From positions 1-37,217 of the IMG/VR virus record IMGVR_UViG_3300042453_000478: a stretch of DNA of 37,217 nt. One strand, given 5' to 3'. Below, one piece after another: positions 1 to 37,217 of the stretch. Position 1 is the first letter of the stretch; each line of letters opens with the position of its first letter. A model generated the notes under the pieces. That model saw only the letters and a list, made by a program, of their open reading frames with translations, was not told the origin of the DNA and made no database searches. Source of the stretch: a virus. The translations under genes and the position numbers were made by a program.

Positions 1-214
1 GGCGGGGGCGCGGCTGTGGCGGCGCCTGACATCTATCTACCAACCCTGCTCAAAAAAATTTTTTAAAGTAATGTCGCAAATAGGCAACATCCACTAACGA
101 TAGTTGCGCTAAACTGCAATTCTCAACAACCTGGAGAACCGATGAACACGACATTCCTTAAACGGGTACGCACCCTCTACCCGCAAAGCCGCCATCTGCA
201 AAGGCAGTGGATCA
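1..214. repeat. Left copy of the terminal direct repeat
   Basis: Bases 1-214 align without net gaps to 37004-37217. Positions 89-214 are identical to 37092-37217 (126 bp). Positions 1-88 are similar but differ at 23, 31 and 39, in the A/T tract, and strongly between about 68 and 88. The repeat holds a GC-rich start, an A7T6 tract (52-64), the leader of the first gene and that gene's 5' end. It implies a circular or circularly permuted molecule. The exact length is close to a common assembler k-mer overlap, so it need not be a physical terminal repeat. Confidence 0.85.
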
Positions 215-303
215 AGAGCATTCGCCATCTGGGCAGCCGCTGGCTGGTGGCGCAGCCCCAGCCGCATGACAAGCTGCGTGAGCAGGCGGCGGGGAGGTAC
301 TGA
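142..303 (+). CDS. Small basic protein, 53 aa, unknown function
   Basis: ATG at 142 follows GGAG at 132-135 with good spacing, and the frame runs 53 codons to TGA at 301-303. The product is rich in Arg, Lys, His and Gln, with no membrane segment or recognised domain; the charge suggests nucleic-acid or protein binding, which is inference only. It heads a row of small genes reading toward the terminase. Its first 73 bases recur at the right end of the window (37145-37217), which supports joining the ends here. I do not recognise the family. Confidence 0.7.
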   Translation: MNTTFLKRVRTLYPQSRHLQRQWIKSIRHLGSRWLVAQPQPHDKLREQAAGRY

Positions 304-304
304 G

Positions 305-496
305 ATGAGCAATAACACAGGTGGGCCAGCGTTTCCAACGCATCTAAACCTGACGCAAGGCATGACCCTGCGCGACTACTTTGCAGCCAAGGCGATGCAG
401 GGTATGTTGGCAGACCCTAACACCCCTGAAATTATTGACATTGCTGGCGCAGCCTACGAAGTGGCAGATGCCATGCTGAGAGCGAGGCAAGCATGA
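305..496 (+). CDS. Conserved small phage protein, 63 aa
   Basis: The ATG at 305 is chosen over an in-frame ATG at 266 because GGGGAGG lies just upstream (about 291-297) and because 266 would overlap the previous gene deeply. The product starts MSNNTGGPAFPT and contains GMTLRDYFAAKAMQGMLA, then a helical Ala-rich C-terminus. This pattern (GGPAFP, then MTLRDYFAAKA) is familiar from many small hypothetical proteins of phages and prophages of Gram-negative bacteria; no function is known to me. Its stop overlaps the next start by 4 bp (ATGA), so translation is probably coupled. Confidence 0.8.
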   Translation: MSNNTGGPAFPTHLNLTQGMTLRDYFAAKAMQGMLADPNTPEIIDIAGAAYEVADAMLRARQA

Positions 497-672
497 ACTG
501 CTGCGATGCCAACGGCGATTGCCGACAGGGCAAGGACTGTCCGATCCGAAAAGCCAAAGAGTTGTTTGACGAAGAAGACAAACCAACCCCTGCTGATGGG
601 CAACTGGTGTGGGCCTTGGTGGCCTTCATCACGTTGATGCTTGGCCTGTTGACATTGAGGAGTTGTTTATGA
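493..672 (+). CDS. Small Cys-rich protein with a C-terminal membrane helix, 59 aa
   Basis: The frame opens at ATG 493, inside the ATGA overlap with the previous stop, and ends at 672, where the next gene again starts with a 4-bp overlap. The N-terminal 20 residues carry four cysteines (3, 4, 10, 16) in MNCCDANGDCRQGKDCPIRK. An acidic linker follows, then a hydrophobic stretch at about residues 38-55 that can span a membrane. The cysteine head resembles short proteins I have seen in other Burkholderiales phages. Function unknown; the cysteines could bind metal. The overlaps on both sides are the main support that this short frame is real. Confidence 0.75.
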   Translation: MNCCDANGDCRQGKDCPIRKAKELFDEEDKPTPADGQLVWALVAFITLMLGLLTLRSCL

Positions 673-1046
673 CCAAAGACGAGGCATTGGACTTGGCGCT
701 GGAGGCGTTGGAGTCTTGTGGCGCAGGTCACATAACAGACGGGGGCAACCAGTGGCATGACGAGAAGCTGGTTGACAAAGCCATCACCGCCATCAAGCAA
801 GCCCGTTCAGCACCTGTGCAGGAGCCTGTGGCGTGCAGGACGCTCTGTGAGTTGTGCGTTAAGCGGGGATACAACTTTTGCGCGAATGCGGCTAAGACCA
901 CGCCCATCATCACCACCCCACCCGCAGCACAGCGGCAATGGGTTGGTTTAAACGCGGAAGACTGCAACCATTTGTACTTTCGTAGTAGTGATGTGGTGGA
1001 CGCAATCAGTAGGACGGAAGCCAAACTCAAGGAGAAGAACACATGA
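669..1046 (+). CDS. Conserved phage protein, 125 aa
   Basis: The ATG at 669 is preferred over an in-frame ATG at 609 because GAGGAG lies at 655-660 and the start makes an ATGA overlap with the previous gene. The N-terminus MTKDEALDLALEALESCG, with the later EKLVDKAITAIKQA, matches a recurring family of small phage proteins that begin with two short helices and then carry variable, often Cys-containing, C-termini. Five cysteines lie between residues 55 and 100 (CRTLCELC is the densest run). No enzyme motif is visible. Function unknown. Confidence 0.75.
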   Translation: MTKDEALDLALEALESCGAGHITDGGNQWHDEKLVDKAITAIKQARSAPVQEPVACRTLCELCVKRGYNFCANAAKTTPIITTPPAAQRQWVGLNAEDCNHLYFRSSDVVDAISRTEAKLKEKNT

Positions 1047-1261
1047 GAGACACGATAGAGATGGCCCGTGAGGCTGGAGCAATCCATATTCACGGAAAGC
1101 CAAAAGAGTTTGCAATTGTCGGCAACGACAACATCAAAGCATTTGAAGCCCTTGTCCGTGCTGATGAGCGTAACCGGCTGGCTAAAGAGTGTGCATTGCT
1201 GCCCTTTGGCGACACAGCGGCCAGCTTTGCCGTCTGGATCAAGAACGGGGGCAAGGCATGA
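1043..1261 (+). CDS. Small conserved phage protein, 72 aa
   Basis: ATG at 1043 overlaps the previous stop by 4 bp and the stop at 1261 overlaps the next start at 1258, so it sits in a chain of coupled genes. The product MRDTIEMAREAG... carries the helix KAFEALVRADERNRLA, a pattern common in short uncharacterised phage proteins. It has no membrane segment or catalytic motif. Function unknown. Confidence 0.72.
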   Translation: MRDTIEMAREAGAIHIHGKPKEFAIVGNDNIKAFEALVRADERNRLAKECALLPFGDTAASFAVWIKNGGKA

Positions 1262-1452
1262 GGCCAGACAGTCCCTGCATAGCAGTCTGCACCACCTTGT
1301 ATGACGAGCACTGCAAAGGATGTGGACGGACCTACATGGAGGTGGCGACCTGGAACGAGATGGAGATGCATGACCGTGAGGTGGTCTGGAAGCGCATTGA
1401 CAAGGAAGCCACAGCGTGGCGGTACAACAGATACAAGGATCGAGTGAAGTGA
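1258..1452 (+). CDS. DUF1289-like Cys-cluster protein, 64 aa
   Basis: The start at ATG 1258 (4-bp overlap with the previous gene) is preferred over the in-frame ATG at 1189. The first 30 residues hold PDSPCIAVC, then CKGCGRTYMEV, with cysteines at about 8, 12, 21 and 24. The WNEM...DREVVWKRI segment follows. This order (SPCIxxC, CxGCxRT, W, then a basic helix) fits DUF1289 (PF06945), a short, probably metal-binding family common in Proteobacteria. The family's function is not established. Its presence in a phage operon suggests acquisition from a proteobacterial host. Confidence 0.8.
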   Translation: MRPDSPCIAVCTTLYDEHCKGCGRTYMEVATWNEMEMHDREVVWKRIDKEATAWRYNRYKDRVK

Positions 1453-1859
1453 CAACAACCAACACGGGAAAGCATGTGATCATGGCGCTGGAGGCGCTCA
1501 AAGAGTTCGGACGCATGACTGCGCAGGAGTTTGCCGATTACGCCGACATTGGCCGGTATGACGCCCATGCGGTGCTTAACCGCATGAACAAGAGGACGAA
1601 GGCTGGAGAAAAGCGCATCTACATTGCAGCCTGGACCTACGGGCACGATGACGCAAGGCGCTACCCCAGGCCGGTGTTTATGCTGGGGGACAAGCCCGAC
1701 AAGCCAAAGCCCAAGCCGAACATCCGCGCCATCCGGGCCAGGTACGAGGCCAAGAAGAACAAGACGTTCAGGATGAACAGCGTGTTCAACATGGCCATGC
1801 CGAGAGATAAGGTGCGCGAGTTGGCCAAGATCGTCACCCACAGCCAACAGGCCGCATAA
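1449..1859 (+). CDS. Winged-helix-like DNA-binding protein, 136 aa
   Basis: GTG at 1449 is chosen because it forms a GTGA overlap with the previous stop (1450-1452); an ATG at 1482 is the alternative. Residues 10-62 look like a winged helix: a helix MALEALKEFG, MTAQEFADYADIGRYDAHAV as the helix-turn-helix, a basic recognition end (LNRMNKRTKAGEKR) and a hydrophobic wing strand (IYIAAW). A Lys/Pro linker (82-92) and a basic C-terminal helix follow. It lies directly upstream of TerL, where a small terminase subunit often sits, but a better TerS candidate is at 36319. It may be a regulator or a packaging accessory. Confidence 0.6.
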   Translation: MTTTNTGKHVIMALEALKEFGRMTAQEFADYADIGRYDAHAVLNRMNKRTKAGEKRIYIAAWTYGHDDARRYPRPVFMLGDKPDKPKPKPNIRAIRARYEAKKNKTFRMNSVFNMAMPRDKVRELAKIVTHSQQAA

Positions 1860-1868
1860 TTGACGCCT

Positions 1869-3281
1869 ATGGCAAAAACAGAAAATGTGTTCCAGCAGTG
1901 GGTGGACAGGTATCACCCGGACCCGGTGCTGTTTGTGCGCGAGGTGCTGGGGGTAGACCCTGACCCCTGGCAGATCAAGTTCTTGGGGGCCATCGCCCGT
2001 GGGGACCGAAAGATCTCAGTCCGAAGCGGCCACGGGGTTGGCAAGTCCACAGCATCCTCATGGGCCATGCTGTGGTACTTCATGACCCGCAGCCCGGTGA
2101 AGGTGGTGGTGACAGCGCCGACCAGCAGCCAGCTTTATGACGCGATGTTCGCGGAACTGAAGAGATGGATCAACGCGATGCCTGCCCCACTCCAAGGCTT
2201 GCTGACCGTTAAGCAAGAGCGTATCGAGTTCAACGCTGCGCCCACGGAGATGTTCATCTCGGCCAGGACCAGCAGGGCCGAGCAGCCGGAAGCCTTGCAG
2301 GGCATTCACTCCGAGTATGTGATGCTGGTGGCCGATGAGGCGTCAGGCGTGCCCGAGCAGGTGTTCGAAGCTGCTGCTGGCTCCATGTCCGGCCACAACG
2401 CTGTAACTTTGTTACTTGGCAACCCGGTGCGCTCAAGCGGCTTTTTCTACGACACCCACACCAGGCTGTCTGGTGAGTGGACCACCTTCCAGGTGGCGTG
2501 CACCGACTCGCCACGGGTGTCGGATGAGTACGTCAAGGAGATGGCGCAGCGGTACGGTGAGGACAGCAACGTCTACAGGATTCGCGTCATCGGGGAATTC
2601 CCGAAGGGTGATGACGATACGGTGATCGCCATGGACCTGCTGGAAAGTGCGCTGCACCGGGATGTGGCGGCCAGCATGTCGGCGCCCATGGTGTGGGGGC
2701 TGGACGTTGCGCGGTTTGGCAGTGACAGGTCAGCCCTGTGTAAGCGCCAAGGCAACGTGATGACAGAGAGCATTCGGACTTGGAAGAACTTGGACCTGAT
2801 GCAACTGACGGGCGCGGTGGTGGCCGAGTACAACGTGCTGCCGCCCAGCCAACAGCCCAAGGAGATCTTGGTGGACAGCATCGGCTTGGGCGCTGGCGTG
2901 GTGGACCGGCTGCGCGAGTTGGGTCTGCCGGCCAGGGGCATCAACGTGTCCGAAAGCCCTGCCATGGGCGGGACGTACAGGAATCTGAAGGCCGAGCTTT
3001 GGTATCGGGCAAAGGCGTGGCTGGAGGCCAGGGACTGCAAGCTGGCCAAGGACGAGGTGCTGATCAGCGAATTGGCCACCGTGCGGTACAGCTTCACCAG
3101 CAACGGAAAGATTCAGATTGAGGGCAAGGACGAGATCAGAAAGCGCGGCCTGCCCAGCCCTGACAAGGCCGATGCGTTTGTGCTGACGTTTGCGAGTGAC
3201 GCGATTGCCGGGATGTACGGGTCGGCGGCCAGCAGCAAGTGGAGCCAGCCGCTACGCCGAAACCTGTCCAGAGTCGCATAA
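1869..3281 (+). CDS. terL: Terminase large subunit (ATPase-nuclease)
   Basis: This is the DNA-packaging motor that translocates and cuts concatemeric DNA at the portal. The product is 470 aa from ATG 1869; a TTG at 1860, directly after the previous stop, would add three residues. Walker A is SGHGVGKST at about 53-61 and Walker B is VMLVADEA with Asp156/Glu157. The RNase H-like nuclease domain starts at GLDVARFGSD (about 277-286); later acidic candidates are VDSIG (about 335-339) and the C-terminal SPDKADAF. All key residues are present, so the gene looks intact. The small subunit is not adjacent but lies at 36319, close only when the ends are joined. Confidence 0.95.
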   Translation: MAKTENVFQQWVDRYHPDPVLFVREVLGVDPDPWQIKFLGAIARGDRKISVRSGHGVGKSTASSWAMLWYFMTRSPVKVVVTAPTSSQLYDAMFAELKRWINAMPAPLQGLLTVKQERIEFNAAPTEMFISARTSRAEQPEALQGIHSEYVMLVADEASGVPEQVFEAAAGSMSGHNAVTLLLGNPVRSSGFFYDTHTRLSGEWTTFQVACTDSPRVSDEYVKEMAQRYGEDSNVYRIRVIGEFPKGDDDTVIAMDLLESALHRDVAASMSAPMVWGLDVARFGSDRSALCKRQGNVMTESIRTWKNLDLMQLTGAVVAEYNVLPPSQQPKEILVDSIGLGAGVVDRLRELGLPARGINVSESPAMGGTYRNLKAELWYRAKAWLEARDCKLAKDEVLISELATVRYSFTSNGKIQIEGKDEIRKRGLPSPDKADAFVLTFASDAIAGMYGSAASSKWSQPLRRNLSRVA

Positions 3282-3309
3282 TCTGCAAATTGATCAACTG
3301 GAGAAATCT

Positions 3310-3495
3310 ATGCCAATGAGCAAAGCTGAGAAGAAGGTGGGCAAGGTGATGGGCGAGTACAAGGCTGGCAAGCTGCACAGCGGTGGCACCGGCAAGGTGG
3401 TGAAAAACCCCAAGCAGGCCATTGCCATTGCGATGAGTGAAGCCAAGATGCCCATGCGCGGCCAGCGCACAGCAACCAACCGGAGCAAGAAGTAA
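3310..3495 (+). CDS. DUF6496-like protein, 61 aa
   Basis: ATG at 3310 has GGAG at 3300-3303, which decides against the longer in-frame start at 3190 inside terL. The product reads MPMSKAEKKVGKVMGEYKAG, then a Gly/Lys loop and KQAIAIAMSEAK. This fits the short DUF6496 pattern (K-V-M-x-E-[YF]-K-x-G-x-L-x-S-G, then QAIAIAxSEA). The family occurs in phages and bacteria and has no known role. It is strongly basic. It overlaps the next gene by one base at the stop. Confidence 0.8.
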   Translation: MPMSKAEKKVGKVMGEYKAGKLHSGGTGKVVKNPKQAIAIAMSEAKMPMRGQRTATNRSKK

Positions 3496-3965
3496 TGGCC
3501 ACAATGCAGCGCACCATGGAGCAAGCCATGGACCGTGAAGAGGGCGAAGGCATGGAGGGCGAAAGCTGCCCCATGCCAACCCAGGACATCACGCTTAACC
3601 TGAAGAACCGGGCCAAGGCCATCACCAGCGCGGCCTACGGTCCAGAGAACCCGAAGCTGCCAAACAGCGCGTTTTGGGCCAAGAAGGCTGACCAGTGGGA
3701 TGTGTCCACCGATGACGCCAAGCAAAGCCTGTGCGGCAACTGCGCGGCATTCAACGTGTCCGATGGCATCAAGCAGTGCATTGCCGAGGGCATCGGCATG
3801 GAGGCTGACCCATGGGGCACCATTGAGTTGGCTGACCTGGGTTACTGCGAGATCTTTGACTTCAAGTGCGCGGCCAGCCGCACCTGCGATGCGTGGGTGG
3901 TGGGTGGCCCCAACACGGGTGAGCAAGAGGGTGAAGAAGGCGAGTATGAGGATGGCGAATCATGA
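3495..3965 (+). CDS. Conserved Cys-rich phage protein, 156 aa, HiPIP-like spacing
   Basis: ATG at 3495 shares one base with the preceding TAA. The N-terminus is acidic and Met-rich. The conserved core holds CGNC at 80-83, Cys95, GYCEIFDFKC at 117-125 and CDAWV at 131-135; the tail is an acidic Glu/Gly run. The core resembles frames I have seen in other environmental phage genomes beside portal genes. The spacing C80-x2-C83...C118-x12-C131 followed by W resembles high-potential iron-sulfur proteins (CxxC, C, then WC near a Trp), although the middle gap is longer. Metal or Fe-S binding is inference. A structural or virion-associated role is suggested only by position. Confidence 0.7.
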   Translation: MATMQRTMEQAMDREEGEGMEGESCPMPTQDITLNLKNRAKAITSAAYGPENPKLPNSAFWAKKADQWDVSTDDAKQSLCGNCAAFNVSDGIKQCIAEGIGMEADPWGTIELADLGYCEIFDFKCAASRTCDAWVVGGPNTGEQEGEEGEYEDGES

Positions 3966-4117
3966 AAGGTCTATATGCGAACATTCATGCAAAACGTGAG
4001 CGAATTGAGGGAGGCTCTAAGGAAAAAATGCGGCAGCCTGGAAGCAAGGGTGCGCCAACGGCTGCTGCTTTTAAGGCAGCGGCTAAAACGGCCAAGCCAG
4101 TGAAGGCGAAGAAATGA
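3962..4117 (+). CDS. Small basic conserved phage protein, 51 aa
   Basis: The frame starts at ATG 3962 and ends at 4117, with 4-bp ATGA overlaps at both ends. The product begins MKGLYANIHAKRERIEGGS, then KMRQPGSKGAPTAAAF and an Ala/Lys tail. The GLYANIHAKR...GSKGAP pattern recurs in many phage genomes near head genes. Lys/Arg make up about a third of residues. Function unknown; nucleic-acid or capsid contact is plausible but unproven. Confidence 0.8.
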   Translation: MKGLYANIHAKRERIEGGSKEKMRQPGSKGAPTAAAFKAAAKTAKPVKAKK

Positions 4118-4803
4118 TCCCCATCTGCATTGCGACTGTGCATGGCAAGGGTCTGAGCGTGCTGCTGGAGAGCATCCGGCAGTACGCACCAGAGCATCCT
4201 GTCTACCTGCGCGGTCCCGAGTCGGTCATCGAGAAATTTGACGCGCATCTCAAGATCTTTGGCCAGCCAAGCAATTTTGGCGATGACTACAACCAGGTCA
4301 TCAATGCTGCGCTGCAAGACTACGACCAGGTGATCGTGGCCAATGATGACATCGTGCTGACGCCTGACAGCATCAAGGTGCTGCTCGAGGATGTGGCCAT
4401 CATCAACACCATGCACAGCGTGCGTGCTGGCTGGGTGGCGTCACGGTCTGACGCTGCGCGGCCAGGTCAGAACGTGCGGATCACCGACCAGCCCGAGAGG
4501 CTGCACTTTTACAAGTTCCCATCCGAGGCCCACATCAAGATGGCCGAGGAGGTCAGCCCGATCCTGGGCTGGATCAACAAGGAAGCGTTTGGCGAGGGGT
4601 TTCCTCCGCTGAACTGGTACTCCGATGATGTCCATTGCCTTGACCTGCGCAAGCGCGGTTACAGCCACTTTGTGAGTGCCAGCTATGTGCACCACATCGG
4701 CAGCCACACCATCGGCTTTGACGCCAAGAAACTGCACGACCAGGCGCTGCCATGGTTGCTAACCCACAGACCTGAATATGCCAAAGCCTGGTTTGACGCT
4801 TAA
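4114..4803 (+). CDS. Glycosyltransferase, GT-A fold (GT2-like), 229 aa
   Basis: The N-terminus (MIPICIATVHG, strand-turn, then a helix) and the acidic motif VANDDIVL at about 75-82 fit a GT-A nucleotide-sugar binding core, with NDD (77-79) in the place of the DxD metal site. A second acidic/His region, NWYSDDVHCLDLRKRGY (167-183) and YVHHIGSHT (191-199), matches the acceptor/catalytic side of these enzymes. It would transfer a sugar to an unknown acceptor. It sits in the head module with ATGA coupling upstream and a 26-bp overlap with the methyltransferase downstream, so the two probably act together. Virion protein or surface-sugar modification are both possible. Confidence 0.78.
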   Translation: MIPICIATVHGKGLSVLLESIRQYAPEHPVYLRGPESVIEKFDAHLKIFGQPSNFGDDYNQVINAALQDYDQVIVANDDIVLTPDSIKVLLEDVAIINTMHSVRAGWVASRSDAARPGQNVRITDQPERLHFYKFPSEAHIKMAEEVSPILGWINKEAFGEGFPPLNWYSDDVHCLDLRKRGYSHFVSASYVHHIGSHTIGFDAKKLHDQALPWLLTHRPEYAKAWFDA

Positions 4804-5311
4804 CCTGGGGTCCGGCAAGGACTGGCGCGAGGACTGCCTGAATGCAGACATTCAGGTCACCAAAGACCCAGATTGGCTGCTGGACATCACGAAAGTGCCG
4901 TGGGGATCGACCATCCGCACCCGGCTTGGAGAGTTGGACATCAAGCCTGGGATGTTCGAGGCCATCTTGGCCAATGATGTGCTGGAACACATCCCCGACC
5001 TGGTCACGGCCATGACCAACTGCAAAGAACTGCTCCATGTGGGTGGCCAGATGCACATTCATGTGCCGTATGACCTGAGCTATGGGGCATGGCAAGACCC
5101 CACCCATGTGCGTGCATTCAACGAGAAGTCTTGGCTGTACTACACCGACTGGCACTGGTATTTGGGCTGGCCGGACAGATTTGAGATGACCCACATGGAG
5201 ATGAGGCTTTCTGAGGTCGGCCAAGCACTAAAATTGCCGCAAGAGGAAATCCTGCGCACACCACGGGCGGTGGATTCCATGTATGTCATTTTGACAAAGG
5301 CACAGCCATGA
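4778..5311 (+). CDS. SAM-dependent methyltransferase, class I, 177 aa
   Basis: Motif I is LNLGSGKDW (8-16), Asp24 is the likely end of strand 2 acidic contact, and NDVLEHIPD (66-74) is the strand-4 motif typical of the methyltransferase 11/25 type. HVPYDLSYGAWQDPTHVRAF (95-114) is a conserved C-terminal segment of small phage and sugar-biosynthesis methyltransferases. The N-terminus is short and the protein lacks a large lid, so it is a minimal domain. It overlaps the glycosyltransferase by 26 bp and the portal by 4 bp. The substrate is unknown; sugar O-methylation is an inference from its neighbour. Confidence 0.82.
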   Translation: MPKPGLTLNLGSGKDWREDCLNADIQVTKDPDWLLDITKVPWGSTIRTRLGELDIKPGMFEAILANDVLEHIPDLVTAMTNCKELLHVGGQMHIHVPYDLSYGAWQDPTHVRAFNEKSWLYYTDWHWYLGWPDRFEMTHMEMRLSEVGQALKLPQEEILRTPRAVDSMYVILTKAQP

Positions 5312-7524
5312 ACGAGCAAGACATCACCAACGCCATCAGCACCGACATTGCGGCCCAAGCCCCAATGGATGATGCGGAACTGCAAAGCATCATCACGCAA
5401 GACTTGACCGATGCGGTGAGCTATGTGGACAGCGACCTGTCGCCAACACGCGCCAAGGGCACGGAGTATTACCGTGGCGACCTGTTTGGCAACGAGGTCG
5501 AGGGCAACTCCAAGGTGGTGGCCATGGAGGTGCGCGACACGGTGAGCGCCATGCTGCCCAGCCTGATGCGGGTTTTCTTCAATTCCGAGAATGTGGTCGA
5601 GTTCACACCCCGTGGCCCTGAAGATGTGCAGGGTGCGCAGCAGGCTACGGACTATGCAAACTACATTTTCCAGAACGACAACTCTGGCTTTTTGACCACT
5701 TACGCAATTTTCAAGGATGCGCTGGTGCGCAAATGCGGCATTGCGAAGTTTTGGTGGGAAGACGAGGAGCAGGTCCGCATCGAGGAGTACACCGGGCTGG
5801 ACGAGCCAACGCTTGAGATGGTGATGCAAGAGCCTGGCGCCGAAGTCCAGATTGTGATGTCATACCCTGACCCGAGCGTGGACGAGATGCAGATGACCAC
5901 GGTGGACCCAATGACGGGCCAGCCGATTGCCATGCCTGCACCGATGGTGCACGATGTGCAGATCAAGCGCATCACCAAGGATGGCCGCATCCGCATCATG
6001 GCCGTGCCGCCCGAGGAGTTGCTGCTGGATCGCCGTGCGCGGTCCTTTGATGACGCCACCATCATTGCGCATCGGCAGATGGCCACCGTGGCCGACCTGA
6101 TCGCCATGGGCTATGACCAGGACGAGATCGAGGAAAACCTGTCCACCACGGATCTGGACAGCAACGATGAATACCTGGCACGCCAGCCGCTGTCCACCAC
6201 GTTTGGCACGAATGACGCTGCCAACCCGATGATGCGCAGGGTGCTGTACGTTGAGGCGTATTCGCGTGTGGACTATGACGGTGATGGCATTGCCGAGTTG
6301 CGCAAGGTCTGCTGCATGGGCGCTGGCTACAAGGTGGTGCGCAACCTGCCTGCGTCTTACATCCCCTTTGCCGACTTCCCGTGCGACCCCGAGCCACACA
6401 CCTCGCCATTGGAGGCGATGTCCATTTTCGACATCACCCGCGACCTGCAAGAGATCAAGTCAGAGATCCTGCGCAACACGCTCGACAGCTTGGCCCAGAG
6501 CATTCACCCTCGCACCGCGGTGGTCGAGGGCCAGGTCAACATCGATGATGTGCTGAACAACGAGACGGGCGCCATCATCCGCATGCGTGCGCCTGGCATG
6601 GTCCAGCCTCTGACAACACCATTTGTCGGCCAGGCTGCATTCCCGATGATGGAATACATGGACCAGATCAAGGAAGATCGCACGGGCATGAGCAAAGCGG
6701 CCATGGGCCTGAATGCCGATGCCTTGCAGTCCAGCACCAAGGCGGCGGTGAACGCCACCATCAGCGCCAGCCAAGGACGCATCGAGTTGACAGCACGCAT
6801 CTTGGCCGAGGGCATGAAAAAGCTGTTCAAGGGCATCCTGTTCCTGGTGACCACACACCAAGACAAGGCACGCATGGTGCGGATGCGCAACGAGTGGGTG
6901 CAGATTGACCCACGGGGCTGGGATGCTGGCATGGACGCCAACATCAACATTGCCCTGGGCAATGGCGACACCAACGAGCGCCTGCAAGCCTTGATGATGA
7001 TTCTGTCCAAGCAAGAGCAGATCTTGCAGCAGCTTGGCCCACAAAACCCGCTGGTGACGCCACAGCAGTTCAGCAACACGCTGCGCAAGATCGTGGAGTT
7101 GTCCGGGTTTAAGGATGCCTCCAGCTACTTCCAAGACATCCCTGCCGACTACGTGCCTCCAGCACCTCCAGCGCCCAAGCCAACGCCAGAGGAAATCCTG
7201 GCCCAAGTGCAGGCCGAGAGCATCAAGGCCGACATCCAAAAGAAGGCGGCAGAACTGGAACTCCAGCGCCAGCAGATGATCATGGATGACGATTTGAAGC
7301 GTGACCAGATGGCGCAGGATCTCTATCTCAAGAAGTACGAAATTGAGTTAAAGTACAACTCACAGATCAGCACAGCGGAAATTGACGCTGCGCAAAACAT
7401 TGATCGTGAAGCGATACGCCAGCAGGCGCTACTGGCCCAGCAGCAGGCAGCACAGTTTGTGCAGCAGCAGCCACCAGCAGCACCGATGGCGTCACCCATC
7501 AACCTTAATGGAATGGCACAGTGA
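5308..7524 (+). CDS. Portal (head-tail connector) protein, 738 aa
   Basis: The dodecameric portal forms the DNA entry vertex and scaffolds head assembly. The 738-residue length and the N-terminal region (about 45-160) fit podovirus portals: YYRGDLFGNEVEGNSKVV, a helix RDTVSAMLPSLMRVFF, then FKDALVRKCGIAKFWWED. A central wing/stem region ends near residue 520. The C-terminal quarter (about 610-738) is Gln/Ala/Lys-rich and predicted coiled coil, like the barrel of long podoviral portals. Its place between TerL and scaffold/capsid supports the call. It overlaps the preceding methyltransferase and following gene by 4 bp each. Confidence 0.9.
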   Translation: MNEQDITNAISTDIAAQAPMDDAELQSIITQDLTDAVSYVDSDLSPTRAKGTEYYRGDLFGNEVEGNSKVVAMEVRDTVSAMLPSLMRVFFNSENVVEFTPRGPEDVQGAQQATDYANYIFQNDNSGFLTTYAIFKDALVRKCGIAKFWWEDEEQVRIEEYTGLDEPTLEMVMQEPGAEVQIVMSYPDPSVDEMQMTTVDPMTGQPIAMPAPMVHDVQIKRITKDGRIRIMAVPPEELLLDRRARSFDDATIIAHRQMATVADLIAMGYDQDEIEENLSTTDLDSNDEYLARQPLSTTFGTNDAANPMMRRVLYVEAYSRVDYDGDGIAELRKVCCMGAGYKVVRNLPASYIPFADFPCDPEPHTSPLEAMSIFDITRDLQEIKSEILRNTLDSLAQSIHPRTAVVEGQVNIDDVLNNETGAIIRMRAPGMVQPLTTPFVGQAAFPMMEYMDQIKEDRTGMSKAAMGLNADALQSSTKAAVNATISASQGRIELTARILAEGMKKLFKGILFLVTTHQDKARMVRMRNEWVQIDPRGWDAGMDANINIALGNGDTNERLQALMMILSKQEQILQQLGPQNPLVTPQQFSNTLRKIVELSGFKDASSYFQDIPADYVPPAPPAPKPTPEEILAQVQAESIKADIQKKAAELELQRQQMIMDDDLKRDQMAQDLYLKKYEIELKYNSQISTAEIDAAQNIDREAIRQQALLAQQQAAQFVQQQPPAAPMASPINLNGMAQ

Positions 7525-7784
7525 GTACAAACGAAGACCAGGTGCGCAAGGGCCGCAAGGCCCAGCAGGTGCTTGAGGACGAAACCCTCAACCTTGCAAT
7601 TGCGAAATTAGAAAACGACCAGCTTTGGGCATTTCGATCATCGAAACCCGAAGAGTCGCAAAAACGTGAAACGGCATGGTGCATGTTGCAGGCCATCGAT
7701 GGCCTGCGGCAAGAGTTGATCAAGATCATGGACAATGGCAAGATTGCACAGAAGTCCATTGACCGTTCACAAAAACTGATTTGA
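7521..7784 (+). CDS. Small helical protein between portal and scaffold, 87 aa
   Basis: GTG at 7521 overlaps the portal stop as GTGA; no better start exists. The product is charged and predicted nearly all helix (KGRKAQQVLEDETLNLAIAKLE, then ETAWCMLQAIDGLRQELIKIM). The alternation of charged and hydrophobic residues suits a coiled coil. A similar short protein occurs between portal and scaffold in many podovirus-like genomes, so a head-assembly role is likely but not shown. Confidence 0.75.
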   Translation: MSTNEDQVRKGRKAQQVLEDETLNLAIAKLENDQLWAFRSSKPEESQKRETAWCMLQAIDGLRQELIKIMDNGKIAQKSIDRSQKLI

Positions 7785-7788
7785 GACT

Positions 7789-8769
7789 ATGGCAGAAACA
7801 CAAGCAATGAATATGGCCGATGCGGCCAGTGCTATCTCGGCAATGTTGGCCCCTGAAGAAGGACAAGCACAAGTTGACGAGACGCAGCCAGCCGAGGAGT
7901 CCGAAGAGGACACCGAGGCAGCGGCCTCTGAGGGGGATGAGTCTGGTGTGGAAGACGCGCCAGATGAAGAATCCGCAGAGGAACAGTCCGAGGGCGATGA
8001 GGAGCCAGAGGAGCAAGAACAGGCACAGACTTTCACCGTCAAGGTAGATGGCAAGGAAGTCGCTGTGACGCTGGACGAACTCCAGAAGGGTTACTCGCGC
8101 ACCCAGGACTACACCCGGAAAACGCAGCAGATTGCCGAAGTGCGCAAGCAAGTCGAGCAAGAAACGCAGGCAGTCCGGGCCGAGCGTCAACAGTACGCTC
8201 AGTTGTTGGGAGCATTGCAAGCACAGCTTCAGGCGTCAGAGCCGCAAGTCGATTTGGACCGTCTTTACAACGAAGACCCAATCGAGTGGGTGCGGCAAAA
8301 GGAAGTCTTGCGGGACCGACAGGAAAAGGCATACGCTATTCAGGCCGAGCAGCAGCGCCTTTCTCAGTTGAGCCAGCAAGAGCAGCAGCGTGCCATGGAG
8401 GAGCATCTGGAGAGCCAGAAGGATGCACTGCTGGCAGCTTTGCCCGAGTGGAGAGATCCAAAGAAGGCAAAGGCCGAAAAGGCGCTGGTGTTGGAGTCTG
8501 CCAAGTCGGTGGGCTTTTCCGATGAAGACCTGAAGAGCGTTTACGACCATCGGCTGGTGTTGTTGCTGCGTAAAGCAGCGATGTACGACCAGATGGTGAG
8601 CAAGCGCCAGGGCATCAAGCCTGTAGTGAACAATGGCCCACGACCTGCCAAGCCTGGTGCAGCGGGTCGGGTTTCGACAACAACAGAGAGTACCCGCGCA
8701 AAGCAGCGTCTTGCAAAAACTGGCCGTGTCGATGATGCGGCCTCTGCAATTGAACTTTTACTGAGGTAA
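7789..8769 (+). CDS. Capsid scaffolding protein, 326 aa
   Basis: Scaffold proteins guide capsid assembly and leave the head before packaging. The first 80 residues are extremely acidic (repeated Glu/Asp). The middle (about 85-200) has a short KVDGKEVAVTLDELQKGY segment followed by a long coiled coil rich in Gln, Glu and Arg. The C-terminus is basic and ends in a helix (DDAASAIELLL), where scaffolds usually bind the capsid protein. Position directly upstream of the capsid gene fits. No protease domain is visible. Confidence 0.85.
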   Translation: MAETQAMNMADAASAISAMLAPEEGQAQVDETQPAEESEEDTEAAASEGDESGVEDAPDEESAEEQSEGDEEPEEQEQAQTFTVKVDGKEVAVTLDELQKGYSRTQDYTRKTQQIAEVRKQVEQETQAVRAERQQYAQLLGALQAQLQASEPQVDLDRLYNEDPIEWVRQKEVLRDRQEKAYAIQAEQQRLSQLSQQEQQRAMEEHLESQKDALLAALPEWRDPKKAKAEKALVLESAKSVGFSDEDLKSVYDHRLVLLLRKAAMYDQMVSKRQGIKPVVNNGPRPAKPGAAGRVSTTTESTRAKQRLAKTGRVDDAASAIELLLR

Positions 8770-8774
8770 TCAAA

Positions 8775-9737
8775 ATGGCAATCGTTTCCAATACGTTCAC
8801 CACCTACTCTGCCAAGGGTATCCGTGAAGACCTGTCCAATGTGATCACAAACATTGCACCCGAAGAAACCCCTTACATGAGCAACATTGGCCGTGAAAAC
8901 GTGTCCAACAGCTTGTACGAGTGGCAAACCGACACCCTGGCCTCCGCTGCTGCTAACGCACAGTTGGAAGGCGATGATGTCAGCAGCTTTGATGCTGTCG
9001 TGCCTACTGTGCGTCTGCAAAACTACGCACAGATCAGCCGCAAGACAATCATCTTGTCGGCCACTGAAGAAGTGGTCAACAAGGCTGGCCGCCGTTCGGA
9101 ACTGGCTTATCAGATCGCCAAGCGTGGCGCTGAGATCAAGCGTGACCAAGAGTTCTCGATGTTGAATGGTGCCGTGGCCAACGCTGGCGACACCACCACA
9201 GCCCGTGCAACTGCCTCGCTCGGCGCGTTTGTGAAGACAAACACCGACAAGCAGACCAACGGTACTGACCCATCGTACACAACGCTGCCAACCAGCGCCC
9301 GTACCGATGGCAACGTGCGTACCTTCACCGAGACGATCCTCAAGAACGTCATCCAGAAGGTGTGGACAGCCGGTGGCACTCCAAAGATCCTGATGTGCGG
9401 TCCTGTGAACAAGCAGCGCGTGTCTGGTTTCTCTGGTATCGCCTCCAGCCGTTTCAACATTGACGGTGGCGCAAAGCCTGCGACCCTGGTCGGCGCTGTT
9501 GACATCTACGTGTCCGATTTCGGCAACGTGCAAGTCATCGCCAACCGTTTCCAGCGTGAGCGTGACGCTTGGGTGATCGATCCCGACTACGCCAAGATGA
9601 CCGTGCTGCGTCCTTACCAGCAAGTCGAATTGGCCAAGACTGGTGACGCCGAGAAGCGCATGCTGATCGTGGAATGGGGCCACAAGGTCTTGGCTGAAAA
9701 TGCCCACGGCCTGGCTGCTGACCTGATCACTTCTTGA
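8775..9737 (+). CDS. Major capsid protein, SU10-like (DUF5309), 320 aa
   Basis: HK97-fold shell protein. The start at 8775 has GAGG at 8763-8766. Family features are the N-terminal NTFTTYSAKGIREDLSNVI and EETPYMSNIGR, the spine helix region AYQIAKRGAEIKRDQEF (about 115-131), and the conserved C-terminal block with VYVSDFGNVQVIANRFQRER (about 242-263), YAKMTVLRPYQQVELAKTGD and LIVEWGHKV. This C-terminal block is characteristic of DUF5309 (PF17236), the SU10-type capsid family. The gene ends 14 bases before a strong terminator, as expected for the most expressed virion gene. Confidence 0.93.
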   Translation: MAIVSNTFTTYSAKGIREDLSNVITNIAPEETPYMSNIGRENVSNSLYEWQTDTLASAAANAQLEGDDVSSFDAVVPTVRLQNYAQISRKTIILSATEEVVNKAGRRSELAYQIAKRGAEIKRDQEFSMLNGAVANAGDTTTARATASLGAFVKTNTDKQTNGTDPSYTTLPTSARTDGNVRTFTETILKNVIQKVWTAGGTPKILMCGPVNKQRVSGFSGIASSRFNIDGGAKPATLVGAVDIYVSDFGNVQVIANRFQRERDAWVIDPDYAKMTVLRPYQQVELAKTGDAEKRMLIVEWGHKVLAENAHGLAADLITS

Positions 9738-9750
9738 TCTGAAAAAACGG

Positions 9751-9779
9751 AAAGGGCCAAGGAAACTTGGCCCTTTTTT
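9751..9779 (+). terminator. Intrinsic terminator after the capsid gene
   Basis: An 11-bp perfect stem (9751-9761 with 9766-9776) closes a GAAA tetraloop and runs into a T tract (9774-9779). It lies 14 bp after the capsid stop and 3 bp before the next start. It should end most capsid transcripts and let a fraction read through into 9782 and beyond. Confidence 0.95.
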
Positions 9780-9781
9780 AC

Positions 9782-10099
9782 ATGATCCACAAAAGAATTT
9801 TTGACCAGAACAAAGAGCAGGGCATCACACGGTACTGGCATGAGAATGCCGAAACTGGTGATGTGACAATTGAGACACAGCAAGACGTCACTGCTGTGAT
9901 CGAGGCCAACAAAGCCATCTACAATGCAGTTGACGAGAAAGCCAACTGGACGGGTGAATGGCACTTGGTCGCAAGCATCCCAGAAGCCTTGTATTACAAG
10001 ATGAAGGCCGAGGGCAAGATTGACGATCAGGCATACATGAAACGCTGGTTGAACGACTCCGAAAACCAATTCTTCAGGACTCGACCAGGAAAAGTATGA
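9782..10099 (+). CDS. Conserved head-region protein, 105 aa
   Basis: The ATG at 9782 is the first sensible start; the frame can be extended to a TTG at 9767, inside the terminator hairpin, which is unlikely. The product has TGDVTIETQQDVTAVIEANKA, the segment WHLVASIPEALYYKM and a C-terminal RWLNDSENQFFRTRPGKV. This QDV...VASIP...RWLND...RTRPGKV pattern recurs in phages right after the capsid gene. It is soluble, with no enzyme motif. Position suggests a capsid-completion role. No ribosome-binding site is visible because the hairpin occupies that place. Confidence 0.8.
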   Translation: MIHKRIFDQNKEQGITRYWHENAETGDVTIETQQDVTAVIEANKAIYNAVDEKANWTGEWHLVASIPEALYYKMKAEGKIDDQAYMKRWLNDSENQFFRTRPGKV

Positions 10100-10749
10100 G
10101 CAACTACATTGCTGTTTGCACCCCAGCCCGTGACCAAGTTCACACCAACTATTGCTACTGCATGGTCAACATGGTGGCGTATCACACGCTCAATACCGAA
10201 GACGCCATCAGCCTCAAATTGATGCAGGGCACGATCATCCAAAACCAGAGAGCAGATCTCTGCCTGGATGCCATGCGCGAGGGGTGCACACACATCTTGT
10301 TCATCGACAGCGACATGACTTTCCCCCAGGACATGGTGCAGCGGCTGCTCAAGCACGACAAGCACATCGTGGCGGCCAACTGCGCACGGCGCAGAATGCC
10401 CACTGGCCCAACGGCCCAGAACTATGACGAGAATGGCAAGCGCATCCCGGTGTACACCATGCCCGAGTCCACTGGTTTGGAAGAGGTCGGCAGCATTGGC
10501 ACTGGCATAATGCTGATCAAGCGCGAGGTGTTCGAGGGGATGTCAGAGCCTTGGTTTGATATGCCTTGGCAGACCACACGGGGCTACATGGGCGAGGACG
10601 TTTTCTTCTGCAAGAAGGCCCAGGAACTCGGGTACAAGGTCTACATCGACCACGATGTATCCCACGAGATCGGACACATCGGCACCTTTGAATTTGGGCA
10701 TCCTCACACCTGGGCGGTGAAAGAGGAAATGGAAAAAGAGGCCAAGTAA
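10096..10749 (+). CDS. Second glycosyltransferase, GT-A fold, 217 aa
   Basis: The GT-A signature HILFIDSDMTFP (67-77) has DSD at 71-73 as the metal/nucleotide-sugar site. TGIMLIKREVFE (136-147), GYMGEDVFFCKKAQELGY (163-180) and the His pair at 190/194 (DVSHEIGH) follow in the usual order for GT2-like enzymes. It overlaps the upstream gene by 4 bp (ATGA) and the downstream gene by one base, so it is made with head-completion proteins. It is distinct from the enzyme at 4114 and the acceptor is unknown. Confidence 0.8.
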   Translation: MSNYIAVCTPARDQVHTNYCYCMVNMVAYHTLNTEDAISLKLMQGTIIQNQRADLCLDAMREGCTHILFIDSDMTFPQDMVQRLLKHDKHIVAANCARRRMPTGPTAQNYDENGKRIPVYTMPESTGLEEVGSIGTGIMLIKREVFEGMSEPWFDMPWQTTRGYMGEDVFFCKKAQELGYKVYIDHDVSHEIGHIGTFEFGHPHTWAVKEEMEKEAK

Positions 10750-11372
10750 TGTCACTGAGCACCTACACTGAACTGAAGACCTCCATTGGCGACTGGCTGA
10801 ACAGGTCGGATCTGACCAGTGTGGTGCCTGACTTTATCTCGCTGGCCGAGGCTCAGATCGAACGCACGCTGCGCACCCGTCAAATGATCGTGCGTGCCAA
10901 TGCGTCTTTTGACTCTGAGTATGGCGCTGTGCCTTCTGACTTCTTGGAAACCAAGTCGCTGAAGCTGACCAGCACCAACCCATTGACGCCTTTGGAGTTC
11001 CTGTCCATCGATGACATGGACAGTGTGCGGTCCCAATACACAGCCAGCGGGAAGCCAAGATTCTTCAGCGTGGTGGGTGGCCAGTTCCGCATTGCCCCAA
11101 CACCCGATACCACCTACACAGCCGAGTTGATCTACTTTGCGAAGTTGACAAAGTTGTCAAGCACTGTGGCCACAAACTGGTTGTTGACCTCCAGCCCTGA
11201 CATCTATTTGTACGGTGCGCTGCTGCAAGCTGCTCCATATCTGCAAGACGATGCGAGAATTCAGACATGGGCAACACTGTACGAGCGTGCATTGAATGAC
11301 CTGCGCACAGCCAATGACCGTGCCTCCACATCTGGCGGCGTGCTGCTGACCCGAGCAAAGACTTTTGGATAA
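10749..11372 (+). CDS. Head-tail adaptor, SU10-type, 207 aa
   Basis: The adaptor ring sits under the portal and joins it to the tail nozzle. The N-terminus MSLSTYTELKTSIGDWLNR, then VPDFISLAEAQIERTLR, is the typical start of the adaptor family described for SU10-like podoviruses; a beta-rich centre (about 75-135) and a C-terminal helix bundle (ALLQAAPYLQDDARIQTW, ERALNDLRTAND) follow. The length of about 200 residues is normal. The capsid protein of the same type and the gene order support it. Confidence 0.85.
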   Translation: MSLSTYTELKTSIGDWLNRSDLTSVVPDFISLAEAQIERTLRTRQMIVRANASFDSEYGAVPSDFLETKSLKLTSTNPLTPLEFLSIDDMDSVRSQYTASGKPRFFSVVGGQFRIAPTPDTTYTAELIYFAKLTKLSSTVATNWLLTSSPDIYLYGALLQAAPYLQDDARIQTWATLYERALNDLRTANDRASTSGGVLLTRAKTFG

Positions 11373-11381
11373 GGACTGGAA

Positions 11382-11780
11382 ATGTCATCTTTTACCGACC
11401 ACACAGAAAATCTGGTGCTGACCTGGTTGTTGACCAGCGGCACGGCCACACGCCCAACAGCTTGGTACATCGGCCTGTTCACTGCTGCGCCTTCTGACAC
11501 GGGTGGTGGCACCGAGGTGACCGGCAACGGGTACGCCCGAGTGGCCACTGGCACGATCACTGTGTCGGGCACCAGCCCCACCAACGCCACCAACGCTGCG
11601 GCCATCGAGTTCGCGGCAGCCAGTGGCGGCAATTGGGGGGCCATCGGCTGGGCTGCCATTTTTGACGCCAGCACGGGCGGAAACATGCTGGCCTGGGCGG
11701 CATTGTCCACGGCACGCACCATCAATGATGGCGATGTGTTGCGCATCCCTGCTGGTGACCTTGACGTTACCCTGACATGA
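11382..11780 (+). CDS. Gp80-like phage structural protein, 132 aa
   Basis: The N-terminus reads FTDHTENLVLTWLLTSG, followed by AWYIGLFTAAPSDTGGGTEV and GYARVATGTIT. The AW-Y-[IV]-GLFTxxPxxxGxGTEV pattern is common to small beta-rich virion proteins annotated as tail-fibre or Gp80-like. A Ser/Thr/Ala/Gly-rich body ends in NDGDVLRIPAGDLDVTL, a beta-sandwich-like finish. It starts the block of fibre or decoration genes. Attachment site in the virion is unknown. Confidence 0.78.
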   Translation: MSSFTDHTENLVLTWLLTSGTATRPTAWYIGLFTAAPSDTGGGTEVTGNGYARVATGTITVSGTSPTNATNAAAIEFAAASGGNWGAIGWAAIFDASTGGNMLAWAALSTARTINDGDVLRIPAGDLDVTLT

Positions 11781-11781
11781 C

Positions 11782-12594
11782 ATGGCAGCATATGGCCGTG
11801 GCAGCTATGGCTCTGGGCAATACTCTGACCCACGGGTAGGGTATGGCTCTGGCTCCTATGGAGTCGGCAATTATTCAAGAGGCTCTTTTGAGCCTTCTTT
11901 TTCGATTTCTGCGACCAGCACGGTGTCTGTTGGCGCAACTGTTTTGTCAAGCGCGGCTGTGTCTGTCCAGGCTGCCAGCACCATGGCGGTGTCGGCCACC
12001 AGATATGCGTTTACTGGCCTGACGATCACCGGCCAAAGCGCCATGGCGGTGCAGGTCAATTCCCTGTTTAATGTTGCGGCTGTGGTATCGGCCACAAGCG
12101 GCGTTTCAATTGCCGCGAATCGCTATGCGATTGGGTCGGCCACGTTCGAGGCTGCCTCCAGCGCCAGCGTGGCGGCACTCAGGGTGGCCATCGGTGCGTT
12201 TGCAGCGGTGGATGCCAGCGCCATGACGATCAGCGCCATCAGGGTGCCGCTGATCCAGATCCTGATTGAAGACTTTGCTGACATGACGGTCAGCACCAGC
12301 GTGATCGTCAACCAGCCCGTATTTGTGCAGGCTGAGTCAGGCATGACCATCAACGCCATCCGCAGGCAAAGTGCTGCGATGGTCTTTGCTGGCGTGTCCG
12401 GCATGGCGGTGGCAGGGAATTTGAAATGGCTGCCCGAGGATGACACGCCAGAAACCTGGGACGCGATTGCAGACAACAGCGAGTCTTGGACGCCTGTGGA
12501 TGACACGGCAGAAACATGGGATGCAATTGCGGATACAGGTGAAACCTGGACACCAATCGCAGATAATTCAGAAACTTGGCAAATTGCCGCATGA
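11782..12594 (+). CDS. Repeat-built fibre-like protein, 270 aa
   Basis: The N-terminus is Gly/Tyr/Ser-rich (residues 1-35). Residues about 45-215 consist of roughly eight to nine tandem units of about 20 residues with a shared pattern: a small residue, Met/Val-x-Val/Ile, Ala, an Arg or Asn, then hydrophobic alternation ending in Ala-x-Ser. This predicts a beta-solenoid. Residues 224-270 are a second array of 10-residue units of the form E-T/S-W-x-x-I/V-A/D-D-x-x, four complete and one partial. No enzyme motif. A fibre or decoration role is inferred from repeats and context. The start at 11782 lies one base after the previous stop and lacks a clear ribosome-binding site. Confidence 0.72.
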   Translation: MAAYGRGSYGSGQYSDPRVGYGSGSYGVGNYSRGSFEPSFSISATSTVSVGATVLSSAAVSVQAASTMAVSATRYAFTGLTITGQSAMAVQVNSLFNVAAVVSATSGVSIAANRYAIGSATFEAASSASVAALRVAIGAFAAVDASAMTISAIRVPLIQILIEDFADMTVSTSVIVNQPVFVQAESGMTINAIRRQSAAMVFAGVSGMAVAGNLKWLPEDDTPETWDAIADNSESWTPVDDTAETWDAIADTGETWTPIADNSETWQIAA

Positions 12595-12602
12595 GGTGAA
12601 AA

Positions 12603-13403
12603 ATGGCTGATACAACCACCACGAATTTATTGCTGACCAAACCAGAGGTAGGGGCATCGTCAGATACTTGGGGCACCAAGATCAATACCGACTTGGATTC
12701 CATTGATGCGCTGTTTGATTCTGGCCCCGTCCTGAAGGTGGCAAAGGGTGGAACTGGTCTTGCATCTGGGACTTCAGGTGGTGTTCTGGCCTTCACAGCA
12801 TCTGGCACATTGGCCTCATCTGGTGCACTGACTGCAAATGCTCTGGTGATTGGCGGCGGCGCTGGAGTCGCGCCAAGCACCACAACAACTGCAACAGGTG
12901 CTTTGACTTTTCTTGGCACGCCAACCTCTGCCAACTTGGCGTCAATGGTTACGGATGAGACAGGCTCTGGCGCCTTGGTTTTTGCAAACAGCCCCACCCT
13001 GGTCACGCCTGCCTTGGGCACACCAGCATCCGGCAACTTGTCTGGTTGCACAGCCGATGGCACCAATGAAGTCGGCTTCAAGAACATTCCACAGAACAGT
13101 CAAAGCGCGGCCTATACGCTGGTGCTTGCTGATGCTGGAAAACATATTCTTCACCCATCCACCGATGCCAATGCTCGGACGTTCACGATCCCTGCAAACA
13201 GCAGCGTGGCCTACCCAATCGGCACGGCCATCACGTTTGTGAACATGACCAGCCAGGTGGTGACGATTGCCATCACCTCGGACACGTTGACACTTAGCCC
13301 CGCTGGTACAACTGGATCACGCAGCTTGGCGCAGTACGGCTCTGCCACTGCTTTGAAAATCGGGTCCACACAGTGGCTCATCTCTGGGAGTGGTTTGACA
13401 TGA
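12603..13403 (+). CDS. Tail-fibre-type protein, 266 aa
   Basis: The N-terminus [31 protein letters not shown] is a well-known start of phage fibre proteins, followed by [12 protein letters not shown], the GGTG hinge that repeats in many fibres. A Ser/Thr/Ala/Gly-rich middle contains several SGALxxxxS and [14 protein letters not shown] units. The C-terminal half (about 160-266) is beta-rich ([18 protein letters not shown] onward), typical of a receptor-side knob. GAGG at 12594-12597 is a fair ribosome-binding site. The next gene overlaps by 4 bp. Confidence 0.82.
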
Positions 13404-14209
13404 GTGGCGCACTTCAAGCTGTATTTCAAAACCAGCGGTCATTTGTTCCGCCAACTTATACCGTTGAATATTTGGTGATTGCTGGAGGCGGGTCGGGCGG
13501 CTCCAACTATGGGGGTGGCGGCGGTGCTGGCGGTTATCGCACGGCAACAGGATTCACTTTGACACCTGGAACTGCGTACACCGCAACCGTAGGCAGCGGC
13601 GGTGCTGGCGGAGGTTATGCCGAAGGCACTTCTGGGTCAAATTCAGTATTTAGTTCAATCACATCAACTGGCGGGGGAAAAGGCTCTTCTGGTTACGGTC
13701 CGGGCGCTGCTGGTAGCGGGGGGTCTGGTGGCGGCGGCAGTACATATGGTTGGGGTGGTGGCGCAGGCACATCTGGGCAGGGTAACGCTGGAGGGGAAAC
13801 CACTGGCGGTTATGCTGGCGGTGGCGGTGGCGGCGCAGGTGCATCCGGCGGCACAGCAGACGTTAATTTTGGCGGAAGTGGTGGCTCTGGCAGTGCTTCA
13901 AGCATTAGCGGCTCCTCTGTAACCCGTGCTGGCGGGGGCGGTGGCTCTGGTCAGTATGGGGGTGGGTCTGGAGGCTCTGGTGGCGGGGGTAGTGGGTCTA
14001 GCAGTTCATCGGCCAGCAGTGGGTCTGCAAATACTGGCGGCGGTGGCGGCGCCAATTTCGATGGCAGTGGTACGGCTGGTGCAAACGGCGGCTCTGGCAT
14101 TGTGATCATCCGCTATGCAGGCGCTCAAAAAGGCACAGGCGGAACAGTCACTTCAAGTGGCGGCTACACCATCCATACCTTCACATCTTCTGGGACGTAC
14201 ACAGCATGA
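13400..14209 (+). CDS. Glycine-rich fibre/adhesin protein, 269 aa
   Basis: ATG at 13400 makes an ATGA overlap with the previous gene; the longer in-frame start at 13373 is inside it and is rejected. After [15 protein letters not shown], residues about 30-240 are dominated by Gly, Ser and Ala in GGGG, GGSG and GSGG runs, which fits the glycine-rich fibre domain (Gly_rich_2-like). The end returns to beta pattern: GIVIIRYAG and [15 protein letters not shown]. Polyglycine-II sandwiches in phage adhesins (as in S16 gp38) have this composition. Receptor binding is inferred. Confidence 0.8.
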
Positions 14210-14616
14210 GTCAGTTTGCCCAAATAGACGAGAACAACATTGTCCAGCGCGTGCTGGTCATTGATCAGGCTGATATCGACACAGGCAACTGGGGCGACCC
14301 GGCCACTTTTGTGCAGACAAGCTACAACACACGGGGCGGTATCTACTACATCCCCAACACCAACACGCCTGACCCAGATCAGTCCAAAGCCCTGCACAAG
14401 AACTTTGCTGGTATCGGCTACACATGGCTGCCTGATGGTCCAGAGGGCGCAGGGTTTGTTCCTCCACAGCCCTACCCGTCATGGGTGATGAACAGCTTTT
14501 CGTATTTGTGGGAAGCGCCCGTGCCGATGCCTGTGCCAAACAATCCACCGTATTACGTTTGGGATGAAGCCACATTGTCTTGGGTACTTGCAAACCCACA
14601 ACCGGAGCAGCCATGA
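14206..14616 (+). CDS. Conserved fibre-associated protein, 136 aa
   Basis: The product begins [20 protein letters not shown], then FVQTSYNTRGGIYY, ALHKNFAGIGYTWL and PPQPYPSWVMNSFSYLWEAP. This order (FAQIDxxNIVxxVxVID, QTSYNTxGG, KNxAGIGYxW, PPxPYPSW) is shared by many podoviral and myoviral proteins encoded beside fibres. It is short, beta-rich and Pro/Trp-rich at the C-terminus. It overlaps both neighbours by 4 bp. Probably a fibre tip or adaptor; not proven. Confidence 0.82.
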   Translation: MSQFAQIDENNIVQRVLVIDQADIDTGNWGDPATFVQTSYNTRGGIYYIPNTNTPDPDQSKALHKNFAGIGYTWLPDGPEGAGFVPPQPYPSWVMNSFSYLWEAPVPMPVPNNPPYYVWDEATLSWVLANPQPEQP

Positions 14617-15203
14617 AACTGATCGCATCCATGATTGCAGTCTTGTCACTGACAGGCTGCGCCACAGGCCAGTATCAAGCCTATGCTGACGCCCACAAGG
14701 CCCAGGCTGCGGCCCAGACAGCACGTTATCAAGCCCTTGCTGACATCGCCAAGATGGGCGACACCACGGCCAAGGTCGCGGCTGTCATCAGCCTGAATGC
14801 TGGCTCTGCTCCACAGAGCGCACAGATCGCTGCGCCCAAGTCTTGGGCCGACTATGCTTTGCAGTGGACTGGCCTGCTGCTGCCAACTGTTGGCCAGATC
14901 TACACCATCAACAAGCAAACATCCCTGGGCATGCGCCAGTCTGACAATGCAACGGCAGTGGCTGTCAGCACCAACCAGGCGTTTGTCGGCATGGCCTCGC
15001 AGATTCAAGCACCGGCAGCCAATGTCACAACCATCGGCGGCAACGGCGTCATTGGCGCAGGCTCTTACTCGATTGGAGCAAACAGTGGGTCAAACTCTGG
15101 CAACTCTGGTCGCCTTGCTGGTGGCAGCATTACTGACAGTACGGCTACTCCAACTGTGGTGACAAACACCAACACCACCACAACCACAGTCACACCTCCT
15201 TGA
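14613..15203 (+). CDS. Phage lipoprotein, 196 aa
   Basis: The ATG at 14613 (ATGA overlap) is preferred over 14580 because it gives a perfect lipoprotein signal: positive start, hydrophobic core, then LTGC with the lipidated Cys at 16. The mature part is Ala/Gln-rich helix (about 20-65), a hydrophobic segment around WTGLLLPTVGQIYTI (about 88-102) and a Gly/Ser/Asn then Thr-rich tail. It would be an outer- or inner-membrane lipoprotein in a Gram-negative host. Superinfection exclusion or a lysis accessory role are possibilities from position. Confidence 0.75.
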   Translation: MKLIASMIAVLSLTGCATGQYQAYADAHKAQAAAQTARYQALADIAKMGDTTAKVAAVISLNAGSAPQSAQIAAPKSWADYALQWTGLLLPTVGQIYTINKQTSLGMRQSDNATAVAVSTNQAFVGMASQIQAPAANVTTIGGNGVIGAGSYSIGANSGSNSGNSGRLAGGSITDSTATPTVVTNTNTTTTTVTPP

Positions 15204-15221
15204 TCCTCGGGCAGCAGTACC

Positions 15222-15425
15222 ATGAACCAGATTGACGCAACAGATGCACGACTGACAACTCATGAGCAGGTTTGTGCGCATCGATATGAAGCAATTCAAA
15301 AAAGTTTTGAGTCAGGCTCCAAGCGCATGACCAAGATTGAATATCTGCTTTATGCGGTGATTGCCGCCGTGTTGCTTGGACCAGGTGTTGCGGCTGAGTT
15401 TGTCAAAAAAATGTTGGGTCTATGA
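15222..15425 (+). CDS. Small membrane protein, holin candidate, 67 aa
   Basis: An N-terminal charged helix (MNQIDATDARLTTHEQVCAHRYEAIQ region) is followed by one hydrophobic segment at about 43-60 (LLYAVIAAVLLGPGVAAEF) and a basic end (KKM). This topology resembles XhlA-type or other one-helix holins. It opens a group of small membrane proteins that lead to the spanins and endolysin. The exact holin cannot be decided from sequence; the 30-aa peptide and the proteins at 15514 and 16162 are alternatives. Confidence 0.65.
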   Translation: MNQIDATDARLTTHEQVCAHRYEAIQKSFESGSKRMTKIEYLLYAVIAAVLLGPGVAAEFVKKMLGL

Positions 15426-15514
15426 AAGACTGGGCTGTCAGCTTTATCGCGGCAGCCCTTCTTGTCTGCATGATCATTTGGTGCGTCAAAGTATTTATTG
15501 AGGTTTTGCTGTAA
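15422..15514 (+). CDS. Tiny membrane peptide, 30 aa
   Basis: The frame runs from ATG 15422 (4-bp overlap with the previous stop) to TAA 15512-15514 (one-base overlap with the next start). It encodes MKDWAVSFIAAALLVCMI followed by a hydrophobic end, a single membrane helix of about 20 residues. The overlaps on both sides support translation. It could be a holin or holin regulator. No homologue is recalled. Confidence 0.6.
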   Translation: MKDWAVSFIAAALLVCMIIWCVKVFIEVLL

Positions 15515-15996
15515 TGGAACCGATCACAATGGCCTTAACGGCCATGGCTGCTGTCCAAAAGACGGTATCCATGATCAAGCAGGCATCAAAAACTGCCGAT
15601 GATGTGCGAAGCCTTGGCCCACTGCTTGGTCGTTACTTTGAGCAAAAGCACGAAGTCACCAAGGCACTGAAGTACGCCAAGAAAAAGGGCGGCTCCAACA
15701 TGGGCCAAGCCGTTCAGATTGAACTTGACCTAAAGGCCCAGCGTGATTTCGAGGAGCAGGTCAAAGGCCTGTTCTTCCCAAACAACATGGACGTCTGGAA
15801 TTCCATCATGGTCCGTGTGGCCGAGATGGACAAGCAGGACAAGATTGATGCTCAACTGTCTCGCGACAGGGCGCTCAGGGCCAAGCAAGAGCGCGAAGAA
15901 CTTATTGAAATCCTGATTGTTGTTGGCGGCATCGTTGTCATCTTTGCGCTTGTCGGCTTTGGTGTTTACCTGGTTATGTATGGGATGAAACCATGA
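15514..15996 (+). CDS. Protein with helical body and C-terminal membrane segment, 160 aa
   Basis: Residues 1-125 are helical and charged, with KTADDVRSLGPLLGRYFEQK and a long Lys/Asp/Arg stretch. Residues about 130-155 (IEILIVVGGIVVIFALVGFGVYLVM) span the membrane and the end is short. So a soluble domain is anchored by a C-terminal helix. Similar proteins occur beside lipoprotein/holin genes in other podovirus-like genomes. It is not a spanin, which would have an N-terminal anchor. Function unknown. Confidence 0.7.
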   Translation: MEPITMALTAMAAVQKTVSMIKQASKTADDVRSLGPLLGRYFEQKHEVTKALKYAKKKGGSNMGQAVQIELDLKAQRDFEEQVKGLFFPNNMDVWNSIMVRVAEMDKQDKIDAQLSRDRALRAKQEREELIEILIVVGGIVVIFALVGFGVYLVMYGMKP

Positions 15997-16205
15997 AATA
16001 CCTTGCCGCAGCCATCTTGCTGCTTGCTGGTTGCGATGAGCAGTATCGATATTTCTGCCAGAACCCGGACAACTTCCATGCTGAACGCTGCCAAAAACCT
16101 CGCTGCCAGTTCACGCAGACTTGTCCCGAGTACCTTGTCGCGCCAATATTGGAGAAGCAAATTGAGCAAACCAAACCAGCCGCCGAACCCACCCCGGTCC
16201 GTTGA
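15993..16205 (+). CDS. Small Cys-rich lipoprotein, 70 aa
   Basis: The start makes an ATGA overlap. The signal is MKYLAAAILLLAGC, with lipobox LAGC and Cys14. The mature part has YRYFCQNPDNFHAERC, KPRCQFTQTCPEYL, so four further cysteines that could form disulfides in the periplasm. The YRY-C-Q-[DN]-P-x-[NW]...C-x-K-P-x-C...TCPE pattern is one I recall from short proteins of T7-like and related phages, found upstream of the same membrane protein. Function unknown. Confidence 0.78.
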   Translation: MKYLAAAILLLAGCDEQYRYFCQNPDNFHAERCQKPRCQFTQTCPEYLVAPILEKQIEQTKPAAEPTPVR

Positions 16206-16695
16206 GGAAGAAACCGCGCTGCTGGAGGTCCGCATTTGGGCTTTTGTGGTGGTGGCAGTTACCATCATTTTGTTTGGCATCGTGACAGCCTTGCTGTATT
16301 CGGTGACGTTTGTCACCCAGCCGATCAAGTCGATGGCCCCAATCGATCAGGCGTACACCAAGATGCTCAACGACATTGTGCTGCTCATCGTTGGCGGCAT
16401 CGGTGGTGTCATCGGCAAGCGTGCTGTATCAACAGCGGCCAAGGCATTTACGCCACAGCCCACACATCAGCCGATGTGCCAGCCCATGATGGGTGGCTAC
16501 AACCACAGCAGTTATGCCCCTCCACAGTCCTCCTATGGCCTGCCAAGCCAGCCTTTTGGTGCGATGCCGGTGTGGAAGAACCCAGAGCTTGATGAGTCTT
16601 GGACACCAGGCCCACCACCGACCACACCGCCAGATCATTTGGAAGATGATGAGGCCCGTGCCGAGATCGCCGAAGCTCGCAGGGAGGCCGAATGA
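16162..16695 (+). CDS. Two-helix membrane protein, 177 aa, holin-type candidate
   Basis: TTG at 16162 is chosen because GGAG at 16151-16154 is ideally spaced and because upstream codons up to 16003 overlap the lipoprotein gene and encode atypical sequence. After a Pro/Asn start and SVEEETALLEVRIW, two membrane helices follow (about 27-50, FVVVAVTIILFGIVTALLYS, and about 72-90, IVLLIVGGIGGVIG). The rest is a Pro/Gln-rich soluble tail ending in an acidic helix. The MRIW-type lead before the first helix recalls small membrane proteins of lysis regions in T7-like phages. The long tail is unusual for a plain holin. Confidence 0.72.
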   Translation: MSKPNQPPNPPRSVEEETALLEVRIWAFVVVAVTIILFGIVTALLYSVTFVTQPIKSMAPIDQAYTKMLNDIVLLIVGGIGGVIGKRAVSTAAKAFTPQPTHQPMCQPMMGGYNHSSYAPPQSSYGLPSQPFGAMPVWKNPELDESWTPGPPPTTPPDHLEDDEARAEIAEARREAE

Positions 16696-17204
16696 ACCCA
16701 TTGGCACTTTACCCAACGGTGGCGCTTGCGGCCTTGCTGGTTTTAGGTGGCTTCTACAAATACGGCTACAGCAACGGCTGGGATGACCGTGACGCAGAAA
16801 TGCAGATCGAGATTGCCAGAAAGAACGAAGAGGCGCGATCCAAAGAGCAGGAGATGGCCAAGGCTGTCGCCGACAAAGAAACCGAACTCAGAAAGGCCAA
16901 CGATGTCATCAGCAAAAAACAAACTGATCTTAACGCTGCCATTCGTGCTGGCAGGGTGCGCTTCCCCTCCGCCAGTTGTTCACAAGCCAGCCCAAGTGCC
17001 ACCGTTGTCGCAAGAAATAGCAACCAAGCGCCAGGCCAACCTGACACAACGCCTGACACAGATCCTGGTCCCAGCGAATCCGAGCGCCAAACCCTCGAAC
17101 TGATTGCGCAGATTGCAGCCGATGGAGACAAGGCGATTAACCAACTGAACGCTTGCATTGACGCATACGACAACATGAGGAACATCATCAATGGTCAACG
17201 CTGA
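16692..17204 (+). CDS. Rz: Inner-membrane spanin (Rz-like), 170 aa
   Basis: A membrane helix near the start (YPTVALAALLVLGGFYKYG, about 7-25) and a long periplasmic coiled coil (about 35-90, rich in Glu, Lys and Ala) are the i-spanin plan. It pairs with an o-spanin to fuse inner and outer membranes at the end of lysis. The C-terminal third is Pro/Thr/Ser-rich, then helical with a Cys at about 155. The o-spanin gene lies completely inside this frame, which is the decisive context. It overlaps the endolysin by 14 bp. Confidence 0.88.
   Translation: MNPLALYPTVALAALLVLGGFYKYGYSNGWDDRDAEMQIEIARKNEEARSKEQEMAKAVADKETELRKANDVISKKQTDLNAAIRAGRVRFPSASCSQASPSATVVARNSNQAPGQPDTTPDTDPGPSESERQTLELIAQIAADGDKAINQLNACIDAYDNMRNIINGQR
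16903..17103 (+). CDS. Rz1: Outer-membrane spanin lipoprotein (Rz1-like), embedded
   Basis: This 66-aa frame lies wholly inside the Rz gene in the +1 frame. ATG 16903 has GAAAGG at 16891-16896. The signal is KNKLILTLPFVLAGC with lipobox LAGC (Cys19), and the mature start CASPPPVVHKPAQVPPL is Pro-rich, the hallmark of Rz1. The rest is helical (SQEIATKRQANLTQRLTQIL). A longer in-frame start at 16747 would give no signal peptide at its N-terminus and is rejected. It acts from the outer membrane by contacting the Rz coiled coil. Confidence 0.9.
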   Translation: MSSAKNKLILTLPFVLAGCASPPPVVHKPAQVPPLSQEIATKRQANLTQRLTQILVPANPSAKPSN

Positions 17205-17805
17205 ACAACTCCAAAAGCTGCACATTGGCCCTCATTGGGTTGATGCGCTGAACGCCACCTTTGAGCGATTCAATATCCTGACCCCGCGCCAACAAGCGGC
17301 CTTCATCGGCCAGTGTGGCCATGAGAGTGGCAACTTCAGGGTGCTGGAGGAGAACCTCAACTACAGGGCGGCAACGCTGCTCAAACTGTTTCCCAGAACG
17401 CAGCGGCGTGCATGGGGATTTACGCCTGAAGAGGCTGCTGCATATGAACGACAACCAAAGAAAATTGCAAACCGCATTTACGGAAACCGCATGGGCAATC
17501 GGGACGAGGCTTCTGGTGATGGGTATCGTTTTCGTGGTCGTGGCTGCATCCAGTTGACAGGATCTGCAAATTACCACCATGCAGGGCAGGCTCTGGGTGT
17601 CGACTTCATCATGGAGCCTGACTTGGTGTCCACACCTCAATACGCTGCCATGACTGCTGGGTGGTTTTGGGACACCCAGAAGCTAAATGCTTTGGCCGAA
17701 GCTGGCAGCCACTTGGCTCTCACAAAGAAAATCAACGGCGGCACGATTGGGTTGGATGACCGCATCAAGCACACCACCCATGCCATTGAGGTGCTGGGCG
17801 GGTAA
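17191..17805 (+). CDS. Endolysin, GH19 chitinase-like muramidase, 204 aa
   Basis: Glycoside hydrolase family 19 lysozymes cut the peptidoglycan sugar chain. IGQCGHESGNF (39-49) contains the catalytic acid Glu45; Glu53/54 in LEENLNY is the likely second acid. RIYGNR (95-100), GDGYRFRGRGCIQLTG (109-124) and NYHHAG complete the family pattern. There is no signal peptide or anchor, so export through a holin is expected. The length matches single-domain phage GH19 endolysins. GAGG at 17177-17180 serves as a ribosome-binding site. Confidence 0.93.
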   Translation: MVNAEQLQKLHIGPHWVDALNATFERFNILTPRQQAAFIGQCGHESGNFRVLEENLNYRAATLLKLFPRTQRRAWGFTPEEAAAYERQPKKIANRIYGNRMGNRDEASGDGYRFRGRGCIQLTGSANYHHAGQALGVDFIMEPDLVSTPQYAAMTAGWFWDTQKLNALAEAGSHLALTKKINGGTIGLDDRIKHTTHAIEVLGG

Positions 17806-17823
17806 AGGTGGAATAATTGCACC

Positions 17824-18480
17824 ATGGCCAACGTCAAGCAGCAACTCGAAACCCCATCAATACCAAGCCTTGGCTTTGCCACGGAGGTTTATGAGCGCCG
17901 ACACTTCATTGAGAATGATGGCGCTTTAAACATTTACTTCAAAAAACTCACCTCTGTTTTGGGTGCGCTTTTTGGACCAATGGGTGGGAAATACTTGAAC
18001 GCTCCACATGGCGCGTTTCAGGATTCGACAGACCAGACTGCTGCCAGCACGACCACTGCCTATGCGGTCAAGTTCAACACCACAGACTTTTCCAACGGCA
18101 TCACCATTGCCAGCGACTCGCGGATTACGGTGGCTGTGGATGGACTGTGGAACATTCAGTTTTCTTTGCAGTTCAAGAACACCACCAACGATGGCCAGGA
18201 TGTGGACATCTGGTTTCGCAAGAACGGCACCAACATCGACAACTCAAACAGTCGATTCCATTTGCCTGCACGAAAATCATCTGGCGACCCAAGCCACACG
18301 GTGGCTGCCATGAACTTCTTTGCAAGCATGGTGGCCACTGACTACATTGAGATCATGTGGCGCGTGACCGATGTCGGCGTAAGCCTCGAGCAATACGGCA
18401 CCAGCACAAGCCCGACACGGCCAGCAATTCCATCTGCGATTGTCACGGTGTCGTTTGTCTCCAACCTACCAACGGTGTGA
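17824..18480 (+). CDS. Virion/fibre-type beta-rich protein, 218 aa
   Basis: The N-terminal helical part (about 1-60) holds LGFATEVYERRHFIENDG, and the rest is beta-rich: ITVAVDGLWNIQFSLQFKNT, DVDIWFRKNGTNIDNS, VAAMNFFASMVATDYIEIMW and a closing SAIVTVSFVSNL. This order (strand G-W-N-I-Q-x-S-x-Q, IWFRKNGTNI, DYIEIMW) is like C1q/TNF-like jelly-roll domains found in many phage fibre and head-decoration proteins. It follows the lysis cassette and precedes the predicted nozzle gene. Exact location in the virion is unknown. Confidence 0.78.
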   Translation: MANVKQQLETPSIPSLGFATEVYERRHFIENDGALNIYFKKLTSVLGALFGPMGGKYLNAPHGAFQDSTDQTAASTTTAYAVKFNTTDFSNGITIASDSRITVAVDGLWNIQFSLQFKNTTNDGQDVDIWFRKNGTNIDNSNSRFHLPARKSSGDPSHTVAAMNFFASMVATDYIEIMWRVTDVGVSLEQYGTSTSPTRPAIPSAIVTVSFVSNLPTV

Positions 18481-18482
18481 CC

Positions 18483-19961
18483 ATGTATATCCCATTGAAA
18501 CTTCCCCCAGGCGTCTACAAAAACGGCACAGAATATCAAGCTGCTGGCCGCTGGAACAACGCCAACCTGGTGCGCTGGTATGAGAACACGCTGCGCCCTA
18601 TCGGCGGATGGCGCAAGAGAGCCAACTCGCAAATGTCTGGAATGTGCAGAGGGCTGCTGACCTGGCGCGACAACGGAAGCAACCGCTGGATCGCAGCGGG
18701 AACACACACGCATTTGTATGTTATGAATGAAGCGGGTACGCTCAAGAACATCACGCCAACGGGCTTCACTGCGGGTGCCGCAAGCTCAACCACACTGACT
18801 GGATACGGCAACAACGTGTATGGCGCGTTCGCATATGGTGTGGCTAGGCCGGATACTGGCGTGCCAATTCCAGCGACCACATGGAGCCTCGACAATTGGG
18901 GCGAGTATTTGGTGGGTTGCTCCAATGCCGATGGCAAGCTGTACGAGTGGCAGCTTGGTTTTTCGACACCCACATTGGCTGCGGCCATTACAAACGCGCC
19001 AACCGGGAACAAGGCTTTGCTGGTGACTCAAGAGCGCATCCTGTTTGCACTCGGCGCTGGTGGCAATCCTCGCAAGGTGCAGTGGTGCGACCAAGAGGAC
19101 AACACGATCTGGTCACCTGGCACCGACAACTTGGCTGGCGACTATGACTTGGCGACCCCAGGCTCACTGCTGGCTGGCAAGCGGGTCAAGGGTGTGAACC
19201 TGCTGTTCACCGATGTGGACGTCCACACCGCGCAATATGTTGGCGCCCCATTTGTGTATGGTTTCGAGAAGGCCGCAAGCGGCTGCGGCCTGATCTCGGC
19301 CCAAGCGGTGGCGGCCATTGACACTGCGGCCATTTGGATGAGCAAGGCTGGCTTTTGGATTTATGACGGTTATGTCAAGCCACTGCCAAGTGATGTGAGC
19401 GACTTTATTTTCAAAGACATCAATTTGGCCCAGGCGTCCAAAATTTACTGCGTCCACAACAGTAAGTTTGGTGAAATCTGGTGGTTTTACCCAAGTGGAT
19501 CAAGCAACGAAAACGACAGCTATGTGACGTTCAACTATCGTGAGAACCACTGGAGCATTGGAGAAATTGCACGCACTGCTGGGGTTGATGCTGGTGTGTT
19601 CACGTATCCATTGATGGTGTCCACAGACGGGTATGTGTACGAGCATGAGGTGGGCTATTCCTACGATGGCGCATCAGTGTTCGCAGAGTCCGGGCCGATC
19701 CAGCTTGGCAATGGCGACAACGTGATGAGCGTGCGTGAGGTCATTCCGGATGAGCAGACATTGGGCCAGGCCGAGGTGTCGTTCACCAGCCGGATGTACC
19801 CCACGGGTACGCAGTCCTCATTCGGCCCCTACTCGGCGGCCAACCCCACCAGCGTGCGCTTTTCGGGCAGGCAGGTCAATGTGAAGGTGACAGGGGCTGT
19901 GCTGGCCGACTGGCGCATTGGCACGATGCGGCTGGACGCTGTGCCCATGGGCAAGAGATGA
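18483..19961 (+). CDS. Predicted tail nozzle protein (P22 gp10-like role), 492 aa
   Basis: The ATG at 18483 is preferred over 18357, which lies deep in the previous gene. The N-terminus YIPLKLPPGVYKNGTEYQ, then GRWNNANLVRW and RPIGGWRKR, is a frequent start of large beta-rich proteins in podovirus-like genomes. Through the body, repeated strand motifs (RWIAAGTHTHLYVMN, EYLVGCSNADGKLYEW, AAIWMSKAGFWIYDG, EIWWFYPSG) suggest a beta-propeller, as in the gp10 nozzle of P22-like tails. The nozzle plugs the adaptor ring. Homology to P22 gp10 itself is not visible; the assignment is from order and fold pattern. Confidence 0.72.
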   Translation: MYIPLKLPPGVYKNGTEYQAAGRWNNANLVRWYENTLRPIGGWRKRANSQMSGMCRGLLTWRDNGSNRWIAAGTHTHLYVMNEAGTLKNITPTGFTAGAASSTTLTGYGNNVYGAFAYGVARPDTGVPIPATTWSLDNWGEYLVGCSNADGKLYEWQLGFSTPTLAAAITNAPTGNKALLVTQERILFALGAGGNPRKVQWCDQEDNTIWSPGTDNLAGDYDLATPGSLLAGKRVKGVNLLFTDVDVHTAQYVGAPFVYGFEKAASGCGLISAQAVAAIDTAAIWMSKAGFWIYDGYVKPLPSDVSDFIFKDINLAQASKIYCVHNSKFGEIWWFYPSGSSNENDSYVTFNYRENHWSIGEIARTAGVDAGVFTYPLMVSTDGYVYEHEVGYSYDGASVFAESGPIQLGNGDNVMSVREVIPDEQTLGQAEVSFTSRMYPTGTQSSFGPYSAANPTSVRFSGRQVNVKVTGAVLADWRIGTMRLDAVPMGKR

Positions 19962-20326
19962 GTGACCTGGAGCATCTGGAGCGACTGCGCCAGCATGTGG
20001 AGGCGGCATTAGAATACTCTGGAGGCACACACCATTTCGATGATGTCGTTGAGATGGTGAAGGACAGCAGGCTGCAAGTGTGGCCGGCCACAGAGTCCAT
20101 TGTGCTGACTGAGATCATTGTCTATCCACGGCTGAAGAATTTGCATTACTTCTTGGCTGGTGGCGACCTCGATGAACTTTCAAGGATGCGGCCAATGATC
20201 GAATCCTGGGGCAAGTCAGTGGGGTGCACCAGGGTGACTTTGGCAGGCCGCAGGGGCTGGTCAAAGACATTTTTACAAGACGAAGGGTACAGGCCACAGT
20301 GGTCTGTACTTGCAAAGGAGTTGTGA
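19958..20326 (+). CDS. T7 gp13-like / GNAT-like virion-associated protein, 122 aa
   Basis: The core is VEAALEYSGGTHHFDDVVEMV (13-33), then TEIIVYPRLKNLHYFLAGG (about 50-68) and SWGKSVGCTRVTLAGRRGW (about 83-101). This resembles phage T7 gp13-family proteins, which have an acetyltransferase-like fold. In T7 gp13 is needed for assembly of the internal core. ATGA overlap upstream and one-base overlap downstream place it at the head of the ejection block. Enzyme activity is unproven. Confidence 0.75.
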   Translation: MSDLEHLERLRQHVEAALEYSGGTHHFDDVVEMVKDSRLQVWPATESIVLTEIIVYPRLKNLHYFLAGGDLDELSRMRPMIESWGKSVGCTRVTLAGRRGWSKTFLQDEGYRPQWSVLAKEL

Positions 20327-21864
20327 TGGCAACAGCAGCACAGATACAGGCAGAGATCGCAGCAGGTCCACAGACACAAGACGCATTGGATGCCATCTTG
20401 GTCAAGTACTCGCCTGCTGAATTGGCGGCAGCATTGCCTCAGTATGGCAGTGTTGACGATTACGCCACCGCCCGAGCAGCGGCAGAGCAGCGTGAATTCA
20501 TTGCGTGGCAAGCAGAGCAGCCAAACCCGCTGGGCCAAGGCACTCTGGCTGATGTGTTTGCCAGCCAAGGCATCACAGACCCCAAAAACGACCCACGGCT
20601 GCTGGCCCAAGCGCAAGAGCAGATTAACCGGGCATCGCGCAGGGAAGATATGTACGCCCAGGCTGGCGTGGCCCCCGGAGACTTCCGGCCTTGGAGCGAT
20701 GCTCCTGTGCCAACGGGCGGCACTGTCGCTGGTGGCGGCACTGCCCCAAGAGCCACCGGCCTTGGAAACGCACCAGCATCTGGCGGTCTGCTTGGCACCA
20801 CGACCACAGGGACTGGTGGACCAGCCGCACCGGCTGTTACACCTGCCCAATCCAGAATCCAAGGCATTCAGCAGTGGTACAACTCCAACGTGGGCCGCAC
20901 GGACTCAGAAGCTCAACGCGACCTAAATCGTTTCTTGGCCACAAGCGGCTACACCGCACGCGAAATCAATGCTGCTGTCCCCAATTGGGGCTTGAACGAC
21001 CTGCAAAACGCCATGCGCACAGCCATTGCTGAGGTGGCGCAGCAGACGCCATTTGCGCCTGTTGCTGCGCAGCCAATGCAGCCATTGGCGCAGCCTTACA
21101 CCTCCATTGCATCGCAACTGCCTGGCGGTGCTGACGCACGCGCCCAAGAGATCCGCAACTGGTATGCGGCCAATGAGGGCAGAACAGACCCGCAGGCTCA
21201 GGCAGACCTTCAAAGATTCTTGGCCAGCGGTTATTCGGCCCAAGAAATCAATCGGGCGCTGCCACAATTTGATGTGCCTTTCTTGAGTTCGGGCATTTCA
21301 GCGGCGCAGCAAGCACTTCCTCAGGCTGCACTTGAAAGCAACTTGGCACGCTATCAATCCATTGCCCCAGGTGCGCAATACGCTGGCGCTGCCAGCCCCT
21401 ACGGCCTGATCATGGACCAGATGCAGCCATCCACAAACCCGTATGCCGAAAGCCTGGCCAACACGGCCTTGGGCGGCTACAACCCAGGCGTGTACAACGT
21501 GCTGCTGGATGAAAAAATTGATCCAGTGACCGGCATCGCGGTGCCAGTCAATGATGGCGGCGCTGGCGGAGATGCTGGCGCAAGCACAGGATCTGGTGCT
21601 ACAGGCACCGGCCAAGGCACTGGCATGAGCAACCAAGGCGAAGGCGGACCAGACAGTGGCAACAATGCAGGCTGGGCCAAAGGCGGCTTGATTGACCGTG
21701 TGTCTGGCCCTAACCCACCAGGCCCAGATGATGGCGCTGGCATGTTGGACCTTGGCGAATACGTCATCAAAAAATCATCGGTCAAGAAGTACGGTGCGGG
21801 ATTGCTCGACATGATCAATGAAGGCAAGATCCCTGCCAAAAAAATGAAATCTTTACTCGGTTAA
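20326..21864 (+). CDS. Ejection/internal virion-type protein with helical repeats, 512 aa
   Basis: The ATG at 20326 follows AAAGGAG (20314-20320); the earlier start at 20224 lies in the previous gene. Three repeats of about 50 residues recur: around 14-50 (weak), 177-235 and 272-325, sharing W-Y-x-x-N, G-R-T-D, an amphipathic helix, and Y-[ST]-A-x-E-[IL]-x-x-A-[LV]-P. Linkers are Gly/Thr/Ala-rich. The C-terminus SGPNPPGPDDGAGMLDLGEY, then VIKKSSVKKYGAGLLDMINEG, is a motif shared by many podoviral ejection-block proteins. It is probably carried in the head or tail and delivered with DNA. Confidence 0.78.
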   Translation: MATAAQIQAEIAAGPQTQDALDAILVKYSPAELAAALPQYGSVDDYATARAAAEQREFIAWQAEQPNPLGQGTLADVFASQGITDPKNDPRLLAQAQEQINRASRREDMYAQAGVAPGDFRPWSDAPVPTGGTVAGGGTAPRATGLGNAPASGGLLGTTTTGTGGPAAPAVTPAQSRIQGIQQWYNSNVGRTDSEAQRDLNRFLATSGYTAREINAAVPNWGLNDLQNAMRTAIAEVAQQTPFAPVAAQPMQPLAQPYTSIASQLPGGADARAQEIRNWYAANEGRTDPQAQADLQRFLASGYSAQEINRALPQFDVPFLSSGISAAQQALPQAALESNLARYQSIAPGAQYAGAASPYGLIMDQMQPSTNPYAESLANTALGGYNPGVYNVLLDEKIDPVTGIAVPVNDGGAGGDAGASTGSGATGTGQGTGMSNQGEGGPDSGNNAGWAKGGLIDRVSGPNPPGPDDGAGMLDLGEYVIKKSSVKKYGAGLLDMINEGKIPAKKMKSLLG

Positions 21865-21875
21865 AGGAGAGCGAA

Positions 21876-22832
21876 ATGTCAAAAGGCGGCAGCACCACAT
21901 CCACCACTGGAGTCGATCCAGACATCAAGCAGGCATTCCTCGCCAACTTTGCCAATGCGCGAAATGTTGCAGGCTCTTTGCCTGTGCAGCAGTTTGCTGG
22001 CCTCAACCCCATGTACCAGGCCGGTGAAGAGGCTTTGGTCAACACAGCCTTGGCTGGCCCCGGCATCGCTGGCACCGACCTGGCCGCGCAGATGGCTGCG
22101 GCTGGTGGCGCTTATCAGCCCATGCAGCAGCAAGCATTGCAAGCCAACCTTGGCATGACTGGCCCTGGCTCCATTGGCAGTTACATGAACCCCTACACCC
22201 AGATGGTGCGTGAAAACGCCTTGGGTGATCTGGAGTCTGCACGGCGTGCGGCCATCCAGCAAACGGGTGAGCGTGCCACACAGGCGCGTGCATTTGGCGG
22301 CTCACGCCAAGGTGTCGCAGAGGCTTTGACAAACCAAGGGTTTGCCAAGCAAGCCGCGAACCTTGGCACAACCTTGAACGAGCAAGCATTCAACCAGGCT
22401 GTGCAGTTGCAGGCGGCTGACTTGGCGCGTCAGCAGCAGGCGCAAGCGGCCAACCAGACAGCAGGCTTGCAGGGTGCGCAGTTGCGCCTTGGCGGTGCTG
22501 GTCAACTCGGCAGCTTGGCCGCACAGCAGCAGGCTTTGCGCCTTGGCGGTGCACAGGCTGTCATGGGTGCAGGCGGTGCGCGTCAGGCACTGGAGCAGCA
22601 GCAAATGGACGCAATCCGCAACATCGGCCTGCAACGCCTTGGCGTGGTGCAGTCGAGCCTGGGTGCGCAGCCTGCGAACCTTGGCCAGATTGCCACCACT
22701 CCATACAGCCAGAACGTAGGCGCTGGCGCTTTGGGTGGCGCACTGGCTGGCGCTCAATTGGGCAGCGTCATCCCAGGTATTGGCACTGGCATTGGTGCTG
22801 GCATCGGTGGTATCTTGGGCCTGTTGGGCTAA
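21876..22832 (+). CDS. Ejection-type Ala/Gln-rich protein, 318 aa
   Basis: A conserved segment SYMNPYTQMVRENALGDLE (about 102-120), then the helical ERATQARAFGGSRQGVAEA, is common to internal virion proteins of podoviruses. The long middle is Ala/Gln/Leu helix with heptad-like spacing. The C-terminus (about 280-318) is Gly/Ala/Ile-rich (GALGGALAGAQLG, IGTGIGAGIGGILGLLG), hydrophobic enough to insert in or cross a membrane, as T7 gp14 does during DNA entry. The ribosome-binding site is AAAGGAG at 21863-21869. Confidence 0.8.
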   Translation: MSKGGSTTSTTGVDPDIKQAFLANFANARNVAGSLPVQQFAGLNPMYQAGEEALVNTALAGPGIAGTDLAAQMAAAGGAYQPMQQQALQANLGMTGPGSIGSYMNPYTQMVRENALGDLESARRAAIQQTGERATQARAFGGSRQGVAEALTNQGFAKQAANLGTTLNEQAFNQAVQLQAADLARQQQAQAANQTAGLQGAQLRLGGAGQLGSLAAQQQALRLGGAQAVMGAGGARQALEQQQMDAIRNIGLQRLGVVQSSLGAQPANLGQIATTPYSQNVGAGALGGALAGAQLGSVIPGIGTGIGAGIGGILGLLG

Positions 22833-22841
22833 GGGGGCAAT

Positions 22842-24236
22842 ATGGCAACGAATTTTGATCTCGCAAGTTTGGGCAGCATGTTCGGCCCAGGCGGCACCCC
22901 CACAGGAATTGACGCCCTGCTCAACGATGAGCAGCGCAAGCTGATGGGCCGCAACGCCAACCTGTCGGCAGCCGCTGCGCTGCTCCAAGCCAGTGGCCGC
23001 AGTCCACAGCGCATTGGCCTTGGCCAAGCCCTTGGCGCGGCTTTGCAAGCAGGCCAGCAGGGCTACCAACAAGCCCGTGCTGGATCGCTGCAAGACATGC
23101 TGCTGGGCGAGAAGCTGAAGGAGGCGCAGGCGGCAAAAACAAGACAAGCCAGCATTGAACAAATTATCGGCACAGGTGTGCGGCCTGCTGTTGCAGGTAT
23201 GCCAGCGCAGCCAATTTTTGGCGAAGACATCTTTGGCCAGAAAGTTGGCGAGGGAATGACCCCCGCTGTGGCTGCACGCCCTGCCGGATTCGACATTCAA
23301 GCCATTGCGCCACAGTTGATGGCCCAAGGCCCAGAAGGCCGCAAGGCAGTTGGTGAATTGCTTGCAGCGCAAAAGACACTGATGGGTGACACGTTCAGCC
23401 TTGCCGAAGGTACAAGGCAATATGTGCGTGACCCCATCACCGGCGAGGTGCGTGAAATTGCTGCTGGTGCGCCAAAGCCGGTGCCAGAATCAGACGCTAT
23501 CAAAACGCTGCGTGGGTTGGGTTTAGCGCCCACCATAGAAAACTTGCGCCTACTGGACAAGCCGGAGGCAACTCCAGCAGAGATCCGAACCCTGCAAATG
23601 ACAAACACGCCAATCACATTGGAAAACGTCATGAGACTGCGGCAGTCTAGTGCGCCCAAAACTGTTGTTGACATGACTGGCGGTCAAAAGGGTTTTGAGA
23701 ACGAGATGAAAATTGGCAGCGCATTTAAGGGCGAGCAAATTTACAAAGACTACAACGACATGAAGTCGGCGTTTAGCCAAGTGGTTTCTTCACTGAGTGC
23801 AGGCACACCAATCGGTGATGTGGCCGGTGCGACCAAGATCATGAAATTGCTGGACCCAGGGTCTGTGGTGCGAGAGTCTGAATTGGCCATCGCTATGCAA
23901 GCCGCTGGTCGCCTAGATCGTTTGCAAAACTACTTCAGCAACATGATGTCCGGACAGAAACTCACGCCCACGCAGCGTGATGATTTCAAAGCATTGGCCA
24001 ATGAACTGTACGCAGCCGCTGGCCAAGCCTACAACGCCAAGCGCAAAGAGTATGAAGACCTTGGCAATGCCTACCAGTTCAAGAATTTGAACACTGCTCT
24101 TGGCCCTGCGGCTAACATCCCGTCTATTGTGCGCAAAACGCCTGGCGGTGGTGCCGGTGCCGGTGCTGGTGCTGGAATGGGTACTGGCCCAAGACTTGTG
24201 CCAGGTCCAGACGGTGTGTTGCGTTACGTCCCATAA
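22842..24236 (+). CDS. Ejection-type internal virion protein, 464 aa
   Basis: The N-terminus LDEQR-like helix (IDALLNDEQRKLMGRNANLS) and the following QASGRSPQRIGLGQALGAAL are typical of podoviral internal proteins; a coiled-coil stretch (about 95-110) follows. The centre (about 270-390) is helical with KGFENEMKIGSAFKGEQIYK and SELAIAMQAAGRLDRL, and the end is Gly/Ala-rich low complexity (GGGAGAGAGAGMG). No enzyme motif found. Order between the 318-aa and 615-aa proteins supports the role. Confidence 0.75.
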   Translation: MATNFDLASLGSMFGPGGTPTGIDALLNDEQRKLMGRNANLSAAAALLQASGRSPQRIGLGQALGAALQAGQQGYQQARAGSLQDMLLGEKLKEAQAAKTRQASIEQIIGTGVRPAVAGMPAQPIFGEDIFGQKVGEGMTPAVAARPAGFDIQAIAPQLMAQGPEGRKAVGELLAAQKTLMGDTFSLAEGTRQYVRDPITGEVREIAAGAPKPVPESDAIKTLRGLGLAPTIENLRLLDKPEATPAEIRTLQMTNTPITLENVMRLRQSSAPKTVVDMTGGQKGFENEMKIGSAFKGEQIYKDYNDMKSAFSQVVSSLSAGTPIGDVAGATKIMKLLDPGSVVRESELAIAMQAAGRLDRLQNYFSNMMSGQKLTPTQRDDFKALANELYAAAGQAYNAKRKEYEDLGNAYQFKNLNTALGPAANIPSIVRKTPGGGAGAGAGAGMGTGPRLVPGPDGVLRYVP

Positions 24237-24249
24237 GTAAGGTGAAAAT

Positions 24250-26097
24250 ATGGCCGACAAAATTGTTGAAGTCCCAAACATTGGACGAGTGGCATTCCCA
24301 TCGGCAATGACCGATGAGGAGATCCTGAAGGCCATTGGCAACTTGATAGGTGGTGGTGAGCCTCCACCCGACACCATGGCACGCCAGGCAGGCTTGGCCG
24401 TGCGTCCTATGGCACAGGCTGCCATGACTGCTGGAGGCCTGCTGCCGATGGCTGTGGACCCCTTGGTGAACCTGTTCAACTTGGCTGCTGGCACCAACGT
24501 GCCCACCATGACGCAGGCCACACAGACAACACTTGGCCGCATGGGTTTCCCAGAGCCTCGCACAGCACAAGAGCGCATCGTGCAAGATGTGTCCCAAGCT
24601 GGCTACGGTGTTGGCGGCTTGGCCAACTTGGCCGCACGCGCAGCGCCGATGGTGACATCGCCTGCCGCCCAGGGCTTGACCCAGATGCTGGCCACCAACC
24701 CACGGGCGCAGTCGTCTGCCGCCTTGGCGTCAACTGCCGCTGCCGGTGTGCTGCGCGAGGGTGAGTTTTCACCCGGCGTGCAGTTGGCCGGCGCATTGGG
24801 TGCAGGCATGATGGCCCCAGGTGGACCAACCCTGTCCACAACACAGCGTGCGATGGCTGGCACTGGCGCATTGGTCAAGCCATTTACCCAAGAGGGTCGC
24901 CAGGTTATCGTGGGCAATGTGCTGCGAAATGTTGCCACTGATCCAGAGCGTGCTATGGCCAATTTACAGCAGGCCCAACCCACGGTCCCAGGGCTGCGCT
25001 TGACCACAGCCGCTGCTGCTCGAGATCCTGGCTTGGCTGGTCTTGAGACACCACTACGGTCTGCCACCTTTGACCCGTCCAACCAGTTTGGCGCACGACT
25101 GTCGGCCAACCAGCAAACGCTGATGGACGCCTTTCGCAGGCTGTCTGGACGCCCTGGCTCGATTGAACGTGCCGAGACTAAACGATCTGAAATCACGGCT
25201 CCAATGCGTGAGTCGGCATTTGCCAACGCGCAGCCCGTGTCGGTGGAGCCAATTGCTGCGGCCATCCAAGGCATCACCAGCAACCCTGCAACGCAACGTG
25301 AAACTGTTGACCAAGCCATGAAGTATGTGGCCGACCTGCTGGCCAAGCGTGTTGATCCAGAGACAGGCACTATCAATCCGATGGCGCTATACGGCGTGCG
25401 CAAAGATATCGGCACTGCTATGTCTGGGAAACTTGCAGGAGATGCTGCCAATTTGAAACTTGCAAAAGGTGAGTTGAGGTCTCTTTTGCCGGTCATCGAT
25501 GCAGCCATCGAATCTGGTGCGCCAGGCTTCAATCGCTATATGCAGCAGTTTGAAAAGTCCTCAAGCGCCATCGACCAGATGCGCCTGCTGCAAGGCATTG
25601 AGGCCCAGGTCACGGCGACAGGTCAAAGAAACTTGATGACAGACGACACGGTGCTGGCAGCGTCTGCATTGCGCAGACAGTTGGCCATGAAGAAGGAAGA
25701 GATCGGAGCCGACTTGTCTCCAGCAGCGCAAAGACGCCTGGACAACATCATCAACGAGATCAACCGTGGCCAGGCTGCCACCGCTCCAGGTGTGCGTGCG
25801 CCAGGCTCCAACACGTTCCAGAACATGAGCATGGGCAACCTGATTGGCCGTGTGTTCAGCGAGTCTCTGGCCGACAACACCACACTGCGCACCATGACCC
25901 GGCCTCTTGATTGGTTGTACAAGCTGCCCGATCAGCAGGTGCAGCAGTTGCTGGTGGAGGCCATGCTGGACCCGCAACTGGCGGCGCAGATGATGAGCAA
26001 GGCCAGCATCATGAAGGTCGATCCACTGGCAAAATCACTGCGTAAGAAGGCCGAGCAACTTGGCTATGGCTCGATCATTGGCGCAGCACAGGAGTAA
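24250..26097 (+). CDS. Ejection-type internal virion protein, 615 aa
   Basis: The N-terminus VEVPNIGRVAFPSAMTDEEI, then LKAIGNLIGG, is a frequent start in large phage virion proteins (a short beta hairpin and a helix). Residues about 40-200 are Ala/Gly/Thr-rich with hydrophobic stretches (LAVRPMAQAAMTAGGLLPMA). The rest is mostly helix with long charged sections (LDNIINEINRG). No lytic transglycosylase motif (E-S-x-x-x-P or similar) is visible, so it is not obviously a cell-wall enzyme. It probably enters the cell with DNA. Confidence 0.75.
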   Translation: MADKIVEVPNIGRVAFPSAMTDEEILKAIGNLIGGGEPPPDTMARQAGLAVRPMAQAAMTAGGLLPMAVDPLVNLFNLAAGTNVPTMTQATQTTLGRMGFPEPRTAQERIVQDVSQAGYGVGGLANLAARAAPMVTSPAAQGLTQMLATNPRAQSSAALASTAAAGVLREGEFSPGVQLAGALGAGMMAPGGPTLSTTQRAMAGTGALVKPFTQEGRQVIVGNVLRNVATDPERAMANLQQAQPTVPGLRLTTAAAARDPGLAGLETPLRSATFDPSNQFGARLSANQQTLMDAFRRLSGRPGSIERAETKRSEITAPMRESAFANAQPVSVEPIAAAIQGITSNPATQRETVDQAMKYVADLLAKRVDPETGTINPMALYGVRKDIGTAMSGKLAGDAANLKLAKGELRSLLPVIDAAIESGAPGFNRYMQQFEKSSSAIDQMRLLQGIEAQVTATGQRNLMTDDTVLAASALRRQLAMKKEEIGADLSPAAQRRLDNIINEINRGQAATAPGVRAPGSNTFQNMSMGNLIGRVFSESLADNTTLRTMTRPLDWLYKLPDQQVQQLLVEAMLDPQLAAQMMSKASIMKVDPLAKSLRKKAEQLGYGSIIGAAQE

Positions 26098-26100
26098 GAC

Positions 26101-27258
26101 ATGGCTTTGCTTGATGAAGAACTGATGCCATTTTTTGGCAATCCGAACATCCAGCGCCAAGGGGCAAGAGCCAGGGCATTGGCTGCGCAGCGTGATGTCA
26201 ACACGCTGCCAGATCCTCGCACCTATGCGGCCATCTCTGGCCTGCTTGGCCAGGCTCCTGATGAGATGGGCTTCAGCGTGCTGAATCCTGACTACGAAGG
26301 AATCCAGCGTGTGGCCCGTCCAGCATTTGCGGCTGGCACAGCCTTGGGCTTGGCTCCAATGATGCGTGCGGCTGGCTTTTCCCGGCCAGCAACAAAAGCG
26401 GCTACGGCAAAACAACAGCTTGGCATTTTGGCTCCCAAGGGATTTAGAGGTAAGCCACTGGAGGGTCTGCCAGAGGCCGTTGAGGTCAATGGCCGGATGG
26501 AGCCTTTTGGCACAGATCAGCGCATTGTTGACATTGCTGGACGGTATATGGCCGACAGAGGAATCACATACCAACCACAAACAGTTTACGCTCCATTAGA
26601 TATCGAGCGTGCCACACGTTTAGCCAATGCTTTCGAAAAAATGCAGCACACGCCAACTGATAAAAAAACACAGAAAGCGTACAAGGCATTGGCCAAGGAA
26701 ACACAAGACCAATACGAGGCTTTACTCAAAGCTGGGTACAAATTTGATTTCATTCGCGGTGCTGACCCATATGGCAACCCAAGAAATGCGATTAATGATG
26801 TGATTGCCAATAAGCGAATGTCTGTGTTTCCAACAGATCAAGGCTTTGGTGGGCCATCGGCTGCTGCGGTTGACATTTCCGGCAACCCATTGATGGCCAG
26901 ATCTGATTTGCGAATTGCAAACGATCCAAACACAACGTACAACGATTTATTCAGGGCTGTGCATGATGTGTTTGGCCATGCAAAACATGGTGTTGGCTTT
27001 CGAGCCAGAGGCGAAGAGAACGCATTTCAAGCCCATGCTCGGATGTATTCACCAGAAGCATTGCCAGCGGCAACGACTGAAACCAGGGGGCAAAACTCTT
27101 GGGTGAACTTTGGACCTTACGGCAAGCAAAACCAAACAGCATCACCAGGCGCCACAGAATATGCTGCACAGAAAACTGGGCTTCTTCCTCGCTGGGCTTA
27201 TGAAGAAGGGCTGCTTTCCGATTGGCTGTGGCCACAAGGTGTTTACAGAGGCCGCTAA
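26101..27258 (+). CDS. Ejection-region protein with HDVFGH domain, 385 aa
   Basis: Residues 1-110 are helical and Ala-rich like the other internal proteins. From about 205 a compact domain begins: KFDFIRGADPYGNP (214-227), VIANKRMSVFPTDQGFGG (234-251), then TYNDLFRAVHDVFGHAKHG (279-297), GEENAFQAHARMYSP (304-318) and TTETRGQNSWVNFGPYG (325-341). His288, Asp289, His293, His296, Glu305/306 and Glu327 could form a metal site. I recall similar C-terminal segments in other phage proteins, but know of no tested function. Its last four bases overlap the convergent minus-strand gene. A virion-delivered enzyme is possible; this is inference. Confidence 0.75.
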   Translation: MALLDEELMPFFGNPNIQRQGARARALAAQRDVNTLPDPRTYAAISGLLGQAPDEMGFSVLNPDYEGIQRVARPAFAAGTALGLAPMMRAAGFSRPATKAATAKQQLGILAPKGFRGKPLEGLPEAVEVNGRMEPFGTDQRIVDIAGRYMADRGITYQPQTVYAPLDIERATRLANAFEKMQHTPTDKKTQKAYKALAKETQDQYEALLKAGYKFDFIRGADPYGNPRNAINDVIANKRMSVFPTDQGFGGPSAAAVDISGNPLMARSDLRIANDPNTTYNDLFRAVHDVFGHAKHGVGFRARGEENAFQAHARMYSPEALPAATTETRGQNSWVNFGPYGKQNQTASPGATEYAAQKTGLLPRWAYEEGLLSDWLWPQGVYRGR

Positions 27259-27662
27259 ATTTTCTGGCACAACACCAACGCAGCAGGCTGGCCCATAGGG
27301 ACGATCACAATTGCGTTTTGCTCATAAAGCCTGGCCAATGAAATTGCGTCCTGAGTTGAGCATGAGATAAAAAATCCATGCTCTCTTGGCCAATTTTCAT
27401 CAGGCTCTGCCCTAGCTGGCCAGCACATGAATTTTTTCTTGATGATTGATTTCATTAAAGCCTCAGTAAAACTGAGATTCCATTTGTCAGACCAGGCTTT
27501 GCTGCTTGGGTTTTCTGCTGTGACAAAAAACAATTGATCCAGCAAATTGCAAAGCATAAATTTGTCGGCATCGAACGATGGCACTCCAATGCGAACAGAA
27601 AAAGGCAAATCGAAATCAAGCAGACTGTATGTTGTCTGCTGATATGCGCTGATTAAACTCAC
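27255..27662 (-). CDS. DUF3293-like protein, 135 aa
   Basis: GTG at 27662 makes a GTGA overlap with the preceding gene's stop. The core FFVTAENPSSKAWSDKWN (45-62), then ALMKSIIKKKFMCWPARAEP, WPREHGFFISC and ARLYEQNAIVIVPMG (113-127), follows DUF3293 order: hydrophobic strand with T-A-x-N-P, a variable helix, E-x-[GS]-[FL], and [RY]-x-Q-N-A-[IF]. The family is found in Proteobacteria and some phages and has no known activity. It is the last gene of the leftward operon and overlaps the end of the rightward late operon by 4 bp, with no terminator seen between them. Confidence 0.78.
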   Translation of the reverse strand: MSLISAYQQTTYSLLDFDLPFSVRIGVPSFDADKFMLCNLLDQLFFVTAENPSSKAWSDKWNLSFTEALMKSIIKKKFMCWPARAEPDENWPREHGFFISCSTQDAISLARLYEQNAIVIVPMGQPAALVLCQKI

Positions 27663-28057
27663 TTCACACTCCCAAAAAACGCAGCCACAAGCGGGTCACG
27701 TTTCACGACCCGTCTTTGTTGTCTGCGCCTGGCGTCCTTGAAAGCCTTGTCCTCCACCGTCAGCTTCTCACGGTACTCCTGAACCCGCTGAGTGCTGGTG
27801 CGCCCTGTTGGCGCTGGTTTGGGCGCGTCAATGCCATCACCCAGCTTGTACTGAGGTCGCCAGCGGTAACTGTCGCCAGCAGGCACCCAGCCTGCAATGT
27901 GCACCAGCTTTTGCTCATGCAGGTCTTGCAGTCTGCGCTGCACCACCCGGCGATTGCTGAACACGATGTCCATCAACTCCCTGTCGCACCTTGGCCGGCC
28001 ATCGGCCAGGGCGATCAGCAGGCTGGGCAGTACCCGAGGCTTGAGGCCAGCCTTCAT
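27659..28057 (-). CDS. Winged-helix DNA-binding protein, 132 aa
   Basis: The ATG at 28057 is chosen over the longer start at 28120 because GAGGAG lies about 8 bases upstream and it creates an ATGA overlap with the preceding gene. A winged helix occupies residues about 8-70: LPSLLIALADGRPRCDRELMD..., the recognition-like FSNRRVVQRRLQDLHEQ, and a wing with VHIAGW and YRWRPQYKLG. A basic C-terminal region (RRRQQRRVVKRD) follows. It may act on phage promoters or host DNA. Its neighbours are a nucleotide hydrolase and a DUF3293 protein. Confidence 0.8.
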   Translation of the reverse strand: MKAGLKPRVLPSLLIALADGRPRCDRELMDIVFSNRRVVQRRLQDLHEQKLVHIAGWVPAGDSYRWRPQYKLGDGIDAPKPAPTGRTSTQRVQEYREKLTVEDKAFKDARRRQQRRVVKRDPLVAAFFGSVK

Positions 28058-28359
28058 TTGCCACACTCCTCGGCATCTCTGGCCTGCTGCTCCAAAGCCA
28101 GCAAGAACAGCACGCAGCACCCGGCGTGCGCCATGTGCGACAGCCCTGTCTCGGGGTCAGTGTCTTGGCCCTGCACGTATGCGGCCATGTGCCTGAAGGC
28201 TGCGGCCATGTAGCGGGTCTTGCCATTGGCCACCAGCTTCCAGTTGTCGCGTGCGTATTTCTTTGCGCCCAGGTCCAACACCTTGACGATCTCCTCAACA
28301 CTGCCCCACGGCAGCAGCGTGTAATCGGGCTTGTCCTGGTCGAACTTCATGCCTGTCAT
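28054..28359 (-). CDS. dATP/dGTP diphosphohydrolase-like protein, 101 aa
   Basis: The start at 28359 has GGAGGA just upstream. KFDQDKPDYTLLPWGSVEEI (5-24), VLDLGAKKYARDNWK (28-41), AAAFRHMAAYVQGQDTDPET (52-71) and GLSHMAHAGCCVLFLLALE (72-90) match the MazG-like family PF18909 (formerly DUF5664). Conserved acidic and His residues (Glu22/23, Asp67/69, His57, His75, His78) are present. Relatives hydrolyse dGTP or dATP to the monophosphate. In the early operon it could adjust the nucleotide pool or deplete a dNTP. No PurZ-like gene was seen, so a 2-aminoadenine genome is not supported. Confidence 0.85.
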   Translation of the reverse strand: MTGMKFDQDKPDYTLLPWGSVEEIVKVLDLGAKKYARDNWKLVANGKTRYMAAAFRHMAAYVQGQDTDPETGLSHMAHAGCCVLFLLALEQQARDAEECGK

Positions 28360-28532
28360 TTCAGATCCTCCACATCCTTGCGGTACACACGGCCAAAGTG
28401 CATCAGGCTGGGCAGCTTGAGGGCGTCAAGCGCACCACGGCGGCACGCATAGGGCAGCAACTCCTTGCCATCGTATCGGCCAGCCATCTTGTCGATCATG
28501 GTGGGTGGGGTCTTAATAGATTGGTCGGCCAT
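28356..28532 (-). CDS. Small unknown protein, 58 aa
   Basis: The frame runs from ATG 28532 to a TGA overlapping the next ATG as ATGA (28356-28359). An AGGA lies about 10 bases upstream of the start. The product has MADQSIKTPPTMIDKMAGRY, then KELLPYACRRGALDALKLPS and VYRKDVEDLK. The segment after RYDGKE looks like a small basic helix-turn-helix or helical hairpin. The 58-residue length and couplings on both sides support it. No family recognised. Confidence 0.68.
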   Translation of the reverse strand: MADQSIKTPPTMIDKMAGRYDGKELLPYACRRGALDALKLPSLMHFGRVYRKDVEDLK

Positions 28533-28722
28533 TTTCGATGCATCCTATGAGGTATTGAAGATTCTGGACCATGCGCCATGCGTGGTCTTGGCTTTGCAGG
28601 TCACTTGGGCAATTGCGCACAGCGTGCGCTGGCAGGCTCATGCCACGAGCCTGGTCGAGTGCGTGCTGGAGTTGGGCCTCCAGTTCCGGCAGGTCGGCGG
28701 TGGTCAGGTCTTTGATGCTCAT
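28513..28722 (-). CDS. Small unknown protein, 69 aa
   Basis: The ATG at 28722 is favoured: it makes an ATGA overlap with the upstream 34-aa frame and has AAGGGA at suitable distance. Alternatives are ATG 28731 and a TTG at 28785. The product is acidic and helical (SIKDLTTADLPELEAQLQHA, then AWRMVQNLQYLIGCIENG), with a Cys at 38 and at 61. A helical-bundle protein of unknown role. It overlaps the next gene by 20 bp. Confidence 0.68.
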   Translation of the reverse strand: MSIKDLTTADLPELEAQLQHALDQARGMSLPAHAVRNCPSDLQSQDHAWRMVQNLQYLIGCIENGRPIY

Positions 28723-28823
28723 TTGCGGCATCCCTTCAGGCAGGCTGGTGACATCTTTGACTGGCACACACCAAGGATTTGGCAACGTGTCAATGGCTTG
28801 GGTTTGATCCAGATCGTCTTCAT
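28719..28823 (-). CDS. Tiny Cys-containing protein, 34 aa
   Basis: This frame starts at ATG 28823, overlapping the previous stop by 4 bp, and ends at a TGA overlapping the next ATG by 4 bp. The product starts MKTIWIKPKPLTRCQILGVC and continues QSKMSPACLKGCRK: four cysteines, at 14, 20, 28 and 32, in two pairs (C-x5-C and C-x3-C), in a basic peptide. The double coupling makes it likely to be translated. A metal-bound or disulfide mini-protein is possible. No family recognised. Confidence 0.6.
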   Translation of the reverse strand: MKTIWIKPKPLTRCQILGVCQSKMSPACLKGCRK

Positions 28824-28963
28824 GCCGACCACCCGTAGAACAGGCAGGCAGCCAGGCCGATGCCGATGACGAGGGCGGTGATCAGGTCATATGCAGCCTC
28901 TGCACGGGCGTGCAGCTTGGCGGCACGGACTTGGTAGTGCTGGTGATATTTTTGGTGTTTCAT
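28820..28963 (-). CDS. Small membrane protein with His/Gln-rich start, 47 aa
   Basis: The ATG at 28963 is preferred, with a weak AGAAAG upstream; an ATG at 29017 would add 18 residues read through hairpin sequence. The N-terminus MKHQKYHQHYQVRAAKLHAR is basic and His-rich, followed by a single hydrophobic helix (about 26-44, YDLITALVIGIGLAACLFYGW). So it is probably anchored in the inner membrane with a basic cytoplasmic end. It could act on a host membrane target early in infection. Unknown family. Confidence 0.62.
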   Translation of the reverse strand: MKHQKYHQHYQVRAAKLHARAEAAYDLITALVIGIGLAACLFYGWSA

Positions 28964-29005
28964 CGTTTTTCTTTCTGTAGAAAGGGGTGGGGGTACTCGC
29001 TGCGT

Positions 29006-29086
29006 CTGTGGCGGCATCCTTGCGGGATGATCTTTCTGGCCTCCACAGCATCCGCTTTCCCCCCGAAAGTCTGGGGCCGAAGCCCC
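29006..29086 (-). ncRNA. Three consecutive hairpins, possible structured leader RNA
   Basis: The 129-bp gap between two minus-strand genes (28964-29092) holds three perfect hairpins. In minus-strand order: a 5-bp GGGGC stem with a UUCG tetraloop (29086-29073), a 5-bp CTTTC/GAAAG stem with a 5-nt loop (29069-29055), and a nested one in which CTGTGG/CCACAG (29048-29043 and 29011-29006) encloses a 5-bp CATCC/GGATG stem (29029-29015). The first follows the stop of the 73-aa gene by six bases. No long T tract follows, so this is not a plain terminator. A leader element, attenuator or small RNA is possible. Confidence 0.5.
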
Positions 29087-29092
29087 GTGGGT

Positions 29093-29314
29093 TTACTTGG
29101 CCGGTGGGGTGTACTTGAACACCATGTTCTTGGCTTTGATGCCTTCTTTTAATTCTTTGAGTGTGTCGAAGCCACGAACGCCACAGCCAGGCTCATCAGC
29201 GAAAAAATAATGAGGATTCAGTGTGACGATGATTGAGTTGCCAATGTCTCGCTCATCATCAATGTGGGCCACACGCTTGCCATGGAAGGATTGCAGGCTG
29301 GAAATAGTGCTCAT
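29093..29314 (-). CDS. First gene of the leftward operon, 73 aa, unknown
   Basis: ATG at 29314 has GGAG about eight bases upstream and is the first gene after the predicted leftward promoter. The product begins MSTISSLQSFHGKRVAHIDD, then IIVTLNPHYFFADEPGCGVR, KELKEGIKAKNMVF. The alternation of strand and helix suggests a small alpha/beta fold. There is no membrane segment or catalytic motif. As the promoter-proximal early gene it is a good candidate for a host-takeover protein, but this is inference. Confidence 0.7.
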   Translation of the reverse strand: MSTISSLQSFHGKRVAHIDDERDIGNSIIVTLNPHYFFADEPGCGVRGFDTLKELKEGIKAKNMVFKYTPPAK

Positions 29315-29451
29315 GTCGTTTTCTCCGGTTTAGTCGTTACCCAGAACAAACATTTGTGCTGGTGAAACGTATTATGCACTAAATTAAAAGACAGTGCAAC
29401 AACCCCACAAAACAGTCAACTATTAACAAACAATGCAAGTAAAATGCTGGC
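29315..29451. promoter_or_regulatory. Divergent control region 1 (operator-like)
   Basis: This 137-bp gap separates the leftward operon from the rightward HTH gene. It contains a dyad TGCACT-N12-AGTGCA (29375-29398), plus AGTGCAAC at 29393-29400 and, on the minus strand, AGCACAAAT at 29355-29363. The same two elements recur in the 30214-30362 region. The dyad lies across the leftward promoter. The HTH protein encoded next door is the obvious candidate binder. Confidence 0.6.
29371..29399 (-). promoter_or_regulatory. Leftward promoter
   Basis: On the minus strand, TTGCAC (29399-29394) and CATAAT (29376-29371) are separated by 17 bp. The -10 matches sigma-70 consensus at 5 of 6 positions; the -35 at 3 of 6. 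The dyad TGCACT-N12-AGTGCA overlaps both boxes, so a bound repressor would block it. Confidence 0.55.
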
Positions 29452-29640
29452 ATGACATCTGTACACGACATCCGCACCTTGGCCAAGCAGCACGGCATCA
29501 GCATGAAGGCCGTGTGCTTGGAGGCCAAAATACAACAGCCCCAGGTCAGCAGGTGGCTGTCTGGGGCTGTGGACCCCTTATGGGGGTCAGTCAATCAACT
29601 TGAGCAGGCGCTGCTCAAGCTGATCGCGGCCAAGGGCTGA
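29452..29640 (+). CDS. Small HTH regulator (Cro/CI-like), 62 aa
   Basis: TSVHDIRTLAKQHGISMKAV, then CLEAKIQQPQVSRWLSGAVD, fits a helix-turn-helix of the Cro/C1-type: positioning helix, turn with Gly/Ser, recognition helix QPQVSRWLSG. It is only 62 aa, so a single domain that would act as a dimer. No Shine-Dalgarno is visible. A TAAAAT hexamer (29440-29445) lies so that transcription would begin at about the ATG itself. It lies between two minus-strand units whose promoters share operator-like elements, so it probably regulates both. No integrase is present, so it may be an early switch rather than a lysogeny repressor. Confidence 0.78.
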   Translation: MTSVHDIRTLAKQHGISMKAVCLEAKIQQPQVSRWLSGAVDPLWGSVNQLEQALLKLIAAKG

Positions 29641-30213
29641 TCACCACTCATCACCCACATCGGCTGTGGCCGCTGGTGCTGGCGCTGCACCACGGGTGAT
29701 GCCGAAGTCAGAGGCCGCTGTCGGCTTTGCGCCACCCAGCGGCTCACCCTTGCGCACCAACAAGATGTTGTTCAGGCCAAAGCTGACGCCATTGTTGCCA
29801 GCCTGCGAATAGGCATAGGCATTCAAGCTGACTCGGATGTAGTCGCCACTCACGATGTCATCGTTGCCGATCAGGTCGTTGCCGTGCGTGTCAATCGCGC
29901 CAGGCTTGCTGGTGGACTTCACGTTGCAGAAGAAATGGCCAGCGTATTCACGGCCCAATGGGCTGCCATCGGTCTTGGTTTCGGTGTCGCCATCACGCAA
30001 AGGGTTGCGCACGTTCTTGGGGATCTTGTCCCCGAACTTGGCTGCCAGTGCTTCCTTGGCCGCAGCCTTCAACGCTGTCAGCGTGGCCGTGTCGGTCTTA
30101 GGAATCAGGATCTGGGTGGAGAACTCATCCTTGCCATTCATCTCATTCTTGCGTGCAGAGAGGGCAGAAAAATACGAGGTGCGGACCTCGCCAGTGGTGA
30201 CTCGAGTTGTCAT
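29641..30213 (-). CDS. Phage ssDNA-binding protein (Enc34-like, DUF2815), 190 aa
   Basis: The N-terminus TTRVTTGEVRTSYFSALSAR, then KDEFSTQILIPKTDTATL, and the later GHFFCNVKSTSKPG, SGDYIRVSLNAYAYSQAGNN and GVSFGLNNILLVRKG follow the DUF2815 family, known from the structure of phage Enc34 SSB (OB fold). The end is Ala/Pro-rich and then acidic (DVGDEW), like the interaction tails of SSBs. It protects single-stranded DNA during phage replication and may load partners. Its stop directly abuts the HTH gene stop. A predicted minus-strand promoter lies at 30278-30307. Confidence 0.88.
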   Translation of the reverse strand: MTTRVTTGEVRTSYFSALSARKNEMNGKDEFSTQILIPKTDTATLTALKAAAKEALAAKFGDKIPKNVRNPLRDGDTETKTDGSPLGREYAGHFFCNVKSTSKPGAIDTHGNDLIGNDDIVSGDYIRVSLNAYAYSQAGNNGVSFGLNNILLVRKGEPLGGAKPTAASDFGITRGAAPAPAATADVGDEW

Positions 30214-30277
30214 GATCGTTTCTTTCAGAGTGATCGTTTACAGGTTTTCAGCGCCATCGAAGTGACAGCGCAGTTGC

Positions 30278-30307
30278 ACTTTAGCACAAATATTTTTCTT
30301 GCGTCAA
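30278..30307 (-). promoter_or_regulatory. Leftward promoter for the SSB gene
   Basis: On the minus strand, TTGACG (30307-30302) and TAAAGT (30283-30278) are 18 bp apart; the first matches the -35 consensus at 5 of 6 positions and the second the -10 at 4 of 6. The -10 overlaps the shared GTTGCACT element, so repression by the same protein is likely. Confidence 0.6.
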
Positions 30308-30327
30308 AAAAAATACGGGCGCACAAT
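30299..30327 (+). promoter_or_regulatory. Rightward promoter for the replication operon
   Basis: TTGCGT (30299-30304) and CACAAT (30322-30327) are 17 bp apart, 36 bp before the helicase start. The -10 matches at 4 of 6. It overlaps the leftward SSB promoter on the opposite strand, so the two may compete. It is weaker than the SSB promoter by consensus match. Confidence 0.4.
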
Positions 30328-30362
30328 GGCGGCTCATTTCAACCGCTAAACCGAGGAAACCG

Positions 30363-31583
30363 ATGAAGCTATACCCGCATCAGGAAACTGCCAAGCAGTT
30401 TCTGCTCACGCAAAAGAGGGCCATCCTGGCCGACCAGCCGCGAGTCGGCAAGACACTGCCCACCACGGCAGCAGCACTCGAAAACCTCCCCGCCCTGATC
30501 GTCTGCCCAGCCATTGCAAAAACGGTCTGGGAGGCCGCATTCAACAAGCTGGCACCCGATGTATCGGTGCGCGTCATCAGTGGCCGCAATGACGCCATGC
30601 GCACCACCAGTGACCGTGTGGTGGTGGTCAACTACGACCTGCTGCAATACTTCAACAACGCAGGCTTTCAGACCTTGGTGCTGGACGAGTGCCACCGCAT
30701 CAAGAACCCCAAGGCCGCACGCACCAAAGCCGCCATGCTGCTGATGAAGCAGATCCCCCAGGTGTTCGCCCTGTCCGGCACGCCCATCCCCAACAGGCCG
30801 ATTGAACTGTGGCCCATCCTGCATGGCCTGGACATTTACCGTGGCGGCTGGTTTGATTTCGCTGCCCGGTACGCCAAGATGTGGAACGCACCATGGGGGC
30901 TGGACACCAGTGGCGCGTCCAACATCCCAGAACTCAAGGCGCTGATGAAGCCCCATGTGCTGCGCAGGAAAAAGGAACACGTGTTCAAAGACTACAAAGA
31001 CCCGCAGGTGTCGCTCATCACCTTTGACCTGCCCAATGACAAGCGTGAGCAGCAGTTCGATGCCGATGCCTTGGTGGCCAACCCCAATGCTCTGATGGCG
31101 TTTGAAGGCTTGGCCGAGGTCATGCGCGAGGCTGGTCTGCGCAAGGTCAAGCCAGCATCAGAGTTCATTGATGACCTGCTGCAAGCCGGTGAGCCTGTCG
31201 TGGTCTTTGCACACCACAAAGATGTGGTGGCTGAACTGGTCAAAGAACTCAAGGCCCACAAGCCGGTGACAGTGGTGGGTGACACGCCAAGAGCGCAGCG
31301 AGACAAAGCCATTGCCGACTTTCAGGCTGGCACGGCCAAGGTCATCATCGGCAATATCGCAGCCATGAGCGAGGGCGTGGACCTGAGTGCAGCCGACACC
31401 ATCGTGTTTGTGGAGTGCACCTGGTCCACCAGTGCGCTCGAGCAGGCCAGCAGCCGGGTCGAGAACATCACCAAGAACGGCATTGCCCCTGTCATCTACA
31501 TCCTGACCATCAGGGCATCCCTTGACCACAACGTGCTGGCCAAGATCCTCGCCAAGCAAAACATCATCAACCAGATCATTTAA
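30363..31583 (+). CDS. SNF2-like DEAD/H helicase, 406 aa
   Basis: Walker A is DQPRVGKT (24-31), the DEAH-type motif II is LDECH (107-111), motif III is SGTPIPNRP (138-146), and the C-terminal RecA lobe has VVFAHHKDV, MSEGVDLSAADTI and QASSRVENI (motif VI region). A short helicase of this layout is like SMARCAL1-type or phage SNF2 proteins, which remodel or anneal DNA or displace proteins, using ATP. It lacks extra accessory domains. GAGG lies at 30353-30356. It heads the rightward replication operon. Confidence 0.9.
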   Translation: MKLYPHQETAKQFLLTQKRAILADQPRVGKTLPTTAAALENLPALIVCPAIAKTVWEAAFNKLAPDVSVRVISGRNDAMRTTSDRVVVVNYDLLQYFNNAGFQTLVLDECHRIKNPKAARTKAAMLLMKQIPQVFALSGTPIPNRPIELWPILHGLDIYRGGWFDFAARYAKMWNAPWGLDTSGASNIPELKALMKPHVLRRKKEHVFKDYKDPQVSLITFDLPNDKREQQFDADALVANPNALMAFEGLAEVMREAGLRKVKPASEFIDDLLQAGEPVVVFAHHKDVVAELVKELKAHKPVTVVGDTPRAQRDKAIADFQAGTAKVIIGNIAAMSEGVDLSAADTIVFVECTWSTSALEQASSRVENITKNGIAPVIYILTIRASLDHNVLAKILAKQNIINQII

Positions 31584-31584
31584 A

Positions 31585-31613
31585 CCTGTATTACAATATA
31601 AACGTACAGGAGG
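31585..31613 (+). promoter_or_regulatory. Ribosome-binding-site hairpin before the HNH gene
   Basis: CCTGTA (31585-31590) can pair with TACAGG (31605-31610), separated by 14 bases. The AGG of the perfect AGGAGG ribosome-binding site (31608-31613) lies inside the second arm. Folding would occlude it. Such sequestration is a known way to limit free-standing homing endonucleases in other phages. Folding strength is modest. Confidence 0.5.
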
Positions 31614-31619
31614 ACAACC

Positions 31620-32165
31620 ATGGAAATCTGGAAACCCATTGAAGATGCGCCAGGGTACGAGATCAGCAGCCTTGGCAATGTGCGCAGTGTTGATCGAGTC
31701 AAGCTGCTGCGCAATCGTTACGGCAGTCACAACGAAAGACGGTTTAAAGGAAAGCCCATCATTGCGCACGCATTTCCAAACGGTTACGTTGGCGTGATGC
31801 TTGGACGAGGAAAGTGCAAGCTAATACACCGTCTTGTTGCGGCTGCTTTTATTGAGGGCGACACGCAGTTGCAGGTCAATCACAAGAATGGAATCAGGAA
31901 TGACAACAGAGTCGAAAACCTTGAGTGGGTTTCATGCTCCGACAACCATCGACACAGCTACAAATCTTTGAAAAGAAAAGCCCATCAATGGACCAACCAA
32001 GTTGAGGTTGATGGTCAAGTGTTCGAAAGCCAAAACGCAGCAGCAAGGCATCTTGGTGTGCACGGTGCATCAGTTGCGTCAGCACTTATTCACGGCCACA
32101 AAGTGCGCGGCCACGCAGTCAAATTAATCACAGGAGAAAGCAACCATGCAGCACGCAGAACGTAA
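31620..32165 (+). CDS. HNH homing endonuclease (NUMOD4-HNH-NUMOD1), 181 aa
   Basis: EIWKPIEDAPGYEISSLGNV then RSVDR is NUMOD4 (2-27). KLIHRLVAAAFIEGD (66-80), QVNHKNGIRNDNRVENLEWV (84-103) is an HNH_3 nuclease: His70, the His-Lys-Asn triad and NxxxNLEW. QVFESQNAAARHLGVHGASV, then ASALIHGHKVRGHAVKL, is a NUMOD1-type DNA-binding segment. All key residues are present. It lies between the helicase and the RecB-like nuclease with its own strong ribosome-binding site and overlaps the next gene by 20 bp. It is probably a selfish element inserted in the replication operon. Confidence 0.92.
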   Translation: MEIWKPIEDAPGYEISSLGNVRSVDRVKLLRNRYGSHNERRFKGKPIIAHAFPNGYVGVMLGRGKCKLIHRLVAAAFIEGDTQLQVNHKNGIRNDNRVENLEWVSCSDNHRHSYKSLKRKAHQWTNQVEVDGQVFESQNAAARHLGVHGASVASALIHGHKVRGHAVKLITGESNHAARRT

Positions 32166-33171
32166 ACACGCACGCCTTTCAGCCTCCAGAGCAGAGCGAT
32201 TCATGCAATGCCCAGGATCTGTTCGGCTGGAATCATTGATGCCATACGAGCCAGCAGGCGAAGCCGCTGCGCTTGGCACAGCCTTGCACGAATTGTCTGA
32301 GCGAATTCTGCGAGGTGAGCAGATTGACGATCCGGATATTGCACCAGAGCACATCGAGATGGCGCAAAGCTATGCCAACTACGTCAACGGTATTTCAGAG
32401 AACCCCCGCAAAAAGCTGATTGAGGTCAACCTAGATGCTGGGCTGAAGTCACTGCACCCAGCATTGGGTGGCACGGCTGATGCAATTCTTGTTGAGGGCA
32501 ACCACCTCCATGTGATTGATGCGAAATTTGGCCGTGTGCTGGTCGAGGCCGAGAACAACAAGCAACTGATGACCTATGCCCTGGGCGCGATGCGTCAACT
32601 GAACGCGCCTGCCGACATCATCTGCACCATGCACATCTTCCAGCCCCGCGCTGGCCACAGCAAGTGGACGGTCAGCGGCATTGATCTGGTCAACCACGGC
32701 CATGATCTGGTCAATTCGGCGCGGCTGGCCCTGTCTCCAGACGCACCAACCAACCCCAGCCCTGACGCCTGCAAATACTGCCGAGCCAAGACCATCTGCC
32801 CGTCCCTGCGCCAGAAGGTCCAAGACAGCGCACGCAAAGATTTCTCGACAGAAACCACGGTCACGCCAGAAATGATTGAGTTGGCCAAGCTGGCCGAGAA
32901 GTGGTCAGAGGCCGTGCTGGAAGCGGCCAAGCAGCAGATCACCAATGGCGCAACGATTACCGGCTGGAATCTGAAGCCAGGCCGCAAGACCCGTTTTTGG
33001 AAGTCAGAAGAGTTGGCCGCTGCTGCGCTCAAGGATCACCCGCAGGCCTTCAGCCTGAAGTCGCCAGCGGCCATTGCCGACCTGAAGATCGAGGTGTCTG
33101 AAGACCTGATCGGCATTGCCCATGCTGCGCCAAGCCTGGCCAAAGTCAAGCCGCCAAAAACCCAAGAATAG
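32146..33171 (+). CDS. RecB/Cas4-like nuclease (DUF2800), 341 aa
   Basis: Family features: LSASRAERFMQCPGSV (11-26), GTALHEL with His48, the PD-(D/E)xK core GGTADAILVEGNHLHVIDAK (108-127; Asp112, Asp125, Lys127) and QLMTYALGAM. Cysteines 22, 209, 212 and 218 (the last three in CKYCRAKTIC) fit the four-Cys Fe-S cluster of AddB/Cas4-like nucleases. The C-terminal third is helical. In phages DUF2800 proteins lie with DUF2815 SSBs and primases, as here. It probably processes DNA ends or recombination intermediates. Its start lies inside the end of the HNH gene, with GGAG near 32131. Confidence 0.92.
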   Translation: MQHAERKHARLSASRAERFMQCPGSVRLESLMPYEPAGEAAALGTALHELSERILRGEQIDDPDIAPEHIEMAQSYANYVNGISENPRKKLIEVNLDAGLKSLHPALGGTADAILVEGNHLHVIDAKFGRVLVEAENNKQLMTYALGAMRQLNAPADIICTMHIFQPRAGHSKWTVSGIDLVNHGHDLVNSARLALSPDAPTNPSPDACKYCRAKTICPSLRQKVQDSARKDFSTETTVTPEMIELAKLAEKWSEAVLEAAKQQITNGATITGWNLKPGRKTRFWKSEELAAAALKDHPQAFSLKSPAAIADLKIEVSEDLIGIAHAAPSLAKVKPPKTQE

Positions 33172-33198
33172 AATCCAACCCCATCCCCCAAAAGAAAA

Positions 33199-33228
33199 GC
33201 CCCTGCGTGACGCGAATCACGCAAGGGC
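33199..33228 (-). terminator. Minus-strand-oriented terminator-like hairpin
   Basis: A stem of 11 pairs with one mismatch and a 6-nt loop lies between two plus-strand genes. Read on the minus strand it is followed by a T-rich run (33198-33191), as an intrinsic terminator. On the plus strand no T tract follows. It might stop antisense transcripts or just fold in the leader of the primase gene. Confidence 0.5.
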
Positions 33229-33253
33229 CGAGTTCCCAACATAGGAGTTTGCA

Positions 33254-35416
33254 GTGTCGATTTTACCAGAGCACACGCCAAGTGCGTTTGAGCAGTCCCA
33301 AGCCGTGGCCATGAAATTGGGCAACGTCTACCCAGCCGCCAACTTCTGCACATTCAGCGTGCAGAACGGCAAAAAGATCCCCCGCAAGCGCGATGGCAGC
33401 CAAGGCGTGGCACGTGACACGCCACCCGATGCCCTGTTCACCACCGAAGACGTCTGGGCCATGGAGGCCATGCCCCATGGCGACTATCTCGGGCTTGTCC
33501 TTCAGAAGGCCGCAGCCATCCCCGGCAAGGGCCACCTGGTGGTGCTGGACGTTGATCTGAAACACAGCCAGACCACCACCAACATCGCCATCCAGAAGAT
33601 GGCCCGGTGGGTCAAGGCCAACAGCGCATTGACCGAGATCAGTGTCTCAGGCAAGGGCCGCCATATCTTCCTGATCGCCAACCAGGCCGAGAACATCCTG
33701 CCCAAGTACAAGCTGGCCGCCGGCCAAGAGGTCGAAGTCTTTGGCCTCGACAACAGCGCAGGCAAGTCGGTGCTGCTGTCCGGATCTCAACTCAGCGGCG
33801 AGGTGATCGAGGTCCAAGACCTGCATGCGCTGCTCACTGAGTGGGGGATCATCGAGCAGCACCAACTGAACCAGCCCAAAGCCTCAGAACCCATCGACTT
33901 CTCACCACTGGAGCGCAAAGCCTCACCAGCCATCCAGCCCCAAGCCCCTGATGACATCAACAAGGCCGCCAGCGCCATGATGTTCATCAGCCCCGATGCG
34001 GAGTATCAACAGTGGATTGAAATCGGCCAAGCCTTGCACACCGCCTTTGGCAACCAAGGCCATGCCCTGTGGAGCCAGTGGTCAGCCTCGGGCAGCAAGT
34101 ACAAGGGCCAGCAAGACATCGACACGCACTGGAAAAGTTTCCACCAAGGCAAGGGCATTGGCCTCGGCACCCTGTTTCACGCAGCCAAACAAAACGGCTG
34201 GGAACCACCGACAAAGGCGTCTGAACGTAAATCGGCAGTGGAAGATTTCCAAAGTCTATTGAGTCCAGTACCAGTTGCAACAGGCTCACAGGATGAGCCT
34301 GCACCAGAAGCGCCACAGGGCTGGCCAGAACTCAGCCTCGACATCACCAGCCTCAAACCCATCGACTACATGATCCAAGGCTTTTGGGCGCACAGCTTCT
34401 TTGTGCTTGCTGGCCAGCCCGGTGTCGGCAAGACCACGGCAATGATAAGTGCCTGCATGGTGATGGCAGGGTTTCAGATCTCTGACACCACCATCAAGGC
34501 CAAGAACCACCGCAAGACCATCTTTGTCACCGAAGACAGCGACCAGATCACTCGCACCCTGTTCGCCTACGCCAAGCATTTCCACATCAAACCAACCGAT
34601 CTGCTCAACTGGTTTGTGGTCATTGATGCCAAACGCTCAGACGTCAAGGATCTTTTGACCTTGGCCCACAACGTCATACGCCACACGGTCAACGGCATCC
34701 GGCCACACCTGGTGTTGGACACGGCCAACAGCACCATGGCAATCGACAACGAGAACGACAACTCAGAGGTCGGCAGCTATCTGGCGGCCCTGAAGCAGAC
34801 CATCTACGTCCAACTGCACACGCCCATCTCCATCCTGACCCACACCAACAAGACCATATCAAGACAAGACTCAGACGCCATGGCCCGTGGTGCATCAGCC
34901 TTCACTGGTGACGCAACCCTGACCGGCATCCTGTTCATGGACCCAGATGGCACTCGATACATGAAGCTGACCAAAACCCGGTACGAGCCAGATTTCAGGG
35001 AAATCAGATTCGACACCCAGCTATTCCCAGAAATCGTCATCGACCAGCATGGCGAACCACAGACCATGCTGTGCCGCATCGCCATCCCTTACCCGTCAGC
35101 CGAATCCGAGCGCAAACAAGCCCAAGCTGACAAGCAAGAGGACAAGCGCCAGCAACAAATAACCGATGCCGCTGATGCCGCCTGCAACTTCATCCAGAGC
35201 CTGCTCAACACCCATGGCAAGGTGATCATCCGCAAAGGCCCAGGCCGCCCGAACGTGCCATCAGATCTTCAAGACGCCTACAAGCTGGAGTGGTCTGAGG
35301 TGTACCAGGCAGTGCCGCAGGCCGATCAGTCCTACGCCAGGAAGGCTGTTGGGGTGGCCATCTTTCATCGGTTTGGGGTGAGTCAGGACCAGTCGGGATG
35401 GGTGCAGTTGGTCTAA
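33254..35416 (+). CDS. Primase-helicase (prim-pol, PriCT-2, RepA-like ATPase), 720 aa
   Basis: GTG at 33254 with AGGAG at 33243-33247 is the start. The N-terminal prim-pol region has LVVLDVDLK (95-103; Asp99, Asp101) and ISVSGKGRHIFL (129-140), the D-x-D and (S)GKG-[RH] pattern of bifunctional primase/polymerase domains. PriCT-2 spans about 236-316 (DAEYQQWIEIGQALHTAFG, LWSQWSASGSKYKG). The RecA-like ATPase has FVLAGQPGVGKTTAM (383-397) and later LVLDTANSTM as Walker B. It would prime and unwind. The gene ends in the first iteron. Confidence 0.88.
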   Translation: MSILPEHTPSAFEQSQAVAMKLGNVYPAANFCTFSVQNGKKIPRKRDGSQGVARDTPPDALFTTEDVWAMEAMPHGDYLGLVLQKAAAIPGKGHLVVLDVDLKHSQTTTNIAIQKMARWVKANSALTEISVSGKGRHIFLIANQAENILPKYKLAAGQEVEVFGLDNSAGKSVLLSGSQLSGEVIEVQDLHALLTEWGIIEQHQLNQPKASEPIDFSPLERKASPAIQPQAPDDINKAASAMMFISPDAEYQQWIEIGQALHTAFGNQGHALWSQWSASGSKYKGQQDIDTHWKSFHQGKGIGLGTLFHAAKQNGWEPPTKASERKSAVEDFQSLLSPVPVATGSQDEPAPEAPQGWPELSLDITSLKPIDYMIQGFWAHSFFVLAGQPGVGKTTAMISACMVMAGFQISDTTIKAKNHRKTIFVTEDSDQITRTLFAYAKHFHIKPTDLLNWFVVIDAKRSDVKDLLTLAHNVIRHTVNGIRPHLVLDTANSTMAIDNENDNSEVGSYLAALKQTIYVQLHTPISILTHTNKTISRQDSDAMARGASAFTGDATLTGILFMDPDGTRYMKLTKTRYEPDFREIRFDTQLFPEIVIDQHGEPQTMLCRIAIPYPSAESERKQAQADKQEDKRQQQITDAADAACNFIQSLLNTHGKVIIRKGPGRPNVPSDLQDAYKLEWSEVYQAVPQADQSYARKAVGVAIFHRFGVSQDQSGWVQLV

Positions 35417-35466
35417 TCCGGTAATCCGGTAGTAATCCGGTAGAAAGGCGGTATACCGGATTAGAC
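35411..35466. repeat. Iteron cluster 1, TAATCCGGTA
   Basis: Three direct copies of TAATCCGGTA (35414-35423, 35422-35431, 35433-35442) and one inverted copy (35454-35463). The outer 13 bases form a perfect inverted repeat (35411-35423 with 35454-35466). It begins on the stop codon of the primase-helicase gene. The pattern is like replication-protein or operator iterons. Confidence 0.85.
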
Positions 35467-35486
35467 AATGGCTGGTTTTGGGGATT

Positions 35487-35510
35487 AAGTGGGGGCAGTT
35501 TGCCCCACTT
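35487..35510. repeat. Hairpin between the iteron clusters
   Basis: AAGTGGGG (35487-35494) and CCCCACTT (35503-35510) form an 8-bp stem around an 8-base loop. The last bases run into a perfect DnaA box (35509-35517). No T tract follows, so it is probably not a terminator. Confidence 0.6.
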
Positions 35511-35517
35511 ATCCACA
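35509..35517 (+). promoter_or_regulatory. DnaA box between the iterons
   Basis: A perfect TTATCCACA consensus lies between the two iteron clusters. Two further perfect copies are at 35650-35658 and 35661-35669, inside the start of the next gene. With the iterons they suggest recruitment of host DnaA. Confidence 0.7.
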
Positions 35518-35548
35518 AGCCAGTCTCGGAAGAAATCAGGGTAGTGGG

Positions 35549-35594
35549 TCTAATCCGGTAAGCCGGTAAATTCCTTTGGGGTTTACCGGATTAG
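35549..35594. repeat. Iteron cluster 2
   Basis: TAATCCGGTA at 35551-35560, a degenerate copy directly after, and an inverted copy at 35584-35593. The outer 12 bases (35550-35561 and 35583-35594) form a perfect inverted repeat around a 21-base interior. It repeats the architecture of cluster 1 at smaller size. Confidence 0.82.
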
Positions 35595-35634
35595 GAATAC
35601 TTCAAAGGTTTACAGTTTTAGATGGGGCAAAAAG

Positions 35635-35982
35635 ATGCTGAATTCAGAGTTATCCACAAGTTATCCACAGGCTGCGAATTGGGTCGATGATGACCGTGTT
35701 TTGTGCAAAAACTGCGCTAATGCGGTAAACGTGGATTTGAGGCAGTCCATGCCAGCCGAGCAGATGGAAAAGCACCGCAAGGTCAACGCCATTCCACTGC
35801 AATGGATGTTCGATGTGGCCAAGGTCAGGAACGGCTGGGCAACAGTCACATGGAAGGCTTGGCAGTGCCAGGCCACTGGCATGGCCACAATGCCGTTTGA
35901 TTTGAAGCACCGATGCCATTTGTATTTGGAGTCAAGTCCAGCGCCATCATCGGTAGAATCCGATGCATGGTGGCTCGACTGA
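35635..35982 (+). CDS. Small protein with four-Cys zinc-ribbon-like layout, 115 aa
   Basis: The start at ATG 35635 is the only reasonable one, although its first 12 codons overlap two DnaA boxes and the upstream GGGG is a weak ribosome-binding site. CKNC (24-27), Cys78 and Cys94 could form a zinc site (C-x2-C, 50 residues, C-x15-C). The middle has AIPLQWMFDVAKVRNGWATV and the end is acidic. No family recognised. It lies between the iterons and a VRR-NUC gene, so a DNA-linked role is possible. Confidence 0.65.
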   Translation: MLNSELSTSYPQAANWVDDDRVLCKNCANAVNVDLRQSMPAEQMEKHRKVNAIPLQWMFDVAKVRNGWATVTWKAWQCQATGMATMPFDLKHRCHLYLESSPAPSSVESDAWWLD

Positions 35983-36344
35983 GAAAAAGCATTGAACACA
36001 CTGAGCAGGTCAAGCTGGTGCAGCGGGTCAGGGCGTTTTATCCAGACATCATCATTGCGGCTGTGCCCAACGGAGGCGATAGAACGGCCTCAGAGCGTGT
36101 CAGGCTGCATCAGGAGGGTGTACTGGCAGGAATGCCTGATCTGTGCGTCCTGGAGGCTTGTGGCGGGTTTCACGGGCTGTTTGTGGAGATGAAGACCACA
36201 AAAGGGCAGCAGAGCAAAGAGCAGAAGGCTTTGCAGTTGCAGTTGAACGCAAAAGGTTATCTGTGCGCTGTCGCACGATCCGCCCAAGAGGGCTTTGAAA
36301 TCATCAAGGGGTATTTGAATGGCGAAAGCAAACACGCTGTCTGA
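35967..36344 (+). CDS. VRR-NUC nuclease, 125 aa
   Basis: The ATG at 35967 is favoured over 35913, which lies deeper in the previous gene. EHTEQVKLVQRVRA (10-23; Glu13), GMPDLCVL (55-62; Asp58), FVEMKTTKGQQSKEQ (72-86; Glu74, Lys76, Gln86) follow the VRR-NUC domain (PF08774). These single-domain phage nucleases are Holliday-junction or flap resolvases in several cases. It would clear replication or recombination intermediates before packaging. It overlaps both neighbours (16 and 26 bp). Confidence 0.92.
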   Translation: MVARLRKSIEHTEQVKLVQRVRAFYPDIIIAAVPNGGDRTASERVRLHQEGVLAGMPDLCVLEACGGFHGLFVEMKTTKGQQSKEQKALQLQLNAKGYLCAVARSAQEGFEIIKGYLNGESKHAV

Positions 36345-36819
36345 GTGGGCTGACAACATCGCTGAAAGGCAGATGGGCCTCAAAGAAAAGGCAGCCATCG
36401 CACGCAAGGAAGCCTCAGACGTCAACAAGAAGATCCACCAGTTCGGTGGCGAACTCGCCATCGTTGACAGGATCTCACAAGGAGAAACCGTCTTGGGGTT
36501 GGCTCGGACGCTGGGGATAAGTCACACCGCTTTTTACGATTGGGTGGACAGAGGAGGCGAGGCACGGGCTGCTGCTCTTGCGCGTGCACGCACGCGAGGT
36601 GGGCAGAGTTTAGCCGAGCAGACGCTCGAGATCGCCGACAGCGCCTCTCCACAAGAGGCGCAGGTGGCCAAGCTGCGGGTGGACACCAGGCGCTGGCTGG
36701 CCAGCAAGATGGCGCCCGATGAATACGGCGACAAGCAGCAGCCGTTGGTCAACATCGACCTGGGCAGCATGGCGCTCGATGCACTGCGCAAACGCAGCAT
36801 TACGCATACCGAAGACTGA
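36319..36819 (+). CDS. terS: Terminase small subunit, 166 aa
   Basis: DNA recognition subunit of the packaging motor. After a charged N-terminal helix, residues 47-77 are a helix-turn-helix (AIVDRISQGETVLGLARTLG, ISHTAFYDWV). The C-terminal KLRVDTRRWLASKMAPDEYG (119-138) is the recurrent motif of Sf6-like/phage terminase small subunits. AAGGGG at 36307-36312 is the ribosome-binding site. It is far from terL in the window but about 2.1 kb upstream if the ends join. The region just after it holds likely origin and packaging signals. Confidence 0.88.
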   Translation: MAKANTLSEWADNIAERQMGLKEKAAIARKEASDVNKKIHQFGGELAIVDRISQGETVLGLARTLGISHTAFYDWVDRGGEARAAALARARTRGGQSLAEQTLEIADSASPQEAQVAKLRVDTRRWLASKMAPDEYGDKQQPLVNIDLGSMALDALRKRSITHTED

Positions 36820-36861
36820 CAACACTTCATACAACGTCCATTATGTTAAGTCGATGTTGAG

Positions 36862-36950
36862 TTATCCACAGATTTAGGAATACGTTAGGTATAGCTTTTA
36901 GGTTATCCACAGGAATCTGTGGATAAGTGTGGACAAACCCCTGTGGACAG
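36862..36950. promoter_or_regulatory. DnaA-box cluster, likely replication origin
   Basis: Perfect DnaA boxes are at 36862-36870, 36903-36911 and, inverted, 36918-36926. One-mismatch boxes follow at 36928-36936 and 36942-36950. The second and third form a 10-bp perfect inverted repeat (36903-36926, loop 4). No gene of 60 codons lies between 36820 and 37144. A GC hairpin and an A/T tract follow, the order seen in many origins. Confidence 0.7.
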
Positions 36951-36976
36951 GTCGCAGCCGCCAGCCTGGCGATCTG

Positions 36977-37017
36977 GCCGCGACCCCCCCCCGTGGGCCG
37001 CGCGGCGGGGGCGCGGC
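36977..37017. repeat. GC-rich hairpin next to the origin
   Basis: GCCGCG (36977-36982), one unpaired A and CCCCC (36984-36988) pair with GGGGG (37007-37011) and CGCGGC (37012-37017), 11 pairs with one bulge. The window's first base corresponds to 37004, inside this structure, so the assembly may have been opened here because of it. Confidence 0.65.
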
Positions 37018-37217
37018 TGTGGCGGTGCCTGACCTCTATCTGCCAACCCTGCTCAAAAAAAATTTTTTAAGTTTCCCCAAAAATACCCCTTATCCACTAA
37101 CGATAGTTGCGCTAAACTGCAATTCTCAACAACCTGGAGAACCGATGAACACGACATTCCTTAAACGGGTACGCACCCTCTACCCGCAAAGCCGCCATCT
37201 GCAAAGGCAGTGGATCA
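37004..37217. repeat. Right copy of the terminal direct repeat
   Basis: Matches 1-214; see that entry. This copy has an A8T6 tract at 37055-37068, which with the DnaA boxes could serve as the duplex-unwinding element. The tract length differs by one A from the left copy. Confidence 0.85.
37145..37217 (+). CDS. Partial second copy of the 53-aa gene
   Basis: The first 73 bases of the gene at 142 recur identically, with its leader, and are cut by the window end. It is the same locus seen twice through the terminal overlap, not a second gene. Confidence 0.8.
   Translation, partial: MNTTFLKRVRTLYPQSRHLQRQWI

Follow-up and report, generated by a model that had tools for sequence, protein, structure and literature searches.

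The segment from 35411 to 35727 of the window, as we call the whole stretch of 37,217 bp that was analysed, is very probably (about 0.92) the replication origin of this phage, with iterons that are read by the last ~106 residues of a primase-helicase and with DnaA and a hairpin assisting. The position of the origin and the protein domain paired with the iterons rest on a comparison of related genomes; the binding, the order of the steps and the roles of DnaA and the hairpin are proposals. The preliminary description had already taken this locus for a phage origin, and the GC-skew minimum and the recurrence of the repeat clusters in relatives support this.

The IMG/VR virus record is complete (37,217 bp). 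Bases 1-214 and 37004-37217 match at 92% without gaps, which would fit a genome that is circular or circularly permuted; the overlap is imperfect, and perhaps two variants of a circularly permuted genome were co-assembled. The structural genes are podovirus-like (SU10-type portal). The replication set comprises, in this order, an Enc34-type SSB, an SNF2-like helicase, a DUF2800/PD-(D/E)XK exonuclease and the primase-helicase, which is followed on its 3' side by the iterons, a Cys-rich ORF, a VRR-NUC nuclease and the small terminase (TerS). No polymerase gene was identified in the phage genome. A megablast search of the replication region against phage records gave zero matches. Only one phage record, MW202879, is similar enough to be useful (52.7% across 99% of the primase), and there the gene is named repA. 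Literature searches found no paper on MW202879 and none on the origin of the window. A search of genome collections gave one full-length relative only, L106 (CAINTF010000009.1), which shares the origin; it sits in an Acidimicrobium metagenome bin and is most likely a mis-binned phage contig.

Repeats similar to TAATCCGGTA occur in the window beyond chance. Allowing one mismatch, eight sites were found against 0.23 expected in the whole record (0 of 100 shuffles), and all eight lie inside 315 bp. Six of them are exact, four direct and two inverted, and no other exact copy of TAATCCGGTA exists elsewhere in the 37,217-bp record. The remaining two differ in one letter, and the degenerate fourth direct site of cluster 1 is an intact iteron in some relatives (Table 1). 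In the preliminary description six exact copies and a degenerate one had been reported in two clusters 83 bp apart, each bounded by perfect inverted arms of 12-13 bp, and all of this was found again at the same coordinates. The eighth site at 35718, the exact DnaA boxes at 35650 and 35661 and the DnaA-box group at 36862-36936 had been overlooked.

Table 1. Features of the proposed origin and its surroundings; positions refer to the window.
Feature	Position	Strand	Details
Primase-helicase (720 aa), proposed initiator gene	33254..35416	+	Pfam PriCT_2 (E 4.5e-19), AAA_25 (E 2.6e-14); PHROG DNA primase
Domains of the primase-helicase	33254..35416	+	AEP-type primase N-terminus, PriCT_2, RecA-like/RepA-like helicase, proposed C-terminal recognition domain
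Proposed iteron-recognition domain	35096..35413	+	Codons 615-720; 5-6 type changes vs 10-27 elsewhere
Iteron cluster 1	35411..35466		TAATCCGGTA direct at 35414, 35422, 35433; degenerate direct AAAGGCGGTA at 35444-35453; TAATCCGGTA inverted at 35454-35463; perfect 13-bp inverted arms 35411-35423/35454-35466; positions conserved in relatives
Hairpin, 3' arm running into DnaA box	35486..35517	+	9-bp arms 35486-35494/35503-35511; box TTATCCACA at 35509-35517
Iteron cluster 2	35548..35594		TAATCCGGTA direct at 35551; one-mismatch direct TAAGCCGGTA at 35559; TAATCCGGTA inverted at 35584-35593; perfect 12-bp inverted arms 35550-35561/35583-35594; ~40 bp before Cys-rich start codon
Candidate unwinding element (putative function)	35589..35648		65% A+T; top 0.5% of the genome's 60-bp windows
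Cys-rich ORF (115 aa)	35635..35982	+	Contains DnaA boxes and single iteron
Two DnaA boxes, 11 bp apart	35650-35658, 35661-35669	+	Inside start of Cys-rich ORF
Third-position single iteron, one mismatch, TAATGCGGTA	35718..35727	+	In Cys-rich coding sequence
Second DnaA-box group	36862..36936		After small terminase gene; three exact boxes and one near-match, perfect hairpin TTATCCACAGGAATCTGTGGATAA

Clustered copies in related genomes and a change of skew at the locus had been named beforehand as signs of an origin, and both are found. Among the relatives compared (22 close, 80 wider) about 80 contigs share the layout cluster-hairpin-cluster at the same place. Counted from the stop codon of the primase the iterons stand at fixed offsets (-3, 5, 16 and 27 direct, 38 inverted; 134 and 142 direct, 168 inverted). 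The letters of the iterons vary jointly between genomes and fall into six types in a constant layout: TAATCCGGTA; TAATGCGGTA; TAAA(C/G)CGGTA (TAAACCGGTA/TAAAGCGGTA); TAATNCGGAA; GTCGACCGGAC/GTCGGAGGGAC; and GTCGNNGATAC. Within one genome the copies agree in the type-defining letters, positions 5-6 being looser. A further iteron often occurs at ~301 from the primase stop, within the coding sequence of the next gene (the equivalent of 35718), and this site is absent from about a fifth of the genomes. Up to its fourth letter it reads TAAT in 37 of the 38 T-type genomes having the site and in none of the 27 TAAA-type genomes, all of which have TAAA or TAAG there with the protein residue changed from N to K. 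The coding iteron follows the type of its genome at the DNA level, altering the Cys-rich protein.

Detrended cumulative GC skew was computed for 12 genomes, all complete or nearly so and handled as circles. In every one of the 12 its minimum borders the iterons, between 15 and 375 bp ahead of the primase stop codon. In the window the third-codon-position skew changes from -0.26 in the primase to +0.18 and +0.20 in the next two genes. Because the primase and the downstream genes lie on the same strand there, the flip is not explained by the direction of transcription. The window shows what is expected of an iteron origin, namely short repeats clustered at one place with an A+T-rich stretch and DnaA boxes adjacent; that replication starts here is indicated indirectly, by the skew of 12 out of 12 genomes.

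For the last ~106 residues of the primase-helicase the tree requires 5 changes between the six iteron types, which is the theoretical minimum, and in DNA trees of 81 loci codons 615-666 need 5 changes and codons 667-720 need 6. The helicase part (codons 330-614) requires 10-12 changes and the primase N-terminus (codons 1-300) 22-27, while the Cys-rich body needs 19-21 and the sequence directly after it 21. When the type labels are shuffled, the 81-locus trees give 37-38 changes and all trees together 27-40. The protein trees agree with the 81-locus DNA trees; a few contigs entered twice, creating no extra changes. Compared over the same genomes, the primase C-terminus needs 5 changes, against 19 for TerS, 21 each for VRR-NUC and DUF2800, 23 for SNF2 and 18 for SSB. 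This covariation of the iterons with the primase C-terminus is a strong but indirect sign of specific binding.

Individual pairs of genomes point in the same direction. The DNA of L009 and L010 agrees for the most part at 93-99% until ~280-300 nt before the primase stop, with a dip to ~75% near -1400. The identity is 58% over the last 280 nt of the primase, 37-54% over the origin and 95-100% from +320, in the Cys-rich gene, and the Cys-rich ORFs are 97-100% identical, with differing iterons. In L010 and L017 the C-terminal domain has been swapped jointly with the iterons. The reverse swap is found in L018 (6001-8163), where the N-terminal half of the primase is foreign (25-40% identity; 25-58% over the first ~300 residues, a distant version) and the rest is above 85%; despite this foreign part its C-terminus and iterons match those of the window. 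The primase gene of L018 is itself a mosaic. Between L010 and L017 the iterons differ somewhat although the C-terminal domains are nearly the same, which counts against the proposed reading. Because the type changes are fewest on the C-terminal domain, and because of the swap between L009 and L010, the comparison supports the primase-helicase as initiator through this domain, the putative iteron reader. Of the two initiators considered in the preliminary description the primase-helicase has been retained and narrowed to its last ~106 residues; the Cys-rich protein is ruled out by its 19-21 changes compared with 5 and by the same swap. Relatives would exchange a DNA address and its reading domain as a matched lock and key.

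AlphaFold2 predicts for the C-terminal domain a long helix, a strand, an RKGPGRP loop, a helix-turn-helix-like pair and a final strand (pLDDT 82.5, pTM 0.65). It has no match in the PDB by fold or by sequence, even at E 1, and a Pfam search with 64 members gave no significant match, RepA_N not being among the matches. Because neither the PDB fold search nor Pfam gives a match, it is not recognisable as a known DNA-binding fold, and membership of a winged-helix family is unsupported by either database. The GRP motif is invariant in all TAA-type genomes, and NCP or NAP stand in its place in the GTCG types. This correspondence suggests that the GRP loop touches the TAA end of the iteron, possibly in the minor groove like an AT-hook.

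Between the clusters the preliminary description had seen a DnaA box and an 8-bp hairpin. Both are present, but the arms measure 9 bp and the box overlaps the 3' arm. The hairpin folds as single-stranded DNA (z = -5.3). Among 25 distinct sequences 5 of 16 pairs have two-sided changes, and the covariation score was reached by none of 500 shuffles and abolished by sliding the partner strand. In one relative the DnaA box has become TTGTCCACA and the opposite base has changed too. This conserved hairpin, with its compensatory changes, resembles the A-site of the ABC primosome. Most TAA-type relatives have at least one exact DnaA box at the equivalent of 35650-35669. The group at 36862-36936 is kept in relatives of several origin types, D included, and a C-run comes next. 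The type D origins (L010, L017) are without any DnaA box at the origin and carry a different perfect hairpin, GGATATGCACACATATGTGTGCATTCC. Therefore DnaA is not essential to the whole phage family.

According to the mechanism which we propose, the last ~106 residues of the primase-helicase would bind double-stranded iteron DNA, in the two clusters as well as at the lone copy inside the next gene. The enzyme's helicase and primase parts, carried by one and the same polypeptide, would thereby be delivered to the A+T-rich stretch beside cluster 2. Host DnaA could occupy the neighbouring boxes and assist the opening of this stretch. Once single-stranded, the DnaA-box hairpin might be an A-site-like entry for host DnaB, or a priming site. 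Extension would be carried out by host DNA polymerase III, to which we assign it since the phage has no identified polymerase gene.

Inverted repeats are typical of operators, the clusters contain such repeats, and the Cys-rich start codon comes ~40 bp after cluster 2, so one could think of an operator in place of an origin, through which the C-terminal domain or another regulator controls downstream transcription. This we regard as very unlikely, because it leaves unexplained the skew minimum in 12 of 12 genomes, the DnaA-box hairpin and the coupling to a primase-helicase instead of a regulator; autoregulation alongside origin function may occur. Packaging sites are often found near the small terminase gene, which here (36319-36819) lies only 0.7 kb downstream of the iteron region. 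A pac or cos site bound by the small terminase is nevertheless barely credible, and we rejected it, as the iteron types change 19 times on the TerS tree and 5 times on the primase C-terminus in the same 69 genomes.

The strong folding of the iteron region as single-stranded DNA (z = -8.5) would fit clusters acting as stem-loops recognised by shape and not by sequence, as proposed for pRN1 and BIP-1, whose primase-polymerase has a stem-loop 3' of its gene (PMC4234260). However, in several types the direct and inverted copies do not pair, for example TAATGCGGTA with inverted TAATCCGGTA or TAAAGCGGTA with inverted TAAACAGGTA, and in the TAAA type the pairing ends at the iteron edge, which also weakens a cruciform reading of the clusters. 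Since pairing is not kept, the clusters look like protein sites on double-stranded DNA; moreover the coupling to the protein domain depends on sequence, and only the DnaA-box hairpin has compensatory change. Recognition by shape thus seems quite improbable to us. That iterons and C-terminal domain, which physically adjoin, travel together merely as DNA neighbours while another protein is the true binder is highly unlikely. The Cys-rich body is about as near on the opposite side (from ~+320) and yet requires 19-21 changes, so that physical linkage cannot explain the tracking; for the helicase part, at a distance of 350-1100 bp, 10-12 suffice, and none of TerS, VRR-NUC, DUF2800, SNF2 and SSB is below 18.

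Among known systems the origin of the window, an iteron origin with a fused initiator, seems nearest in logic to those of P4 alpha and RSF1010. Phage P4 has two groups of origin sites, and its alpha protein possesses an SF3 helicase. As described in PMC4234260, alpha likewise is one polypeptide which primes, unwinds and binds the origin (ori/crr) at its C-terminus. Its primase is of the Toprim type, whereas the protein of the window has an AEP-type primase with PriCT_2 and a RecA-like helicase; Toprim gave no match in the primase-helicase (PriCT_2 and primase PHROGs were found instead). With Toprim absent and the C-terminal fold unmatched, these searches indicate that the window protein falls outside the P4 alpha family. 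For RSF1010 oriV that source describes iterons, an element-encoded primase and hexameric helicase, and ssi hairpins as priming sites; RepA, RepB' and RepC are separate and a DnaA box is unmentioned in that description (PMC4234260), while in the window the functions are fused. The pRN1/BIP-1 PrimPols share the origin directly 3' of the primase gene, and the BIP-1 protein also has PriCT_2, but they differ in their SF3 helicase, large stem-loop and lack of iterons, and specific binding could not be demonstrated for pRN1 (PMC4234260). As with lambdoid ori and O, the initiator is phage-encoded and iterons lie beside an A+T-rich stretch; in lambda, however, the iterons are inside the initiator gene and O is neither primase nor helicase (PMC7466680). 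In the A-site of the ABC primosome, as summarised in PMC6127211 with reference to Masai 1990, a hairpin stem holds a DnaA box and DnaA loads DnaB on single-stranded DNA. The hairpin of the window also carries a DnaA box in its stem, but this candidate A-site lies between two iteron clusters of a phage with its own helicase and primase.

In the PLE satellite of Vibrio cholerae the joint swap of RepA_N domain and ori was shown by experiment and linked to escape from the ICP1 origin-cutting nuclease Odn (PMC8263062). A DNA-binding domain and ori exchanged together among close relatives are also seen here (L009/L010/L017 and L018). In PLE, however, the domain is N-terminal on a RepA without primase or helicase and the iterons are three ~30-bp semi-palindromes, whereas in the window it is C-terminal on a primase-helicase and the ten-letter sites form two clusters; family searches found no homology of the C-terminal domain to PLE RepA_N.

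Iteron origins and swaps of reading domain and origin, as in PLE, are already known, and the novelty lies in how these features combine and how far this goes: a fusion of AEP primase and RecA-like helicase occurs with six specificities and with an A-site-like hairpin between the clusters. A widespread family of uncultured environmental phages gains a mapped origin and a named putative recognition domain, and origin-specificity swapping a second, independent case beside the PLE satellites. About 80 natural variants with six specificities are a ready set for studying how a domain without a solved relative reads DNA, and the locus offers a natural phage origin with a DnaA-box hairpin amid iteron clusters despite the phage's own helicase and primase. 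It is conceivable, though rather doubtful, that the family keeps at least six origin addresses, each a jointly moving cassette of iterons and C-terminal reader, because common origins are attacked or exploited in nature, be it by nucleases that cut them, by satellites or by rival phages, and that, with initiator, helicase and primase in one polypeptide and a natural A-site hairpin, one fork may be started by the phage helicase and the other by that of the host.

A search for iteron pairs beyond the phage family yielded 95 stretches, among which no satellite with a borrowed origin was found. Of these 73 were new; the primase is directly upstream in 57, and the other 16 are chance pairs or contig ends. 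Around position 4207 of L187, a 161-kb viral contig without this primase, several GGTTTACC/GGTAAACC repeats occur in both orientations and possibly represent an unrelated repeat locus.
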